This document shows positions 1-64,000 of a stretch of DNA of 64,000 nt, piece after piece. The translations under genes and the position numbers were made by a program. Position 1 is the first letter of the stretch, and every line of letters begins with the position of its first letter. The stretch spans positions 24,739 through 88,738 of the forward strand of contig JAURGK010000007.1 of NCBI GenBank assembly GCA_030833845.1, in the 5' to 3' direction. The notes under the pieces were generated by a model. That model ran no database searches. It was not told where the DNA came from and was given only the letters and a program-made list of their open reading frames with translations. This DNA is from Crocinitomicaceae bacterium (GTDB taxonomy: Bacteria > Bacteroidota > Bacteroidia > Flavobacteriales_D > Crocinitomicaceae).

Positions 1-1
1 G

Positions 2-478
2 GCACAAAATTTTGATACTCAAAAAATATACCTCACCCAAAGAAAACACCTTGACATTAACCGAATTAAATTTATAGGACCTCAAGAAAACCGAATGGTG
101 CTTGAAATCGGTTTTTCAGGAACAAAAAAAGGTAAGTTATACTTAACTGTGCTTCCTTATGTAGACGCATCACAACAGTTGAGAATTAAAGAGGTTGAAT
201 ATGAGGTGCAAAGCAAAAGTATATTATTGCATACAGCCAAATGGCTTTTAGACGACAAAATAAAACAACAAATTGAACAGGAGTTTTATTACGACGTGGG
301 GCCTATGCTTGAAGAAGTAAGAGAATCTGTTGAGCAAAGTGTTAATACCGAACTAGCGCCGGGTGTTTTTTTAAGTGGTTCTATTTCAAATATCTCTTTT
401 GATCAGTTGTTTTTGGTTTCAGATGCTGTTGTTTTAGATATTAGTCTAAGTGCTTTACTGCAACTAAAAGTAAAATAA
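2..478 (+). CDS. DUF4403-family protein, C-terminal part
   Basis: The ORF track starts this at an internal ATG (95), but the frame is open back to base 2 with no stop, so this is the 3' end of a longer gene cut by the window edge. The visible part (about 158 residues) alternates beta-strand-like stretches with an amphipathic segment (WLLDDKIKQQIEQEF), then a C-terminal sequence ending in SALLQLKVK. It resembles the C-terminal region of DUF4403 proteins, a Bacteroidota family of unknown function predicted to be envelope-associated. The OmpA-family gene follows within about 15 bases on the same strand, so the two are probably co-transcribed. The family call rests on remembered similarity. Confidence 0.6.
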   Translation, partial: AQNFDTQKIYLTQRKHLDINRIKFIGPQENRMVLEIGFSGTKKGKLYLTVLPYVDASQQLRIKEVEYEVQSKSILLHTAKWLLDDKIKQQIEQEFYYDVGPMLEEVRESVEQSVNTELAPGVFLSGSISNISFDQLFLVSDAVVLDISLSALLQLKVK

Positions 479-493
479 GTCGTATAAGGCTTG

Positions 494-1555
494 GTGAAAA
501 TTCTTCTTATTTTTCTCTTTTTCATTACTTGTACTTACGGACAAAAACATTCGTACAATACATGTGGTGGTGCGGTTTGGGCGCCCGTTCAAAGCGTTTT
601 TTCTTTGCCGTTTCTTGGCGATAAGCACAGCAATGATTTGTGGGTAAAGTACAATGCTCCACACGATGGTGAGCTCAAATTAGAACTACAATCCACCAAA
701 GAAGGATTTTCTCTTCAATTGAGTTATTTCATTACTGGAACAAATTCTTGTGAGCAAAACATGGGGACGACGAATGGCGGCCTGGTGCTTTCACCCCTAC
801 AAGAATTAGTCGTTTCATTAACTCAAAACCAAACGCTTGTAGTTCATTTAGTTGCTCCATTAAAATCAAAGGACCTCATTCATTTCAAAAGCACCTTTAC
901 CAAATACAACACCTATGAATCTACGGTGAATTTAATTTACAACGAAGATCTGCCAAAATATTCTTTGTTAATTAGAGATAAGGCCTCAGGAGAGCCCGTT
1001 GTGAGTAAGATTTTTCTATTGGGGTCAAGCGATCTCACAGGAACCTATTTCGCATCACATTTAAAGATCAATTTGAAACAAAAAATTAAAAGTGGTGGTA
1101 TAAAAGTTGAAGCACCTGGTTACTTTCCTGTAGAATACATAGATCGTTCAATCCCAATCAATGATTCATATATTGACACTATTTATTTACAAAAATTCGA
1201 GGTGGGGACACTAAGCAAGCTTGAAAAGCTATATTTCAATGCTGGTTTGGCAGAAATTACAGAAGAATCCTATCCGCAATTAAATAGCTTGCGAGATTTA
1301 ATGGTACTCAATCCAAATATTTCTATTGAGATTCATGGTCATGTGAATTTAGATGAAAACAGCGCTAAGAAAGCACAAAAATTATCCAAACAAAGGGCCA
1401 TTATGGTTAAACAATACCTAGTAGACAACGGTATAGCTCCTGAGCGTTTGTATCCGGTAGGTTTTGGTTCCACTAAGCCTGTGTTTGCAAAGCCACAGGA
1501 TGAAAATCAAAAAGAAGCGAACAGAAGGGTTGAAATTCTAATTAGGAGCAACTAA
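494..1555 (+). CDS. OmpA-family outer-membrane/peptidoglycan-anchoring protein
   Basis: About 353 residues. The track begins at TTG 491; the next codon, GTG 494, gives a clean signal peptide (MKILLIFLFFITCTYG) and is preferred. Residues about 20-230 form a beta-rich region with no family I can name. The last 110 residues look like an OmpA C-terminal domain, which holds peptidoglycan: a LYFNAGLAEIT start, an IEIHGHV strand, a QRAIMVKQYLVDNGI helix and the closing motif NRRVEILI. A periplasm-facing structural role in the envelope is inferred. Its stop codon overlaps the stop of convergent rpiB by 4 bp (CTAA). Confidence 0.8.
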   Translation: MKILLIFLFFITCTYGQKHSYNTCGGAVWAPVQSVFSLPFLGDKHSNDLWVKYNAPHDGELKLELQSTKEGFSLQLSYFITGTNSCEQNMGTTNGGLVLSPLQELVVSLTQNQTLVVHLVAPLKSKDLIHFKSTFTKYNTYESTVNLIYNEDLPKYSLLIRDKASGEPVVSKIFLLGSSDLTGTYFASHLKINLKQKIKSGGIKVEAPGYFPVEYIDRSIPINDSYIDTIYLQKFEVGTLSKLEKLYFNAGLAEITEESYPQLNSLRDLMVLNPNISIEIHGHVNLDENSAKKAQKLSKQRAIMVKQYLVDNGIAPERLYPVGFGSTKPVFAKPQDENQKEANRRVEILIRSN

Positions 1556-1980
1556 CACGGTATTTTAGCCACCCTATTGGCGTGTCGGCCCCCTTCAAAA
1601 GCTGTATTTAAAAAAACTTCAACCATATCTTTGGCTTCCTCTTCAGAAATAAATCGTGCGGGCAAGGCAATTATATTGGCGTTGTTATGTTGTCTGGCCA
1701 ATGAAGCTATTTCTTTGGTCCAACAAAGCGCACAGCGAATCTCTTGGTGTTTGTTAGCTGTCATACTAATTCCATTACCGGATCCACAAAGTAAAATTCC
1801 TAAGGTTCCTGGGTGCTCTATGATATCTTGCGCAACGGGGTGAGCATAGTCTGGATAATCAATACTTGCCTCTGAATAACAACCATAATCTACTACTTCG
1901 TGGCCTAACAATTGTAGTTGTTCAACAAGAATTGCTTTGGTTTGGAATCCGGCATGATCTGAACCTATTGGAATGCGCAT
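1552..1980 (-). CDS. rpiB: ribose-5-phosphate isomerase B
   Basis: 142 residues, the usual length for the RpiB/LacAB family. It interconverts ribose 5-phosphate and ribulose 5-phosphate in the non-oxidative pentose phosphate pathway, in the cytoplasm. Diagnostic segments are the N-terminal GSDHAGF loop, the YPDYAHPVA segment and the CGSGNGISMTANK motif, which carries the catalytic cysteine and anion-binding glycines. A second motif, HNNANIIALPAR, is also typical. It is a single gene read toward the OmpA-family gene and overlaps its stop by 4 bp. A consensus -7 box lies about 28 bases upstream of the ATG. Confidence 0.95.
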   Translation of the reverse strand: MRIPIGSDHAGFQTKAILVEQLQLLGHEVVDYGCYSEASIDYPDYAHPVAQDIIEHPGTLGILLCGSGNGISMTANKHQEIRCALCWTKEIASLARQHNNANIIALPARFISEEEAKDMVEVFLNTAFEGGRHANRVAKIPC

Positions 1981-2008
1981 AGCTATGAAATGTGATTTTA
2001 CTTATGAA

Positions 2009-2016
2009 CAAAGTTA
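2009..2016 (-). promoter_or_regulatory. -7 promoter element for rpiB
   Basis: On the minus strand the sequence reads TAACTTTG, a full match to the Bacteroidota -7 consensus TAnnTTTG, followed by a leader of about 28 bases to the rpiB ATG. No clear -33 TTTG was found. Confidence 0.5.
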
Positions 2017-2476
2017 ATACAATCAGCCCTAGAAGTCAATAAAATCGAATTGGTTTTAAACAAGCTTTCTCTCGCTGTTGTGAATTACATGTTTAAAAGA
2101 AGTAATAATGTTATTTGTAGAATAAAAATTATTTCATAAGCCAAAAAACTTACGACATAAGTGGTCTTTTTTATCCTTTTTTTTAAGTGAGTTTTTCACT
2201 AATGGTTGAACATAATAAATAGGTTGGTACATATATATTTTTAAACAAGTTGATCTAAATTATAAATGTTTAAAACTATTTAATTATCTCATTAATAAAT
2301 CGTTATAATTTATCTGTGCTTAATAAAGTGTTGACAAAAACAGGTTTTTATATTTTATTGAATATGAGCAAATATTTTATACACATATCAACAGCTTTAA
2401 TAATAGTAACAAATTTTTTAAAATTTTATTTAAATCTATTTTATAATTAATTAGCAAATTGGCTTTTGGTTCTATT

Positions 2477-2507
2477 TTTGTACCAAAAGAATGAAATATT
2501 AGCTTTG
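2477..2507 (+). promoter_or_regulatory. consensus promoter for the DUF4175 gene (leaderless geometry)
   Basis: TTTG (2477-2480), a 19-base spacer and TAGCTTTG (2500-2507) match the Bacteroidota promoter TTTG-N19-TAnnTTTG exactly. Only four bases (TTTT) separate the -7 box from the ATG at 2512, so transcription should start at or next to the start codon. Confidence 0.6.
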
Positions 2508-2511
2508 TTTT

Positions 2512-5500
2512 ATGATTCATCCCTATAATTCACTTCTTGATCAGATAAATGCTTTCATACGAAAGTACTATCTCAATATGATTTTGAAGGGTGTAATTTT
2601 ATTCACCGTATTTTTTTGTCTTGCCTTCCTACTTACCTCAACACTAGCTTTTGTATGGTTATTCCCTATATGGGTGCGGGCAATTTTGTTTTTTGGTTTC
2701 ATTGTACTGCAAAGTTCTTTATTTATTCACTACATCGGTATTCCAATAAGTCGATTAATGGCATACGGCAAACGTATTTCAAACATTCAAGCGGCAGAAA
2801 TTATAGGTTCGTTTTTTCCTGAAATTGCTGATAAACTAAAAAATACCTTACAATTAAACAATGCTCGAGAAGCAAACCTGGGTTCATTAGATTTGATTGA
2901 AGCTAGTATCGCTCAAAAATCAAGTCAACTAAATAGAATTTCCTTTACAGATGCTATTCAATTTAAGCAACAAAAGCAATACTTGAAATACCTCATACCT
3001 GTATTGTTAGGTTTTGTAGCTTTAGCATTATGGATGCCGCAAATTTTTACTCAAGGTACGACCAGAATTATTCAATACAATACAAATCTTAAAGAACCTA
3101 ATCCATACCTTTTTAAGTTTATTGGATTTTCAGATCAATATGAAGAAGGAGCTAGTCCAAAGATAGAAGTTCAAGTCTTGCCAGCGCCTGGATTTAGTAC
3201 CATTCCTAAACAAGTATATATTGTTTCAAAGCAAGGAAAGTTTCTTATGAAACAGAAAAAACGTAATGTTTTTCTCTATCAATTTCCGTCACTCAATGAA
3301 AGCACGTCGTTTTATCTTACCACCAATGAGTTCAATAGCTCGACAAAAAAAATAAATATAACAGGCAAAGCGGTCTTAGGTAAATTAAAAGCGCATTGTT
3401 ATTTTCCAAAATATTTAAACAAAAAGGATTGCATTTATAATCAAGTAAATGATCTCAATATTCCTGAAGGTACTGTTGTCAAATGGGAGCTTGCAGCAAA
3501 GAATACCAGTAAGCTTAGTGTGGTGTGGAACAATAAGCACCTTCGATTAAATCCTAATTATTGTGAATTCAAAAATGAATATACATCTAGTGTCAATCAA
3601 AAAATCATACTAACCAATCGATTTAATCTTAAAAAAGATACGATTCTCTCAGTAGTAAATGTAATTAAGGATGCACATCCAATTATTCAAGTCGAAGAAA
3701 ATCAAGACTCAATCAATCCAGCAAGGAAGTATTTTCAAGGTCAAGTCTCAGATGATTATGGGTTGAGTAAATTGAAGTTTGTTTATAATATAGAAGCGCC
3801 AAATGGTGTGAATCGCACACAACAACTAGAAGTAGAGCCGGTTTCTGGTACTCTTAAAAAATTTGATTTTGCTGTTGACTTCAGTCGCGAGAAACTCCAA
3901 TTAAATGATGTAATTACTTATTATTTTATTGTTTATGATAACGATGGTGTGAACGGTCATAAATGTACAAAAAGCAGTATTTATACCTATGAACTACCGA
4001 GTTTAGAAGAGTTAAATATTCAACGTAGAGAGGAGCAAGATAAGCAAATAAAAAACCTTGAGGATGTATTTGAAAAAACTCAACAATTTAATAAAGATGT
4101 ACAGCAATTAAAGAAAGAGAGCTTACAATCAAAATCATCTAATTGGAACAAATTAAATAAGGTAGAGCAATTACAGCAACAACAGCAAGAATTACAACAA
4201 CAAATTCAAGAAAATATTGATGAGTTAAAAGAAAGTACAAATCAAAAAAATCAATTAAGTCCGATAGACCAAGAATTATTAGAAAAACAGGCGTTGCTAG
4301 AGGAATTACTTAAAGAAGTAATGGATGATGAATTGAAATCATTACTTGATCAGCTTGAAGAATTATTAAAAGATCAAAACAAGGAGCAGTTAAAAGATAA
4401 AATCAATGAGTTAGAAATATCTACCCAAGATATGAATAAACAACTCGATAGAAGTTTAGAATTATTAAAGAAAATGCAAGTCAATGAGCGAATTGATGAC
4501 ATAGAAAAAGAACTTAATTCCTTAGCAAAAGAACAGGATGATTTATCAAAAAATTTAGAAAATTTAAGCAAGGAAGACTTACTTAAAAAACAAACTGAAC
4601 TCAATGAAAAATTTGAGAAACTAAAAAACGAACTCAGCGAACTACAGGAGTTAAACAAAGAACTAATGCATCCTTTAGATTTAGAGGGTTTAGATGAACT
4701 ACAAGATCAAATTAGCGATGATTTGAATGGGGCGAAAGAATCGATAAACGAAGGAAAAAACAAAAAAGCAGGTGAAAAACAAAAATCTGCAAGCGATGGA
4801 ATGAAATCTTTGGCTGCGCAATTAGACGCCAAACAAAGCAAATCCAACAAACAACAACAAGAAGAAGACATGGATAGTCTTCGGGCGGTTTTGGATGCAT
4901 TAATCACCCTAAGTATTGATCAAGAAACCAATCAAAAGCAATTTGTTAAGGTAAGTACGAAAGATCCTTATTACAAGAAACTAGGAAGAAGACAACAACG
5001 TATTGTCGATGACACAAAAATTATTAAAGACAGTTTGCTTGCGCTAGCAAAAAGACAGCCAAAAATTGCCACTTTTATTGATGGAGAGTTAGCTCTTATT
5101 GAATCTCACCAAAAATTAGCGATAGAGGCAATTGATGATCACCAAAAGAAAGAGCTAGAGAAACACCAACAAAAAGTAATGACCTCCTATAATAATTTAG
5201 CCTTATTATTAAATGAAGCCTTGCAATCCATGCAGCAACAAATGAACGCAGAGATGCAAGGAAATGGTAGTTGTGATAACCCAGGTAAAGGGCGCCCTAA
5301 ATCTGGTCAATCGATGTCTTCACAAGACATGAAAGAAATGCTAAAAAAGCAACTTGAACAAATGCAAAAAGGGGCCAACCCAGGAGGAAACAAACCAGGT
5401 GAAAAACCGGGTAATACTCCTGGTAAAGATGGTAAGCCGGGTCAAGGTTTGCCGGGGTTAGGAACTAAGGAATTGGCGCGTATGGCTGCCGAACAAACGG

Positions 5501-5877
5501 CAATAAGACAAAGGCTGGAGCAACTAAAGCAAGAACTAAATAAGGAAGGTAAAGGGTTAGGAAACCAACTCAACCCGCTGCTCAAAGAATTGGAGGAACA
5601 GGAAAAAGAGTTGTTACAAAAAAGAGTCAATCCACAAACCATACAAAGGCAAAAAGAAATACTAACGCGATTATTAGAAAGTGAAAAAGCCTTGATGCAA
5701 AGAGGTTATGAAGAAAAGCGTGAATCAAATAGCGGAAAAGACATAGAAAAAGGTAACCAAATAAGATTTGAATCGTACAAAAAGTCGAAATGGAACGAAA
5801 TTGAACAGATCAAGGCTTTAGACCCCGCTCTACAACTCTATTATAAGCAAAGGGCCGACAGCTATCTGAATCAATGA
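2512..5877 (+). CDS. DUF4175-type membrane-anchored coiled-coil protein
   Basis: 1121 residues. Two membrane helices lie near residues 23-66 and one near 161-178. A periplasm-like beta-rich region of about 330 residues follows. From about residue 500 to 930 the protein is almost continuous charged, Gln-rich coiled coil (runs such as QLQQQQQELQQQIQ). After this comes a Gly/Pro/Lys-rich, collagen-like stretch near residue 970 (PGEKPGNTPGKDGKPGQG) and a final helical segment. Length and layout match the DUF4175 proteins of Bacteroidota; their function is unknown to me. It heads the run with the RsbW-like ATPase, ybeY and mnmG. It is probably leaderless: its promoter ends four bases before the ATG. 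Confidence 0.75.
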   Translation: MIHPYNSLLDQINAFIRKYYLNMILKGVILFTVFFCLAFLLTSTLAFVWLFPIWVRAILFFGFIVLQSSLFIHYIGIPISRLMAYGKRISNIQAAEIIGSFFPEIADKLKNTLQLNNAREANLGSLDLIEASIAQKSSQLNRISFTDAIQFKQQKQYLKYLIPVLLGFVALALWMPQIFTQGTTRIIQYNTNLKEPNPYLFKFIGFSDQYEEGASPKIEVQVLPAPGFSTIPKQVYIVSKQGKFLMKQKKRNVFLYQFPSLNESTSFYLTTNEFNSSTKKINITGKAVLGKLKAHCYFPKYLNKKDCIYNQVNDLNIPEGTVVKWELAAKNTSKLSVVWNNKHLRLNPNYCEFKNEYTSSVNQKIILTNRFNLKKDTILSVVNVIKDAHPIIQVEENQDSINPARKYFQGQVSDDYGLSKLKFVYNIEAPNGVNRTQQLEVEPVSGTLKKFDFAVDFSREKLQLNDVITYYFIVYDNDGVNGHKCTKSSIYTYELPSLEELNIQRREEQDKQIKNLEDVFEKTQQFNKDVQQLKKESLQSKSSNWNKLNKVEQLQQQQQELQQQIQENIDELKESTNQKNQLSPIDQELLEKQALLEELLKEVMDDELKSLLDQLEELLKDQNKEQLKDKINELEISTQDMNKQLDRSLELLKKMQVNERIDDIEKELNSLAKEQDDLSKNLENLSKEDLLKKQTELNEKFEKLKNELSELQELNKELMHPLDLEGLDELQDQISDDLNGAKESINEGKNKKAGEKQKSASDGMKSLAAQLDAKQSKSNKQQQEEDMDSLRAVLDALITLSIDQETNQKQFVKVSTKDPYYKKLGRRQQRIVDDTKIIKDSLLALAKRQPKIATFIDGELALIESHQKLAIEAIDDHQKKELEKHQQKVMTSYNNLALLLNEALQSMQQQMNAEMQGNGSCDNPGKGRPKSGQSMSSQDMKEMLKKQLEQMQKGANPGGNKPGEKPGNTPGKDGKPGQGLPGLGTKELARMAAEQTAIRQRLEQLKQELNKEGKGLGNQLNPLLKELEEQEKELLQKRVNPQTIQRQKEILTRLLESEKALMQRGYEEKRESNSGKDIEKGNQIRFESYKKSKWNEIEQIKALDPALQLYYKQRADSYLNQ

Positions 5878-5895
5878 TTTACAGAAAATGTAGAT

Positions 5896-6309
5896 ATGAA
5901 AGAAGATTTTACCGTGGTTAAAGAATTAACATTATCATCTGATTATCAATCACTTATAGAGGTTGAAAGTCTCGTTAATTCTGTTTGTGACGAGTTTGGA
6001 ATACAAACAGATGTGTTTGGTAACATTCTTATAGCTGTATCAGAAGCGGTAAACAATGCTATTCAACACGGTAATAAGGATAACCAGGAGGCAAAAGTGT
6101 TTTTGCAAGTCGGAACGGCGCCAAATCACTTTTATATTCAAGTAAAAGATGAAGGGGCGGGTTTTTCGTTTGAAGACCTTCCTGATCCTACAGCACCAGA
6201 GAATTTATTAAAAGATAGCGGCCGAGGTGTGTTTTTAATGCGAAATCTTGCAGATGAGGTGGAATTTTTACACTCGGGAAACACCGTTAATCTATATTTT
6301 AATAAATGA
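5896..6309 (+). CDS. RsbW-like ATP-binding (anti-sigma/HATPase_c) protein
   Basis: 137 residues, a stand-alone GHKL ATPase domain of the anti-sigma-factor serine kinase type. The N-box reads AVSEAVNNAIQHGN, the G1-like motif DEGAGF and the G2-like motif DSGRGVFLMRNLAD. No receiver or sensor domain is attached. RsbW-type proteins bind or phosphorylate partner-switching proteins; no partner gene (STAS domain or sigma factor) is nearby, so the target is unknown. It is coupled to ybeY through an ATGA stop/start overlap, and it follows the DUF4175 gene by 18 bases, which suggests one operon. Confidence 0.85.
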   Translation: MKEDFTVVKELTLSSDYQSLIEVESLVNSVCDEFGIQTDVFGNILIAVSEAVNNAIQHGNKDNQEAKVFLQVGTAPNHFYIQVKDEGAGFSFEDLPDPTAPENLLKDSGRGVFLMRNLADEVEFLHSGNTVNLYFNK

Positions 6310-6743
6310 CTTCTGTAGTTAATTTAGGCACAAATTTGCCCAACTTTCTAAAAAAGAACGACCTCAAAAGATTTGCTAAGGAAATTTGTCTGAATGAAGG
6401 TAAGCGTTTAGGTGACTTAAGCTACGTCTTTACCAATGATGACTATTTGCTTGAAGTAAATCAGCAGTTTTTACAGCACGATTATTACACAGATGTAATT
6501 ACCTTTGATTATTCAATAGAAGGCGTTGTGTCTGGTGACGTAATGATTTCTTTAGATCGTGTGATGGATAACGCGCAAGCCTTGAATGTATCTTTCGAAC
6601 AGGAGTTTTTTAGGGTTTGTTTTCATGGCTTATTACATTTGTGTGGTTATAAAGATAAGTCTCCAGCCGAGGGGTTGTTGATGAGATCAAAGGAAAACCA
6701 ATATTTGGCGTTGTATGTTTCACGTGAAACAAAAAACGCATAA
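6306..6743 (+). CDS. ybeY: endoribonuclease YbeY (rRNA maturation factor)
   Basis: 145 residues. YbeY is a zinc-dependent single-strand RNA endonuclease used in 16S rRNA 3'-end maturation and ribosome quality control. The hallmark motif H-G-x-L-H-L-x-G-x-x-D appears as HGLLHLCGYKD, close to the C-terminus, with the expected upstream DVITFDY segment. The start overlaps the previous stop (ATGA). The last codons (VSRET) are encoded by an exact parS site, so the tail of the protein is shaped by a chromosome-segregation sequence. mnmG follows 31 bases downstream. Confidence 0.95.
   Translation: MTSVVNLGTNLPNFLKKNDLKRFAKEICLNEGKRLGDLSYVFTNDDYLLEVNQQFLQHDYYTDVITFDYSIEGVVSGDVMISLDRVMDNAQALNVSFEQEFFRVCFHGLLHLCGYKDKSPAEGLLMRSKENQYLALYVSRETKNA
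6716..6731. other. parS site 1 (ParB/Spo0J binding site), inside the end of ybeY
   Basis: TGTTTCACGTGAAACA is an exact 16-bp match to the widely conserved bacterial parS palindrome bound by ParB. It lies in the last codons of ybeY. It matters because parS marks the origin-proximal part of the chromosome. Confidence 0.9.
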
Positions 6744-6749
6744 CCTCAT

Positions 6750-6765
6750 TGTTTCACGTGAAACA
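6750..6765. other. parS site 2, directly upstream of mnmG
   Basis: A second exact 16-bp copy of TGTTTCACGTGAAACA, beginning 34 bp after the first and ending nine bases before the mnmG start codon. Two perfect copies this close are far beyond chance and give strong support for a ParB loading site. Confidence 0.92.
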
Positions 6766-6774
6766 GAATAAAAA

Positions 6775-8646
6775 ATGTTAGCAAAGTACGATGTAATTGT
6801 TGTTGGAGCAGGACACGCGGGCTGCGAGGCCGCAAATGCCGCGGCTAAAATGGGCAGCAGGGTTTTGCTTGTTACTATGAACATGAACACAATTGCACAA
6901 ATGAGTTGCAACCCAGCGATGGGGGGTGTTGCTAAAGGACAAATAGTTAGGGAAATAGACGCCCTTGGTGGTGGCTCTGGGATTGTGAGCGATAAGAGCG
7001 CAATACAGTTTCGAATGCTTAATTTATCGAAAGGCCCCGCAATGTGGTCTCCGAGAACACAGAATGATCGCGTGCTGTTTTCATTGGAGTGGCGGTATTT
7101 ATTGGAAAAAAACCCCAATGTTGATTTTTGGCAAGACATGTGTATAGGCATAATTGTAGAGAACAATTGTGTAGTAGGAGTGGAGCTAGGAATGGGAACT
7201 AAAGTGTTTGCAACCACTGTGGTCTTAACAAACGGCACTTTTTTAAACGGACTTATTCACCTAGGTGAAAAGCAATTTGGAGGAGGAAGGGCCGGAGAAA
7301 AGGCAGCTACCGGCCTTACAGAAAGCTTGGTTCAGCACGGCTTTATTGCCGGCCGCATGAAAACAGGAACCCCCCCAAGGGTAGACGGCCGCAGCCTGAA
7401 TTATGCTTTAATGGAGGCGCAGCAAGGCGACCAAAACCCATCAAAGTTTAGTTATTCCGATACTGCGCCTTTAACCAAACAACTCGCCTGTCATATAACT
7501 TATACAAATGAGCACACCCATGATTTATTGCGAACGGGTTTCGACAGATCGCCAATGTTTAATGGGGCCATTAAAAGTACAGGGCCTAGGTATTGTCCAA
7601 GTATTGAAGATAAAATTTCTCGTTTTGCCGACAGAGAGCGCCATCAAATTTTTGTAGAGCCAGAGGGTTGGAACACCGTAGAGATTTATGTAAATGGTTT
7701 CAGCACCTCTTTGCCAGAAGAAGTACAATACGCCGCAATGAAAACTATTCCTGGCTTTGAAAATGTAAAAATGTTCCGCCCTGGCTATGCAATTGAGTAT
7801 GATTATTTTCCCCCTACTCAATTGAAACACACCTTGGAAACCAAATTGGTTGAAAATCTTTTCTTTGCGGGCCAAATCAATGGCACCACAGGATACGAGG
7901 AAGCGGCTTGTCAGGGTTTAATGGCGGGCATCAACGCGCACCAAAAAACCCACAACAAAGATCCTTTTGTTTTGTCTAGAAGCGATGCATATATTGGTGT
8001 TTTGATAGATGATTTAATAACCAAAGGCACCAATGAACCATACCGCATGTTTACAAGCCGTGCTGAATTTCGCATCTTGTTAAGACAAGACAATGCCGAC
8101 GAAAGACTAACACACTTAGGTTATCAACTTGGTTTGGCTGATGATACAGCACTTCAAAAAGTTGAGAAAAAAACCCAACTTACTGAAGCGCTTAAGCAAT
8201 CCCTAAGACAAATAGGTATTACCCCTGCCGAGGCCAATCGCGTGCTTCAAACAAAAGGATCTTCAGAGATTACCCAACAAGTCAAGGCCAGCACAATTCT
8301 TACTCGCCCCCATATTGCCCTTGATGATTTAATGATTATGAGCGATAAGGTGAAAGAAGCGGTTAAGCAAATTGAAAGCCAAAACCCGCTTGCTGTAGAA
8401 CAAGCAGAGATACTATTGAAATACGAGGGTTACATTGAGCGCGAACAAGAACAGGTTGATAAACTTCAACGACTAGAGGCGCTCGTGCTCTCGCCAACAA
8501 TCGACTACTCAGAAATTAAAAATCTAAGCATAGAGTCTAAAGAAAAGCTAAATAAGATCAAGCCCGCAACCTTAGGTCAGGCAGCTAGGGTATCAGGGGT
8601 TTCGCCTAGTGACATTTCAGTGCTTTTAGTTCATTTGGGTCGCTAA
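6775..8646 (+). CDS. mnmG: tRNA uridine-5-carboxymethylaminomethyl modification enzyme MnmG (GidA)
   Basis: 623 residues, the usual length. With MnmE it installs the carboxymethylaminomethyl group on wobble U34 of several tRNAs, using FAD. The N-terminal FAD-binding Rossmann motif [12 protein letters not shown], the family motif [13 protein letters not shown] and the [12 protein letters not shown] signature are all present. The C-terminal helical domain that contacts MnmE/tRNA is complete ([18 protein letters not shown]). mnmG is often near the chromosome origin in bacteria, and two parS sites sit just upstream. I see no promoter box in the 31-base gap, so it is probably transcribed from upstream. 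Confidence 0.97.
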
Positions 8647-8781
8647 AAAGCCCTTTTAAGGCGATTTAACAGCGTTTCACACACCCCAACAACAAAACAC
8701 CAAAGACACCCCGAGAAGTGCGCTTAGAAAGAGCTAAAAAATGGGGTTTTCTTAAAAACACAAGCTCAATTTTAAAATGAC

Positions 8782-8789
8782 TAACTTTA
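8782..8789 (+). promoter_or_regulatory. -7-like element four bases before the dehydrogenase start
   Basis: TAACTTTA differs from TAnnTTTG only at the last base and ends four bases before ATG 8794, the leaderless spacing seen at several other genes here. The 147-base gap before it (8647-8793) shows no terminator or coding signal. Confidence 0.4.
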
Positions 8790-8793
8790 TTGC

Positions 8794-9744
8794 ATGCAAA
8801 AAGGTAAGGTTATTTTTATTGATAGTATTCATCCTATTTTAGCCGATAGGCTTTCCGCCGCCGGCTTTGAATGTTCTTTCCAAACTAAAACGTCTTTTGA
8901 AGATTTGGTGCCCCACCTTTTTGATGCAATAGGAATCGTCATACGCTCTCGGTTTACAGTTGACAAAGAATTTTTAAAGCACTGTCCGGGTTTGCAATTT
9001 ATAGCCAGGTCTGGATCAGGATTAGAAAATATAGACACGGTCAGATGCGAGGAATTGAATATTCGCTTGTATAATTCTCCAGAAGGTAACAAAAACGCTG
9101 TGGCGGAACATGCCTTAGGCATGTTATTGAATTTAATGAACCGCATAAACAAGGCAGATCAAGAAGTTAGAAACGGATTGTGGCTACGCGAGGACAACCG
9201 CGGAGAGGAATTAGACGGCAAAACGGTTGGTATCATTGGTTATGGAAACAACGGCGCTGCGTTTGCAAAGAAACTGAGTGGTTTTGATATCAAACTCATG
9301 GCCTATGATAAATACAAAACGGGATTTGGAAATCATTTTGTTCAAGAATGTACCCTTGAGGCCATACAACAACAAGCTGATGTGCTAAGTTTTCACATTC
9401 CTCAAAATAATGAAACAAAAGGGTATTTTGACGAAAACTTTTTAGATTGTATGCAAAAACGTTTTTATTTACTCAATTTGTCTAGAGGCAAAATCGTTAG
9501 TACCAAGGCTTTGGTCTCTGGCCTGCAGTCCGGGAAAATTAAAGGCGCAGGTTTAGATGTTTTGGAATTTGAACAAAAAAGTTTTGAATCTTTTTTTGAA
9601 CAGGACCTACCCCAAGAGTTTGCCTATTTAATAGCGCAAAACAATGTATGTCTAACCCCACACATAGGCGGCTGGACCACAGAAAGTTATGTGGCTTTGA
9701 GCAGTGTTTTAGCCGATAAAATATTGGCTGATTTTTGTGATTAG
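8794..9744 (+). CDS. D-2-hydroxyacid dehydrogenase, SerA-like
   Basis: 316 residues, the short form without an ACT domain. NAD-dependent D-isomer 2-hydroxyacid dehydrogenases oxidise D-hydroxyacids such as 3-phosphoglycerate, the first step of serine synthesis. Visible are the substrate-site arginine in ARSGSGLENID, the nucleotide loop GIIGYGNNG, the LNLSRGKIV segment and the C-terminal catalytic histidine in LTPHIGGWT. The N-terminal DSIHP segment is typical of flavobacterial phosphoglycerate-dehydrogenase-like proteins, but substrate cannot be assigned from motifs alone. It is a lone plus-strand gene whose stop overlaps that of the convergent S4 gene by 4 bp. Confidence 0.85.
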   Translation: MQKGKVIFIDSIHPILADRLSAAGFECSFQTKTSFEDLVPHLFDAIGIVIRSRFTVDKEFLKHCPGLQFIARSGSGLENIDTVRCEELNIRLYNSPEGNKNAVAEHALGMLLNLMNRINKADQEVRNGLWLREDNRGEELDGKTVGIIGYGNNGAAFAKKLSGFDIKLMAYDKYKTGFGNHFVQECTLEAIQQQADVLSFHIPQNNETKGYFDENFLDCMQKRFYLLNLSRGKIVSTKALVSGLQSGKIKGAGLDVLEFEQKSFESFFEQDLPQEFAYLIAQNNVCLTPHIGGWTTESYVALSSVLADKILADFCD

Positions 9745-10121
9745 TCTTCTTGCCACTCCTCTAAAAAACGGTCCAATTCTCGGCGGTCTTTTTTGGTTGG
9801 CTTACCATCTGAATGTCGGTAGTTGTTTTGCGCTTGAAGGTACATTTTAAGCTTTTCTATTTCTTCGTCGCTGGTTAGGTCCAATAAATATTCCTTAACC
9901 AAAGGAGCCCCTACGCGCCTTTCCAACCCAGCAAGAACTTGATATTTGAATTTTGCGTTGTGTTTTAACACAGTTATCACATCTCCAACCTTAATCTCTC
10001 GCGAGGGTTTTATTAAAGCTTCATTGATGAGTACCTTTCCTTTGCTAATAGCTTCAGTTGCCAAAGACCGTGTCTTGAACAACCGAACAGCCCAGGTGTA
10101 TTTGTCAACGCGGATTGGCAT
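9741..10121 (-). CDS. S4-domain RNA-binding protein (Hsp15-like)
   Basis: 126 residues. The N-terminal half is an S4 RNA-binding domain (RVDKYTWAVRLFKTRSLA, then GKVLINEALIKPSREIKVGD), and the C-terminus is a basic/acidic tail (KPTKKDRRELDRFLEEW). This layout is that of Hsp15/HslR, which binds stalled 50S subunits carrying nascent chains. It is the last gene of a minus-strand series with the MmcQ-like gene and the desaturase, overlapping the MmcQ gene by 17 bases. Confidence 0.88.
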   Translation of the reverse strand: MPIRVDKYTWAVRLFKTRSLATEAISKGKVLINEALIKPSREIKVGDVITVLKHNAKFKYQVLAGLERRVGAPLVKEYLLDLTSDEEIEKLKMYLQAQNNYRHSDGKPTKKDRRELDRFLEEWQED

Positions 10122-10455
10122 CTTTTACTTTTTTTGGTAAGCCACTGTAAACTAATTCATAAGAGTGGTCAATTAGCTCCTTAATCAAGTGGTTATCCAC
10201 ATCCTGATTGAGCAATACGGTGTTCCAGTGTTTGTGATTCATATGAAAACCTGGACGCACAGCGCTGTACTGCTCTCTTAGAGCTTGTGCCCGCTCGGGG
10301 TTGCACTTTAGGTTGATGGAATCCGGCGTATCTACATCGATTAAGGCAAACATTTTACCGTACACCTTGAACACCAAAGTCTTGGTATCAAAAGGAAAAT
10401 GTTCGCTAACTCCGTTTTTCGCAGAACAAAAGAGATAAATCTCTTCTAAGGTCAT
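10105..10455 (-). CDS. MmcQ/YjbR-family DNA-binding-fold protein
   Basis: 116 residues, the normal length for the MmcQ/YjbR family, a small alpha/beta fold whose biochemical role is unclear. Family features are the N-terminal helix followed by PFDTKTLVFKVYGKMFALI, the NLKCNPERAQALREQY segment and the strongly conserved GFHMNHKHWNTV. It sits three bases after the desaturase stop and overlaps the S4 gene, so the three are probably co-transcribed. It contains a perfect DnaA box (TTATCCACA) that I take as chance. Confidence 0.85.
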   Translation of the reverse strand: MTLEEIYLFCSAKNGVSEHFPFDTKTLVFKVYGKMFALIDVDTPDSINLKCNPERAQALREQYSAVRPGFHMNHKHWNTVLLNQDVDNHLIKELIDHSYELVYSGLPKKVKDANPR

Positions 10456-10458
10456 GAC

Positions 10459-11562
10459 TTAGGCAATGACTGGATTCGGCTTACCTAGGTTTTTGAGCAT
10501 TTTAGTGTGCTCAGAAAGCGCCTCTACAAAAGTTTTGTATGAATAATACGGCAGCTGGTATTCTTTTGCGGTTTGTTCAACAATTTGAGAGATTTTTTTG
10601 TAGTGGATATGACAAATAGAAGGAAATAAGTGGTGTTCCACCTGATAATTAAGCCCCCCAACATACCATGAAAACAACCTAGATTTTGGTGCAAAATTGG
10701 CTGTATTGAAAAGTTGGTTTACGGCCCAATCTGCCTCAACCACGCCAGAATCATTTGGAATGGGGTAGGTTGATGTTGGCACGACATGTGCGGGTTGAAA
10801 AATCATAGCCAAGATTAAGCCGCAAATAAATTGCATTAATAAAAATCCAAGCACATTGATTAGCCACGAAGCACCCCCAAAGTAGATAGGCAAGAACAAA
10901 AAGATGGCCGTGTAGATGAGTTTAAAAAGTATGATTCTAAACATGTGTTGGGCAAAAGTCACACCTTGGGCCTCAACTAGTCCCCTTTTCTGATACCTAA
11001 AAGCTTGTTGATAATCTTTGGTGAGGTACCAAAATAATGTCATCATGCCATAAAAAAACCAGGCATACAAATGTTGAAATCGGTGAATGGCATAGTATTT
11101 CGAATGCGGTGAAAAACGCAACATAAAGACAGGCGGATCAATGTCTTCGTCATGCTCGGCAACGTTGGTATAAGTGTGATGTAAAACGTTGTGTTGAATA
11201 CGCCAATTGCGCGCGCTTCCTCCAAGTAGAATCATTACGTTGCTCACCAGTACATTTACCCATTCTTTACGCGAGTAGGCACCGTGATTGGCGTCGTGCA
11301 TCACAGATAGGCCAACACCAGCCATTCCTAACCCCATTACGAACCACAGCCCAATATATGCAATAGCCGGTAGGTTTTGAAAGTATAAAAAACCGTAGGG
11401 AACTAAAAATAGAGCCAAGAGTGCAAATGTTTTAAAAACCATTGCGGCATTTGCGGTTTTGGCAATTTTGTTTTCCTTAAAGTATGCGTTGACTCGCGAT
11501 TTAAGCGTCTTGTAGAACTCAGAATTGTGTTCTTTGGAAAATTGTATTGTGTTGTTTTGCAT
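10459..11562 (-). CDS. membrane fatty acid desaturase (acyl-CoA desaturase type)
   Basis: 367 residues. It is a di-iron desaturase that inserts a double bond into acyl chains. All three histidine boxes are seen: HDANHGAYS, HNVLHHTYTN and QVEHHLFP. Hydrophobic helices lie near residues 45-90 and 200-255, giving the usual four-helix topology with boxes in the cytoplasm. There is no cytochrome b5 domain, so an external electron donor is needed. It leads the group desaturase-MmcQ-S4. A -7-like TAACTTTA lies about 17 bases before the start. A link to cold adaptation of membrane lipids is inferred. Confidence 0.92.
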   Translation of the reverse strand: MQNNTIQFSKEHNSEFYKTLKSRVNAYFKENKIAKTANAAMVFKTFALLALFLVPYGFLYFQNLPAIAYIGLWFVMGLGMAGVGLSVMHDANHGAYSRKEWVNVLVSNVMILLGGSARNWRIQHNVLHHTYTNVAEHDEDIDPPVFMLRFSPHSKYYAIHRFQHLYAWFFYGMMTLFWYLTKDYQQAFRYQKRGLVEAQGVTFAQHMFRIILFKLIYTAIFLFLPIYFGGASWLINVLGFLLMQFICGLILAMIFQPAHVVPTSTYPIPNDSGVVEADWAVNQLFNTANFAPKSRLFSWYVGGLNYQVEHHLFPSICHIHYKKISQIVEQTAKEYQLPYYSYKTFVEALSEHTKMLKNLGKPNPVIA

Positions 11563-11628
11563 CGGCAGGTTTTAGGCTGTAAAGTTACACAATTAATGAT
11601 AGCCCACCTTAATAATACACGTTCCTCA

Positions 11629-13464
11629 TTATGACAGGCCCTGCAAGGCACAAAGCCGATGGTATAAACCCTTAGTAGCCATAAGAGTATCATGCGTTCC
11701 GCACTCAATTATTTTACCTTTAGACAAAACAATGATTTGATCAGCATTTCGAACCGTAGACAGGCGGTGTGCGATTACAAAAGAAGTACGATCTTTCATT
11801 AGATTCTCCAAGGCCTGTTGCACCAAGGTTTCAGATTCTGTGTCTAAGGCAGAGGTGGCTTCATCGAGTATTAAAATTGCGGGGTCTTTATAAATGGCCC
11901 TTGCGATCGCGATGCGCTGTTTTTGACCACCAGAAAGTTTGTTTCCGCGCTCACCGAGCAGTGAATCATAACCATCTTCTAGGGCGAGAATAAACTCATG
12001 CGCATTGGCTACTTTTGCCGCGTGAAGAACCCTTTCCATATCAATTAGTGTATCACCAAACGCAATGTTCTGGGCCGCCGTCATGTTGAACAAAAATGAT
12101 TCTTGACTAACCACACCGATAAGGCTGCGCAAAGATTCAAGATCGATATTTTGTATGTTTTGACCATCAATCTCTATAGCGCCGGTGCTTACATCATGAA
12201 AGCGTAACAGTAAATCCATCAAGGTTGACTTGCCACTTCCCGACTCTCCAACAATGGCAACAAGCTTGCCTTTTTGAACCTTCCAGTTGATTTGTTCCAA
12301 CACCGCATGATCGTTATATGCAAAACCTACATTGTCGAAGGAAACTTGATCTTTGAAGCTCTTTATTGAAGGAGCATTAGGTGCGTTGACAAGCGGGTTT
12401 GGTGCGTTGAGCAGGCTGTTGATTCGGTCTTGAGAGGCTTGTGCTTTATTCATGTTGGCCATGTTGTTGGAAACACTTTGAATTGGCCGCAAAAACTGTG
12501 AAAAAACAATGATATAAGTAAGGAAAACTTCACCCGTAAGACCGATCTCTGTCCCGTTCAAAATCAATCGCCCCCCAAAAAACACCAAAGCAAGCAAAAC
12601 CCCTGCACCTAAGGTTTCGTTGACTAAGGGAGAAAGGTCTTTTTTTCTAAACACCCTCGTGGCCAATTTTTGGTGTTGGTCGTTTTGTTTGCTAAACTGC
12701 TCCACAACAACCCTGACCGCATTAAATGCTTTAATTACCCGCACACCCCCTAGGTTTTCATCCATAGAGGCATACAAGAATCCTAGTTGTTCTTGTGTTT
12801 TTTTTGCAGTGCGTTTGAGGCTTTTTCCAATTCTAGAGATAACAAAGGCTGACACCGGAAGAAGAAGTAGAGCGGTTAAAGTTAGACCAGGGCTCATGTA
12901 AATCAAGGTGATTAAGTTAATCAGTATAGCAAGCGGCTCGCGGAAAATGAGCTCAAGAAGACTCACCACCGCCACTTCAATTTCATTAACATCGCTATTC
13001 ATTCTTGCCATAAGATCCCCTTTCTTTTCATTGCTGTGATAAGCCAAGGGCAATTCGAGAGACTTTTTAAAAAGCAATAAGCGAATGTCTCTTACTACCG
13101 ATATTCGTAATTGAGATTGTGTCCAGACAGCGCCATAGCGAAATATATTTTTGAGAAGAAAAGCAATAAAAACACTTACACAAACATATAGCAATGCTGA
13201 TTTGGGATCAGATTTAACAAGCAAATATAATTCATGATTGTATGCATCTTGAATGTAATGAATTAAATTGCCAAAACCCTTCCACTCAGGCTTAGCCACC
13301 TTTTGCAATTCTTCAGGCTTTTTAAAAATGAGTTGCAATACAGGAATAAAAAGCACCAGCGAAAGCAAATTGAATATAACGAAGAGCAGATTGAACAAGA
13401 TTGTAGCCCAAGCAAGACCTCTGTATTTAAATGTATAGTGGTATATTTCTTTGTAATAAGACAT
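11629..13464 (-). CDS. ABC exporter, fused membrane and ATPase domains (MsbA-like)
   Basis: The track starts 15 codons earlier, but the ATG at 13464 gives a normal N-terminus (MSYYKEIYHYTFKYRG) and follows a consensus -7 box by five bases; this gives 611 residues. Residues about 1-340 hold six membrane helices. The ATPase domain carries Walker A GESGSGKST, signature LSGGQKQR and Walker B ILILDEATSALD, followed by the switch histidine in VIAHRLST. These half-transporters dimerise and flip lipids or hydrophobic compounds outward; the substrate is unknown. It is divergent from rbfA with both promoters in a 64-base gap. Confidence 0.93.
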   Translation of the reverse strand: MSYYKEIYHYTFKYRGLAWATILFNLLFVIFNLLSLVLFIPVLQLIFKKPEELQKVAKPEWKGFGNLIHYIQDAYNHELYLLVKSDPKSALLYVCVSVFIAFLLKNIFRYGAVWTQSQLRISVVRDIRLLLFKKSLELPLAYHSNEKKGDLMARMNSDVNEIEVAVVSLLELIFREPLAILINLITLIYMSPGLTLTALLLLPVSAFVISRIGKSLKRTAKKTQEQLGFLYASMDENLGGVRVIKAFNAVRVVVEQFSKQNDQHQKLATRVFRKKDLSPLVNETLGAGVLLALVFFGGRLILNGTEIGLTGEVFLTYIIVFSQFLRPIQSVSNNMANMNKAQASQDRINSLLNAPNPLVNAPNAPSIKSFKDQVSFDNVGFAYNDHAVLEQINWKVQKGKLVAIVGESGSGKSTLMDLLLRFHDVSTGAIEIDGQNIQNIDLESLRSLIGVVSQESFLFNMTAAQNIAFGDTLIDMERVLHAAKVANAHEFILALEDGYDSLLGERGNKLSGGQKQRIAIARAIYKDPAILILDEATSALDTESETLVQQALENLMKDRTSFVIAHRLSTVRNADQIIVLSKGKIIECGTHDTLMATKGLYHRLCALQGLS

Positions 13465-13469
13465 TGATA

Positions 13470-13477
13470 CAAAGATA
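13470..13477 (-). promoter_or_regulatory. -7 promoter element of the ABC exporter (leaderless geometry)
   Basis: The minus strand reads TATCTTTG, a full TAnnTTTG match, then five bases and the ATG at 13464. Its position also decides the exporter start in favour of this ATG. Confidence 0.55.
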
Positions 13478-13516
13478 CATTTTTGTTGACAAGGGGGGTA
13501 GCAGAGCAAGTATTCT

Positions 13517-13524
13517 TACCTTTG
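13517..13524 (+). promoter_or_regulatory. -7 promoter element of rbfA (leaderless geometry)
   Basis: TACCTTTG is a full TAnnTTTG match ending four bases before the rbfA ATG. It is divergent from the exporter promoter about 40 bases away. Confidence 0.55.
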
Positions 13525-13528
13525 CATC

Positions 13529-13864
13529 ATGAGTTCAATAAGACAGCAAAAAATTGAAGCAGTAATTCAAGCAGAATTGGCTATCTTTTTTCAACGACAT
13601 GCCAGCGACATTTGTTTGGGGTCAATGGTGTCAGTAACTGTGGTGCGCATTACCTCTGATTTAAGCTTGGCGCGGGTTTATCTGAGCATTTTTGCTGGTC
13701 CCGATAAAAAAACGGTGTTGGAACACATCCAAGAGCATCGTGGTAAAATCCGTTTGGAAGTAGGGAAAAGATTAAAAAATCTTCGCAAAATCCCAGATTT
13801 AATGTTTCATATCGATGACTCCCTCGATTATGCTCATCAAATCGACGAACTTCTCAAGAAATAG
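13529..13864 (+). CDS. rbfA: 30S ribosome-binding factor A
   Basis: 111 residues. RbfA binds the immature 30S subunit and helps process the 16S rRNA 5' end; it also matters at low temperature. The KH-like fold is recognisable from MSSIRQQKIEAVIQAELA, the VTVVRITSDLSLARVYLSIF strand-helix and the closing RKIPDLMFHIDDSLDYAHQIDELL. It is followed after only three bases by the LolE/FtsX-like permease, an arrangement I recall from other Bacteroidota. Confidence 0.94.
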   Translation: MSSIRQQKIEAVIQAELAIFFQRHASDICLGSMVSVTVVRITSDLSLARVYLSIFAGPDKKTVLEHIQEHRGKIRLEVGKRLKNLRKIPDLMFHIDDSLDYAHQIDELLKK

Positions 13865-13867
13865 CAA

Positions 13868-15070
13868 ATCAATACCCCACTCTACATAGCAAAAAGATAT
13901 TTATTCAATCGGTCTAAAAAATCGATTGTACGTGTAATTTCGAGAATTTCTGTTGTGGGTATAGCGGTTTGTGTGGCGGCGATGGTCATACTACTTTCGG
14001 CGTTTAACGGTATAGAACACATGGTCTCTAAGTTGTATACAGCGTTTGATGCACCGCTGACAATTCAACATAAAAGTCGAAAAACATTCTTTGTAAGTCA
14101 GTTGGATTTAAAGACAATCCAACAAATGAAAGGCATAAAATCCATTAGCAAGGAAAGAGAAGAGCTGGTGGTTTTGAGAAAGAATAAACGATGGATCAAC
14201 GCCAATATACACGCTGTTGATCATATTTTTATTCGAGAGGCCAAGGTTAAGAATCATTTAATTAATGGTTTTGGTTCGGAGCGTTTAAATCAAGAAAACA
14301 GCGTTTTCTTAGGGGCAGAAGTTTTTTCGAAACTAAAATTAGGATTAGGCTCCGAGCAAAACGACATTGTTATTTATGCCCCCAAAAATAATTTAAGGTT
14401 ACGGCCTGGCTCTAGCCCCTTTAAAACAGCTTCTCTGGATGTTGCCGGCGCGCTCAATTACAATCAAGAATTGAATGGCACGGTGGTTTTATGTAATCTT
14501 AATTTAGTTGCTACTTTGTTTGATCAACCTGATGCCCTGTCTAGGGTGAACATATATCTTGAGCCCGGCGCTAGTGAGAGGCTTGTAAGTGAGCAAATAA
14601 AAAAGATAACAGGCGCAGCCTTTAAGGTAAAGACACAGTTTGAGAAAAATGAGTTGATTTATAAAACAAGCAAATCTGAGCGCTTGGTAGTTTTTATTAT
14701 TTTGTTGTTTGTATTTGTTTTGGCTTCATTTAATCTAATTGCCGCACTTACAATGCTCACCCATGAAAAAAGAGAAAACCTCACCATCATGAAGGCCATG
14801 GGAATGAGTGCAAAAGATAGGTTTATGGTTTTCTTTTTAGAAGGTCAATTACTTGTTGTGTTTGGGGTGTCTTTAGGTTTAGGTTTGGGACTTCTTATTT
14901 GTTGGTCTCAGCAAACAATAGGCTGGTTAATTGTTCCGGGCGCTAATGTGCCATTTCCAATTGTGTTTCAAGCACGTGATTTTTTATACATTCTACTCGC
15001 CTCTAGCGCCTTAGGTTTTTTATTTACCTATTTCCCTTTAAGGATTTTATTGAATAAGTCAGCGCAATAA
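13868..15070 (+). CDS. LolC/LolE-type FtsX-family permease, apparent AUC start
   Basis: About 400 residues. The track begins at GTG 13955, but the frame is open back to the rbfA stop. The added residues (PLYIAKRYLFNRSKKS, then VISRISVVGIAV) are the conserved N-terminus and first membrane helix of LolC/LolE permeases, so the gene must start near 13868. No ATG, GTG or TTG exists in frame there. ATC at 13868 would give M-N-T-P-L-Y-I-A-K-R, aligning with the usual family start. The protein has one N-terminal helix, a periplasmic domain of about 240 residues and three C-terminal FtsX helices. LolCDE-type complexes release lipoproteins from the inner membrane; no ATPase gene is adjacent. Confidence 0.85.
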   Translation: MNTPLYIAKRYLFNRSKKSIVRVISRISVVGIAVCVAAMVILLSAFNGIEHMVSKLYTAFDAPLTIQHKSRKTFFVSQLDLKTIQQMKGIKSISKEREELVVLRKNKRWINANIHAVDHIFIREAKVKNHLINGFGSERLNQENSVFLGAEVFSKLKLGLGSEQNDIVIYAPKNNLRLRPGSSPFKTASLDVAGALNYNQELNGTVVLCNLNLVATLFDQPDALSRVNIYLEPGASERLVSEQIKKITGAAFKVKTQFEKNELIYKTSKSERLVVFIILLFVFVLASFNLIAALTMLTHEKRENLTIMKAMGMSAKDRFMVFFLEGQLLVVFGVSLGLGLGLLICWSQQTIGWLIVPGANVPFPIVFQARDFLYILLASSALGFLFTYFPLRILLNKSAQ

Positions 15071-15094
15071 TTTCGCAAATTATTTTGATTCTGA

Positions 15095-16651
<1,557 letters not shown>

Positions 16652-16652
16652 T

Positions 16653-16922
16653 ATGTTATTAGAAATCATTACTCCAGAGGCGAGTCTTTTCAAAGGAGAA
16701 GTCAATAGCGTGAGCCTGCCTGGCACCGACGGTGTTTTTCAGGTATTAAACAACCACGCGCCAATCATTTCCTCACTCAAAGCTGGTGAACTAATTTTTG
16801 AAACAAGCGCAGCTGTTGCTCCAAGTGATCACATAGTGGTTTCAGGTAATACAGGCCGAGTTCAAATCAAAGGCGGAGTTGCTGAATTGAATAACCAGAA
16901 GCTAATCGTATTGGCTGAATAA
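16653..16922 (+). CDS. atpC: F0F1 ATP synthase subunit epsilon (short form)
   Basis: 89 residues: only the N-terminal beta-sandwich of epsilon (EIITPEASLFKGEVNSVSLPGTDGVFQVLNNHAP and onward, seen as LEIITPEASLF and LPGTDGVFQVLNNHAPII). The C-terminal helical hairpin that inhibits the enzyme in many bacteria is missing, as is usual in Bacteroidota. It links the F1 head to the c-ring rotor. It begins one base after atpD and is followed by a clear terminator. Confidence 0.95.
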   Translation: MLLEIITPEASLFKGEVNSVSLPGTDGVFQVLNNHAPIISSLKAGELIFETSAAVAPSDHIVVSGNTGRVQIKGGVAELNNQKLIVLAE

Positions 16923-16944
16923 GAAATTGAATAGTTAAACATCA

Positions 16945-16976
16945 AAAGGGAGAGGTAATACCAATCCCTTTTTTTA
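16945..16976 (+). terminator. rho-independent terminator after atpC
   Basis: An 8-bp stem AAAAGGGA / TCCCTTTT encloses an inner GGT-AAT-ACC mini-stem, and a T-run follows (CCCTTTTTTT). It closes the atpDC unit before uppS. Confidence 0.8.
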
Positions 16977-16999
16977 TGAGGTTTTCCCAAAAGATTATG

Positions 17000-17007
17000 T
17001 ATTTTCG
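17000..17007 (+). promoter_or_regulatory. -7-like element of uppS
   Basis: TATTTTCG, one mismatch from TAnnTTTG, ends nine bases before ATG 17017 and directly abuts the alternative TTG start at 17008. The transcript would have almost no leader, which favours the ATG. Confidence 0.4.
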
Positions 17008-17016
17008 TTGCTCCAA

Positions 17017-17769
17017 ATGACCGAGGCCCCACCCATAGATTTAAACAACATTCCTAAGCATATTGCTTTAATTATGGATGGCAATGGCAGGTGGGCCAAA
17101 AATCAAGGACAACACCGCCTTTTTGGGCATGCTGCAGGAGTTGAATCTGTTAAAGACATCATCAAGACTTCCCGAGAGTTGGGTGTTACCTACCTCACGC
17201 TGTATGCATTTTCTACCGAAAATTGGTCAAGACCAAGTGAAGAGGTGGAGGGGTTAATGAACTTATTGGTAGAAGCCATTTCAAATGAAGTAGATGAAAT
17301 GCACGCCAATAACGTTAGATTACTAACCATCGGAAACATCAAGGGTTTGCCCGGCAACTGTTATGAATCCCTTTGTAAGGCAATGGATAGAACAAAAAAT
17401 AACACTGCCCTCACACTGGTGTTGGCTTTAAACTATTCGGGGCGGCAAGAGATAATAAACGCTTCGCTTCGCGCGCATGAATTAATGCAGCAATCGAAAA
17501 TATCCCCTGAAGAACTTACAGAAGAGACCTTTGCATCATTGCTACAAACCAAAGAAATTCCAGATCCAGAATTATTGATTCGAACAAGTGGTGAGTGCCG
17601 GATTAGTAACTTTTTGCTTTGGCAATTGTCTTACACAGAGTTACTGTTTACAGACACACACTGGCCAGATTTTCGACGCGATGAATTTATTGATGCCATT
17701 GCTCAATATCAAAAAAGAGAACGTCGTTTTGGTAAAGTGTCTGAACAAATTAAACAACCAAATGAATAA
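17017..17769 (+). CDS. uppS: isoprenyl transferase (undecaprenyl diphosphate synthase)
   Basis: 250 residues from ATG 17017; the track uses TTG 17008, which adds three unlikely residues. The cis-prenyltransferase condenses isopentenyl diphosphate units onto farnesyl diphosphate, making the C55 lipid carrier for peptidoglycan and surface polysaccharides. Visible are the catalytic HIALIMDGNGRWAK motif, the YLTLYAFSTENWSRP segment and the C-terminal RTSGECRISNFLLWQ. It overlaps bamA by 8 bases, so the two are co-translated. Their pairing links lipid carrier supply and outer-membrane assembly. Confidence 0.96.
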   Translation: MTEAPPIDLNNIPKHIALIMDGNGRWAKNQGQHRLFGHAAGVESVKDIIKTSRELGVTYLTLYAFSTENWSRPSEEVEGLMNLLVEAISNEVDEMHANNVRLLTIGNIKGLPGNCYESLCKAMDRTKNNTALTLVLALNYSGRQEIINASLRAHELMQQSKISPEELTEETFASLLQTKEIPDPELLIRTSGECRISNFLLWQLSYTELLFTDTHWPDFRRDEFIDAIAQYQKRERRFGKVSEQIKQPNE

Positions 17770-20320
17770 ATTATTTTTCATTTTTGTCTTTAGCTTGACA
17801 AATGTCATTTGGGCGCAAAGCCCAAGCAGTTTGGGCGCATTGAGCTTTGATTATTCAAACCCTCAAACATTCGAAATCGGGCCTATTCGCGTAATAGGTG
17901 CCGACAACTATGACCACCAAGCTATAAAGTTGATTGCGGGCCTACGTACCGGACAAAAGATCACCTTGCCAAGCCAACAAATAAATAAGGCCATCCAACA
18001 ACTTTGGGCGGAGGGTTTGTTTTCGGATGTTGCTATTTATGCCGAAAAAGAAATTGGCGGCGTTGTTTATATGGTCATAGAGTTGTCTCCTAGACCTAAA
18101 CTCTCCAAGTTTAGGTTTGAAGGTGTAAACAAACGTGAAGCAGATAAACTTCGCGAAGAAATCAGTTTGTATGCAGGCAAAACAATTACTGAAAATTTAG
18201 TATTCGAAACCAAAAGCAAGATACGTAGCTATTACCGCGACAAAGGGTTTTTTTATGCCAAGGTTCAAATCAATCGCCAACTAGACACCCTGATAAACAA
18301 TTCAGAAATCTTTGTCATTCAAATTGACAAAGGCATCAAAGTTGGTATCAAGGAAATTGAATTTGTTGGCGTTACGGCTGTTCCGGTTTGGAAACTTCGT
18401 ATGTCCATGAAAGACACCAAGCAAAAAGGCCCTCAGAGAATTTTCAAGCGCTCTAAATACACGGAGAGCAGCTATGCGACAGATAAAAAAGCCTTATTAG
18501 CAAAGTTCAACGCCGAAGGCCTTAGAGACGCTACGATAACCCATGACACTGTTTTTATGTTGGATGAAAAGAACATGAAAATACGCATTGAAATCAGCGA
18601 AGGGGAAAAATATTATTTTGGAGATATTGAATGGATAGGCAATGCCAAATACCGCTCAAGTTTTTTAGATACTGTGTTGGGCATTAAGCCCGGCGATTTA
18701 TACAATAAAGATTTGTTTAGTCAGCGACTTTATGGTAATGGCGACGGCCGCGATATTTCCTCGCTTTACATGGATCGCGGGTATTTGTTTTTTCAAATTC
18801 AGCCTGTAGAAACGGGTGTGGCTGATAATAAAATTAATCACCAAATTCGCATCATTGAGGGCAAAGAGGCGCACATTGGAACAGTGACGGTACGTGGAAA
18901 TACCAAAACCAATGACCATGTAATTTTAAGGGAAATTCGCACTAAACCTGGCGATTTATTCAACAAGGCCGATATCATGCGTACTCAAAGAGAATTGGCC
19001 CAACTTGGATTCTTTGACGAACAAGGTTTTCAAGTGAATCCACAACCCAATCCGGCTAATGGTACTGTCGACATAGAATACGTAGTTGTAGAAAAGTCAA
19101 GTGACCAGATTGAGCTTTCAGGTGGTTACGGTGGTGCAGGACCAAACACCTCAGGTAGGGTGATCGGCACACTGGGCCTTTCGTTCAATAATTTTTCTAC
19201 GAAGAATTTTTTCAAAAAAGAAGCCTGGAGCCCACTTCCAGGTGGTGACGGCCAAAGACTGACAATTAGGGCTCAATCTACAGGGCGTTTTTATCAGGGC
19301 TACAATTTCTCTTTTACCGAGCCATGGCTGGGGGGTAAAAAACCAAACTCACTAACTTTTTACATTACCAACTCATCGATTTCAACCAATGGTTTATTGC
19401 GCTCGAACCCGAGCTACAACGGTATTTCAATTTCTGGTGCAGGGGTGGCTATGGGGCGCCGTAAAAAGTGGCCGGATGATTATTTTGTAGCCAACTATGA
19501 GTTGTCATATATGTATTATGACGTGCAGAAATATTCGTTCTTCCCCTTGTTTCAAAATGGATATGCAAATGACATCTCTCTGAAATACACATTACAGCGA
19601 AGCTCAGTAAGCGCACCGATTTATCCGCAAAATGGATCTAATTTTATGTTTTCCGCAAAAGCGACGGCGCCATATTCTTTGTTTGAAAAAGACAAGGACT
19701 ATTCTTCGCTTACCACCCAGGAACGCTACAAATATTTAGAGTACTTCAAATTAAAGTTCACAGGAGAGTGGTTTACCCCCCTTAGCGCCGATAAAAAGCT
19801 TGTGTTGATGTCTCGCTTTGGTTTTGGCTACATGGGGGCCTATAACAAAGCCAAAGGAGTTTCGCCGTTCGATAGATTTATAATGGGCGGAAGCGGCCTT
19901 ACAGGAATGGGCGCAAATCAGATTGGAGGCCGAGAAATTATTGCACTTCGTGGTTATGAAGACCAAACGGTTTCTTCGCCGGGCGGCGACCCTATTGTGG
20001 CCAAATACACGCTCGAACTCAGATACCCGATTTCCTTAAATCCACAGGCAACGTTTTATGCGCTTTCATTTCTTGAGGCAGGAAACACTTATCCTAGTTT
20101 TGACAAGTTCAATCCATTCAACGTAAAACGCACTGCTGGAGTGGGAATAAGGGTGTTTTTACCGATGTTTGGTATGCTTGGCCTAGATTATGGATTAGGC
20201 TTCGATCAGCTCGATAGTTGGTCTTCAGGTTTTGGAAAAGGCTCGGATTTGGATATAAAAACCAAAGGGTATTATCCGAAATTGACCTTTACAATTGGCA
20301 TGAATCTTGGAGAATTGTAG
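17762..20320 (+). CDS. bamA: outer membrane protein assembly factor BamA
   Basis: The track extends the ORF back into uppS; the ATG at 17762 gives a signal peptide (MNKLFFIFVFSLTNVIWAQ) and 852 residues. BamA inserts beta-barrel proteins into the outer membrane. The N-terminal half holds POTRA repeats, visible as IRVIGADNYDHQAI, FRFEGVNKREADKL, IEFVGVTAVPVWKL, IEWIGNAKYRSSFL and VTVRGNTKTNDHVI. The C-terminal half is the barrel, with a conserved FTEPWLGGKKPNSL segment and a final beta strand. Two periplasmic OmpH/Skp chaperone genes follow, forming an outer-membrane biogenesis cluster. Confidence 0.96.
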   Translation: MNKLFFIFVFSLTNVIWAQSPSSLGALSFDYSNPQTFEIGPIRVIGADNYDHQAIKLIAGLRTGQKITLPSQQINKAIQQLWAEGLFSDVAIYAEKEIGGVVYMVIELSPRPKLSKFRFEGVNKREADKLREEISLYAGKTITENLVFETKSKIRSYYRDKGFFYAKVQINRQLDTLINNSEIFVIQIDKGIKVGIKEIEFVGVTAVPVWKLRMSMKDTKQKGPQRIFKRSKYTESSYATDKKALLAKFNAEGLRDATITHDTVFMLDEKNMKIRIEISEGEKYYFGDIEWIGNAKYRSSFLDTVLGIKPGDLYNKDLFSQRLYGNGDGRDISSLYMDRGYLFFQIQPVETGVADNKINHQIRIIEGKEAHIGTVTVRGNTKTNDHVILREIRTKPGDLFNKADIMRTQRELAQLGFFDEQGFQVNPQPNPANGTVDIEYVVVEKSSDQIELSGGYGGAGPNTSGRVIGTLGLSFNNFSTKNFFKKEAWSPLPGGDGQRLTIRAQSTGRFYQGYNFSFTEPWLGGKKPNSLTFYITNSSISTNGLLRSNPSYNGISISGAGVAMGRRKKWPDDYFVANYELSYMYYDVQKYSFFPLFQNGYANDISLKYTLQRSSVSAPIYPQNGSNFMFSAKATAPYSLFEKDKDYSSLTTQERYKYLEYFKLKFTGEWFTPLSADKKLVLMSRFGFGYMGAYNKAKGVSPFDRFIMGGSGLTGMGANQIGGREIIALRGYEDQTVSSPGGDPIVAKYTLELRYPISLNPQATFYALSFLEAGNTYPSFDKFNPFNVKRTAGVGIRVFLPMFGMLGLDYGLGFDQLDSWSSGFGKGSDLDIKTKGYYPKLTFTIGMNLGEL

Positions 20321-20345
20321 TATTGACAATAAATTGGTAACTTCG
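20315..20345 (+). promoter_or_regulatory. promoter before the first ompH/skp gene
   Basis: TTG (20315-20317), a 20-base spacer and TAACTTCG (20338-20345) fit the Bacteroidota promoter with one mismatch in the -7 box. The leader to ATG 20363 is 17 bases. It suggests that the chaperone genes can be expressed apart from bamA. Confidence 0.4.
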
Positions 20346-20362
20346 TCGTTCTTAGCAGGCAA

Positions 20363-20881
20363 ATGAAATACATGAAACACCTTCTGCTCCTTTTGTTGGT
20401 TTTTGGCATGCGCTTTGCTTATGCTCAAGAATTCGCTTTTATAGATTCAGACTACATTTTAGAGAATGTTCCCGAATATACAGAAGCCAAAGAGCGACTT
20501 GATAAAATGGCAGAGCGTTGGACTAAAGAAATAGAGGATCGCTACGCTACGATCAAAGAATTGAAAAGTAAATATGATCGAGAAGAGGTCTTGTTGCCCA
20601 AAGAAGAAAGAGAAAAGCGTAAGCAGGAAATTGAAAAACTCGAGCAGGAGGCCATTGATTTGCAAACAAAGCACTTTGGAGCGAATGGAGATTATTTTCA
20701 AAAACGACAAGAATTGATTAAGCCCATACAGGATCGTGTATTTACGGCTATGAAAAAAGTTGCAAAAAGAGAGGGCTATGCGTTTGTTTTTGACAAAGCA
20801 AACCAAAGCAATTTACTCTATGCAGAAAAAGAATTCGACATATCAGAAGAAGTGCTCGAAGAAATGGGAATCACTAATTAA
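20363..20881 (+). CDS. periplasmic chaperone OmpH/Skp family, first copy
   Basis: 172 residues with a signal peptide (hydrophobic core HLLLLLLVFGMRFAYAQ). The mature protein starts with FAFIDSDYILENVPEY, the family beta-strand, then long charged helices (residues about 40-120, rich in K/E) that form the gripping arms of Skp-type trimers, and ends with a short beta region (GYAFVFDKANQSNLLY). Skp/OmpH holds unfolded outer-membrane proteins during transit. An alternative start lies three codons later (ATG 20372). Confidence 0.92.
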   Translation: MKYMKHLLLLLLVFGMRFAYAQEFAFIDSDYILENVPEYTEAKERLDKMAERWTKEIEDRYATIKELKSKYDREEVLLPKEEREKRKQEIEKLEQEAIDLQTKHFGANGDYFQKRQELIKPIQDRVFTAMKKVAKREGYAFVFDKANQSNLLYAEKEFDISEEVLEEMGITN

Positions 20882-20890
20882 ACTTTAAAA

Positions 20891-21400
20891 ATGAAAAATG
20901 TAATACTTAGTTTGTTTGTAGTTGTTGGTTTTAGCGCATTTGCACAAACTAAAATTGGTCACGTAGACTCCAAAAAACTTTTAGACACGCTACCTTCGCG
21001 CAAAATAGCTATCAATAAGCTTGACTCTATGCAAACATCTGGCATGCAAGAGTTGCAATTGCTAGATGCAGAGTTTCAAAAACAATACCAAGCTTATATC
21101 CAGGACCAAGTAAATAAATCCCCAGCAGAGCGCCAAATCATAGAAGGAAGGCTGATGCAAAAGCAGCAAAATCTTGAAGCCACACAAGCGGCATTAGAAG
21201 AGGGCCTGCAAATCATGAGCGAAGAATTGAACAAACCAATCCTTGAGCGCATTCAAAAAGCCATTGATATTGTAGCGGAACGCAAAAAACTCAATTATGT
21301 TTTAGACGTAACAGCAACGATGTATTCTAAAGGTGGTATTGATATCACAGATGAGGTTATTGTTGAGTTGCTCTTGCTTGACGCGGCAGCCAAAAAATAA
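20891..21400 (+). CDS. periplasmic chaperone OmpH/Skp family, second copy
   Basis: 169 residues, signal peptide MKNVILSLFVVVGFSAFAQ. The mature start TKIGHVDSKKLLDTLP and the closing LNYVLDVTATMYSKGGIDIT are family features; the middle is a long helical region. It is similar in plan but clearly divergent from the copy just upstream (nine-base gap), so this is an old tandem duplication. Tandem skp-like genes behind bamA are common in Bacteroidota. A strong terminator follows. Confidence 0.92.
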   Translation: MKNVILSLFVVVGFSAFAQTKIGHVDSKKLLDTLPSRKIAINKLDSMQTSGMQELQLLDAEFQKQYQAYIQDQVNKSPAERQIIEGRLMQKQQNLEATQAALEEGLQIMSEELNKPILERIQKAIDIVAERKKLNYVLDVTATMYSKGGIDITDEVIVELLLLDAAAKK

Positions 21401-21419
21401 AAACAAGAAACACAATCTC

Positions 21420-21447
21420 AAAGGGCAACACATCGTTGCCCTTTTTT
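21420..21447 (+). terminator. rho-independent terminator after the ompH pair
   Basis: A 10-bp stem AAAGGGCAAC / GTTGCCCTTT with a 5-base loop is followed by TTTTTT. The murI promoter begins immediately afterwards. Confidence 0.85.
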
Positions 21448-21450
21448 CGT

Positions 21451-21458
21451 TAGTTTTG
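21451..21458 (+). promoter_or_regulatory. -7 promoter element of murI (leaderless geometry)
   Basis: TAGTTTTG matches TAnnTTTG and ends four bases before the GTG start codon of murI, right after the preceding terminator. Confidence 0.55.
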
Positions 21459-21462
21459 ATAC

Positions 21463-22287
21463 GTGCAAACAACAGGACCAATAGGTGTTTTTGACTCCGG
21501 TTACGGAGGGTTAACGGTATTAAAAGCACTGAGAAAAAAATTACCAAACCACGACTTTATATACTTTGGCGACAACGCCAGGGCACCTTACGGAAACAGG
21601 TCGTTCGATGTGGTCTATGAGTTCACACTTGAGGCCGTGAAATTTCTTTTTGAACAGGGCTGCCCATTGGTGATTTTGGCATGCAATACGGCCTCGGCAA
21701 AAGCACTTCGTACCATTCAGCAAAAAGACCTGCCCCAATTGGCCCCAAACAACCGCGTGCTCGGTGTAATTCGCCCAAGCGCCGAAGTGCTCAAAGAAAG
21801 CACTAAAAGCGGCTGTGTGGGCATTTTGGGAACAAACGGAACCATCAACTCCAATTCTTACCCCATCGAACTGCAAAAATTTGCTCCAAACCTTAAGGTA
21901 TTCCAGCACGCTTGTCCAATGTGGGTTCCTTTGATAGAGAATCAAAAACACTTACACTCTGCCGGCGAACAATTCATCGCTGAAGATCTTGCTGTTTTGA
22001 TGGCTCAACAAAGAGAAATTGATTCGATTTTATTAGCTTGTACACATTATCCGGTTCTAAAGAAACAAATTGAAAAGATAGTGGGGCCGAATGTAAAAGT
22101 AGTTCCTCAAGGTCCGATAGTTGCAAAAAAATTACAGGCTTATTTGCAAGCCCACACCGAGATGAACAATCGCTTATCTAAAAATGGAAGCGTCACTTAT
22201 TTTAGTTCTGAAACCCCAGTGGTTTTTAATGAAAAAGCGGGATATTTTCTGGGCACCAAAGTAGAGGCCCGACATCACAGCTTTTAG
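21463..22287 (+). CDS. murI: glutamate racemase
   Basis: 274 residues from a GTG start. It converts L-glutamate to D-glutamate for peptidoglycan. Both catalytic cysteine motifs are present: ILACNTASAKALR and ILLACTHYPVLK. The N-terminal GVFDSGYGGLTVLKAL and the FGDNARAPYG segments are also diagnostic. The GTG lies four bases after a -7 box, so translation of a leaderless GTG message is implied. Its stop codon is one base from the stop of the convergent DUF4296 lipoprotein. Confidence 0.97.
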   Translation: MQTTGPIGVFDSGYGGLTVLKALRKKLPNHDFIYFGDNARAPYGNRSFDVVYEFTLEAVKFLFEQGCPLVILACNTASAKALRTIQQKDLPQLAPNNRVLGVIRPSAEVLKESTKSGCVGILGTNGTINSNSYPIELQKFAPNLKVFQHACPMWVPLIENQKHLHSAGEQFIAEDLAVLMAQQREIDSILLACTHYPVLKKQIEKIVGPNVKVVPQGPIVAKKLQAYLQAHTEMNNRLSKNGSVTYFSSETPVVFNEKAGYFLGTKVEARHHSF

Positions 22288-22288
22288 T

Positions 22289-22612
22289 CTAAGGTATCTT
22301 TCTGCTTAAGCTGATCAAAAGCTGATCATTGAGCTCTTTTTGGAGGTCGGGGTGGCTGGCATAATATTTAAGGCTTTTCTCAAAAATTTTGCGCGTTGTT
22401 TTGTATTTATGAAGTATCAAATCAACGCTTTTTTGAAGCGCCTCCTTATACTGGGTAGGGACGCCAAATTTACTTTGGTAATGGGTTTCGATCAAGGTAA
22501 TTTCTTCTACAAGCCCACACATTTCTTTGGGCTCAATGATCCCATTTGGAATTGTTTTTTGTTCGCATGAACAAAATAGACAAAGCAAAATGATCAATCC
22601 AATGACTTTCAT
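22289..22612 (-). CDS. DUF4296 lipoprotein
   Basis: 107 residues. The N-terminus is a lipoprotein signal (LIILLCLFCSC, lipidated cysteine at residue 16). The mature part begins with PNGIIEPKEMCGLVEEITLIE and ends in a helix followed by LISLSRKIP; layout and length fit DUF4296, a small Bacteroidota family of unknown role. It overlaps the pyrC stop by 4 bases. The order DUF4296-pyrC-glycosyltransferase appears to be conserved in the phylum. Confidence 0.7.
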   Translation of the reverse strand: MKVIGLIILLCLFCSCEQKTIPNGIIEPKEMCGLVEEITLIETHYQSKFGVPTQYKEALQKSVDLILHKYKTTRKIFEKSLKYYASHPDLQKELNDQLLISLSRKIP

Positions 22613-23946
22613 CGGGCCTCAAAATGTAGTCGTTGCCCTAATTGACCCTCAATGATTTGGCCTTGTGAATACACACAATGTCCATTGACGTAAGTGCTAT
22701 GAATTTGGTGAGAAAAGGTGGTGCCTTCAAAAGGAGACCAGCCGCATTTGTACAACAAGTTGGATTTATCGACTGTTGCTCCAGAGGTGGGCGATACTAA
22801 AACAAGGTCTGCTGCATAGCCCTCTCTGATGTATCCACGATTTTTTATACGAAAAAGAGTTGCTGGCGCATGGGCCATCTTTTCTACAATGCGCTCTAAT
22901 GTTATTTGTCCTTCTTTGGCTTTTTCTAACATTGCCAGCAGGGCGTGCTGAACGAGCGGCCCGCCAGAAGGGGCAGTAGTGTAAGGGTTGTTTTTTTCTT
23001 CTAGGGTATGGGGCGCATGGTCTGTAGCGATAACATCTATGCGATTGTCTAATAGGGCCTCCCAAATACCACTTCGGTCAGCTGCAGATTTAATGGCGGG
23101 ATTCCACTTAATAAAGTTTCCCTTTTGTGCATAATCTGCATCTGAAAACCATAAGTGATGCACACAGGCCTCTGCAGTAATTAGTTTTTGTTCGAGCGGA
23201 AGGGTGTTTTCAAATAGCTCTGTTTCTTTTGCGGTAGAAATGTGAAGTACATGCAGCCTTGCGCGGTATTTTTTGGCCAAGGAAACCGCTTTGGATGAAG
23301 ATAAATAGCAAGCTTCTTCATTGCGAATGAGCGGATGTGCGCTTACGGGTATGTTTTGCCCATATGTTTCTTGAAATTGTGCTAAGTTGGCGCGCACCGT
23401 GCTTTCGTCTTCACAATGTGTGGCAATGAGCATTCCTACACGAGAAAACAAGCCTTCTAACACACTTTCCTTGTCTACAAGCATATTTCCTGTAGATGAG
23501 CCCATAAACACCTTTATACCGCAAATATTTGCGGCGTTGGTTTTCAATACTTCTTCAAGGTTGTCATTAGATGCGCCCATAAAAAAGGAATAGTTTGCAA
23601 TTGCATTTTGGGCTGCGATTTGGTACTTTTCTTCCAACAAATCTTGTGTGAGTGCATTGGGCACGGTATTGGGCATTTCCATAAAACTCGTAATGCCTCC
23701 CGCAACAGCAGCACGAGATTCAGAATAAATATTTCCTTTGTGTGTCAGGCCGGGTTCTCTAAAGTGCACTTGATCATCAATACAGCCCGGCAAAATAAAT
23801 AATCCAGATGCATCTATTTCTCGCACTCTTTGATCTGTATCTATATGGCTCGCTATTTTTTGAATCAAGCCATCAGCAATGAGCACATCAGCAACAAATT
23901 GTTTGCCTTCGTTAATGATGGTGCCATTTTTAACTAAGGTTTTCAT
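22609..23946 (-). CDS. pyrC: dihydroorotase
   Basis: About 445 residues from the ATG at 23946 (MKTLVKNGTIINEG); an ATG at 23952 overlaps the previous stop as ATGA and is an alternative. It cyclises carbamoyl aspartate to dihydroorotate in pyrimidine synthesis. The metal motif DDQVHFREPG, the MEMPNTVPNA segment, the metal-ligand histidines in ATHCEDES and LHVLHIST, and the catalytic aspartate in DVIATDHAPHTLEEK are all there, indicating an active amidohydrolase rather than the inactive PyrX type. Its neighbours are the DUF4296 lipoprotein and a GT2 glycosyltransferase. Confidence 0.93.
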   Translation of the reverse strand: MKTLVKNGTIINEGKQFVADVLIADGLIQKIASHIDTDQRVREIDASGLFILPGCIDDQVHFREPGLTHKGNIYSESRAAVAGGITSFMEMPNTVPNALTQDLLEEKYQIAAQNAIANYSFFMGASNDNLEEVLKTNAANICGIKVFMGSSTGNMLVDKESVLEGLFSRVGMLIATHCEDESTVRANLAQFQETYGQNIPVSAHPLIRNEEACYLSSSKAVSLAKKYRARLHVLHISTAKETELFENTLPLEQKLITAEACVHHLWFSDADYAQKGNFIKWNPAIKSAADRSGIWEALLDNRIDVIATDHAPHTLEEKNNPYTTAPSGGPLVQHALLAMLEKAKEGQITLERIVEKMAHAPATLFRIKNRGYIREGYAADLVLVSPTSGATVDKSNLLYKCGWSPFEGTTFSHQIHSTYVNGHCVYSQGQIIEGQLGQRLHFEAR

Positions 23947-23948
23947 TT

Positions 23949-24665
23949 TCATTTCCATTTCATTTTACGCATTTGCCAAACACCAAAAAAAGCTTCTTTA
24001 AAAATACCTGTTGACATTTTAGATTCACCAGCCACCCTATCAATAAAAGTGATGGGAATTTCTTTTACCTTAAATCCAAGTTTTAGAGCCGCATATTTCA
24101 TACAGATTTGAAAAGCGTATCCTTTAAATGGAATGTTCTTTAGTGGAATCGTTTTCAATACTTCACTTCTGTAACACTTAAACCCCGCTGTGGTATCTTT
24201 GATCCCGATCATTAGAATCATTCGTACATAAACACTAGCAAAATAACTCATAAGAATGCGCTTAAACGGCCAATTCTTTACCTTTCCTCCGCGCACATAC
24301 CTTGAACCAATGGCAAAATCAGCGCCATCTTCACAGGCCTTTACGAGCCTAGGAAGGTCAGTGGGGTTGTGTGAAAAGTCACAATCCATTTCAATCACAA
24401 ATCCGTAGCCCCTTTCAATTGCCCATTGGAATCCATGAATATAGGCGGTGCCAAGACCAAGCTTCCCAGCTCTTTTTTCAAGGAACACCTCGGGGTGCTT
24501 TTTCATGAGCAAGGCTATTTGATCGGCTGTTCCATCGGGTGAGTTGTCGTCGATAAATAGTATATGATAACCTAGATTTAAGTCCAGCACTGCGCTCACC
24601 ATTTTGGATACGTTGTCACGCTCGTTGTATGTGGGTATGATGATGAGTGTTTGTGTGTGCGCCAT
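23949..24665 (-). CDS. polyprenol monophosphomannose synthase-like GT2 glycosyltransferase
   Basis: 238 residues. GT-A fold, family GT2, like dolichol-phosphate mannose synthase: it would move a sugar from a nucleotide donor to a polyprenyl phosphate at the cytoplasmic membrane face. Motifs: IIIPTYNERDNV, FIDDNSPDGTAD (first DxD-type region), EMDCDFSHNPTDLPRL (metal-binding DxD) and KDTTAGFKCYRSEVL. No C-terminal membrane helices, so it is the soluble or peripheral type. A TAATTTCG -7-like box lies 12 bases before the start. It overlaps the pyrC region and probably heads that operon. Confidence 0.92.
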   Translation of the reverse strand: MAHTQTLIIIPTYNERDNVSKMVSAVLDLNLGYHILFIDDNSPDGTADQIALLMKKHPEVFLEKRAGKLGLGTAYIHGFQWAIERGYGFVIEMDCDFSHNPTDLPRLVKACEDGADFAIGSRYVRGGKVKNWPFKRILMSYFASVYVRMILMIGIKDTTAGFKCYRSEVLKTIPLKNIPFKGYAFQICMKYAALKLGFKVKEIPITFIDRVAGESKMSTGIFKEAFFGVWQMRKMKWK

Positions 24666-24698
24666 GTCTAGTGAGAACGAAATTAGCGAAGAAAAGTG

Positions 24699-24726
24699 AC
24701 AAAAAAAACCGCCACAGGGGCGGTTT
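24699..24726 (-). terminator. rho-independent terminator after rplY
   Basis: On the minus strand an 8-bp stem AAACCGCC / GGCGGTTT with a short loop is followed by a run of eight T. It ends the prs-rplY transcript before the GT2 promoter. Confidence 0.88.
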
Positions 24727-24748
24727 AGTTAAATAATGTTTATGAAGT

Positions 24749-25336
24749 TTATGCTTCTTCTTCTTCGTCAGCAGCATCGGCACCTTTAACAGCACCACGA
24801 GCCATTTTGACTGCAACCACAACCGCATTGGTTGGGTCTAAGAATTTAACACCAGGGATTTCTACACTTCCTACACGGATAGCATCACCGATGCGTAATT
24901 TAGTAATATCAAGGGTAATTTCGTCTGGTAATGCGCCAGGCAAACCAACACATTGAAGGTGTCTGAACACAATCATTAATTTACCACCCGCCATTACACC
25001 ACGAGAAGAACCTGTGATGCGCACTGGCAATTTAACACGCACCTCTTTACTTTCATTGAGTTCGTAGAAATCTACGTGCTGAATGGTGTCTTTGGTTGGG
25101 TGTTGTTGCAACTCACGGATAATGCCTACCGCTTTTTTACCTTCAATATCGAGTGCTACCTGAAATACATCAGGAGAAAAAACGATTTTGTCAATAGCTG
25201 TTCGCTTTACTGCGAAGTGAGTTTGCTCACCTTGACCGTAAAGCACACAAGGAACTAGGCCAGCGTTACGCAAAGCCGCAGCATCCTTCTTCCCTACGTT
25301 CGCTCGGAGCGAACCGCTCAAATGTGCTGTTTTCAT
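24749..25336 (-). CDS. rplY: 50S ribosomal protein L25/general stress protein Ctc
   Basis: 195 residues, the long Ctc form: an N-terminal L25 domain binding 5S rRNA (LSGSLRANVGKKDAAALR, VPCVLYG) plus a C-terminal beta domain (DITKLRIGDAIRVGSVEIPGVKFL). The tail is acidic (ADAADEEEEA). It follows prs by 13 bases and shares its transcript; the prs-rplY pairing is widespread in bacteria. A clear terminator follows. Confidence 0.95.
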   Translation of the reverse strand: MKTAHLSGSLRANVGKKDAAALRNAGLVPCVLYGQGEQTHFAVKRTAIDKIVFSPDVFQVALDIEGKKAVGIIRELQQHPTKDTIQHVDFYELNESKEVRVKLPVRITGSSRGVMAGGKLMIVFRHLQCVGLPGALPDEITLDITKLRIGDAIRVGSVEIPGVKFLDPTNAVVVAVKMARGAVKGADAADEEEEA

Positions 25337-25349
25337 GTTATATATTAAT

Positions 25350-26279
25350 TTAAGAGATTACAAAATGTGAACTAATCGATTCGTTGTTTACCAGGCGTTT
25401 TATGACATCGGCAAATAAATTTGCCACGCTCAAAACGCGTATTTTCTCGCTTTGTTTTTGAAGCGGTATGGTATCAGTAACAATCAGTTCGGTTAATTTA
25501 GAGGCTGCGATTCGTTCAAAAGCAGGGCCGCTCAGAACAGCATGTGTTGTGAAAGCGCGTACGCTTTTTGCTCCTTTTTCGATAAGCAAATCTGCGGCTG
25601 TAGTTAGGGTTCCGGCTGTATCACACATGTCATCGATGATCACAACGTCTTTTCCCATTACATCACCAATCACAGTCATTTCGGCAATTTCATTTGCTTT
25701 TTTACGGTGTTTATGGCAAAGTGCTAAACCACAGTTTAAATTTTTGGCATACGAATTTGCGCGCTTGGCCCCACCAGCGTCTGGAGCAGCAACAACCAGA
25801 TTTTGCCTATCGTAGTTCTCGATTTCTTTGAAGAACAGGGTAGAGGCAAATAGGTGATCAACCGGCACTTCAAAGAAGCCTTGAATTTGGTCAGCATGGA
25901 GGTCCATTGTCATGACGCGGTCAACACCAGCAGCCATGAGCATGTTGGCGACAAGTTTAGCGCCAATAGCAACCCTTGGCTTGTCTTTGCGGTCTTGACG
26001 GGCAAATCCGAAATAAGGAATGACGGCAATAATTTTTCTTGCCGATGCGCGTCTTGCTGCATCTACAAGCAAAAGTAGCTCGAAAAGATTTTCGGTAGGA
26101 GGCATCGTAGATTGGACAATAAAAACATCTTGTCCGCGAACCGTTTCTTCAAAAGAAGGTTGAAATTCACCATCAGAGAAAACACTAACCTTGACATCTC
26201 CTAAAGACGCACCAAATGATTTGGCTATTTGTCCGGCCAGTTGTTCTGAAGCTCTTCCTGCAAAGATTTTTACACCCAC
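25350..26279 (-). CDS. prs: ribose-phosphate pyrophosphokinase
   Basis: The track starts 21 codons earlier, but that segment is upstream of a consensus promoter box; the GTG at 26279 gives 309 residues starting VGVKIFAGRASEQLA, the normal family start. The enzyme makes PRPP from ribose 5-phosphate and ATP for nucleotide, histidine and tryptophan synthesis. Visible are the KVSVFSDGEF segment, the PYFGFARQDRK flexible loop, MDLHADQIQGFF and the PRPP-binding motif VVIIDDMCDTAGTL. It is the first gene of a prs-rplY unit. Confidence 0.96.
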   Translation of the reverse strand: MGVKIFAGRASEQLAGQIAKSFGASLGDVKVSVFSDGEFQPSFEETVRGQDVFIVQSTMPPTENLFELLLLVDAARRASARKIIAVIPYFGFARQDRKDKPRVAIGAKLVANMLMAAGVDRVMTMDLHADQIQGFFEVPVDHLFASTLFFKEIENYDRQNLVVAAPDAGGAKRANSYAKNLNCGLALCHKHRKKANEIAEMTVIGDVMGKDVVIIDDMCDTAGTLTTAADLLIEKGAKSVRAFTTHAVLSGPAFERIAASKLTELIVTDTIPLQKQSEKIRVLSVANLFADVIKRLVNNESISSHFVIS

Positions 26280-26297
26280 GATACTGAAAATTGAATG

Positions 26298-26305
26298 CAA
26301 AGGTA
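26298..26305 (-). promoter_or_regulatory. -7 promoter element of prs
   Basis: The minus strand reads TACCTTTG, a full match, followed by an 18-base leader to GTG 26279. It supports the shorter prs start. Confidence 0.55.
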
Positions 26306-26318
26306 AGGAATTAAGAAC

Positions 26319-26326
26319 TAATTTTG
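26319..26326 (+). promoter_or_regulatory. -7 promoter element of the second ABC exporter
   Basis: TAATTTTG matches TAnnTTTG and ends seven bases before ATG 26334. It is divergent from the prs promoter 13 bases away. Confidence 0.5.
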
Positions 26327-26333
26327 TAATACA

Positions 26334-28097
26334 ATGAGTCAAAAGCTACAATTTTCCTTGTTCAAGCGCCTATTAGGCTTGATTAAACCCTATCGTAAAT
26401 TGTTGTTTTTGGCTGCGGCTGCCACGATACTACTAGCAGCATTATCCCCAACGCGCCCCTATGTCATAGGTCAAATTATCGACCGATATTTGCTCCGAGA
26501 TAAAGATCCAAATATGCTGTTGATGGGCTCTATATTGGTTTTGATCATGTTGGTGTCAGAAGCAATATTACAGGTCGTTGGCACGTATTTTTCTAATTTA
26601 TTGGCGCAGTCTGTCATTCGAGACTTGCGACAAAAAGTAATTAGACATTTCATGCAGCTGCGCATTTCGTATTTTGATAAAAATCCGGTTGGGGCCATGG
26701 TGACGCGTGTGGTTTCGGATGTAGAGGCCATTACAGAAGTGTTTTCTTCAGGCATCATGGATATAGCTGCCGATCTGTTGTCATTGGTATTGATAGTCTT
26801 GTTTATGTTTCTAACAGATTGGCAATTGGCACTCATGACTTTAATCCCTGTTCCGATACTGGTGTATGCGACCCGAATTTTTGCCAAAGCGATGAAGTCT
26901 TCTTTTCAACAAGAACGACAAGCCGTGACCAAACTCAACACATTTGTTCAAGAACGACTCACCGGAATGAGTTTGGTACAATTGTTTAATCGTCAAAAGA
27001 AAGAAGCCGCGCAATTTGAACAGATCAATGCAGAGCACCGTGCCGCTCATATCAAAGCAGTTTGGGCGAACTCTATCTTTTTTCCTTTTGTTGAGCTGTT
27101 GAGCTCTTTATCGGTGGCGGCGCTACTTGTTTGGGGCGCCTTGCAAGCTTCAGGCAAATCAGAGCAAGAGGTGAGCAATATGTTTGGGCAATTATTTGCT
27201 TTTGTTTTTTGGATCAGTCAACTCTACAGGCCTATTCGAATGTTGGCAGATAAATTCAATGTATTACAGCGTGGCACCGTAAGGGCAGAAAGAATTTTTG
27301 CAGTACTGGACGAACACACCGATGTGCAAGCAGAGGGAAACCTAACTGAGATCGACTTTAATAAAGATTTGATTTTCAAGGAGGTAAATTTTGCCTATGT
27401 CGAAGACCAACCCGTGATCAGATCATTGAACTTAACTATAAAACACGGCCAAACTATTGCAATAGTTGGTGCTACGGGCTCAGGAAAGACGACATTAGTA
27501 AATTTATTGGGCCGTTTTTATGAACATCAGTCTGGTCAAATTTTAATTGGTGATACGCCTATTGAAGCCATTGATTTAAAAACACTTCGCAGGCATATTG
27601 CCATCGTTTTACAAGATGTGTTCTTGTTTTCGGACACGGTGTTAAATAACATTACGCTAGGCGACCCTTCTATTAGCCTTCAACAAGTTATTGCTGCAGC
27701 AAAGGAAGTGGGGGCCCATGAATTTATAAGCGCACTACCCGATCAGTATGGCCATCAAATAGGTGAGAGAGGCGGGTCCTTATCTACAGGCCAAAGACAG
27801 TTGTTGTCTTTTATACGAGCATACGTATACCAACCTGATTTGCTTATCCTAGATGAGGCAACTTCAAGTGTAGATACTGAGAGTGAATTTTTAATTCAAC
27901 AAGCCACAGAAAAGTTAACCAAAGGCCGCACCTCTATAGTTATTGCACACCGCTTGTCAACAATAAGAAGTTCCGATAGGATCATTGTAATGGAAAGAGG
28001 CCAAATCATAGAACAAGGGAGCCACGAAGAGCTTTTGGCCATGAATGGGCATTACAAGAATTTATTCGACAGACAATATTTCAATCAAGGATTATGA
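26334..28097 (+). CDS. ABC exporter, fused membrane and ATPase domains
   Basis: 587 residues. Six membrane helices (about residues 20-310) precede an ATPase domain with Walker A GATGSGKTTLVNLL, Walker B LLILDEATSSVD and switch region VIAHRLST. The signature reads LSTGQRQLL instead of LSGGQ, as in MdlA/MdlB-like exporters. It probably works as a homodimer at the inner membrane; the substrate is unknown. It overlaps the next gene by ATGA, so it is translationally coupled to a binding-protein-like gene, an unusual partner for an exporter. Confidence 0.92.
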   Translation: MSQKLQFSLFKRLLGLIKPYRKLLFLAAAATILLAALSPTRPYVIGQIIDRYLLRDKDPNMLLMGSILVLIMLVSEAILQVVGTYFSNLLAQSVIRDLRQKVIRHFMQLRISYFDKNPVGAMVTRVVSDVEAITEVFSSGIMDIAADLLSLVLIVLFMFLTDWQLALMTLIPVPILVYATRIFAKAMKSSFQQERQAVTKLNTFVQERLTGMSLVQLFNRQKKEAAQFEQINAEHRAAHIKAVWANSIFFPFVELLSSLSVAALLVWGALQASGKSEQEVSNMFGQLFAFVFWISQLYRPIRMLADKFNVLQRGTVRAERIFAVLDEHTDVQAEGNLTEIDFNKDLIFKEVNFAYVEDQPVIRSLNLTIKHGQTIAIVGATGSGKTTLVNLLGRFYEHQSGQILIGDTPIEAIDLKTLRRHIAIVLQDVFLFSDTVLNNITLGDPSISLQQVIAAAKEVGAHEFISALPDQYGHQIGERGGSLSTGQRQLLSFIRAYVYQPDLLILDEATSSVDTESEFLIQQATEKLTKGRTSIVIAHRLSTIRSSDRIIVMERGQIIEQGSHEELLAMNGHYKNLFDRQYFNQGL

Positions 28098-28951
28098 GGA
28101 GATTAAAAATAGGTGGGGTCCCAGAACATTTTAATCTACCATGGCGTCTGGCTATCGAAGAAGGCCTGTTTTCTGATATAGGCGCTGAATTGCACTGGTC
28201 GGACATGAATGGCGGAACCGGACAAATGATCAAGGGCTTACAAGTGGGAAGCTTGGATATTGCTGTGTTACTCACCGAAGGAATTACCAGAGCTATTTTA
28301 AAAGGACTTGAAGCAAAAATTATCGCAGTATATGTACAGAGCCCGCTTTGTTGGGGGGTGCATGTTGCAAATAACAATGCTGTGCAGCGCATAAAGGACC
28401 TAGATGGCTCTGTCTTTGCTATTTCAAGAGAAGGCTCGGGGTCTCATTTGATGAGTTACGTTTTGGCACAAAGAGAAGGCTGGGAGCCTAGCTCACTTTC
28501 ATTCAACGTAGTAGGGGATATTTATGGCGGTCTATGGGCACTCAATCATGGAGAGGCCGAAGGTTTTTTATGGGAAAAATATACCACACAGCCATTTGTA
28601 GACCAAGGAAAACTCAAACGGATTGCAGAAGTTTATACGCCATGGCCGTGCTTTGTAATTGCCGTACGCAATGAGGTGTTGGCCGCCGATAAAGACCTAC
28701 TTAGCTCAATAATTCAAATCATACAAAAACGAGCCCATGAGTTAAAAAATGCAGCAGACGCTTCAGAGGAATTTGCTTGGCGCTATGGGCTTCAAAGCAA
28801 ACAAGTAGAGGCTTGGTTAGCACAAACCGAATGGGCTAGTCAACTAGAAATAGAACAGAAAGATTTGCTAAAAACAGTGGAAACACTTCAAGAATTGAGC
28901 CTCATTACAGCAGATGAAGCTTCAAACTGGCAATTAAAACTGCTTCCATGA
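28094..28951 (+). CDS. periplasmic-binding-protein-like protein without signal peptide (SsuA/THI5-like)
   Basis: 285 residues. The fold resembles type 2 periplasmic binding proteins of the NMT1/SsuA class: an opening strand LKIGGVPEHFNLPWRLA, the segment SDMNGGTGQMIKGLQVGSLDIAVLLTEG, a hinge-like AISREGSGSHLMSYVLA and a long C-terminal helical part. There is no signal peptide or lipobox, so it appears cytoplasmic. It overlaps the exporter upstream and the secreted protein downstream, each by ATGA. No importer permease is nearby, so a sensing or enzyme-like role is as likely as transport; THI5-type proteins, for example, act as enzymes. Ligand unknown. Confidence 0.7.
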   Translation: MRRLKIGGVPEHFNLPWRLAIEEGLFSDIGAELHWSDMNGGTGQMIKGLQVGSLDIAVLLTEGITRAILKGLEAKIIAVYVQSPLCWGVHVANNNAVQRIKDLDGSVFAISREGSGSHLMSYVLAQREGWEPSSLSFNVVGDIYGGLWALNHGEAEGFLWEKYTTQPFVDQGKLKRIAEVYTPWPCFVIAVRNEVLAADKDLLSSIIQIIQKRAHELKNAADASEEFAWRYGLQSKQVEAWLAQTEWASQLEIEQKDLLKTVETLQELSLITADEASNWQLKLLP

Positions 28952-30069
28952 ATCGTTTAGTCTTTGCGTTTTTGGTCTTTCATTGTGGGTATGGCTCCGC
29001 CCAAGGATTGGACTTGGGGACCATTTCTTACTCGCCGCAATTTATTTCTAATCTGAGCGCCAACTGCAATGAAACTTCAGGATTAGTATATGACAACGAC
29101 ACCATTTTTTCCATTAATGATGGTGGCAACCCTGCAGCTATACAGGCCTTTAGCGCATCCAACGGTCAACCAATCAATGAGTGGCAAGTAGGGAATGCAC
29201 AAAATTTTGATTGGGAGGCGCTCACCCTCAACGACTCTGTTCTTTTTATTGCCGATATCGGCAATAATGCAGGAACAAGAAATGTATTTGACATATATCG
29301 CGTGCTGCGTCAGGATCTGGTAGCTTCAGTACAAACAGTTGCATCCGTCAAACAATCTTTTCGCTTTTTAGATCAGCCCACCTTGCCTTTAACAGTAAAT
29401 GCGCACAATTACGATGCCGAGGCTATTTTTTATTTTCAGGACTCTTTGCACGTTTTAACCAAAAACTGGGAGAATCTTTGGACGCGTCATTATGTGCTGC
29501 CTTGTATTTGGCAAGACACCCTACTTATTAGTCCGCGAGATTCATTTTATGTCAATGGATTGGTGACAGATGCAGCATACTCAGCTCAAGATAATAAGCT
29601 CTACTTACTTGGCTATAAAAAAGAACCAAGTGGCCTATACAGCTCTTTTATGTATCGATTTACTGATTTTAACGGTGAAATATTAGCTTCGGATTACCAA
29701 CGCATTGAATTAGGCTCAACGCTCAGCTTAGCCCAGACAGAAGGCCTTTGTATTGCAGGCCCAGAGATGCTTTTTATATCGGGAGAACAAATCGCTTCAA
29801 TAATAACGATTGCTCCAAAGTTGCATTTTATTAATTTTTTTGAACTACTTGGCAATACTAAAAATAGCGCAAAAAAAATTTATTTTCACGACAACACATT
29901 ATTCATTCCAAAGGACGCACTGCCTGATTTTTTACTCCTAGACGCTAACGGCAAGGAGGCGATTGAATGGGTTTTAAATAAGAATCAACAAGATCTGTCC
30001 GCCCTTGCTCCAGGCACCTATTACCTTATTGGGCCAACACACAGGCAAACCTGGATCAAACGGTATTAA
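28948..30069 (+). CDS. secreted protein of unknown function, possible beta-propeller
   Basis: 373 residues with a signal peptide (NRLVFAFLVFHCGYGSAQ). The mature part has repeated short strands such as NETSGLVYDNDTIFSINDGG, NFDWEALTLNDSVLFIADIG and NAHNYDAEAIFYF, reminiscent of SdiA-regulated-type or other six-bladed propellers, but I cannot name the family. The last 60 residues (LPDFLLLDANGKEAIEW to TYYLIGPTHRQTWIKRY) look like a worn T9SS type A sorting domain. It is the third gene of a coupled set with the exporter and the binding-protein-like gene. Confidence 0.65.
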   Translation: MNRLVFAFLVFHCGYGSAQGLDLGTISYSPQFISNLSANCNETSGLVYDNDTIFSINDGGNPAAIQAFSASNGQPINEWQVGNAQNFDWEALTLNDSVLFIADIGNNAGTRNVFDIYRVLRQDLVASVQTVASVKQSFRFLDQPTLPLTVNAHNYDAEAIFYFQDSLHVLTKNWENLWTRHYVLPCIWQDTLLISPRDSFYVNGLVTDAAYSAQDNKLYLLGYKKEPSGLYSSFMYRFTDFNGEILASDYQRIELGSTLSLAQTEGLCIAGPEMLFISGEQIASIITIAPKLHFINFFELLGNTKNSAKKIYFHDNTLFIPKDALPDFLLLDANGKEAIEWVLNKNQQDLSALAPGTYYLIGPTHRQTWIKRY

Positions 30070-30098
30070 ATTCAAAGTATTATTCTTTGTGCGTCTGC

Positions 30099-30136
30099 GC
30101 TTGTTCGCTAACAAGCCCTATATGTTCATTTAGGGC
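30099..30136 (+). other. two overlapping hairpins in the gap before the small membrane ORF
   Basis: GCTTGTT-CGCT-AACAAGC (30099-30116) and GCCCTA-N10-TAGGGC (30115-30136) share the GC at 30115-30116, so they cannot both form fully. Neither is followed by a T-run, so they are not obvious terminators. They may be part of an mRNA leader for the 36-residue ORF or a processing signal after the upstream operon. The rest of this 114-base gap shows nothing clear. Confidence 0.35.
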
Positions 30137-30183
30137 ATTATGAATACCTAAAAGGTTTATATTCATAGTATTAAACACGCAGT

Positions 30184-30294
30184 ATGATACCACTAGTACC
30201 GGCATTTGATTCGAATTTTTGGTGGGCTGTTGCAGCGGTTTTGGCGATTCTTACAATTATTTTTGCTGTTTTTTTAACAGATAAAAAAAATTAA
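30184..30294 (+). CDS. small single-pass membrane protein (36 residues)
   Basis: Too short for the ORF track. The start MIPLVPAFDSN is followed by one clear membrane helix (FWWAVAAVLAILTIIFAVFL) and a charged end (TDKKN), matching the positive-inside rule. Its TAA overlaps the stop of the convergent protease gene by 4 bp (TTAA), the same arrangement as two other convergent gene pairs here, which supports a real gene. I see no convincing promoter and do not recognise the family; small oxidase or transporter accessory subunits look like this. Confidence 0.45.
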   Translation: MIPLVPAFDSNFWWAVAAVLAILTIIFAVFLTDKKN

Positions 30295-31859
30295 AAAGAG
30301 GCCAACGCTCTTTTAAGCTCGACATCACGGTTATTTATAACTCGATAATAACCATTTTCTAAAAAGAGATGTCTAGCAATTTCAGCCTTCAGCAGCAAAC
30401 CTATCCTTTCTTTGCTGTGCCTAAATTCATTTGGCTGCAGCTCAACGTCAAATTCGGCTTTGGCAAATGAAGTAAACCGATTGAGTAGGGCGTCTGTAAT
30501 TTGAAACTTCGCAATGAAATCATTGAGGTTCATGGTCAATTCATTGTGATTTAAATAATCAAAAACAAAAGCGTTAAAAACCCCATTCCATTGCAACTCT
30601 GATAGATATAATGAGGCACCGGTGGTATCTCCAGGGACAAACACATCGGGCATGATCCCACCCCCTCCATAGACAATTCTACCCTTTCTGGTTTTATATC
30701 TTAAAGAATCAACAAAAATGCTGGAGTCTGGCTTGAAATATTCTTCAGCATAAGCCTTTTGTTCATCTTCTTTGTATGCATCATAACCATTGTTATATGG
30801 TCGTTGAATGGATCGTCCAGAAGGCGTATAATAGCGGGCCACTGTTATGCGTAAATTACTTCCGTCTTTGAGTTTTTTATCTTGTTGAATCAATCCTTTG
30901 CCATAAGAACGTCTTCCAACAATTGTTGCCCGATCGTTATCTTGAAGGGCGCCAGCAAGGATTTCGCTAGCCGATGCTGATTGCGCGTCTATAAGCACCA
31001 CCACCTTCGTCTTTTCTAAAATTCCTGAGCTGGTGGCGTAGTACTTTTGTTCTTTGCTATGCTGCCCCTTAGAGCTAAGTATTAAATAGCCTTTAGGTAA
31101 GAATTCATCGGCAATTTGAATGGCTCCGTCCATGGTTCCTCCTCCGTTACCGCGAAGATCTAAAACAAGTTTGCGCATGCCTTTATTGAGTAACTGCAAA
31201 GCTGATTGATGAAATTCTTGTGCTGTTGGCAAAGAAAATTGCGCGATTTGAATATAACCCGTCGAAGGGTTGATCATATAAGAACAAGGAACAGTTGCAA
31301 TAGGGATGGTATTGCGTGTTAAAGTTTTATGTAGTTTTTTGCCTTTGCGCTCAATTGTGACCTTAACTTTTGTGTTTGGCGCCCCTTTGAGCCTGTCCAT
31401 TACCTTCTCGTTGGTAATTTTTTTACCGGTTGCAGACTTTCCATTGATTTCAATGATGCGATCACCGCGTTTAAGCCCTCCATTAAATGCAGGAGAATTC
31501 ACATTGACATGGGTTATGCAAATGGTGTCTCTAAAAAGCAAGAAGCGCACCCCAATACCCCCAAAAGACGCATTGGTTTGTTCTTCGAGAAGTTTTAGGT
31601 CTTTGGCTGCAATGTAATTACTGTGAGGATCTAGTCGATGCAACATTTCAGAAATCGTTTGTTCAAAGATTTCTTCTTTGTTTATTTTATCAACGTATTC
31701 GTTGTCAAGCAATTCAAAGATTTGTGTGAGTTTTTGCAATTCTTTGGTGCCTTCTTTTGAACCTCCTAGCAAAGAACTGCCCACATAGACACCTAGCGCC
31801 GCTATGGCTGCAAGCAAGGTAGGTAACCAAAATAATTTTTTGTTGGATTCTTCAGACAT
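30291..31859 (-). CDS. C-terminal processing peptidase, S41 family
   Basis: 522 residues from the ATG at 31859; the ORF is open to 31874. An N-terminal membrane anchor (KKLFWLPTLLAAIAALGVYVG) precedes a helical region, a PDZ domain (GGIGVRFLL to IIEINGKSATGKKI) and the protease core. The serine-lysine dyad is visible as SASASEILAGAL and GRRSYGKGLIQQ, with LVLDLRGNGGGTM before it. These Ctp/Prc enzymes trim or degrade periplasmic proteins from the C-terminus. It overlaps the deaminase gene upstream by 8 bases, probably one transcript. Confidence 0.93.
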   Translation of the reverse strand: MSEESNKKLFWLPTLLAAIAALGVYVGSSLLGGSKEGTKELQKLTQIFELLDNEYVDKINKEEIFEQTISEMLHRLDPHSNYIAAKDLKLLEEQTNASFGGIGVRFLLFRDTICITHVNVNSPAFNGGLKRGDRIIEINGKSATGKKITNEKVMDRLKGAPNTKVKVTIERKGKKLHKTLTRNTIPIATVPCSYMINPSTGYIQIAQFSLPTAQEFHQSALQLLNKGMRKLVLDLRGNGGGTMDGAIQIADEFLPKGYLILSSKGQHSKEQKYYATSSGILEKTKVVVLIDAQSASASEILAGALQDNDRATIVGRRSYGKGLIQQDKKLKDGSNLRITVARYYTPSGRSIQRPYNNGYDAYKEDEQKAYAEEYFKPDSSIFVDSLRYKTRKGRIVYGGGGIMPDVFVPGDTTGASLYLSELQWNGVFNAFVFDYLNHNELTMNLNDFIAKFQITDALLNRFTSFAKAEFDVELQPNEFRHSKERIGLLLKAEIARHLFLENGYYRVINNRDVELKRALASF

Positions 31860-32298
31860 CATCAATATTTTCAATTTGAAGAACTTCTAATCCGGCAGAC
31901 TCTAAGAAATGCACCCCCGAGAGGTCTTTATAGGCCTCCTGATAAACAAGTCTTTTGATGCCCGATTGTAACACCAACTTACTGCAATCTTTACACGGTG
32001 AATGAGTGAGGTAAAGGGTGGCGTCTTTACAATTGTTTGTAGAGCGGGCCACTTTTAGAATGGCATTTGCCTCAGCATGCAAGACATACCAATGAGTTTC
32101 ATTGTTCTCATCTTCGCAGCAGTTATCAAAACCAGCCGGTGTGCCATTGTAGCCATCGGAAATAATGATTGCATCTTTTACAATGATAGCACCCACTTGT
32201 TTGCGTTTACAATGAGAAAGTCTTGCCCAACTTGCAGCTAAACGCAGGTATGCCTTGTCGTAGCGAGCTTGTTTTGTGGATGATTGATTATGCCCCAT
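31852..32298 (-). CDS. deoxycytidylate (dCMP) deaminase
   Basis: 148 residues from the ATG at 32298 (MGHNQSSTKQARYDKAYLRLA); the track adds 17 residues that overlap the upstream gene. Zinc-dependent deamination of dCMP to dUMP supplies thymidylate synthesis. The zinc and catalytic motif HAEANAI and the cysteine pair SPCKDCSK are intact, with GYNGTPAGFDNC and CKRKQVGAIIVKD typical of the dCMP/ComEB group. Overlaps on both sides show co-transcription with the membrane protein and the S41 protease. Confidence 0.93.
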   Translation of the reverse strand: MGHNQSSTKQARYDKAYLRLAASWARLSHCKRKQVGAIIVKDAIIISDGYNGTPAGFDNCCEDENNETHWYVLHAEANAILKVARSTNNCKDATLYLTHSPCKDCSKLVLQSGIKRLVYQEAYKDLSGVHFLESAGLEVLQIENIDDV

Positions 32299-32713
32299 GT
32301 CTGATGTGTCCGCCCAAATAGCCCGTAAAAGCGAAAAGGATAAAAGCAATTATCCCTACAACCAGGGCGCCGATTTGTATTCTGCGCGCACTGGCCCATT
32401 CAGACTTTTCAGCCCAAAGCCCAATGACGGCAAGGGCAGTGAGTGCGAATATAAAAAACAAGGTGTTTTCAGCCATTTCTTCGTGAATATGAATCACCTT
32501 ATGTGATATGCCCTTGATACGCTCAGCCTCATGTTCGGCGGAGCCTCCCGAAACATAGGCAATGAGGCCTCCTATACCTGAAATCACCATAACTACATAA
32601 GCGCTAATTGCAGATTTGAAATCAGGCTTAAATAGCGCGAAAAGCAATAAAACAAGACCAAGAAAAGTCCCTACAATGGGGAGGTGGTTACTGAGTAAAT
32701 GAAAATTTGCCAT
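32288..32713 (-). CDS. four-helix membrane protein, His-rich (DUF2231-like)
   Basis: 141 residues with four membrane helices (about 12-27, 36-55, 82-100, 110-130). Histidines cluster at the helix ends: NFHLLSNHLP, then a loop HEAERIKGISHKVIHIHEE and a C-terminal GGHIRHGA. Such paired histidines suggest heme b or metal binding. The family is not certain; it resembles DUF2231-type predicted membrane proteins. Position beside DUF420 and Sco genes implies a part in respiratory chain assembly. Confidence 0.55.
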   Translation of the reverse strand: MANFHLLSNHLPIVGTFLGLVLLLFALFKPDFKSAISAYVVMVISGIGGLIAYVSGGSAEHEAERIKGISHKVIHIHEEMAENTLFFIFALTALAVIGLWAEKSEWASARRIQIGALVVGIIAFILFAFTGYLGGHIRHGA

Positions 32714-32749
32714 AAAATATAAAGTGTTGACAATCTAAGTTAAAGAATT

Positions 32750-33325
32750 TTAATGATTGTAGTACGGCGAAATCATTAAATAAACTACAACACCTGTAAT
32801 TGCAACATATAACCAAATAGGAAAGGCGTATTTGGCCCATTTTTTATGTTTTTGATAATTTCCTTCCCAAGCATGTAAATAGGTGAACAACACCACTGGA
32901 ATAACGGCAACGCTCAAAAAAATGTGTGACAGCAGCAATAAAACATAAGCAAAGCGAGAGGTTCCAACCAAGTTGAGTTCCTCAATGGACAATTTACCAT
33001 TATGATCAAGATCACCGTATTTGGTAGAATCAGAGGTCATGTGGTATGCAACGTAGCACAAAAGGAACATGACGCTCAAAACAAGAGCCAATTGAATGGT
33101 TTTTTGGTGCTGTTGTATCTTTCCATTTTTTATAAAAAGCAGCGCCAAGATAAGCAGCGTTGCAGTTAGGCCATTGATCGTGGCATAAATAGGTGGTAGA
33201 AACGAAAAGTCAACACCTTCGATTTTAATTCCAAAAAGGGCAGCTACTGCCAATGGAATAACTATTGAGATGGCCACGACCCATTTGCGCAAGTTTGTTT
33301 TAGGAGCTGTGTTTGTGTTATTCAT
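32750..33325 (-). CDS. DUF420 membrane protein with an EF-hand-like loop
   Basis: 191 residues from the ATG at 33325 (track start 33349 overlaps Sco by 32 bases). Five membrane helices; the pattern FLPPIYATINGLTATLLI, KIQQHQKTIQLAL, SHIFLSVAVIPVVLFTYL and KHKKWAKYAFPIWLYVAITG is that of DUF420/CtaM-like proteins, which act in heme-copper oxidase maturation in some bacteria. In the loop after the third helix, residues 105-116 read DLDHNGKLSIEE, a textbook EF-hand calcium loop (D1, D3, N5, G6, S9, E12). It is encoded in a block of oxidase assembly genes. Confidence 0.85.
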   Translation of the reverse strand: MNNTNTAPKTNLRKWVVAISIVIPLAVAALFGIKIEGVDFSFLPPIYATINGLTATLLILALLFIKNGKIQQHQKTIQLALVLSVMFLLCYVAYHMTSDSTKYGDLDHNGKLSIEELNLVGTSRFAYVLLLLSHIFLSVAVIPVVLFTYLHAWEGNYQKHKKWAKYAFPIWLYVAITGVVVYLMISPYYNH

Positions 33326-33980
33326 GGTTGAAAAGGGTTTTAACATCATTGATTAACCGCTGAAATTCTTTTTTGTTGACACTTAGGTCTGGCTGGACAA
33401 CTTCGTATACGCCTCTTACGTATCCTTTTTTATCGACTAGGGTAAAAGCCCCGGAGTGTGCATAACCCCCTAGCGCTTCATTTTCTTTACCTGCGAAAAT
33501 TAGAAAGTGTTCTATTCCGAGCTTGTGAGTAAAGGCTTCATTCCCGGTTAAAAACGCCCAATTATTTTGCTTAATCCCAAGGCTTTTTTTATGCAATTTA
33601 AGTTTACTCGGGGTGTCGTTGGTAGGGTCTATGGTAAATGATAAGTATTGTATTTGCGAATCGTACCTTTTGAGCGCCTTCTCTACATTTTTAAGCTGCG
33701 TATTCATGATTGGGCAAATACTCGGACAACTTGCAAAGAAAAATTCTGTAATCCACACCTTATTAGCAAAAGTTTTATTGCTAACTATAACGGAATCTTC
33801 ATTGAAAAACGAAAAATTTGGAATTTGCTGGTAAATCGTGTCGGTAATGGTTTTTCCGTTTTTTGTTTGGTAAACCACATCGTAGTTACCAAGAAAGGGC
33901 AAGCGGCGTTGTGGTGTGTCCTTACAAGCAAATAATAACAAACCAAATAAAGTTAGCCAGCTATTTGTCTTTTTGAGCAC
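33318..33980 (-). CDS. SCO1/SenC copper chaperone lipoprotein
   Basis: 220 residues. Lipoprotein signal (LTLFGLLLFAC), then a thioredoxin fold with the copper-binding motif CPSICP and the conserved third ligand histidine near AHSGAFTLVD. The SFTIDPTNDTPSKLKLH segment is typical. SCO proteins deliver copper to, or reduce, the CuA site of cytochrome c oxidase subunit II. It overlaps the next Sco-like gene by 20 bases and the DUF420 gene by 8, indicating one tightly coupled operon. Confidence 0.93.
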   Translation of the reverse strand: MLKKTNSWLTLFGLLLFACKDTPQRRLPFLGNYDVVYQTKNGKTITDTIYQQIPNFSFFNEDSVIVSNKTFANKVWITEFFFASCPSICPIMNTQLKNVEKALKRYDSQIQYLSFTIDPTNDTPSKLKLHKKSLGIKQNNWAFLTGNEAFTHKLGIEHFLIFAGKENEALGGYAHSGAFTLVDKKGYVRGVYEVVQPDLSVNKKEFQRLINDVKTLFNHE

Positions 33981-34659
33981 GTTCTTTGTCGTATTGTTTC
34001 ATTAGTAGAGCCAAGTGCTCCTTCATTTTGCGGATCATTCCTTCAGTATGGCCATTGAGTGCCATTCGCAGGTGGTTTTTCTTGTCAATTAATAAAATCA
34101 ATTCATTGTATGATACCCCACCAAAATACTTTTTGTCTTTGACGATTAGATTTTGCCCATTGTTGGTAATATTGAAGAAATCATGAGGATCTGCATTGAT
34201 GAGCTGCCAAAGTTCGGGGTCAAAACCTTCTACCTTGGAGCGCAACATGTCTTGCACGTCCAAAAGGGCAGCTTCTGAAACAGGTTGGCCTAAAGAGTCG
34301 ACTACAATAGACAGCATGCGCACTTGTTTTAGTTTCTTGCGTTTGTTGGTCCGAAGATCTTTATAGATGTTTTGTGTCAGTGGGAAAAATGCCAATCCGC
34401 ATTGGTATGGACAAGTGATTTGTATGGTATTGATAATGACAACTTGGTCTTGGTAATCTTGGAGAGATTTTTTTTGCTTGCCCAGGTGATTGTATACAGA
34501 AAAGGTTGGTGTTTTCACCAACCCATAATCTGATAATTGTTTGAAGCGATGATCACAACCTCTAGTGGCCATGAAAATCAAAAAAAGTGCCGGGCCAAAA
34601 ACAAGGGTCAGGGCCAGTATGGAGCGCCCCCGATGTGGTTTAGCTACTTTTTGCTGCAT
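33961..34659 (-). CDS. SCO-like thioredoxin-fold protein, second copy
   Basis: 232 residues from the ATG at 34659, two bases after the coxIV stop; the track start is a GTG four codons earlier. One N-terminal membrane helix (SILALTLVFGPALFLIFMA) anchors a thioredoxin-like domain with a CxxxC motif (ITCPYQCGLAFFPL), the same spacing as SCO1. The expected third ligand histidine with an AHSG-type context is not obvious; the region reads NGHTEGMIRKM. It may be a partner thiol reductase or a copper carrier in oxidase assembly. A pair of SCO-like genes here is consistent with CuA assembly. Confidence 0.75.
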   Translation of the reverse strand: MQQKVAKPHRGRSILALTLVFGPALFLIFMATRGCDHRFKQLSDYGLVKTPTFSVYNHLGKQKKSLQDYQDQVVIINTIQITCPYQCGLAFFPLTQNIYKDLRTNKRKKLKQVRMLSIVVDSLGQPVSEAALLDVQDMLRSKVEGFDPELWQLINADPHDFFNITNNGQNLIVKDKKYFGGVSYNELILLIDKKNHLRMALNGHTEGMIRKMKEHLALLMKQYDKERAQKDK

Positions 34660-34661
34660 TG

Positions 34662-35030
34662 TTATTGCCACATTGCGTCCCAGACACCCCCAATTGCAGT
34701 GCCTTCGTATAGGGCAATGAAAATAAGGTAAAGGACAAAAATAAAGTACGGGATAAGAATAACGTTACGTAAGTAACGACGCTCATCACCAAGATGCATG
34801 AAAACCATGACGATGTAGCCTGCTTTCAATAAGGTTAGAAGGATAAAGATTACTTTGACGGCAGTCCACCAATCAGATGATTGCTTGATGCTGGCACCAA
34901 TAAAAACTTCAATAACCGTAACTATTGTAAGCAATAAAGTGACTTTGTATATTTTTTGGCGAATTTGTTTGCCTTTAGCTTCGTCGTGATGAGCGTGAAG
35001 TGAGTATTCAATGAGGTCGTCTCTTTCCAT
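34662..35030 (-). CDS. cytochrome c oxidase subunit IV
   Basis: 122 residues, three membrane helices (about 30-48, 58-76, 90-108) with the family pattern IEVFIGASIK, LLKAGYIVMVFMHLGDERR and a His-rich amphipathic N-terminus (YSLHAHHDEAKG). It is the small prokaryotic subunit IV that stabilises the heme-copper oxidase. It sits between the two subunit III genes and the Sco-like gene. Subunits I and II are not in the window. Confidence 0.88.
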   Translation of the reverse strand: MERDDLIEYSLHAHHDEAKGKQIRQKIYKVTLLLTIVTVIEVFIGASIKQSSDWWTAVKVIFILLTLLKAGYIVMVFMHLGDERRYLRNVILIPYFIFVLYLIFIALYEGTAIGGVWDAMWQ

Positions 35031-35051
35031 GATGAGTTGTGTTTAAGAGAA

Positions 35052-36077
35052 TTACAATAAATAAAAGAAGGTGAACACGAAAACCCAAACAAGGTCAACG
35101 AAGTGCCAGTAGAGCCCGGTTTTTTCAACCATTTCGTAGTGGCCACGCTTGTGGTAAGTGCCTGCTAACACACCTAGAAGTATCAAAATATTGATGATTA
35201 CACCAGAAAATACGTGAAAACCGTGAAAACCTGTGATGAAGAAAAAGAACTGGGCATATTGCTGTGGTCCATATTCGTTTTGTTTCATATTTGCACCATA
35301 AATGACGCGGTTCTTTTCGCCTGCATAAAGGGCCTCGTAGTAAAGATTTTCTGCTTTTTTACCTGTGATTTCTTCCCCCCCCACTTTGTAGGTATTCCCA
35401 TCACGCTTGATGATTAGTTTTAAGTCGTGGTCATGGGCTTTATTGATTTTTGCAACTGCACCATCTGAAAGATGAATAAAGCCGTTTTCGATATGGCCTT
35501 GTTCTGCGGCATGCTGGAATTGGTGCATTAAATCATCTTTAATTACTGCGCCAACTTTGTGTTCTGAACCCGCTTTTGTAACTGTAAAGTTTTGAATTTC
35601 ACCAAAATGACCCTTAACGATGGCTTGTGAACCATCTGAAAGTTCAATTTTACCAAATTCAGAACCGTGGATAAAGTGAGACCATTCCCAAGCTTGAGAT
35701 CCTAAGAAAAAGAAACCACCAATGATAGTGGCAATCATCCATTTAGTTACGCCTTTACGATCCATTCGGTGACCTGCCTCAACAGCAAGCACCATGGTTA
35801 CCGAAGAAACAATCAAAATGAAAGTCATCAGGGCTACGTAAAGCAATGGATATCCATGGCCTAAAAAAGGCATGGAATTGAAGGTCTCTTCACCAATTGG
35901 CCATGCATCTTGAGCATCGTGGCGAGTAAAACCATAGGCAATTAATAAACCGCTGAAAGTGAGGGCATCCGAAACGAGGAAGAACCACATCATTAGTTTG
36001 CCATAACTTGTTTGAAAAGGGGATTCTTTTCCTCCCCATAATGTTTTGGCGTCTAGTTGTGCAGAGTGTCCGGCCAT
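35052..36077 (-). CDS. cytochrome c oxidase subunit III with large soluble insertion (first of two)
   Basis: 341 residues against about 200 for a plain subunit III. Helices typical of the family are present: YGKLMMWFFLVSDALTFSG, the TFILIVSSVTMVLAVEA helix, GFFFLGSQAWEW and, after the insertion, FFFITGFHGFHVFSGVIIN and YWHFVDLVWVFVFTFFYLL. Residues about 138-272 form a charged, His-rich, beta-like insertion (for example LSDGSQAIVKGHF, LSDGAVAKINKAHDHD, VGGEEITGKK) between membrane helices, probably on the periplasmic side. It lies next to a second subunit III gene with an insertion at the same place. Confidence 0.88.
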   Translation of the reverse strand: MAGHSAQLDAKTLWGGKESPFQTSYGKLMMWFFLVSDALTFSGLLIAYGFTRHDAQDAWPIGEETFNSMPFLGHGYPLLYVALMTFILIVSSVTMVLAVEAGHRMDRKGVTKWMIATIIGGFFFLGSQAWEWSHFIHGSEFGKIELSDGSQAIVKGHFGEIQNFTVTKAGSEHKVGAVIKDDLMHQFQHAAEQGHIENGFIHLSDGAVAKINKAHDHDLKLIIKRDGNTYKVGGEEITGKKAENLYYEALYAGEKNRVIYGANMKQNEYGPQQYAQFFFFITGFHGFHVFSGVIINILILLGVLAGTYHKRGHYEMVEKTGLYWHFVDLVWVFVFTFFYLL

Positions 36078-36101
36078 TTTAAGAAAAATTTTTGTGCAAG
36101 T

Positions 36102-37151
36102 TTAGTGAATAAAAATCAAAAACACGAGTAAATACAGCCATAAAAGCCCTAAAAAGTGCCAGAAGATACTGCTCAATCTGAGTGACAAGGTATTTTGAGA
36201 ATTGAACTTACCTGTGAATGAGGCAATTGCAACTTTTACAAGATATAAAAGTGCAATTAGCACATGTAACAAGTGCACGAAGCTAATTAGGTACAAATAA
36301 GCAGAGGCGGTATCTGCAGATTGCATGGCCGAAAGCTGCATATGCGGCTTGAGCGGAATGCCGTTATAGAGAAGTGAACGGTTTTTATATTGAAGTTCCT
36401 TTCCTGCATAGTAAATAGTAAAGTCTTTTCCATAGGTGCCGTGCGCAAAGAAATCGCCGCGTTTGTCACGGATATTCACAGCTAATTCACTCAAGCGCAG
36501 CTCATCTGTGTAGGTGAATTGAGTGCTATCGTTGACATACAGGCGACTGTTTTTTATGAGCACGGGGCTGCCATTGTAAAATAATTCAATGTCTTGGTTT
36601 TGGACATTGATCTGCTTGGCCTTGGTTCGGGATAATTTTTCAAACTGTTTGAAATAATTTTGAATTTTTTGAAATTCAGCATCTTGAATTTCCTGGCCAT
36701 TAATGAGGTAATTATTTCCATCCACCGCAACAAGGGCCCCTTTGTACTTAAATTCAAAGTACTCACCATAGCGACCATTCGTTACCAAGATGTCATTTAC
36801 TGGATTAACCCCTTTATCTACTAGCTGACCATAACCAACAAATTGATAATAAATGAAACCAGCTCCAAAAATAAGCGTGGCTAACATCGCTCCTTTCAGC
36901 TGGCCTTGTTTGTCTTTTTTGGCGCTTTGAATGGCAAACCAAAAACTTAGTGAGCTTAGCGCAATAAAGAGTGTGCTTAGATAAAAACCATTTGGCAGCG
37001 GGTATTTGAGCCAAAATGATTTGCCCATTGAGACATAATAACCAGAAGTAAGTCCGGCAAAGAGCATGACAATACTGAAAATACCTACGTAAACGAGGTT
37101 TTTTTTCATTTTTTCTTTGAGCTCTGGGCTCATTTCATTTTCACGATTCAT
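36102..37151 (-). CDS. cytochrome c oxidase subunit III-like protein with large insertion (second of two)
   Basis: 349 residues. Membrane helices frame a soluble insertion of about 170 residues (112-282) rich in short strands such as YFEFKYKGALVAVDGNNYLI, IELFYNGSPVLIKNSRLYV and DFTIYYAGKELQYKNRSLLY. After it the subunit III helices resume (YLYLISFVHLLHVLIALLYL, LSSIFWHFLGLLWLYLLVFL). The key HxxHV-type histidines in the fifth helix and WHF in the last are retained. It follows cyoE by one base and precedes the other subunit III gene. Confidence 0.82.
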   Translation of the reverse strand: MNRENEMSPELKEKMKKNLVYVGIFSIVMLFAGLTSGYYVSMGKSFWLKYPLPNGFYLSTLFIALSSLSFWFAIQSAKKDKQGQLKGAMLATLIFGAGFIYYQFVGYGQLVDKGVNPVNDILVTNGRYGEYFEFKYKGALVAVDGNNYLINGQEIQDAEFQKIQNYFKQFEKLSRTKAKQINVQNQDIELFYNGSPVLIKNSRLYVNDSTQFTYTDELRLSELAVNIRDKRGDFFAHGTYGKDFTIYYAGKELQYKNRSLLYNGIPLKPHMQLSAMQSADTASAYLYLISFVHLLHVLIALLYLVKVAIASFTGKFNSQNTLSLRLSSIFWHFLGLLWLYLLVFLIFIH

Positions 37152-37152
37152 A

Positions 37153-38049
37153 CTAGAATTTTAATATTTTAAAAAAATAGTCACTACGATCAATCACATA
37201 AATAAATTGTATGATTGGTAAATAAACAAAAGAAGCAAACATTAGTTTTCGCGCATCAGCAGTGGCACAACTGTGGTACAACTTATAAGAGAGGTAAAAG
37301 AACCAAACCCCCATGAAGCTGCCAATAACAAGCGTGATGAGCCCTGTCCAGCCAAGAATCCACGGCATCAGACTAAATGGGATCAGAGCTAACGAATAAA
37401 CCATGATTTGAAATGCTGAGGCCTTGCTTTTTCCTGTTGCTGAGGGCAGCAAGGAGAAACCAGCTTTTTTGTAATCGTCATAAAGCACCCAGGCAATGGC
37501 CCAAAAGTGTGGAAATTGCCATGTGAACTGCACAAAAAATAAGATGCCAGGTATAAATCCAAATTGATCTGTGGCAGCAATAGCCCCTAAAAACGGTGGT
37601 ATGGCACCCGGGAAGGCACCAATAAAGACAGCCCAAGGGGTTTTTCGTTTAAGGGGAGTGTAGGCAAATACGTAACTAACAAATGCGAATAAGCCAAGCA
37701 GCGCGCTTTTAAAGTTGATCAGATAGAGCAAATACGTTCCGATAGTTAAAAATAAAAGGACAATAATGTAGGCCTCTTTTAATTGCATTTGCCCGGTTGG
37801 TAGTGGCCGTTGGTTGGTGCGGTTCATAATTTGGTCGAGCTCGCGCTCCCAGATTTGATTAGCACCATTCGACGCGCCGGTTACGAGTGTTCCACCTAAT
37901 AGGAGTAAAAGTATTTCATACCAGTTTTTCCCACCGGCAAATAAGTAACCACTAAGGGCAGATAAAATGACGAGAAAGGAAAGGCGAAACTTAGTAAAAA
38001 CCAAGTAGGTTTTAAGCAGGGAAGGAGGCTGTTGGTTAACTTCAGACAT
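37153..38049 (-). CDS. cyoE: protoheme IX farnesyltransferase (heme O synthase)
   Basis: 298 residues, about nine membrane helices. UbiA-family prenyltransferase that adds a farnesyl group to heme b to give heme O, the precursor of heme A for the oxidase. First Asp-rich motif NQIWERELDQIMNRTNQRPLPTG and the second region YDDYKKAGFSLLPS are clear. It is placed directly before the subunit III genes (one-base gap), so heme supply and oxidase subunits share an operon. Confidence 0.95.
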   Translation of the reverse strand: MSEVNQQPPSLLKTYLVFTKFRLSFLVILSALSGYLFAGGKNWYEILLLLLGGTLVTGASNGANQIWERELDQIMNRTNQRPLPTGQMQLKEAYIIVLLFLTIGTYLLYLINFKSALLGLFAFVSYVFAYTPLKRKTPWAVFIGAFPGAIPPFLGAIAATDQFGFIPGILFFVQFTWQFPHFWAIAWVLYDDYKKAGFSLLPSATGKSKASAFQIMVYSLALIPFSLMPWILGWTGLITLVIGSFMGVWFFYLSYKLYHSCATADARKLMFASFVYLPIIQFIYVIDRSDYFFKILKF

Positions 38050-38051
38050 CG

Positions 38052-38600
38052 TTACAAAATTACACTAAAAAGTCCTTGAAGTAAAGATAAAATAAGCCAA
38101 ATCAGCACAAAAACTAAGCCAAAAGCAAGAAGCAAAGCCCCAATGGTGTCTACGATGATGCCACCAATGAAAAATAGCACAACACCAAAAACCAAACATA
38201 CAACAGCACAGAGACCAATAAAAAAGCGCGTGCTGCTCACAATGCCATTGGGCTGGGCTATTTTTACTTGAGAATGATTGTGATTGATGAATAATTCCTT
38301 GCTAACTTGTCTTGGTTTTCTAACGACTGAAGGATGATATGAGTTTTCTGACTGGTGCGAAATTGAATCATGAGGAGTGCCAATTGAAATATTGGTTTCT
38401 TCCTCTATGTGCGCATGCGGATTGTTGTGCGCTGTAGTTGGATTTAAAACAGAGGCTGCACGACTTTCTGTTTTTTTGACATTGCTTAGATCTTGCGCTT
38501 CTTCTATTTGAAAAGCGTTTTGTGTTTTACTATTTCTGAGCACCACCTCGGTCGGATGGCAGGAGGCAAGTAGCAAGATTAATAAACTAAGGCGTTTCAT
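38052..38600 (-). CDS. putative lipoprotein with C-terminal paired membrane helices
   Basis: 182 residues from ATG 38600 (MKRLSLLILLLASCHPT), a lipoprotein signal with the cysteine at residue 14. About 100 residues of low-complexity, His-, Ser- and Asn-rich linker follow (HNNPHAHIEEET, KELFINHNHSQ). The C-terminus has two long membrane helices (STRFFIGLCAVVCLVFGVVLFF, VDTIGALLLAFGLVFVLIWLILSLLQ). A lipid anchor plus two helices is an odd combination. I do not recognise the family. It overlaps the next gene upstream by 14 bases and precedes cyoE by two. Confidence 0.55.
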   Translation of the reverse strand: MKRLSLLILLLASCHPTEVVLRNSKTQNAFQIEEAQDLSNVKKTESRAASVLNPTTAHNNPHAHIEEETNISIGTPHDSISHQSENSYHPSVVRKPRQVSKELFINHNHSQVKIAQPNGIVSSTRFFIGLCAVVCLVFGVVLFFIGGIIVDTIGALLLAFGLVFVLIWLILSLLQGLFSVIL

Positions 38601-38940
38601 GGTAATATTCATTTTTAATGAAGTATTCCAAGAGGGCTTCTTTAAGCAGGTGTTGTTGTTGTTGGTGGTCTAAAGGCGGAAGTGCTTGATTTAGGGAGAA
38701 ATGAGGCCACATATCTGCATCTCGACCTTCGAATGTATAATAGCCATAGGGTTCGAGTAGCGTGCAAATGGCAATGTGCATGAGCTCCATTTTTTGTTGT
38801 TTTGAAAAAGTTTGGTGCCCCATGCCAAGTTCATTGACGCCAACCAAAAAAAGAAAGGTAGACATGTCCATTCCTGGGCCAAAATCTTTTTCAAGATGCT
38901 TTTGGAGTTGTTGAAAACGCAATTCAATGTCGTGATCCAT
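38587..38940 (-). CDS. conserved small cytoplasmic protein of unknown function
   Basis: 117 residues from the ATG at 38940 (MDHDIELRFQQLQKHL); the longer track ORF runs through the promoter and terminator and is rejected. It contains DMSTFLFLVGVNELGMGHQTFSKQQK and LMHIAICTLLEPYGYYTFEGRDADMWPHF, a layout I recall from uncharacterised flavobacterial proteins; no catalytic motif is visible. A full -7 box ends four bases before the ATG, so it probably starts the oxidase-assembly operon with a leaderless mRNA. Confidence 0.7.
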   Translation of the reverse strand: MDHDIELRFQQLQKHLEKDFGPGMDMSTFLFLVGVNELGMGHQTFSKQQKMELMHIAICTLLEPYGYYTFEGRDADMWPHFSLNQALPPLDHQQQQHLLKEALLEYFIKNEYYHETP

Positions 38941-38944
38941 AGTG

Positions 38945-38952
38945 CAAAAATA
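38945..38952 (-). promoter_or_regulatory. -7 promoter element at the head of the oxidase-assembly operon (leaderless geometry)
   Basis: The minus strand reads TATTTTTG, a full TAnnTTTG match, then four bases and ATG 38940. It lies 25 bases after the T-run of the preceding terminator. Confidence 0.55.
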
Positions 38953-38977
38953 CGTATACAAGACCGATAATAGGCAC

Positions 38978-39006
38978 AAAAAAAGGGGCCTCTTTCGAAA
39001 GCCCCT
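38978..39006 (-). terminator. rho-independent terminator after the carbohydrate-binding T9SS gene
   Basis: On the minus strand AGGGGC / GCCCCT pair around an 11-base loop (TTTCGAAAGAG) followed by seven T. It closes the polysaccharide locus and separates it from the oxidase operon. Confidence 0.8.
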
Positions 39007-39026
39007 CCTTTTCATCAATCAACTTC

Positions 39027-40493
39027 TTATTTTTTCACAAATTGTTTGCTGCTGTTACCAGCCGCTGTTTCAATTTGGATTGTGTAGATACCTGCTTTGA
39101 GGTCTTCTACATTGATTTCTTGTGTAATGCCATTGCCATTGTACTCAGCAACAACTTTGCCTGTAAGGTCAACGATACGAATTGCGTTCATAGATTCAGT
39201 AGCTGAAACAGTCAATATTGTATTTACTGGATTTGGGTAAACAGCAACGGTGTTGTTGTTTTCGTTCAATCCAGTTGTACAATCTTCACAACTTTCCCAA
39301 CATACTTCACCAATGGTAGCTGCACCTGTAACTGTGTAAGAACGGTTTGTAAATTGCCCACTTGGATCTGTAATTGTACAAGCTTCGCCACCTGCAAATT
39401 GTTCAGAAACGTTCCATCCGTCAATAGTGAATTTGTATTCAATTGCACCAGCTGGAATAGCTACAGTTACATCCCATACGTTGTCCATGTTGGCATCGGT
39501 CATAGGAGTACAAGTACCACACCAGCCGTTGAAGTTACCATTCAAGAATACACCTGCAGTTGTAGAACCACCGCCTGCAATGTAATCATTCATGTCTACG
39601 GCAAAAGAAACATCGTTCGTACAAACATCACAACTTGCAAAACAAACGTTAGGCAATGTAATGTCTCCAGCTACAGCATGAAAACGGTTTGTATACTGTC
39701 CGCTTGGATCAGTAACTGTACAAGATTCTCCACCAACGAATTCTTCTTGTGCATTCCAACCATCAATAGTGAATTTGTACTCAATTCCACCTGGAGGCAA
39801 AGGCAAAGTAGTTTCCCACATACCGTTACCCATATCAGTCATTGGGTTACAAGTACCACACCAACCATTAAATGTACCGTTAACAAATACACCACCAGCT
39901 AATGAACCACTGTATTGTGACATGTCTACGCGGAAAGTAACGTCATAGTCTTGAACAGCAAGTGGAACAGTGCGCTCATAAACAAAACGCCACCATCCTG
40001 GACCAAAATTGATATCAGCAGTTAGGGTGTTACCGCCATTTGAGATAGCAACGTTGTAAGTAATTGAACTTGCTGCTGCAGCAGGGCTGGCAATTTCAGC
40101 ACCGTTGATTACTTTAGCCAAACCAATATGAGCACCAAGGCCGTTCACTGTAAGTGTACCAGCGGCTGCATCATAGCTGTATGTTGCTGCGCCACCAACG
40201 TGTGGAGCAACGGGAGTGCCACAACCTTCTGGCGCACCTTGCCAAGCTTCTAGCCATGTAGAGCCGTCCATGTAGTGTGTCATGGTGCCATTGGCTTCAA
40301 ATTTAATTGAGTCGTCAAATAAACAAGCACGCGTAGTAACATCACCAGCGCCATTAGACCACCAGCTCATGTCGCCTGGGCCTGAAGGACCAACGCCCAA
40401 TGCAGCTGCTTGTGGCGCTAATTTCCAAGTGCCTTCAATCTGAGCAGAAAGACTCAAGATTGGAGCAAAAAGTAAAAAGTACAGTTTTTTCAT
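39027..40493 (-). CDS. T9SS-exported protein with two tandem glycan-binding-like domains
   Basis: 488 residues. Signal peptide (MKKLYFLLFAPILSLSAQ), then an N-terminal domain starting IEGTWKLAPQAAALGVGP (about 20-180). Two homologous repeats follow, at 183-291 and 292-405. Each has VDM near its start, NG-FNGWCGTC, a GIEYKFTIDGWN core and a TDPSGQ-TNR loop, ending in VCF/W-x-S-C-x-x-C. They look like CBM48/AMPK-type glycogen-binding E-set domains. Residues 415-488 are a T9SS type A sorting domain (VYPNPVNTILTV, LKAGIYTIQIET). It has its own promoter, 5' stem-loop and an operator shared with susC. Confidence 0.8.
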   Translation of the reverse strand: MKKLYFLLFAPILSLSAQIEGTWKLAPQAAALGVGPSGPGDMSWWSNGAGDVTTRACLFDDSIKFEANGTMTHYMDGSTWLEAWQGAPEGCGTPVAPHVGGAATYSYDAAAGTLTVNGLGAHIGLAKVINGAEIASPAAAASSITYNVAISNGGNTLTADINFGPGWWRFVYERTVPLAVQDYDVTFRVDMSQYSGSLAGGVFVNGTFNGWCGTCNPMTDMGNGMWETTLPLPPGGIEYKFTIDGWNAQEEFVGGESCTVTDPSGQYTNRFHAVAGDITLPNVCFASCDVCTNDVSFAVDMNDYIAGGGSTTAGVFLNGNFNGWCGTCTPMTDANMDNVWDVTVAIPAGAIEYKFTIDGWNVSEQFAGGEACTITDPSGQFTNRSYTVTGAATIGEVCWESCEDCTTGLNENNNTVAVYPNPVNTILTVSATESMNAIRIVDLTGKVVAEYNGNGITQEINVEDLKAGIYTIQIETAAGNSSKQFVKK

Positions 40494-40518
40494 TTTGTTA
40501 AGTATTAGAGGTTATTGT

Positions 40519-40540
40519 GTTCATAGTTTGACCTATGAAC
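40519..40540 (-). other. 5' stem-loop in the leader of the T9SS carbohydrate-binding gene
   Basis: GTTCATAG-N6-CTATGAAC is a perfect 8-bp inverted repeat just after the predicted -7 box, so it would fold at the very 5' end of the mRNA. Such caps often slow decay. It could instead be a protein-binding site. Confidence 0.5.
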
Positions 40541-40544
40541 GGGT

Positions 40545-40552
40545 TAAATATA
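40545..40552 (-). promoter_or_regulatory. -7-like promoter element of the T9SS carbohydrate-binding gene
   Basis: TATATTTA on the minus strand, the same octamer as before susC, with matching flank (AACCC follows in both). One mismatch from TAnnTTTG. Confidence 0.45.
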
Positions 40553-40568
40553 GTAAAAAATACAATAA
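40548..40568 (-). promoter_or_regulatory. candidate operator, imperfect copy before the T9SS carbohydrate-binding gene
   Basis: The 21-bp site fits TTATTGT-N7-ACAATAA with two mismatches in one arm (ATATAGT, ACAATAA). It overlaps the -7 box, so a bound regulator would block transcription. It shares an A-rich spacer (AAAAAAT) with the perfect copy at 49617. Confidence 0.5.
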
Positions 40569-40586
40569 GCAAAAAATGAGCTCAAT

Positions 40587-42890
40587 TTATTCAACAATAA
40601 TATCATCAAAAAGTTCAAATGCAATCTTGTGTGTTCCACATAAAATTTCAAAAGTACCTTTTTCCGCTCGCCATTTGCCATCGGCACTTATGCGTTTGAG
40701 GGTGTTTGCATCAAAACTAAATTCAAGTGTCTTGTTTTCTCCCGGACGCAGAGAAACCTTGTAAAAATCAATCAATCTTTTGTTTTCTGGAGTGGTACTG
40801 GCATATAAATCACTCAAATAAATGGGCACAACCATTTTTATATGAGTGTTGTTAGGGTTGCTTACATTCACTTCAATGTCAAAAGTCCCTTTGTTTTCGT
40901 CTTTGTGGGCAAATCTGACCCCATTGATCATACCCATAGCATAGGATAGCCCAAAACCGAAATCCCATTGTGGATTGTATGCATTGAACTGTCCAGATTT
41001 TGCTCTAGCAACACTACCGGGGTGGTCATAAAATTCTATCACCCCATCGTATCGAGGATAGGTGTAAGGCAATCTACCACTAAAATCTGCATCTCCAGAA
41101 AGTAAAAGAGCCAATGCATCACCGCCAAAGTCTCCGGGTAAATATGCCTGAATAATTGCGTCGCAGAGTGGTTCAATGTCATTGATTATTCTCGGCCTTG
41201 CTTCTAATAATACCAAAACAACCTTCTTATTTGCCGACTTAGCTAAGCGCACTAACTCCTTTTGTTTTTCATCGAGCTGAAGACTATGAATATCACCAGG
41301 TTTTTCTGTGGATGGCAACTCTCCTAAGCAGAGCACGACAACGTCACTTTTCTTAATAGCCTTTTGGTAAGCCTTTAAGTTGTCGAAGCGAGAGGCTTCA
41401 AAATCGTTCTCCATGAAGAGCTCCACTCCTTTTTGATAATCGACCATGCCGGGCGTAGGAAAGAGACGTTGTACAGCGCGGTAAATGGTTTCTTCCCGAG
41501 AATTGAAATTGGTATCTAAGCCCTGCCATGTGTGCGTCCAGGCGCCATTGAGCATATTGAGATTATCTGCCCCTGGGCCCGCAATTAAAATGTGCTGCTT
41601 TGCGTTTAATGGCAATACACCACCTTCATTTTTTAGCAAGGTGATTGATTCCAGTGCGGCATTTCTGGCTATTGATTTAAATGCGTTACTTCCAAATTTT
41701 GTGTATGAGTCCATGTCTGGCATCGGATTTTGGAAAAGCCCAAGCTTATTCTTAACATAAAGAATGCGGCGCACTGCATCGTTGAGGCGCTCCATGGAGA
41801 TTTTACCATCCTGTACTGCTTGAATCATGTCTTGACAGTAGGTTTTGTATTGCGGATTGGAAGGCACCATACTCATATCTACTCCGGCATTAAAGGCCTG
41901 AATCGCTGCTTCGGATAGTGAAGCGGCAGTATGATGCACGGTATGGAGCATAATAAAATCTTCCCAATCAGAGACTACAAAACCTTTGAAGCCCCAATCT
42001 TTTTTAAGCGTTTGGGTAAGTAGTTGGTAATTGGCATGGCCCGGTATGCCATTAACTACACCAGAATTGATCATTAGTGTCAGCGCCCCTTGTTCAACAG
42101 CGGCTTTGAATGTAGGGAGGTACAATTCTTGCAAGTATTTCTCAGGAATGAAAGCAGGTGTGCGGTCACGGCCTGAAAAACTTGCACTATAACCTACAAA
42201 GTGTTTGAGACACGCGGCAACGTGGAATTGGTCTACGTCGCCCTTCGGCCCTTGATAGCCTTCAACAAGTGCAACACCCATTTTAGTAGCTAAAACTGGA
42301 TCTTCACCTAGGGTTTCGAAGTGTCTTGACCAAAGTGGTTGACGACCAAGATCAAGCACCGGTGAAAAATTCCAAGGAATACCAGACGCTCTGCATTCAT
42401 AGGCCGTTACTTCGCCCATTTGCTTGGCAAATTCAGGATTCCATGTTGCTGCTAGTCCAATTTCTTGGGGGAATAAAGTACCACCAACGGTATAGTTCAC
42501 CCCGTGTATGGCATCTATGCCATAAAGCAATGGGATATTTTGTTCGTGTTTGAGGTATGGTGCATGAATATCCGACATCACAGATTTCCACTCTTCAAGT
42601 TTTAAAGTGTGCCAGCCCACGTTCAGCACCGAACCAACGTGATAAACCTCTAGTGCCTCTTTAAGTTTGGCTTCGTCAATTTGCTCTGGTATAAGCGCTT
42701 GTCCTTTTTGGTCCGTCTTGTGAATTGCGTCAAGAGTTATTTGGCAAGTTTGACCCACCTTTTCTTCAATTGTCATATTGGCAATGAGCGCCTCGATGTC
42801 ATTTTCAGTAGGATGGGTAAAATACAATTTATCAATATCGCTAGCGCTAAAAAGCAAAGCAACTAATAAAGAGAATGCAATAAATTTCAT
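40587..42890 (-). CDS. GH3 beta-glucosidase, exported
   Basis: 767 residues with a signal peptide (MKFIAFSLLVALLFSASD). The N-terminal TIM barrel carries the catalytic nucleophile in GFVVSDWEDF, with ACLKHFVGYSASFSGRDRTP and NFSPVLDLGRQPLWSRHFETLGEDP. The second domain (GDIHSLQLDEKQKELV, RLPYTYPRYDG) and the C-terminal fibronectin III-like domain are complete. It would release glucose from beta-glucan oligosaccharides made by the GH16 enzyme. It is the last gene of the susC-led operon. Confidence 0.94.
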   Translation of the reverse strand: MKFIAFSLLVALLFSASDIDKLYFTHPTENDIEALIANMTIEEKVGQTCQITLDAIHKTDQKGQALIPEQIDEAKLKEALEVYHVGSVLNVGWHTLKLEEWKSVMSDIHAPYLKHEQNIPLLYGIDAIHGVNYTVGGTLFPQEIGLAATWNPEFAKQMGEVTAYECRASGIPWNFSPVLDLGRQPLWSRHFETLGEDPVLATKMGVALVEGYQGPKGDVDQFHVAACLKHFVGYSASFSGRDRTPAFIPEKYLQELYLPTFKAAVEQGALTLMINSGVVNGIPGHANYQLLTQTLKKDWGFKGFVVSDWEDFIMLHTVHHTAASLSEAAIQAFNAGVDMSMVPSNPQYKTYCQDMIQAVQDGKISMERLNDAVRRILYVKNKLGLFQNPMPDMDSYTKFGSNAFKSIARNAALESITLLKNEGGVLPLNAKQHILIAGPGADNLNMLNGAWTHTWQGLDTNFNSREETIYRAVQRLFPTPGMVDYQKGVELFMENDFEASRFDNLKAYQKAIKKSDVVVLCLGELPSTEKPGDIHSLQLDEKQKELVRLAKSANKKVVLVLLEARPRIINDIEPLCDAIIQAYLPGDFGGDALALLLSGDADFSGRLPYTYPRYDGVIEFYDHPGSVARAKSGQFNAYNPQWDFGFGLSYAMGMINGVRFAHKDENKGTFDIEVNVSNPNNTHIKMVVPIYLSDLYASTTPENKRLIDFYKVSLRPGENKTLEFSFDANTLKRISADGKWRAEKGTFEILCGTHKIAFELFDDIIVE

Positions 42891-42899
42891 GGGGTATTA

Positions 42900-43985
42900 T
42901 TATTGAAATACGCGTACGTAATCGACAAACATTTTTTGTGGGAAGCTTGTACTGGCATCCGGAGATCCTGGCCAATTACCCCCAACGGCAACATTGAGAA
43001 TGATAAAAAACTTTTCCCGAAATTCAGACAATTCTGCTGGGCTTGTATCAATAGAATGATACTCAACATCGTCTAAAAGCCAATGAATGGAGTTGGCATC
43101 CCAGATGATAGAAAAGACATGGAATTCATCTGCAAACTTACCGGAGCTAAGAGACTTGCTACCACCAAACTGCGCATGAGACCCGGCGTTGCTCCAGTGA
43201 ACAGTACCGTGAATGGTTCTGTCATTGGCACCAGCGCCGCCAATTAATTCCATGATGTCAATTTCACCACATTCTGGCCAACCGACTGAAGTAATATTGT
43301 CGCCAAGCATCCAAATAGCAGGCCATAGCCCTTGCCCATAGGGTAGTGCAGCACGAACATCAATACGACCATATTTCCATGATTTGATACCTTGGGTTTT
43401 AATTCGGCTCGAGGTATAGTTAGATGTATTGAAAGTTTCGTTTTTTGCTGTAATAGTTAATAAGCCATCCGACACTACAGCGTTGTCTTGCTTGTAATAT
43501 TGTAATTCGTTATTTCCCCAACCCCAATTGCCTGTTCCAATATCGTAGGTCCAGTCTGAGGAAAGGCTTGCGCCATTGAATTCATCGTGCCAAACAAGTG
43601 TCATGTTGGGATAAGACAAGGGACTTATAAATCCAGAGCTTGGTGCGCCTGTATTTCCTGAACTTATTTCAATTACAACCTCTTCTGTTTTCTCAATGAA
43701 GGAAGTCTGAAGGGTGTGTGCTCGTGTACGAATAGTGTAGGTGCCAGAAGAGTTAAATACATGCGTTGCCTCGCCATCTTGTGTTTCAACGGTAATGCTA
43801 TCGTTGTTGTCAAAGAAAGTTATGGTATAGAAATTTACACTGTCGGCACTTGCTTGTACATGGACTTCGCCATTGGTAATAGTCAGTTGCGTTTGTAAAT
43901 TACTTGGCAGCCCGGGTGTTTTAGGCTCGTCTGGATCACAACTAAATAATGATAAGCTGAGGAATATTAGTGTTAAGAACTTCAT
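42900..43985 (-). CDS. GH16 endo-beta-glucanase (laminarinase-like) lipoprotein
   Basis: 361 residues. Lipoprotein signal with SCDPDEP after the hydrophobic core; residues about 25-120 are an Ig-like domain, and the rest is the GH16 jelly-roll. Catalytic motif GEIDIMELIG (E-x-D-x-x-E) with WPAIWMLG, TIHGTVHWSN, FHVFSIIWD and FIILNVAVGGNWPG. These are typical of beta-1,3-glucan-cleaving GH16 enzymes; agarases and carrageenases differ at these sites, but the exact specificity is inferred. Surface anchoring fits first attack on the polymer. Confidence 0.9.
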   Translation of the reverse strand: MKFLTLIFLSLSLFSCDPDEPKTPGLPSNLQTQLTITNGEVHVQASADSVNFYTITFFDNNDSITVETQDGEATHVFNSSGTYTIRTRAHTLQTSFIEKTEEVVIEISSGNTGAPSSGFISPLSYPNMTLVWHDEFNGASLSSDWTYDIGTGNWGWGNNELQYYKQDNAVVSDGLLTITAKNETFNTSNYTSSRIKTQGIKSWKYGRIDVRAALPYGQGLWPAIWMLGDNITSVGWPECGEIDIMELIGGAGANDRTIHGTVHWSNAGSHAQFGGSKSLSSGKFADEFHVFSIIWDANSIHWLLDDVEYHSIDTSPAELSEFREKFFIILNVAVGGNWPGSPDASTSFPQKMFVDYVRVFQ

Positions 43986-43995
43986 TTTTTAGAAT

Positions 43996-44847
43996 TTATT
44001 GGGTCTTGAGTTTTAAATACCACTTAAGACCGCCTTCGTGGTGTCCGTATTGTAAATGCAAAGTAGAATCAGTGGCTGACAAAATTCGGTATACACGTGG
44101 GCCGGTGTAAAAACCCAGAAAGGCATTGCCCGAGATGGTTATAGTCGGGTCTCCGTCTTCTGTGAGCAACCAGCTTTCGTTCATTTGGTTATCAAATGGA
44201 GCAGTAAAGTCGCCTAAGTTTTGGTAAGAGCCAGGAAAAGAAGCGGCAAGAGAATTGTGTAGATAAACGTCTCCGTTGGTGATCATATCGAATTTAAATC
44301 CATTCAAATGGAACACATATTGGTCATTATACAATCCACATCCTGGTTTTTCGTTCGGGCCTGCTGCCCACCATTCTGGAGTTGGGCCCAACGCGCTTTC
44401 TGGGTCTGGGCCCACACCCATGTGGCCAGAAGCGGCAGAGTCAACGACCCAAACCTTGAACCCGGGGCCGCTGATGCCTCCGGTCAGAATAGTGTAGTAA
44501 GGGTTGTTGAGAAGGCCAAAGTCGTCATTGGCAATCGTTACTTGCTGGCTAGAACTTCTGCTTCCGCCCTTTCCAAAAACGGTTAATTTAATGGTGTAGG
44601 TACCTGCATAAGGGTAAGACGCCGAAACATTGGCCCCTTGAGCCTTTGACCCATTTCCAAAGTCCCAAACACATTGAATATTTGGATTGTTGGCACTTAA
44701 TTCTATAATATTTTCGTTGGCTGCAGATACAGTCATCGTAAATTCAGCATCGGCAGCTGAAGGCGCCGGGCCAAGAGTTGGCTCATATTTATTACATGCA
44801 ACAAGTGCAAGACCAATGCTAAGAATGCTAAGCAAAATTGTTTTCAT
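43996..44847 (-). CDS. PKD-domain surface glycan-binding lipoprotein
   Basis: 283 residues from ATG 44847 (MKTILLSILSIGLALVAC); the track start is 14 codons too early and overlaps susD. After the lipid-bearing cysteine comes a PKD domain (IQCVWDFGNGSKAQGANVSASYPYAGTY) and then a region with many Trp, Gly and Pro residues (PTPEWWAAGPNEKPGCG) that could stack on sugars. Such proteins occur as the third surface component behind SusC/SusD in marine laminarin loci. No catalytic residues are seen. Confidence 0.8.
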   Translation of the reverse strand: MKTILLSILSIGLALVACNKYEPTLGPAPSAADAEFTMTVSAANENIIELSANNPNIQCVWDFGNGSKAQGANVSASYPYAGTYTIKLTVFGKGGSRSSSQQVTIANDDFGLLNNPYYTILTGGISGPGFKVWVVDSAASGHMGVGPDPESALGPTPEWWAAGPNEKPGCGLYNDQYVFHLNGFKFDMITNGDVYLHNSLAASFPGSYQNLGDFTAPFDNQMNESWLLTEDGDPTITISGNAFLGFYTGPRVYRILSATDSTLHLQYGHHEGGLKWYLKLKTQ

Positions 44848-44864
44848 GGTTTTGGTTTTAGTGA

Positions 44865-46325
44865 TTAATAACCAGGGTTTTGTGTCCAATTACCCCCTGC
44901 AAGGTCAATCTCTACTTGTGGAATAGGAAATAATTCATGTTTGCCTACAACAAATCCAGGGATATATTGTGCGGCTTGGCCAGTGCGAACCAGGTCAAAA
45001 AACCGCAAGCCTTCTCCGGACAACTCCATTCGGCGCTCATTGTAGACTTTCTGAATATTATTGATAGATGCTCCAGGGACACCTGCGCGTGAACGCACCT
45101 GATTGACAAGTTGGGTAGCGCGTGATGCATTGCCAATCTGGTAATTAGCTTCTGCAGCCATCAGTAGAACGTCGGCATATCGAAGCACTCTGTAATTAAC
45201 CGGGCTAGTAAGGTCATTGTCTGGCAAGCCAATTTCACCTTGACGCTTGATGTATTTGTTGTTGTAATATCCTGTATGGCCTCCCGCTCCTATTGCATAG
45301 GTGATTGATGCTGCGTTTGGTTGAGAAGCAATAAAGGCATCTATGTCCAATACGGTAGCATCTCGGCGCACATCGATAGGGGAGAACGCGGCGTAAAGCT
45401 CCTGAGTAGGAAGGTTATAGGAGTTTCCATCTCCGTAAACTGGGCCGGTATACTGACGAATGCCTTGGAAACCAACCGCGGCGTTGCCCTCAAGACAGAT
45501 CAAACAGCCGTAGCTTCCGCCTTCAAGTCCTGTATATTCGATATCAAAGATAGTTTCTGGATTGCCTTCGGCAGCCACACTAAATAGTTGCGTATAGTCT
45601 TGGTAAAGGCTGTATTGCCCAGAAGCGATGACTTCTTCTAGAATTTCAGCCGCTTGGGTAAATTTGTTTTGATATAAATACACCTTGCCAAGCAAAGACT
45701 TAGCAGCGCCTTGTGTGGCACGCCCTTTTTGAGCTGCAATCGGATTAAGCACAGCAGCAGCAGCGCTTAAATCAGCCTCGATTTGGGCATATACTTCTTC
45801 TTTTGGTGATCGAGGAATGGTGCGTGCTTCTTCAATTCCAATGCGCTTATCTAAAATGAGCGGAACGTCGCCAAAGAATTTGACAAGCTCAAAATAATAA
45901 TAGGCACGAAGGAATTTGGCTTCTGCAATGATGTGTGCTTTTCCCGGAAAATCAATATTGTCTTGATGTTCAAGGATATAGTTTGCTCGGGTGATTCCCG
46001 TATAATTCCAACGAAACACACTGCGCAATTCTGCATTGACACCACCGTGGGTCATGTTGTCAATGTCGTGTAGACCTTTAGAATCATTGACGCTTTCTCC
46101 TCCGGCAATAGCGTTGTCTGAGGCAATTTCACCAATCCAAAGTGTAAGAAAGGAACCTTGAAGTAAGTCATAGGCACCAACAAGGGCGCGCTCGAAATCT
46201 TCGGGGGTTTGAAAGAAATTCTCTGCATCTTGTGCATATGGCGGATCTACAGAGAGAAATTTTTCACATGAAGGCAAAGCAAGAATGCCTACAAAAGCGA
46301 TTAAGGTATAAAGTAGTTTTTTCAT
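44865..46325 (-). CDS. susD: SusD/RagB-family nutrient-binding outer membrane lipoprotein
   Basis: 486 residues. Lipoprotein signal (LIAFVGILALPSC), then SVDPPYAQDAENFFQTPEDFERALVGAYDLLQ, the usual SusD opening. TPR-like helices follow (AEAKFLRAYYYFELVKFFGDVPLI), and the C-terminus has VLLMAAEANYQIG and YNERRMELSGEGLRFFDLVRTG, all strong family marks. SusD closes over SusC as a lid that captures oligosaccharides. It begins 11 bases after susC. Confidence 0.96.
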   Translation of the reverse strand: MKKLLYTLIAFVGILALPSCEKFLSVDPPYAQDAENFFQTPEDFERALVGAYDLLQGSFLTLWIGEIASDNAIAGGESVNDSKGLHDIDNMTHGGVNAELRSVFRWNYTGITRANYILEHQDNIDFPGKAHIIAEAKFLRAYYYFELVKFFGDVPLILDKRIGIEEARTIPRSPKEEVYAQIEADLSAAAAVLNPIAAQKGRATQGAAKSLLGKVYLYQNKFTQAAEILEEVIASGQYSLYQDYTQLFSVAAEGNPETIFDIEYTGLEGGSYGCLICLEGNAAVGFQGIRQYTGPVYGDGNSYNLPTQELYAAFSPIDVRRDATVLDIDAFIASQPNAASITYAIGAGGHTGYYNNKYIKRQGEIGLPDNDLTSPVNYRVLRYADVLLMAAEANYQIGNASRATQLVNQVRSRAGVPGASINNIQKVYNERRMELSGEGLRFFDLVRTGQAAQYIPGFVVGKHELFPIPQVEIDLAGGNWTQNPGY

Positions 46326-46336
46326 GGCTTTGTTAC

Positions 46337-49300
46337 TTAAAATTTGATTTGAATACCGCTCATTAATGAACGCGCTTGTGGGTACATACCATAATCTACC
46401 CCTGCTGACAATACATTTGATGCGCCTAGATCAGGATCGAAGCCCATGTAGCGGGTCAGGGTGATGAGATTGTTAGTAGCTACATAAATACGTAATGATT
46501 CGATATTTATTTTTCGCAATGCACTAGCTGGCAGTGTATAACCAAATTGAAGGTTACGCAAACGCACAAATGAGCCGTCCTCGACGTAATAATCAGAAAA
46601 TAGATTATTGTTGGTTGGTCCGGTGGTGAGGCGTGGGTGCTCATTGGTAGATCCTGGGCCGGTCCAACGGTCTATGACATAAGCCAATTGATTGGCATAG
46701 GGTTGCTGGCGCTCGTAGTTGCGAATGATTTCTTGGCCAAGTGCAGCATAAACATTACCTGAGAGGTCAAATCCATGGAGTCTGAAATTAAAAGCAAAGC
46801 CCATTGTAAAGTCAGGTATAGCTGAACCAAGGTATGTTTTGTCTGAGTCATCAGAAAAATTGATTTTACCGTCGCCATTCTGATCAACAAAAATCAAATC
46901 TCCGGGCTGCGCGCCTTCTTGAACTACTGCAGCATTGTCTATTTCTTCTTGTGTTTGGAACACTCCGGCTGTTTGATAACCAAAGAAATAACCAATTTCA
47001 TAACCTTGTTCGAAGCGCGTTGCTACATCACCACCCACACTGAAAGCAGCTCCGGGAATATACTGAATGCCCTCGGGTACACTTACAACTTTATTATTAA
47101 TGGTGGTAAAGTTAAAATTGAGGTTAGTTTGTAATAATTTTTTGCGATCGGATTGATAAGCCACCTCAAATTCCCAACCTTTGTTAGATACGTCACCGGC
47201 ATTGATAATTGGCGGGTAACCCCCAGGGCCATAAGAACCCAATAATGCCGAAACATCTGGCTGGAAGAGTAAATCATTGGTGTTTTTGATGAAGTAGTTC
47301 GTTGTGAAATTGAGCACTTTTAACCATGTAAGGTCTACTCCCACATTGAGTTGACGTGTAGTTTCCCATTTGAGATCTGGGTTGGCAGGTCGGCCAATAG
47401 CAACACCTTGTGTGATGAGGTCATTGAAAACATATACCCCTTCTCCGTTAAGTAGGGCGCGGTAGGCAAAGTTTGGGATTTGGTCGTTACCAGAAACCCC
47501 ATAACTCAAACGAAGTTTAAGAAAATCAATGGTTTTGCTCTTAAAAAAGTCTTCTTCTGAAAGCAACCACCCACCTGAAATTGTTGGGAAAATACCCCAA
47601 CGGCTATTGGGGCCAAATTTACTCGAGCCGTCTCTACGAAGAATACCCGAAACCAAGTATTTTTCTTTGTAGGCATATTCTGCACGGGCAAACGAAGACA
47701 ATAAACGCTCTTTAAATTCCCATGAATTCACATTGTTTAAGAATCCTCCTTGAGCGGTATTGGCAGAAATGTCTGCATAGTCCAAAGAGTTATTTGGGAT
47801 ACCAAATGCCACCCCATTCAATGATTGACCTTTGCGTTCAAAGACAGATGCACCAAGAGTTCCTTTGATTTTATGGTCTTCATTCCAAGTTTTCTCATAA
47901 TTCAAAAAGGACTCAAAAGTAAGGTCTAAAAAGCTAGATCTTTCTTCGTAAACGGCCGCCCCTCTTTCGATGAAAACGCTGTCTGCGATTTCTACTTGTG
48001 GAGATTCTAGAGCGGAATTGGCAGCCGTGTTGGCGTATTTGCCATCTCCGTACCACACAAGTGGCGAAAAGACTTTACTGTCAACGTTGGCGTAATTGTA
48101 ATTGAATCGATTAGTGAAAGAAAGATTTTCATTGAATTCATAAATAAACTCCTCTTTACCAACAAATTTGTTTGCAGTGCTCCAATTGTACTGATTCATC
48201 ATTTGGGCAATTGGATTGATGATATCGCTTACCTCTTCCATGTATGAGAAGGTGCCAGGGCTGCTGTAAATGGGTTCATTCGGGAAGGCATTGATTGTAT
48301 TGTATAATACTGAGCCAATGCCATTTTCAGGCAAGGTGCTGCGCATATCAGAAGAGAAGAGCAATACAGAATTGAGTTTGAGTTTTTCTGACATATCTGT
48401 AGCAAAATTCAAACGCGCATTGTAGCGCCCAAAGTTGGCTTTGTCTGCACCAACAATACCTTCTTGGTTAAAATACCCAAGGCCAATAGAATACCTTGTG
48501 TTGAGCGTTCCGCCGTTCAATGATAAATTGTGGCTTTGTACAGGCGCATTGCTAAAAACAGAATCTTGCCAGTTGGTGCCGGTGCCTAGATTGGTATTGG
48601 CAAATGGCATGCTTTGGCCTCCAAAAGCAAAGGCTTCATTTTTAATTACAGCATATTCCTCGGCAGTAAGCAAGTCGAGTTTACGAGCTGTTTGTTGAAT
48701 GCCGTAATACCCGTTATATTCGAGACTAGGCTTGCGGTTAATGGCGCCATTTTTAGTTTCTACAATAATTACACCATTGGCAGCGCGCACACCGTAAATA
48801 CCCGCAGTGGCATCCTTAAGTACGTTGATTGACTTGATATCTGATGGATTGAGCGCGTTGAGCCCCTCAGAGTCGTATACTACGCCATCTACCAAAATCA
48901 AGGGGTCGTTGTCACCGAAGGTGGAAAGTCCGCGAATGCGAATGTTTGAAGAGCCGCCAGGCGAACCCGAATTGCTTGAAATAGTAACACCCGAAACTTG
49001 CCCTTGTAAGGCCTGGTCCATACGGGTCATATTCATCTTTTCCAAATCTTCACCCTTTACTTTTGAAGTGGCGCCGGTGAGTTCTTTGGATTTGGCAGTG
49101 CCGTAACCCACAACTACCACATCTTTGGTATCTTGAGACAATTCTTGCAGGGTTACACTAACTACGGACTTCCCTTCTAGAGGAAATTCGAGTTTTTCAT
49201 AGCCCATCGCACTAAAAATGAGCACCGCAGAGTCTAAATTGCCAACTTGAATTTCAAATTGACCCTTACCGTCAGACAAAAAAAGTTTTTTGGTGTTTTT

Positions 49301-49426
49301 CACAGTGATTTTTACATAAGGAACAGCTTCCGCACGTTCATTTAGTATAGTACCACTGACAGACTGTCCATAGACTTGCGAGACGCCTATTAATAAAAAT
49401 AGGGTCATGACGAGTTTTTTGATCAT
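46337..49426 (-). CDS. susC: SusC/RagA-family TonB-dependent oligosaccharide transporter
   Basis: 1029 residues. Signal peptide (LFLLIGVSQVYGQ), a carboxypeptidase-D regulatory-like domain (VSGTILNERAEAVPYVKITV), the plug domain (MDQALQGQVSGVTISSNSGSPGGSSNIRIRG and DPLILVDGV) and a large barrel ending in the family C-terminus. Import of glucan oligosaccharides across the outer membrane is inferred from the linked GH16 and GH3 genes. It is the first gene of the operon susC-susD-PKD-GH16-GH3. Its promoter overlaps a perfect copy of the candidate operator. Confidence 0.96.
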   Translation of the reverse strand: MIKKLVMTLFLLIGVSQVYGQSVSGTILNERAEAVPYVKITVKNTKKLFLSDGKGQFEIQVGNLDSAVLIFSAMGYEKLEFPLEGKSVVSVTLQELSQDTKDVVVVGYGTAKSKELTGATSKVKGEDLEKMNMTRMDQALQGQVSGVTISSNSGSPGGSSNIRIRGLSTFGDNDPLILVDGVVYDSEGLNALNPSDIKSINVLKDATAGIYGVRAANGVIIVETKNGAINRKPSLEYNGYYGIQQTARKLDLLTAEEYAVIKNEAFAFGGQSMPFANTNLGTGTNWQDSVFSNAPVQSHNLSLNGGTLNTRYSIGLGYFNQEGIVGADKANFGRYNARLNFATDMSEKLKLNSVLLFSSDMRSTLPENGIGSVLYNTINAFPNEPIYSSPGTFSYMEEVSDIINPIAQMMNQYNWSTANKFVGKEEFIYEFNENLSFTNRFNYNYANVDSKVFSPLVWYGDGKYANTAANSALESPQVEIADSVFIERGAAVYEERSSFLDLTFESFLNYEKTWNEDHKIKGTLGASVFERKGQSLNGVAFGIPNNSLDYADISANTAQGGFLNNVNSWEFKERLLSSFARAEYAYKEKYLVSGILRRDGSSKFGPNSRWGIFPTISGGWLLSEEDFFKSKTIDFLKLRLSYGVSGNDQIPNFAYRALLNGEGVYVFNDLITQGVAIGRPANPDLKWETTRQLNVGVDLTWLKVLNFTTNYFIKNTNDLLFQPDVSALLGSYGPGGYPPIINAGDVSNKGWEFEVAYQSDRKKLLQTNLNFNFTTINNKVVSVPEGIQYIPGAAFSVGGDVATRFEQGYEIGYFFGYQTAGVFQTQEEIDNAAVVQEGAQPGDLIFVDQNGDGKINFSDDSDKTYLGSAIPDFTMGFAFNFRLHGFDLSGNVYAALGQEIIRNYERQQPYANQLAYVIDRWTGPGSTNEHPRLTTGPTNNNLFSDYYVEDGSFVRLRNLQFGYTLPASALRKINIESLRIYVATNNLITLTRYMGFDPDLGASNVLSAGVDYGMYPQARSLMSGIQIKF

Positions 49427-49447
49427 GTTTATAGTTTTAGAGTGGGT

Positions 49448-49480
49448 TAAATATAACTAAAAATTAAATTATTGTACAAA
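49448..49480 (-). promoter_or_regulatory. promoter of susC
   Basis: On the minus strand TTTG (49480-49477), a 21-base spacer and TATATTTA (49455-49448), one mismatch from the -7 consensus. A leader of 21 bases leads to the susC ATG. The -33 element lies inside the operator at 49469-49489. Confidence 0.5.
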
Positions 49481-49489
49481 TAACAATAA
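49469..49489. promoter_or_regulatory. candidate operator, perfect copy at the susC promoter
   Basis: TTATTGT-N7-ACAATAA, an exact 7-bp inverted repeat, overlaps the -33 region of the susC promoter. It is best explained as the binding site for the Nudix-type regulator encoded just upstream. Confidence 0.6.
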
Positions 49490-49520
49490 CTTTTGAAAAG
49501 AGTTCAAGGGCAATTTTGTT

Positions 49521-49552
49521 AAAAAAGAAACGGAGACACTCTTCTCCGTTTC
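49521..49552 (-). terminator. rho-independent terminator between the Nudix regulator gene and susC
   Basis: On the minus strand GAAACGGAG / CTCCGTTTC form a 9-bp stem with an 8-base loop, followed by TTTTTT. It stops transcription before the susC promoter. Confidence 0.88.
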
Positions 49553-49600
49553 AATTGATTATTAACCTGTATGACGCTTCAAATTCGAGTGAAAGCGCAA
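49521..49600 (-). ncRNA. possible short terminated RNA upstream of susC
   Basis: A promoter-like pair at 49603-49634 with a perfect operator would start a transcript near 49600 that meets the strong terminator at 49552-49521. No plausible start-to-stop ORF fits, so the product would be an RNA of about 70-80 bases. It could also be just the end of the regulator mRNA. Confidence 0.35.
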
Positions 49601-49602
49601 GT

Positions 49603-49634
49603 CGAAGATACAAACATTATTGTAAAAAATACAA
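49603..49634 (-). promoter_or_regulatory. candidate promoter inside the regulator-susC gap
   Basis: On the minus strand TTG (49634-49632), 21 bases and TATCTTCG (49610-49603), one mismatch from the -7 consensus. The spacing equals that of the susC promoter, and the -33 element is part of the operator at 49617-49637. Confidence 0.4.
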
Positions 49635-49637
49635 TAA
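49617..49637. promoter_or_regulatory. candidate operator, perfect copy downstream of the Nudix regulator gene
   Basis: A second exact TTATTGT-N7-ACAATAA, here with the spacer AAAAAAT so that the palindrome extends to 8 bp per arm. It is 12 bases after the regulator stop codon and 148 bp from the susC copy. Confidence 0.6.
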
Positions 49638-49648
49638 GTAGTAAAAAT

Positions 49649-50344
49649 TTACATTTTAAATGTATAATCTCCGTTAATGAGCTGTTTTTGATAGCTTTCT
49701 CTATCAAACTTATAAAGTTTGGCTGGCCGATGCTTGACATTTTTTTGTTTTTCTTCAAGGCCAATTAATGGTATGTATTTGATTTTTTTACGAAAATTTG
49801 CTTTGTCTAGTTCTTGTTCAAAAGCAAATTCGTAAAGTTGCTGAAATTCATGAAGCGTAAAGCGCTCTGCAAGCAAGTCAAAACAGACGGGCTCATGATG
49901 CAATTTTTGTTTCAGTATTTCATAGGTGCTTTCAAGGATATGGTTGTGGTCAAATGCCAGAGTTGGCAAAGCATTGATGGGTACCCAGCTGATTTCTTCT
50001 GCAAATGAGGATGCCTTCACATGTAATGCATCAATACGAACCAAGGCGAAGTAGCTTATGGTAATTACGCGCCCCTGAGGGTGTCTTTTGGGGTGTCCAA
50101 AAGTTTGAGATTGGTGCATGGGAATATGGTCAAGACCGGTGAGCTCTTTGAGCACCCTTTCAGCCGCCACAGGGAGGTCTTCGTCAGGGTAAACCAAATC
50201 TCCAGGGATGGCCCAATAATTATTATAGGGCTCCATAGCTCGCTTGATTACAAGGGCTTTAATTTGCCCTGCTTCGTAGCCAAAAATAATACAGTCAACA
50301 GAAAAAGCTGCATTAAAAAAGTCGTGAAATTCTATCTTGTACAT
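49649..50344 (-). CDS. Nudix-fold transcriptional regulator (NrtR/AraR-like)
   Basis: 231 residues: an N-terminal Nudix domain (residues about 10-145, VDCIIFGYEAGQIKALVIKR, WAIPGDLVYPDEDLP) and a C-terminal winged helix (residues about 155-215, FTLHEFQQLYEFAFEQELDKANFRKKI). The Nudix box is degenerate: after G-D-L-V-Y-P-D it reads RVLKELTGL instead of REUxEExGU, so hydrolase activity is probably lost, as in regulators of this family that sense sugars or ADP-ribose. It lies five bases after the symporter gene and beside susC, and is the likely reader of the TTATTGT-N7-ACAATAA sites. Confidence 0.85.
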   Translation of the reverse strand: MYKIEFHDFFNAAFSVDCIIFGYEAGQIKALVIKRAMEPYNNYWAIPGDLVYPDEDLPVAAERVLKELTGLDHIPMHQSQTFGHPKRHPQGRVITISYFALVRIDALHVKASSFAEEISWVPINALPTLAFDHNHILESTYEILKQKLHHEPVCFDLLAERFTLHEFQQLYEFAFEQELDKANFRKKIKYIPLIGLEEKQKNVKHRPAKLYKFDRESYQKQLINGDYTFKM

Positions 50345-50349
50345 TCTGT

Positions 50350-51774
50350 TTAGTGTCCGCTAGCAGGGGCATCAAAGGTATCAATGCCTTTGTTTTTAAG
50401 AATAGTTTTGGTACGAATAGCAAAGTAAGCAAGATATATAAAGCACACCACGCCAACCCAATAGGATTGTTGAATCCCAAGGAGTTTTTCGTCGGCTAAA
50501 GCTCCTTGTGCCAATGAAATAAAACCACCGCCCATGATCATAAGGATCAAAAGGCTTGAGGCAGTATTGGTGCGTTTACCTAGACCAGCAATGCCCAAGG
50601 TAAAGATGCACGGCCAAAGCGTTGAACAGAATAAACCTACAGAAATAAAGGCAAAAACACTCACATTGCCAGCGCTAAAAATTCCAACAAGTAAGGCCAC
50701 TATTCCTAAGGATGAATAAATGACGATTTGTCTAACTGGATTGCCGCTTGAAATAAAATCTGCTGCAATAAGCACAAAGACCAAGCCTAGATATGGAATA
50801 AATGAAGAAATATCCGATCCACCTATTGTATTGGCGAGGGCAAATATTCCGAAGGCAACCAGAGGCAATACCACTCCCATTATACGATTGAAAATTTTAG
50901 ATTTTTCAAAAACACCTGCTGCTGATGCCCAACGGCCAATCATCATAGATGCCCAAAACAGACTGACAAATGGAGCTACCTCGTCTTCACTTGTGCCTAT
51001 TTTTTGTTTCATAAATTCAGGCAGGTTACTTGCTGTGGCAACTTCCACACCCACATACAAGAAGATGGCTATCATGGCTAAAATGACTTGTGGTTCGCGG
51101 AGCGTGCTTAAGACTTGTCCTGGTTCGTTTTGGCTATCGTCGCCAATGGAATCAGGAACCGATGAAAACTTAAAGAATAAGGCTGCTAACACGAAAGTGG
51201 CGCCTAGAATTAGGTAAGGCCCCTGAACTGCTGTCAAATCAAGGCTGGTTTCTCCTTTGGGCAAACCACCAAAAATGGCAAACGATACAATGACAGGCCC
51301 TATGGTGGTGCCTAAATTATTGATGCCGCCCGCCATGCTGAGCCGGGCGTTGCCTTTCGCTGGGTCTCCCATCTGAATAGCCAAGGGATTGGCGGCAGTT
51401 TGCTGCAATGAAAAGCCAAGGCCTACAATGAAGAGTCCGCTAAGTAAAAGTGGAAATGAACCCCCGTTGGTAGATGCCGGGATGAATAGAAGGGTGCCTG
51501 CGGCAGAAATCAAGAGCCCAAGGGCAAGACCGTTTCTATAACCCAATTTGTTGAGAATATCTTGTTTGAGTAAGCCAGAAATACCAAAATAGATTAAGGA
51601 CCCCACAGTGTAAGCCACATAGAAGGCAAAAGCTATGAGCTGTGATTCAAATTGACTCAGATCAAGCGCTTTTTTAAAAACAGGAATGAGGATGTCGTTT
51701 GATGCAGCTACAAATCCCCAGAAAAAAAAGATGACAATAAGTGTCCCGAAGGCACTGTAGTTAGTTTTTTGCAT
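50350..51774 (-). CDS. FHS-family sugar:proton symporter (FucP/GluP type, MFS)
   Basis: 474 residues with about 12 membrane helices. The start FGTLIVIFFFWGFVAASNDILIPVFKK and the motif FSLQQTAANPLAIQMGDPAKGNARLSMAGGINNLGTTIGP are typical of FucP, glucose/galactose and related symporters of Bacteroidota. In a glucan locus it most likely brings glucose, set free by GH3, across the inner membrane. It is co-transcribed with the Nudix regulator (five-base gap), and its upstream region has an imperfect operator copy. Confidence 0.9.
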   Translation of the reverse strand: MQKTNYSAFGTLIVIFFFWGFVAASNDILIPVFKKALDLSQFESQLIAFAFYVAYTVGSLIYFGISGLLKQDILNKLGYRNGLALGLLISAAGTLLFIPASTNGGSFPLLLSGLFIVGLGFSLQQTAANPLAIQMGDPAKGNARLSMAGGINNLGTTIGPVIVSFAIFGGLPKGETSLDLTAVQGPYLILGATFVLAALFFKFSSVPDSIGDDSQNEPGQVLSTLREPQVILAMIAIFLYVGVEVATASNLPEFMKQKIGTSEDEVAPFVSLFWASMMIGRWASAAGVFEKSKIFNRIMGVVLPLVAFGIFALANTIGGSDISSFIPYLGLVFVLIAADFISSGNPVRQIVIYSSLGIVALLVGIFSAGNVSVFAFISVGLFCSTLWPCIFTLGIAGLGKRTNTASSLLILMIMGGGFISLAQGALADEKLLGIQQSYWVGVVCFIYLAYFAIRTKTILKNKGIDTFDAPASGH

Positions 51775-51788
51775 GGTAGTCGTTAAAG

Positions 51789-51809
51789 TTTTGGTCCAAA
51801 TTACAATAA
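51789..51809 (-). promoter_or_regulatory. candidate operator, imperfect copy before the symporter-regulator operon
   Basis: The site fits TTATTGT-N7-ACAATAA with two mismatches in one arm (TTTTGGT). It also lies in a separate perfect inverted repeat CCAAATTA-CAA-TAATTTGG (51796-51814). Location 15-35 bases before the symporter ATG suggests autoregulation. Confidence 0.45.
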
Positions 51810-51816
51810 TTTGGTT

Positions 51817-53775
51817 TTAACCGACGTGTTGCTGCAGAAATTTTTCTTGCTCTAGACCAAAAATAGTAGATATTGTTCGTACGATTGATTGGGCATCAAA
51901 GCCACAATCTGCCCACAATTCTTCTTGTGTTCCGTGGTGAATGTACTCGTCGGGAATGCCCAGACGGGTAACTTCTGCTTGGTATTTTTGGTCAATCATG
52001 AATTCAAGTACTGCTGAGCCAAAGCCCCCCATCAAACAACCGTCTTCAACGGTAATGACTTTATTGAATTTACTGAATATTTCATGTAAAAGCAGGGTGT
52101 CTAGTGGTTTGACAAAGCGCATGTCATAATGCGCTATTGAGACACCAGAACCCTTAAGTTGTTCAATTGCGCTTTGTGCAAAATTTCCTGGATGGCCTAT
52201 AGTTAAAATGGCAATATCTTCACCAGAAGTTACTTTTCGCCCTTGGCCAACTTTTATTTCTTTAAATGGCGTTTTCCATTCAGGCATCACCCCATTGCCT
52301 CGCGGATAGCGAATCGAGAAGGGCCCTTGATTGGGCAATTGAGCTGTATACATCAGGTTGCGAAGCTCTTCTTCATTCATTGGGGCCGAAACCACCATGT
52401 TGGGAATCATGCGCATGTAAGCCAAATCATAGGCACCATGATGAGTGGCGCCATCTGCACCAACCAAACCACCGCGATCCAAACAAAAAACAACATTGAG
52501 ATTTTGAAGGGCAACATCGTGTAGCACCTGATCAAAAGCCCGTTGCATGAATGAGGAATAAATATTACAATAAGGCACCAAGTCTTGAGTAGCAAGCCCG
52601 GCGCTAAAAGTAACGGCGTGTTGCTCTGCAATACCAACATCGAAAGCGCGTTTGGGCATGGCTTGCATCATGATGTTCAATGAGCAACCAGAAGGCATAG
52701 CCGGGGTGACCCCCATAATTTTATCGTTTTTTTCAGCAAGTTCTACAATGCTGTGTCCAAATACATCCTGATATTTTGGAGCTTGCGGTGATTTAGGCAC
52801 CACTTTTACAATTTCACCGGTTTCTTTGTTAAAAACCCCCGGGGCATGCCATTTGGTTGGATTACCTTCTTCAGAAAACTTATATCCGGCTCCTTTGCGA
52901 GTGATGCAATGCAATATTTTTGGCCCAGGAATGTCTTTGAGGTCAGCAAGCACCTTGGCCAGTCCAATGACATCGTGGCCATCAACAGGGCCAAAATACC
53001 TGAAATTTAAAGCTTCAAAAAGATTGGATTGTTTGAGGAGTGTGCCTTTAAGGGCGTGTGAAACTTTTGAAACAATCGTTTGAGCATCTGGACCAAACTT
53101 TGATACTTTGCCAAGCAATTTCCACACTTCATCCTTGACTTTGTTGTAGGTGTGTGAGGTGGTGATGTCAGTAAGATATTCTTTGAGCGCGCCAACATTG
53201 GGGTCAATTGACATGCAGTTGTCATTGAGGATCACCAACAAATTGGCATCCTTTTCAAAGCCTGCATGATTGAGCCCTTCAAAAGCCAAGCCAGCGGTCA
53301 TAGCGCCGTCGCCAATTACTGCAATATGCTGACGCTGCGTTTCACCTTTGTATTGATTGGCCACAGCCATACCCAGCGCCGCAGAAATTGAGGTGGAGGA
53401 ATGCCCCACGCCAAAAGTATCGTACTCACTTTCGGATCGTTTTGGAAACCCTGAAATACCACCCTTGAGGCGGTTGGTATGAAAGCGCTCACGGCGTCCG
53501 GTAAGAATTTTATGGCCATAGGCTTGGTGACCAACATCCCAGACAAGTTGATCGTCGGGAGTATTAAATGCATAATGTAAAGCAACTGTTAGTTCTACAA
53601 CTCCTAAGGAAGCACCAAAATGTGAATTGCCAATTTCTGAAATAACATCCACGATATATTGGCGCAGTTCTTGCGCTATTTGAGGAAGTTGCTCTTCACT
53701 AAATTGCGTGCGCAAGTCTTCTGGAACAGTAATTTGTGATAAAAGTGGACCAGGGTTATAAGAATGACTTGACAT
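51817..53775 (-). CDS. dxs: 1-deoxy-D-xylulose-5-phosphate synthase
   Basis: 652 residues. Thiamine-diphosphate enzyme that joins pyruvate and glyceraldehyde 3-phosphate as the first step of the MEP isoprenoid pathway. It shows VWDVGHQAYGHKILTGRR, the ThDP/Mg motif GDGAMTAGLAFEGLNHAG to LVILNDNCMSI, the transketolase central part (FDVGIAEQHAVTFSAGLA) and the C-terminal domain (VEDGCLMGGFGSAVLEF). It is transcribed alone from a near-perfect promoter with the -7 box five bases before the ATG. Together with uppS it supplies the polyprenyl lipid path. Confidence 0.97.
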   Translation of the reverse strand: MSSHSYNPGPLLSQITVPEDLRTQFSEEQLPQIAQELRQYIVDVISEIGNSHFGASLGVVELTVALHYAFNTPDDQLVWDVGHQAYGHKILTGRRERFHTNRLKGGISGFPKRSESEYDTFGVGHSSTSISAALGMAVANQYKGETQRQHIAVIGDGAMTAGLAFEGLNHAGFEKDANLLVILNDNCMSIDPNVGALKEYLTDITTSHTYNKVKDEVWKLLGKVSKFGPDAQTIVSKVSHALKGTLLKQSNLFEALNFRYFGPVDGHDVIGLAKVLADLKDIPGPKILHCITRKGAGYKFSEEGNPTKWHAPGVFNKETGEIVKVVPKSPQAPKYQDVFGHSIVELAEKNDKIMGVTPAMPSGCSLNIMMQAMPKRAFDVGIAEQHAVTFSAGLATQDLVPYCNIYSSFMQRAFDQVLHDVALQNLNVVFCLDRGGLVGADGATHHGAYDLAYMRMIPNMVVSAPMNEEELRNLMYTAQLPNQGPFSIRYPRGNGVMPEWKTPFKEIKVGQGRKVTSGEDIAILTIGHPGNFAQSAIEQLKGSGVSIAHYDMRFVKPLDTLLLHEIFSKFNKVITVEDGCLMGGFGSAVLEFMIDQKYQAEVTRLGIPDEYIHHGTQEELWADCGFDAQSIVRTISTIFGLEQEKFLQQHVG

Positions 53776-53780
53776 AGTGG

Positions 53781-53810
53781 CAAAGTTAGGGGATTCGGTA
53801 GCTATTCAAA
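53781..53810 (-). promoter_or_regulatory. consensus promoter of dxs (leaderless geometry)
   Basis: On the minus strand TTTG (53810-53807), 18 bases and TAACTTTG (53788-53781), both elements perfect. Five bases later comes the dxs ATG. Confidence 0.62.
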
Positions 53811-53834
53811 CAACCAAACGGCAGTTTTGTTTAA

Positions 53835-55298
53835 TTAGTGTGTTCGTGGACCAAAAAGGTAAGACTTTTCCATCACAAAGGCAAAACCAATAAATACGAG
53901 CACCAATACATTGCGCAAGAAAAGCTTTAAGGGTGTATTGTCAAAATTTATGAGGCTACCTACCCAGAACAACAACAAACTAAGCCCGAGATAAAGAAAG
54001 AATTTCTTCAGGTTGTAGGGAATCGGATACATGCGTTGTCCTAAAATATAGGACAGCACCATTTGGGTGGCATATACAATCAAGGTTGCCCAAGCACTAG
54101 CCATGTATTGGTATTGAGGAATGTAATAAACATTAATAGCAATGGTAAGTATAGCTCCTACAATGGTGATATACGCACCATATTGGGTTTTGCCGCTCAG
54201 TTTGTACCAAATGCTTTGGTTGTAATAGATTCCCAAGAACACATTGGCTAAAAGCAAAATAGGCACAACTCGCAAGCCTTCCCAATAGGCTTCTTTTTGA
54301 ATAAAATGTTTAAAAATGTCCAAATTCAAGCTTACTATCAGAAAAACAGCACAAACCATTGCAATAAAAATATTCATTACCCGCACATAAACGGTATTGC
54401 GATCTTGGTTTTGCATTTGTTTAAAGAAGAAGGGTTCCGCAGCGTAACGGTAAGCTTGTAAGATAATTGTCACGAGCATCGCTAGTTTATAGCAGGCGCT
54501 GTAGATACCTACTTGTGCTTCAGCAAAATTTAATGATTGCGGTATTTCAGGGTCATAAAGCAGGTGTTTGAGTAAAATTCTATCAAAAGTTTCATTGATA
54601 ATTCCAGCAAACCCGGCTATTACCAATGGAATAGCATAGCGCCACATGCGTTTGTAAAGCCCCCAATCTTTTATAAATACAACATTAAATATTCTATCAT
54701 ATAACAACAAGGGCTTCGCAAGAGAGGCAATTAAATTGGCTAAAAGAATAAATAAAATCCCCTCCTCAGGACGTTCTGCACTGAAAAAAAAGACCATTGC
54801 CACTACATTTAGCACAATATTGATGCCAATGCTGGTCATTTGAATGGCCGCAAAGCGTAGCGCCTTTTCCTCCATGCGAAGACGCGCAAGCGGCAGTGCC
54901 GTAAGGGCGTCAATCATTACAATGGTGCCCAGCAATACGATATATTCGTTGTGCCCCTCGAAGAGCAGCGCAGTGGAAAGGTCGTTGCTGAAATAGAGTA
55001 TGAATAAGTAAAACAAGCTGTTGATGCCCACCACAGACCAAAATGCAGCGCTATATGCTTTCTCTTTATCACTCTCGTTTTGAAGAAACCTAAAAAAGGC
55101 CGTTTCCATACCAAAAGTGAGCAATACAATTAAAAAGGCAACCCAAGCGTATAATTCAGAGATAACTCCATAATCAGAGGCCTGAGCAAAATAATACGTG
55201 TGTAGAGGAACTAGTAAATAGTTCAGCAAGCGCCCCAATATGGAGGGCAAACCATAAATGGCCGTTTGGCCAACTAATTTGCGTAGGGGACTACTCAT
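53835..55298 (-). CDS. oligosaccharide flippase (polysaccharide biosynthesis protein, MATE-like)
   Basis: 487 residues from ATG 55298, one base after the previous stop; the track starts at a GTG three codons earlier. About 12-14 membrane helices; opening LRKLVGQTAIYGLPSILGRLLNYLLVPLHTYYF is typical of Wzx/MurJ-like flippases of Bacteroidota. Such proteins move undecaprenyl-linked sugars across the inner membrane. It follows the enoyl-CoA hydratase gene directly. Confidence 0.88.
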   Translation of the reverse strand: MSSPLRKLVGQTAIYGLPSILGRLLNYLLVPLHTYYFAQASDYGVISELYAWVAFLIVLLTFGMETAFFRFLQNESDKEKAYSAAFWSVVGINSLFYLFILYFSNDLSTALLFEGHNEYIVLLGTIVMIDALTALPLARLRMEEKALRFAAIQMTSIGINIVLNVVAMVFFFSAERPEEGILFILLANLIASLAKPLLLYDRIFNVVFIKDWGLYKRMWRYAIPLVIAGFAGIINETFDRILLKHLLYDPEIPQSLNFAEAQVGIYSACYKLAMLVTIILQAYRYAAEPFFFKQMQNQDRNTVYVRVMNIFIAMVCAVFLIVSLNLDIFKHFIQKEAYWEGLRVVPILLLANVFLGIYYNQSIWYKLSGKTQYGAYITIVGAILTIAINVYYIPQYQYMASAWATLIVYATQMVLSYILGQRMYPIPYNLKKFFLYLGLSLLLFWVGSLINFDNTPLKLFLRNVLVLVFIGFAFVMEKSYLFGPRTH

Positions 55299-55299
55299 G

Positions 55300-56076
55300 T
55301 TAGTCACGGAATTGGGGCTTGCGCTTTTCTAAAAAAGCCTGCGTGCCCTCTTTAAAATCTTTAGTGCCAAAACACATGCCAAACTCCTTAATTTCTTGAT
55401 GGTACCCGTTGAGTGAATGGTCAAAACCCGCATTTACACTCCTTATGGCAGCGGCAATAGCCATGGGGGAGTTGTTTAATATTTTTTGTGCCATAGCTTC
55501 AGCCGTTTCGATCAACACCTCTTGTTCTACCACAGCATTGACTAAGCCCCACTGAAGAGCTTCATCTGCTTTGAGCATACCGGCCGTAAAAATGAGTTCA
55601 TTAGCCTTTCCTTTTCCAACAAGCTGAGCCAAACGTTGTGTGCCCCCGTAGCCAGGAATGACACCCAATGAGGTTTCAGGAAGGCCCATTTTGGCATTGC
55701 TGCTAGCGATGCGTATATGACAAGCCATGGCCAACTCGAGGCCGCCACCAAGAGCAAAGCCATTTACAGCTGCAATTACAGGTGTGTGTAGTTGTTCTAT
55801 AAAGTCAAATAGAAGTTTTTGGCCATTTTGAGCCATCATTCCACCCTCAGCAATATTGTAGTTGGCAAATTCTTTGATATCTGCGCCTGCCACAAAAGCT
55901 TTCTGGCCGCTTCCGGTTAGAATAATGACCCCAACCTCAGGGTTGTCATTGGCTTGACTTAACGCCAAATGCAGCGCCTCAATGGTCGCTTTGTTGAGCG
56001 CATTGAGTTGTTGCGGACGGTTGATGGTTAAAAAGGCAATGTGATTGCGAATTTCGGTAAGAATAAGCGCTTCCAT
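55300..56076 (-). CDS. enoyl-CoA hydratase/isomerase (crotonase) family protein
   Basis: 258 residues. Oxyanion-hole loop AFVAGADIKEFANYN, the second oxyanion strand FALGGGLELAMACHIRIAS and both catalytic glutamates (GGGLELAMA and LPETSLGVIPGYGG) are intact, so it should hydrate trans-2-enoyl-CoA in fatty acid oxidation or related pathways. The exact substrate is not evident. It precedes the flippase gene with a one-base gap, though their roles are unrelated. Confidence 0.92.
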   Translation of the reverse strand: MEALILTEIRNHIAFLTINRPQQLNALNKATIEALHLALSQANDNPEVGVIILTGSGQKAFVAGADIKEFANYNIAEGGMMAQNGQKLLFDFIEQLHTPVIAAVNGFALGGGLELAMACHIRIASSNAKMGLPETSLGVIPGYGGTQRLAQLVGKGKANELIFTAGMLKADEALQWGLVNAVVEQEVLIETAEAMAQKILNNSPMAIAAAIRSVNAGFDHSLNGYHQEIKEFGMCFGTKDFKEGTQAFLEKRKPQFRD

Positions 56077-56126
56077 AGGTAGTACAATGATTTGCTAAAG
56101 ATAGGTAGAATTATCTTGCCGCCGAG

Positions 56127-57653
56127 TCAATGCGGTATGCTGATTCGAAATGTAGTGCCTTTATCTGGGGCAGACTGCAAAACAAAGACTTTTCCTTTAT
56201 GGTATTCCTCAACAATGCGCTTCACCAAGGTGAGCCCCAAGCCCCAACCTCTCTTTTTGGTTGAATATCCAGGCTCAAAAATAGTTTTGAATTGCTTGGG
56301 TGAGAGGCCTTTTCCTGTGTCGGAAATATCGATATGCACCCATTCGGCCACTTCATTGATTTGAATTTTAAGCGTGCCGATACCTTCCATGGCATCTACG
56401 GCATTTTTACAGATGTTTTCTACAACCCATTCTATCAATGAGGCATTGTGCAGTACCATTAATGGTTTTTCACCCCGGAGTTCAAATTGCATTTCTACTT
56501 TTTGAGACAAGCGGGCTTTTAGATATTTCAAGTTGTTTTCGATAGTTTCAGCCAAATCGGCTTCTATAAGTTTTGCCCCCGAGCCAATTTTGGAAAAGCG
56601 ATCTGTAATTTTCTCCAAACGCTCTAAATCTTTGTGCATTTCGGATGGAATCATGGGGTCTATTTGCTGTTGCTCTAGATGTGCTACCCAAGCCATTAGT
56701 GACGAAAGTGGTGTGCCGAGCTGGTGTGCTGTTTCTTTGGCCATTCCGGCCCAAACCTGATTTTGTTCTGCCTTACGGTACATAGAAAACAACAAATATC
56801 CAATAAGTACAATGAGCCCTAGGACGCCAAATTGTAAATATGGCTGCCAAAAAAGTTGTTGTACCTCTTCTGAATCCTTGAGGTAAAGAAGTTTTTGTTC
56901 ACCATTGTAGCGCAATTCTATAGGCGCATACTGCTTGGCCATTTCCGAAATTGTTTTGTCGATCTTTTTTTTAGTCAATGCTTTTGCCTCAAGGTTGCTA
57001 GCAACAACTGTCTTGTTTTTTGCATCGTATAATAAAACAGGCACTAAGTTTTTTTGGTCCGTTAGATCGGAATTAAAGGATTGAATGAGCGAGTCTGAAT
57101 GGGCCTGAAGGCGCAAAAGTTCTTTTGAAAAACCATAACAAAGTGTCATGTACATATCTTCAAAAACCTGTATTTTATAAAAACGCTTCGAGGCAATCCA
57201 TGAGTTGGCGAGTTGTTTAATGGAATCAGTCTTCATGTTTACACCAAACGATTCACTTTCATTGGGTCCTAAATTTCTGTATTGTGAAATGATGCCATCA
57301 TCGTTAAGAAGGATAAAAGGAATGTCTTTGTTGGCCTCAATGATTTGGAGCGCAAAATATATATCTTGACTCATGCTCAGATCCGAGATGCCTAATATGG
57401 TGCGATGGGCATTTACGACCAATTCCATTTTTTGCCGTTCTTTTTGCTGAAGAGCGCTAAATATCTGACTACTTAAATCTACAAGTTCTGCTTTTTTGCG
57501 TAGCGCAAGGGCCCATTGTTTGGCTTTATTTCGCTCTCGGACGCCAATTTTTCGGATACTTTGGTTAGAATAAAACAAACTCGCCCCTACGATAAGTAGT
57601 GCCAAAATAATGAGTAAGAATTTCCAACGTTGTTTGGAGGTGTATAAGTCCAT
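56127..57653 (-). CDS. membrane-bound sensor histidine kinase
   Basis: 508 residues. Two membrane helices (about 12-30 and 273-292) bracket a periplasmic sensor region of about 240 residues with predicted coiled-coil ends. The kinase core has the H-box GMAKETAHQLGTPLSSLMAW, N-box VENICKNAVDAM, G1 DTGKGLSPKQF and G2 GWGLGLTLVKR. No response regulator gene lies beside it, so it is an orphan in this window. It has a TAATTTCG -7-like box five bases before the ATG. Confidence 0.93.
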   Translation of the reverse strand: MDLYTSKQRWKFLLIILALLIVGASLFYSNQSIRKIGVRERNKAKQWALALRKKAELVDLSSQIFSALQQKERQKMELVVNAHRTILGISDLSMSQDIYFALQIIEANKDIPFILLNDDGIISQYRNLGPNESESFGVNMKTDSIKQLANSWIASKRFYKIQVFEDMYMTLCYGFSKELLRLQAHSDSLIQSFNSDLTDQKNLVPVLLYDAKNKTVVASNLEAKALTKKKIDKTISEMAKQYAPIELRYNGEQKLLYLKDSEEVQQLFWQPYLQFGVLGLIVLIGYLLFSMYRKAEQNQVWAGMAKETAHQLGTPLSSLMAWVAHLEQQQIDPMIPSEMHKDLERLEKITDRFSKIGSGAKLIEADLAETIENNLKYLKARLSQKVEMQFELRGEKPLMVLHNASLIEWVVENICKNAVDAMEGIGTLKIQINEVAEWVHIDISDTGKGLSPKQFKTIFEPGYSTKKRGWGLGLTLVKRIVEEYHKGKVFVLQSAPDKGTTFRISIPH

Positions 57654-57658
57654 TGGAA

Positions 57659-57666
57659 CGAAATTA
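57659..57666 (-). promoter_or_regulatory. -7-like element of the histidine kinase (leaderless geometry)
   Basis: TAATTTCG on the minus strand, one mismatch from TAnnTTTG, ends five bases before ATG 57653. Confidence 0.4.
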
Positions 57667-57680
57667 CAAAATGCGGGCGG

Positions 57681-58766
57681 TTAATTGAGTAAAGTTTGTT
57701 CTACTAGTGTACAAACGTTATCAAAATTAAAATGTTGTTCGAAGTCTGATTGAACGATTGAAGGAAAATGCTCGGCTTTGATCCTATCAATGCAAGCATT
57801 GAGTGATTTATCATCCTTTGCTTCATAGCAAAGGCCACCACCATATTGTTCAATAAGCGCTTTGCTGCCTCCATTATTGACACCCACTACAGGGCACCCA
57901 TGTTGCAGGGCTTCAAGGGTGGCCATGCCAACAGTTTCATATTCGGAAGCCATAATCATTATATCGGCCGCAGCGTAAACGGCCCGCATGTTGTGCTGAA
58001 AACCGGCAAAAAGTATTTGCTCCTTTTTGGCAGAGGAGCCCACCTTTTGTTGTAGTGAAGTAAAATAATCTGAAGGTTCATCCAAGGTGCTTTCTCCAAC
58101 AAAAAGGAGCATTTCATCGGGGTTTTGTCTTTTGAGAAACATCTCAAAGACAAATTCTTGTCGTTTTTTAGGATCTATGCGCCCCACCATAACTAACAAA
58201 GTAACGTTTTGTGGCCAACCCAGAAGTTCTCGTGCATCATTTTTAGTGTATGGTGCTTCATTCAAAGATTCAATACCGGAAGGAATGACATGCACTTTTT
58301 TTGCAGAGAATTTGGTTAATTCTAAGACTTGATCTTTAAGGTAGGGCAGGGGGCAGCACCAACTTGTGAAGAAACGATAACGCAAAGTTCGAAAAAATTG
58401 ATTGCGCTTTCCACCAAGCGCCATTTCCATAAAATAATGCACTTTAATTTTGCCTAAAGAAAGAAAAGCGATTGATGCCGCAATGCTCTGCTCTCGGTTA
58501 TTTCTAAAAAACAAATCGTTGTATCCTTGTTCTAATAAATACCGACTGAGTTTCCGTGCAAAAAACCATTGGTAGTGCTTTGTTTTTTGCTGCACTATAT
58601 ATAAAGGTATATTTTCTTGGGCGGCTCGCTGGGCAATAGCGCTGCTGCCATTTGCAATGATCAGCACTTTGTGCCCTCGCCTGTGCATAGCCAAAGCGTT
58701 GCGCAGCTGATTCATTTCTAAGCCTCCCCAGGCCTCAGATAAACTCAAATATGCGATTCGTTTCAT
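57681..58766 (-). CDS. GT4-family glycosyltransferase
   Basis: 361 residues, GT-B fold. N-terminal domain starts IAYLSLSEAWGGLEMNQLRNAL. The nucleotide-sugar domain has MVGRIDPKKRQEFVFEMFL and the EX7E-like motif ASEYETVGMATLEALQHGCPVVG. It would transfer a sugar to a lipid-linked or surface glycan; acceptor unknown. A TAATTTCG -7-like box is eight bases before the start. It is divergent from the small membrane protein gene and 27 bases from the kinase start. Confidence 0.9.
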   Translation of the reverse strand: MKRIAYLSLSEAWGGLEMNQLRNALAMHRRGHKVLIIANGSSAIAQRAAQENIPLYIVQQKTKHYQWFFARKLSRYLLEQGYNDLFFRNNREQSIAASIAFLSLGKIKVHYFMEMALGGKRNQFFRTLRYRFFTSWCCPLPYLKDQVLELTKFSAKKVHVIPSGIESLNEAPYTKNDARELLGWPQNVTLLVMVGRIDPKKRQEFVFEMFLKRQNPDEMLLFVGESTLDEPSDYFTSLQQKVGSSAKKEQILFAGFQHNMRAVYAAADIMIMASEYETVGMATLEALQHGCPVVGVNNGGSKALIEQYGGGLCYEAKDDKSLNACIDRIKAEHFPSIVQSDFEQHFNFDNVCTLVEQTLLN

Positions 58767-58795
58767 GCTTCAAGCGAAATTAGATAGAATTGACC

Positions 58796-58803
58796 TAACT
58801 TTG
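58796..58803 (+). promoter_or_regulatory. -7 promoter element of the small membrane protein gene (leaderless geometry)
   Basis: TAACTTTG, a full consensus match, ends four bases before ATG 58808. Confidence 0.55.
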
Positions 58804-58807
58804 CCGT

Positions 58808-59128
58808 ATGGACCGATTCAAATCTCTTTTACTTAAGCCGTGGTTTGTGTTTTTCTTTACCTTTTTCTTAATAGGAGGCACCTTGGTTTTTTTAAGTCCT
58901 AATTTATTTGAAGGAGAAATTGTTTATGCTCAAAACGGCAAGCAATATGTGCTCGAGGCCCCCCTGAGTTTGGCGTATTTTTTAGGCTTGGGCTACGAAG
59001 CCTCAGAAATGACCAATGTCGTTGATTTTTACCTCACGCGCCGCGGCTACATGTTGGCCTTTAGTTTGCTTTTCGGATTTCCAATTTTATTGGCCTACCG
59101 CTCATTTTTGGCAACAAAGAACAAATAA
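58808..59128 (+). CDS. small two-helix membrane protein of unknown function
   Basis: 106 residues. Helix one (WFVFFFTFFLIGGTLVFLSP) and helix two (GYMLAFSLLFGFPILLAYRSF) enclose a loop of about 50 residues (NLFEGEIVYAQNGKQYVLEAPLSLAYFLGLGYEAS) probably outside the cytoplasm; both ends are basic. No family is recognised. A clear promoter and typical composition support a real gene. It is convergent with the SDR gene. Confidence 0.65.
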   Translation: MDRFKSLLLKPWFVFFFTFFLIGGTLVFLSPNLFEGEIVYAQNGKQYVLEAPLSLAYFLGLGYEASEMTNVVDFYLTRRGYMLAFSLLFGFPILLAYRSFLATKNK

Positions 59129-59149
59129 GTTTAAGCTTCCTGGTAATAT

Positions 59150-59932
59150 TTACAAACTTTTGGTTCTGCCACCGTCGACAGGCACATTTATACCATTAAT
59201 GTATGATGCGCTATCTGAAGCCAAAAAAGCCACAGCAGCGGCTACTTCCTCTGGTTGGGCGATTCTTTTCATAGGGCTTTCTTGGCCCATTTCAGCAAGA
59301 ATTTCAGCTACACTTTCTCCGGTTTTCTCTGCCTTCACCTTGGCAATCTCAGTAAGGCGCTGCGTATTGGTGGCCCCTGGCAGCACATTATTGACTGTAA
59401 TTCCAAAGGCGCCTAATTCATTGGCTAAGGTTTTAGACCAACTTGCCACGGCCCCGCGAATAGTATTGGAAACCCCAAGGTTAGGCAAGGGTTGTTTGAC
59501 AGAAGTCGAAATGATATTGACAATGCGCCCAAAGCCTGCAGCTTTCATGCCCGGCACCACGGCTTGCATTAAAATGTGGTTACAAATCAGGTGCTGATTA
59601 AAGGCCGCTAAAAACTCAGTGGTGTCGGCATCTACTATGGGCCCGCTTTTTGGACCACCAGTATTGTTGATCAATATATGGATGCTGCCATGTTTTTCAA
59701 TAAATGCATTCACGGCATTTTTTACACTTTCGGGATTCGTGAAGTCTGAAACAAAATAATGATGCGTTTGCCCTTTGGAGGAGTCGAGCGATTGAAGTGA
59801 CACTTTGAGTTTTTCTTCATTTCTAGCTGTCAAGACAACTGAAAAACCATCAGCGGCCAATTTTTGTGCAATTGCCAAACCAATACCTTGGGTTGAGCCG
59901 CAAACGAGGGCTAAATGTTTAAAGTTTTTCAA
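59150..59932 (-). CDS. SDR-family oxidoreductase
   Basis: 260 residues from a TTG at 59932 (KNFKHLALVCGSTQGIG); the track ORF begins 43 codons earlier in what looks like promoter sequence and is rejected. Short-chain dehydrogenase with cofactor motif GSTQGIGLAIAQKL (TGxxxGxG type), NNTGG, IVNIISTSVKQP and the C-terminal INGINVPVDGG. The usual catalytic YxxxK is not seen: after IISTS the sequence is NLGVSNTIRGAVASWSKTLANEL, with no Tyr at the expected place. So activity or mechanism may differ. A TATTTTCG -7-like box lies about 40 bases upstream. Confidence 0.85.
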   Translation of the reverse strand: MKNFKHLALVCGSTQGIGLAIAQKLAADGFSVVLTARNEEKLKVSLQSLDSSKGQTHHYFVSDFTNPESVKNAVNAFIEKHGSIHILINNTGGPKSGPIVDADTTEFLAAFNQHLICNHILMQAVVPGMKAAGFGRIVNIISTSVKQPLPNLGVSNTIRGAVASWSKTLANELGAFGITVNNVLPGATNTQRLTEIAKVKAEKTGESVAEILAEMGQESPMKRIAQPEEVAAAVAFLASDSASYINGINVPVDGGRTKSL

Positions 59933-59999
59933 AGAATAGTTTTTTTTTAGATTGAAATTATCGATATTTGGCGAAAATACAAATACTAAAGTTATTACT

Positions 60000-62900
60000 A
60001 TGAAAAGTTTTACGCGTTTTTTAAGTGTGATGTTTTCGGCAGTAGCGTTACTGTTTACCACGGCCCAGGCTCAGGTTTCAGTAAGTGCAACCGCAGGAAC
60101 AACCACCGGAACCTACGGAACAATCAGTGATGCATTTGGAGCGATCAATGCTGGTACTCACCAAGGTGATATCGTCATCTCCATTACCGCTAATATTACT
60201 GAACCAATGATTCCAAATGTTTTAGGGCCAAGTTCTGGTACTGCCAGTTATACTTCGGTTTTGATCAAACCAGTTGGTGACCGCACGGTCTCTCAAGTGC
60301 CGGTTGTGTTGGCTACTGCCAACTATCACAAGGCGATTATCATGATGGGTGGTGCAACGAATGTCACTATTGATGGTGATGACCCACTTACACCAGGAGT
60401 GAAGAACTTGACCTTGATGCAAGACAATTCATCTACATCAACTTCGCCTTACAGAACATGTGTAAGACTTGCTTCTGCCAATACTACTGCCTATTCAGGA
60501 TGTGAAAACATTACAGTAAAAAACACCATTATGTATGGTGCAAGAAATTCACTGACACATACAGGTGTAACCTATGGTGTTGCTGTTTGTCAGCCAACAT
60601 ATACTTACAGCGGTTCTAATGGAGGTAATAACATTACTATTCATAACAACGAGATTTACCGTGCACGCAACGGTATTTTTGTTTATGGTACATCTTCATA
60701 CACTGTTTCTAATGTTACGATAACCAACAACATTATTGGTGGTTCTGCAACAGGTGTAAACGGTATTGCTCTTTATGGCATTTACCTTTATTATGTAAAC
60801 GATGCCACCAATGATGGCTATCCATTGGTTGAGGGGAACCGCATCAAAGTGGGGTCCGATGACATCTCAACAGGTGGATTTACAACCACTTCATATTGTG
60901 TATACATGGCCTTAGGCGTTAAAGGCGCACGCATCCTACGCAACAACATGACTGCCTATCAGTCTTCAACAAGTGGATATGGTGCTTATGGTGTTTATAT
61001 TTCAAGCACAACCAATTCAGATAGTATTCGCATTCAAAACAACATGATCAATGTTGGTGCAACTAAATATTCGACTAGTGCAACAACAACTTATGTAGCA
61101 AATGCGATACGCTTTGCCGCTGGCGCTACTAATCAATTTGTGACCAACAACACAATGGTTGTTGAAGAAGCACAAGTGGGCTCCACAGCAAACTATACTA
61201 GTGCAGTCGTTTATATGGTGTCTGGTAATACCTTTGCGCAGTTCTACAACAACATCTTAGTTAACCTTAATCAGGGTTCAGGTACTTGGGGTGTATATAC
61301 TGCAAACCCCACGAATAACGTTTCTTCTGTTTGGAATAACAACAACTATTACGTGCCAAATGGCAATTTAGGTTATTATTCCGGAGCAGCTGTTTCAAAC
61401 CTTACCGCTTGGCAAGCAGCTACGGGTGTAGATATGAACAGTTTTGAGGTGAACCCCACGTTTGTAAGTGCAAATGATTTACACCTTACTACTGCCCCAA
61501 CACCATTAGAATCTGCTGGCCAGCCAGTTGCCATTACCGGCGTTTCTACAGACATTGACAATGACAACCGCCCGGGCCCAACGGGTTCATTGAACGGCGG
61601 CGGCTTGAATCCAGATATCGGAGCCGATGAAATGGATGCTACGCCAATTTTCCCTCCAACAGTCACATTTACGAGCATTACAGCTCATGATTGTAACAAC
61701 ACGATCGCACACACAGTTGTTGCCGACGCAACACCTGCTTCAGGAACGCTCAGCTCTGTAGTTATTGCATACAGTTTGGATGGAGTTGCTCAAACACCTA
61801 TTGCCATGACCAATACTTCTGGAAACACCTACTCTGGTGTAATTCCAGCCGCAGTTCCTGTGAATGCTGTCGTTGCGTGGTCAGTAGTGGCTACGAACTC
61901 TTATGGACTAGTAACTACCTACATTGGCACTCCATATCAAGATCAAAGTTTATTGGGAATTGTTGCAGCAGCAACTAATTCAGCTTCACCGGTTTGTTCA
62001 GGCGATGCTTCTAATTTAAGTGTTGTGCTCTCAGGTTTAAACGCACCTTCTTACACTACCCCAACAGTAACTTACCCTACTGCTGACGAAGATTTTGGAA
62101 ACATTACAATTTCACAAGGCGCTACGGTAGTATTGAACAACACGTCGACAATTAATAGTCTTACGGGAACCCTAGGAACAGCATCAGGTATAGCCGGAGG
62201 TTATTCTGACTTTACGAGTTTTGGTTCAACGACCCTCACAGCTGGTCAAACCTACGATATATCAGTTTCGTCTTTAACCACTGGCTTTGGGTACACCAAC
62301 CACATGCGTGTTTGGATCGACTACAACCGTAATGGTGTTTTTGAAGCAACGGAATGTGCGTTCAACACCCCTACTGGCGCGGGCGCCCACACAGAGGTTT
62401 CAACATTTACTGTTCCAGCAACTGCATACAACGGATTGACACGCATGCGTGTAATGGCTTATGAAAGTTCAGCCACTGCAACTGCTTATATCAATGCAAT
62501 TTCTTGGGGTGAGTATGAAGATTACATGATCAACTTGGTTTCTTCAAATGTTGGCGGTGGCTACACACCTGCTATTACAGCAGCTGTATGGTCTGATGGT
62601 GCAGCGACGGTTGTTGGCAACGGCACACCGGCTACTATCAACCCAACAGCTACAGCTACTTACACTGCACTAGTTACAGCAGCGGGTTGTACAGTGACTT
62701 CTTCATCAACAACGGTTGATGTTTTGGCATTGCCAGCAGCTCCTTCTACAACAGCGAGCTCTCAGTGTGGTGTGAATATTCCTACCGCTTCAGTTGCATC
62801 TGCAGCAGGTACTGCTGGAACTGGATCATTCTACTGGTATGATGCTGCTACAGCAGGAAACTTGATTCAATTACCTCCTGTGTCAAGCACATGGAGTACA

Positions 62901-64000
62901 TTCTACACTGCTGACTTCACTACTGGTGTAGCCACAGGAGCTTCGATTTTTGGTGCTGCCAACACAACTAACGTTGCAGGCTGGTTAGAGCTCACTGCTG
63001 CTGCAAACAGCTTGAATGGTGCAATTTCAGTAGATGCTGGTGTTGATGCGCCTGCATACAAAGTTGAATTTGATGTTCAAACAACTTCTGGTGGTGCTGA
63101 TGGTTTCTCATGGAGCTTTGCCCCAGATGCTGACCCAACAGCAACATCACCTGCCGCTGAAATGGGTACGGGTACTGGCGTTAAGATTTCGTTTGATGCC
63201 TATGGAGGCATGCCGAATGCAGCTGGAACTTATGTATTGTATAACTCTACTGCAACATCGTTCAGCAACACAACCGCTGGAGTGTTAGCTTATGATGCTT
63301 CAACTGCATGGTTAGGGTCAACTTCAGCGCACGTTACCATAACAATTAACGAAGCTGGCGAGTTGACATTGAATGTTGACGGTACAGATATCTTCACCAA
63401 CGTAGCCTTGCCTGCAGCTTACTTGTCAGCAAACAAGTCTTCTTGGAAACACGTAATTAAAGCGCGTACAGGTGGCTTGAATATGCAAACCGCTATTGAC
63501 AACCTTGCTATTCAATATAAGACTTATGCAGCTGGTTCTGCAACTTATTTATCTTCGATTCCAGTAACAACAACGTTCTACGTTACTGAACTCGGAACAA
63601 ACGGTTGTTACAGCCCATTGGCACCAGTTGTTGCTACAGTAGTAGATCCAAACCCAATTATTCTTACAAACGGCTTGAACCCAACTTATTGTGAAGGTGG
63701 TACTTATACTGAAACAGCAAGCTCTGCTGCTGTTCCGGCTTACACCTTTACTTGGGATGCTCAAGACGCTAACTCTGGATTGCCAGCAACTACAGCAGGT
63801 GCCTCAGTAACTACAACGCCAGTACCTGGTGTGTATACAATTTATGTAACAGGTACTAACGGTGTGTGTACGGCTACTGATACAGTAACCCTTACAATTA
63901 ACCCTAATCCTGTGATTTCATTGGCTTCGTCTACGCCAGCGGTTTGTACTGGCGACACAGTTCAATTGGTAGCGGAAAGTATTCCTGCTGTACCAGGCAC
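60000..64000 (+). CDS. very large secreted protein, N-terminal part (beta-helix, GEVED, Ig-like and lectin-like domains)
   Basis: Not in the ORF track because no stop occurs before the window ends; I followed the frame from ATG 60000. Signal peptide FLSVMFSAVALLFTTAQAQ. Residues about 35-540 look like a right-handed beta-helix (repeats such as NNITIHNNEIYRARNGIFVYG and RILRNNMTAYQSS), ending in a PDIGADE motif. A GEVED domain lies at about 755-845 (MRVWIDYNRNGVFEATEC, SWGEYEDYMINL). From about 860 there are Ig-like/PKD-like repeats, with a lectin-like stretch at about 967-1174 inside one of them. A T9SS tail is expected further on. Adhesin or surface layer role inferred. Confidence 0.85.
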   Translation, partial: MKSFTRFLSVMFSAVALLFTTAQAQVSVSATAGTTTGTYGTISDAFGAINAGTHQGDIVISITANITEPMIPNVLGPSSGTASYTSVLIKPVGDRTVSQVPVVLATANYHKAIIMMGGATNVTIDGDDPLTPGVKNLTLMQDNSSTSTSPYRTCVRLASANTTAYSGCENITVKNTIMYGARNSLTHTGVTYGVAVCQPTYTYSGSNGGNNITIHNNEIYRARNGIFVYGTSSYTVSNVTITNNIIGGSATGVNGIALYGIYLYYVNDATNDGYPLVEGNRIKVGSDDISTGGFTTTSYCVYMALGVKGARILRNNMTAYQSSTSGYGAYGVYISSTTNSDSIRIQNNMINVGATKYSTSATTTYVANAIRFAAGATNQFVTNNTMVVEEAQVGSTANYTSAVVYMVSGNTFAQFYNNILVNLNQGSGTWGVYTANPTNNVSSVWNNNNYYVPNGNLGYYSGAAVSNLTAWQAATGVDMNSFEVNPTFVSANDLHLTTAPTPLESAGQPVAITGVSTDIDNDNRPGPTGSLNGGGLNPDIGADEMDATPIFPPTVTFTSITAHDCNNTIAHTVVADATPASGTLSSVVIAYSLDGVAQTPIAMTNTSGNTYSGVIPAAVPVNAVVAWSVVATNSYGLVTTYIGTPYQDQSLLGIVAAATNSASPVCSGDASNLSVVLSGLNAPSYTTPTVTYPTADEDFGNITISQGATVVLNNTSTINSLTGTLGTASGIAGGYSDFTSFGSTTLTAGQTYDISVSSLTTGFGYTNHMRVWIDYNRNGVFEATECAFNTPTGAGAHTEVSTFTVPATAYNGLTRMRVMAYESSATATAYINAISWGEYEDYMINLVSSNVGGGYTPAITAAVWSDGAATVVGNGTPATINPTATATYTALVTAAGCTVTSSSTTVDVLALPAAPSTTASSQCGVNIPTASVASAAGTAGTGSFYWYDAATAGNLIQLPPVSSTWSTFYTADFTTGVATGASIFGAANTTNVAGWLELTAAANSLNGAISVDAGVDAPAYKVEFDVQTTSGGADGFSWSFAPDADPTATSPAAEMGTGTGVKISFDAYGGMPNAAGTYVLYNSTATSFSNTTAGVLAYDASTAWLGSTSAHVTITINEAGELTLNVDGTDIFTNVALPAAYLSANKSSWKHVIKARTGGLNMQTAIDNLAIQYKTYAAGSATYLSSIPVTTTFYVTELGTNGCYSPLAPVVATVVDPNPIILTNGLNPTYCEGGTYTETASSAAVPAYTFTWDAQDANSGLPATTAGASVTTTPVPGVYTIYVTGTNGVCTATDTVTLTINPNPVISLASSTPAVCTGDTVQLVAESIPAVPG

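Follow-up and report, generated by a model that had tools for sequence, protein, structure and literature searches.

The junction between ybeY and mnmG in this Crocinitomicaceae genome carries two exact copies of the 16-bp palindrome TGTTTCACGTGAAACA, which very likely serve a ParABS partition system as its chromosomal parS sites. The element would belong to a known kind, chromosomal parS, present here in duplicate. The pair is very probably the single centromere of the chromosome and its predicted ParB loading site, because only two sites are found, they are accompanied by one ParA-ParB pair, and this ParB has the residues that specify parS. Moreover, as judged by sequence comparison across relatives, the gene that parS accompanies in most of the phylum is mnmG and not ybeY. 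The features concerned are listed in Table 1, with positions given in the window, i.e. the whole stretch of 64,000 nucleotides that was analysed.

Table 1. Coordinates of the parS copies, the genes that flank them and other features of the window.
Feature	Position	Strand	Remarks
1121-aa coiled-coil-like protein	2512..5877		Q/K/E-rich; hydrophobic N-terminal region; no Pfam match; gene directly upstream of the HATPase-ybeY-mnmG genes
ybeY, rRNA maturation endoribonuclease YbeY, 145 aa	6306..6743	+	PF02130 E 5.6e-25; TIGR00043 above cut-off
parS copy 1 (TGTTTCACGTGAAACA)	6716..6731	.	exact match; within ybeY 3' end
ybeY codons GTT TCA CGT GAA ACA (VSRET) from parS copy 1, then KNA-stop	6717..6731	+	
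parS copy 2 (TGTTTCACGTGAAACA)	6750..6765	.	exact match; in ybeY-mnmG spacer, ends 9 nt before mnmG ATG
mnmG (gidA), tRNA uridine-34 modification enzyme	6775..8646	+	PF01134 E 7.9e-161; TIGR00136 above cut-off
Polysaccharide utilisation cluster	40587..49426	-	SusC-like TonB receptor, SusD-like protein and GH3 glycosidase close together

The original prediction had described two mismatch-free 16-mers, one forming the final codons of ybeY and the other ending nine bases before the start of mnmG, and had held that such a pair could not be due to chance. Both copies were found and the coordinates agree. They are 34 bp apart from start to start, with 18 bp in between, and YbeY in the window accordingly ends in ...LYVSRETKNA-stop. 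The whole-genome search for the 16-mer that had been proposed as a check returned exactly two copies in the 2.14-Mb assembly, both at ybeY-mnmG, with no even scatter round the chromosome. About 0.0008 exact copies would be expected in the entire assembly from its base composition, against the two observed. No third parS site with up to two mismatches was found anywhere in the 2.14-Mb assembly; this being a metagenome-assembled genome (MAG) of 44 contigs and 94.7% completeness, one more site may lie in the part of the chromosome that was not assembled. A similar pair is present in four genus mates (G041, G473, G485 and G512). Another member of the genus (G535) and one of the family (G433) have no site within one mismatch of the TTC/GAA palindrome, and more strongly changed variants are frequent in the family.

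The parA and parB genes, on whose presence the prediction depended, are both found in the genome. ParB is encoded once, adjoining ParA, on a contig (C22) other than that of the window, and yet another contig (C12) carries dnaA. The protein is of the chromosomal type, with ParB_N, HTH_ParB and ParB_C domains. It was aligned to Caulobacter ParB (6t1f) with the numbering set so that the GERR motif falls at 101-104, which reproduces the residues that PMC7383237 calls Q162, K171, S172, R173, T179, A184, G201 and R204. The CTP-binding GERR motif is kept, and Caulobacter R173 and G201 are present as R168 and G196; these two residues are absolutely conserved in ParB, altered in Noc and parS-specifying (Jalal et al. 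2020, PMC7383237). Two properties of the protein might be taken to mean that the sites serve a nucleoid-occlusion (Noc-like) system and not ParABS. The NCBIfam Noc model is its best-scoring match, albeit below cut-off (236 vs 315 bits), and residue 179 of ParB (L003:985-1899), equivalent to the permissive position 184 of Caulobacter ParB, is the K that Noc has, with R173 and G201 kept. That reading is nevertheless almost certainly wrong, as the positions of the Noc residues Q173, K179, K184 and R201 hold R, H, K and G, the base-contacting specificity residues R173 and G201 are those of ParB, RXXG variants are parS-specific (PMC7383237), ParB adjoins ParA, and the DNA word is parS and not the Noc-binding sequence.

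ScpA was not found in the 94.7% complete assembly, nor was a full-length SMC frame, the SMC_N matches in the genome sitting in frames shorter than an SMC. It is therefore doubtful that parS has its usual role in loading condensin here, and in this lineage something else may have taken the place of SMC loading, or the step may be missing. Bacteroides has likewise been reported to be without recognisable condensin (PMC10197239).

The form of the sites themselves indicates what reads them. The profile over 448 sites reads nGTTYCACGTGRAACn: the CACGTG core hardly varies, and the arms are independently T or C (A or G); 166 of the 448 sites (37%) are changed on one side only at positions 5/12. Judging from the aligned sites, this half-site profile is the trace left by a dimeric DNA-binding protein. 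The alternative is that the two copies act in the ybeY-mnmG transcript, where they would pair as a stem ahead of the mnmG start codon and so adjust translation or decay. In the window both are perfect inverted repeats, and a 17-bp RNA stem is predicted (-23.2 kcal/mol, z -5.7); in addition, copy-to-copy pairing at one variable position reaches 88/126 against a shuffle mean of 83.7, a difference that relatedness can explain. Two copies of any palindrome pair by construction, however, and the one-sided changes abolish the single hairpin in RNA predictions rather than compensate for it. Furthermore, the central ACGT, which would be the unpaired loop of a single hairpin, is nearly invariant, the same one-sided variant occurs in both copies at 9 loci against 5 mirror pairs, and many families have one copy on each side of mnmG. 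Since a one-sided change breaks the hairpin and an RNA loop needs no invariant ACGT, the palindromes are better understood as a protein site, and a primary function in RNA is very unlikely indeed. The predicted 17-bp stem may still have a side effect on the mRNA. A scan for sigma-70 promoters round ybeY-mnmG gave nothing above chance.

A centromere sequence had also been proposed to shape the C-terminus of YbeY, and the comparison of ybeY 3' ends suggested for this purpose bears the proposal out: the DNA motif is constant while frame and peptide differ, VSRET being only one of three readings. Among the 74 loci in which ybeY could be placed, parS in the 3' end is read as V[SP]RET in 44 (phase 2), as FHVK in 7 (phase 1) and as GFT followed by parS's own TGA stop in 5 (phase 0), and is absent from the end of the gene in 18. 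At least seven frame changes are needed on the MnmG tree among the loci with parS in the ybeY end. The V[SP]RET tails that are complete, 41 in number, are without exception encoded by GTT-YCA-CGT-GAA-AC, i.e. their synonymous positions are frozen; besides Y, only the last base of these codons varies, and the same base is loose in parS generally. Selection for the VSRET peptide as a feature of YbeY, with the palindrome as a side effect, would account for V[SP]RET being the commonest tail. It would not account for the FHVK, GFT-stop and parS-less tails in the same group or for the frozen synonymous positions, and the same word occurs elsewhere in ybeY and outside genes, one of the window's two identical 16-mers being non-coding; this explanation can be given virtually no credence. 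Because ybeY accommodates the palindrome in whichever frame it falls, selection probably acts on the DNA word, the tail peptide being a by-product. At nine loci (L027, L053, L057, L069, L073, L074, L077, L079 and L084) parS lies deep inside ybeY in differing places, read as VSRET at two of these places and as FHVEL at one, as if independently acquired.

The linkage to mnmG was followed in several sets of relatives. The first is a MnmG scan of 80 named loci, almost all of them from Crocinitomicaceae/Flavobacteriales MAGs and some plainly mislabelled. At least one parS-like site is found around mnmG in 77 of the 80, and at least two in 73; in most of them 5-11 nt separate the end of the last upstream site from the mnmG ATG, and at the other end of the gene an extra site is often found on or after the stop codon. 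Seven MAGs titled Sphingomonadales or Chryseobacterium gleum (L005, L009, L037, L043, L049, L066 and L071) bear labels that look wrong, their MnmG being 69-84% identical to the Crocinitomicaceae-type protein of the window. The second set comprises 130 genomes sampled evenly from Bacteroidia and blind to parS, in which ~2 kb flanking mnmG was searched for the TTC/GAA or TCC/GGA palindrome, with the reversed motif as control. Sites with at most one mismatch are present in 106 of the 130 genomes and 48 of the 57 families (control 0), and allowing two mismatches raises the count to 121 (control 1); the remaining 9 have no parS-like site within ~2 kb of mnmG. Outside the class, 30 genomes representing 28 families were examined and parS lies by mnmG in 26 of them (control 0), a fraction that is not unbiased because these genomes were picked for carrying parS somewhere. 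No ParA or ParB match was found in the 1.5-kb mnmG flanks of these 30 genomes.

The position of the site relative to mnmG varies: it may be hundreds of bases upstream, in ybeY, in mnmG or after the stop codon, and many families have it downstream only or carry one copy upstream and one downstream. Seven genomes (G304, G340, G314, G378, G358, G394 and G417) have a parS-like site within the coding sequence of mnmG, at about +1475 to +1487 and in constant codon phase. The distance from copy to copy is 24 to 49 bp in most loci and up to 446 bp, with no strictly conserved spacing, and helical phasing of two ParB dimers is therefore unsupported. Placement 5-11 nt before the ATG in most relatives would suit the blocking of expression, and ParB does affect parS-adjacent genes in Pseudomonas aeruginosa (PMC7022226). 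The palindromes could on these grounds be mainly an operator, at which ParB or another regulator, bound 9 bp before the start, controls mnmG or ybeY-mnmG, partition being secondary or absent. An operator would hardly be expected to move as freely relative to its gene as these sites do; the genome has no further copies hinting at a regulon, and its only ParB is of the parS-specific type. We regard this explanation as very unlikely and retain the chromosomal centromere as the function of the pair.

It had further been predicted that the window is origin-proximal, and here the outcome is divided: kinship supports the claim well, and the window's own contig only weakly. Origins were located in five complete or near-complete relatives, by sampling 20-kb stretches and computing GC skew at third codon positions per gene strand (GC3 skew). 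The switch from negative to positive skew falls at ~1.760 Mb in G479, with parS at 1.746 Mb, and at ~2.741 Mb in G427, with parS at 2.721 Mb. It lies between 0.120 and 0.137 Mb in G498 (parS at 0.148 Mb) and between 1.454 and 1.460 Mb in G362 (mnmG at 1.444 Mb). G029, where the switch lies between 0.62 and 1.25 Mb and values are near zero round parS at 0.876 Mb, is consistent with these. On the contig of the window coding-strand bias dominates the skew, and a strand-corrected GC3-skew breakpoint lies 5-19 kb from parS (permutation p ~0.03). A search for clusters of DnaA boxes gave no convincing oriC on this contig or near parS in G479, G427 and G498, so that the origin calls are drawn from skew. 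Among gut bacteria, Bacteroidota included, the origin is marked by clusters of parS and often not by dnaA (PMC10197239).

Neither dnaA nor parAB accompanies parS in the relatives in which its position was checked. The dnaA-parS distance is ~1.75 Mb in G479 and ~1.65 Mb in G427, and the parB-parS distance is 2.3 and 1.9 Mb, respectively. In these two complete Crocinitomicaceae-type genomes dnaA lies at 1.2 kb (G479) and 1.3 kb (G427), ~1.7 Mb from the skew origin at ~1.76 and ~2.74 Mb, and parB at 4.08 and 0.81 Mb, which places parAB near the skew terminus; their dnaA-rotated records thus do not begin at the origin. Elsewhere parB and mnmG are separated by 0.3 Mb (G002), 0.67 Mb (G362), 0.73 Mb (G007), 0.80 Mb (G029), 1.66 Mb (G417) and 2.2 Mb (G033), and the overall range from parAB to parS/mnmG is 0.3-2.3 Mb.

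By analogy with the known ParABS family, a ParB dimer would bind each palindrome, switch with CTP into a sliding clamp and spread across the ybeY-mnmG region, and ParA would separate the origins once they have been copied. The pair, near the replication origin, is apparently the only strong predicted ParB loading place of the chromosome, and one of its copies has settled into the ybeY 3' end in the Crocinitomicaceae-type lineage. A wider reading is offered tentatively and with considerable doubt. The Bacteroidota centromere would be anchored to mnmG independently of parAB and dnaA, lying just before the mnmG start, inside the gene or on its stop codon, and would spill into the end of ybeY and so write the YbeY tail; ParB occupancy could then couple origin segregation to mnmG/ybeY expression.

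These observations are relevant in several respects. The parS sites around mnmG offer a simple, testable origin marker in a phylum whose dnaA genes often lie a long way from the origin, and the centromere is separated from the genes of its binding proteins. All three reading frames of one fixed 16-bp DNA word are in use where a conserved gene ends, which amounts to a natural experiment, and the question is raised of the role of ParB in a lineage without recognisable SMC-ScpAB. A full-text literature search found no description of parS-mnmG/gidA linkage in Bacteroidota, nor of a frame-hopping parS as the tail of YbeY; the principal parS survey, Livny et al. 2007, was outside this search, and priority is accordingly uncertain.

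The system has a 16-bp palindrome, a ParA-ParB pair, parS-specific ParB residues and clustering near the origin in common with the chromosomal parS of Bacillus subtilis, Caulobacter and Pseudomonas. It differs from them in that parAB in the relatives lies at a distance from parS/mnmG and not beside the origin, in having apparently one double site, located by mnmG and overlapping a gene end, and in that no canonical SMC-ScpAB was found. Sites within coding regions are known in other bacteria, e.g. in spo0J of B. subtilis. The parS clusters of gut bacteria studied by Hi-C (PMC10197239) likewise lie at the GC-skew origin, where dnaA is not always present, and some of those species lack canonical condensins, which were not found here either; that study makes no mention of mnmG/gidA or of coding overlap, and its Bacteroidota are from another order. 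In Proteobacteria and Firmicutes, gidA (mnmG) and parS are both close to the origin, in a gidA-gidB-parA-parB neighbourhood. Both gidA and parA are listed among the genes normally next to the origin (PMC2768785). In the Bacteroidota genomes examined, by contrast, parAB is found elsewhere, whereas parS is still with mnmG.
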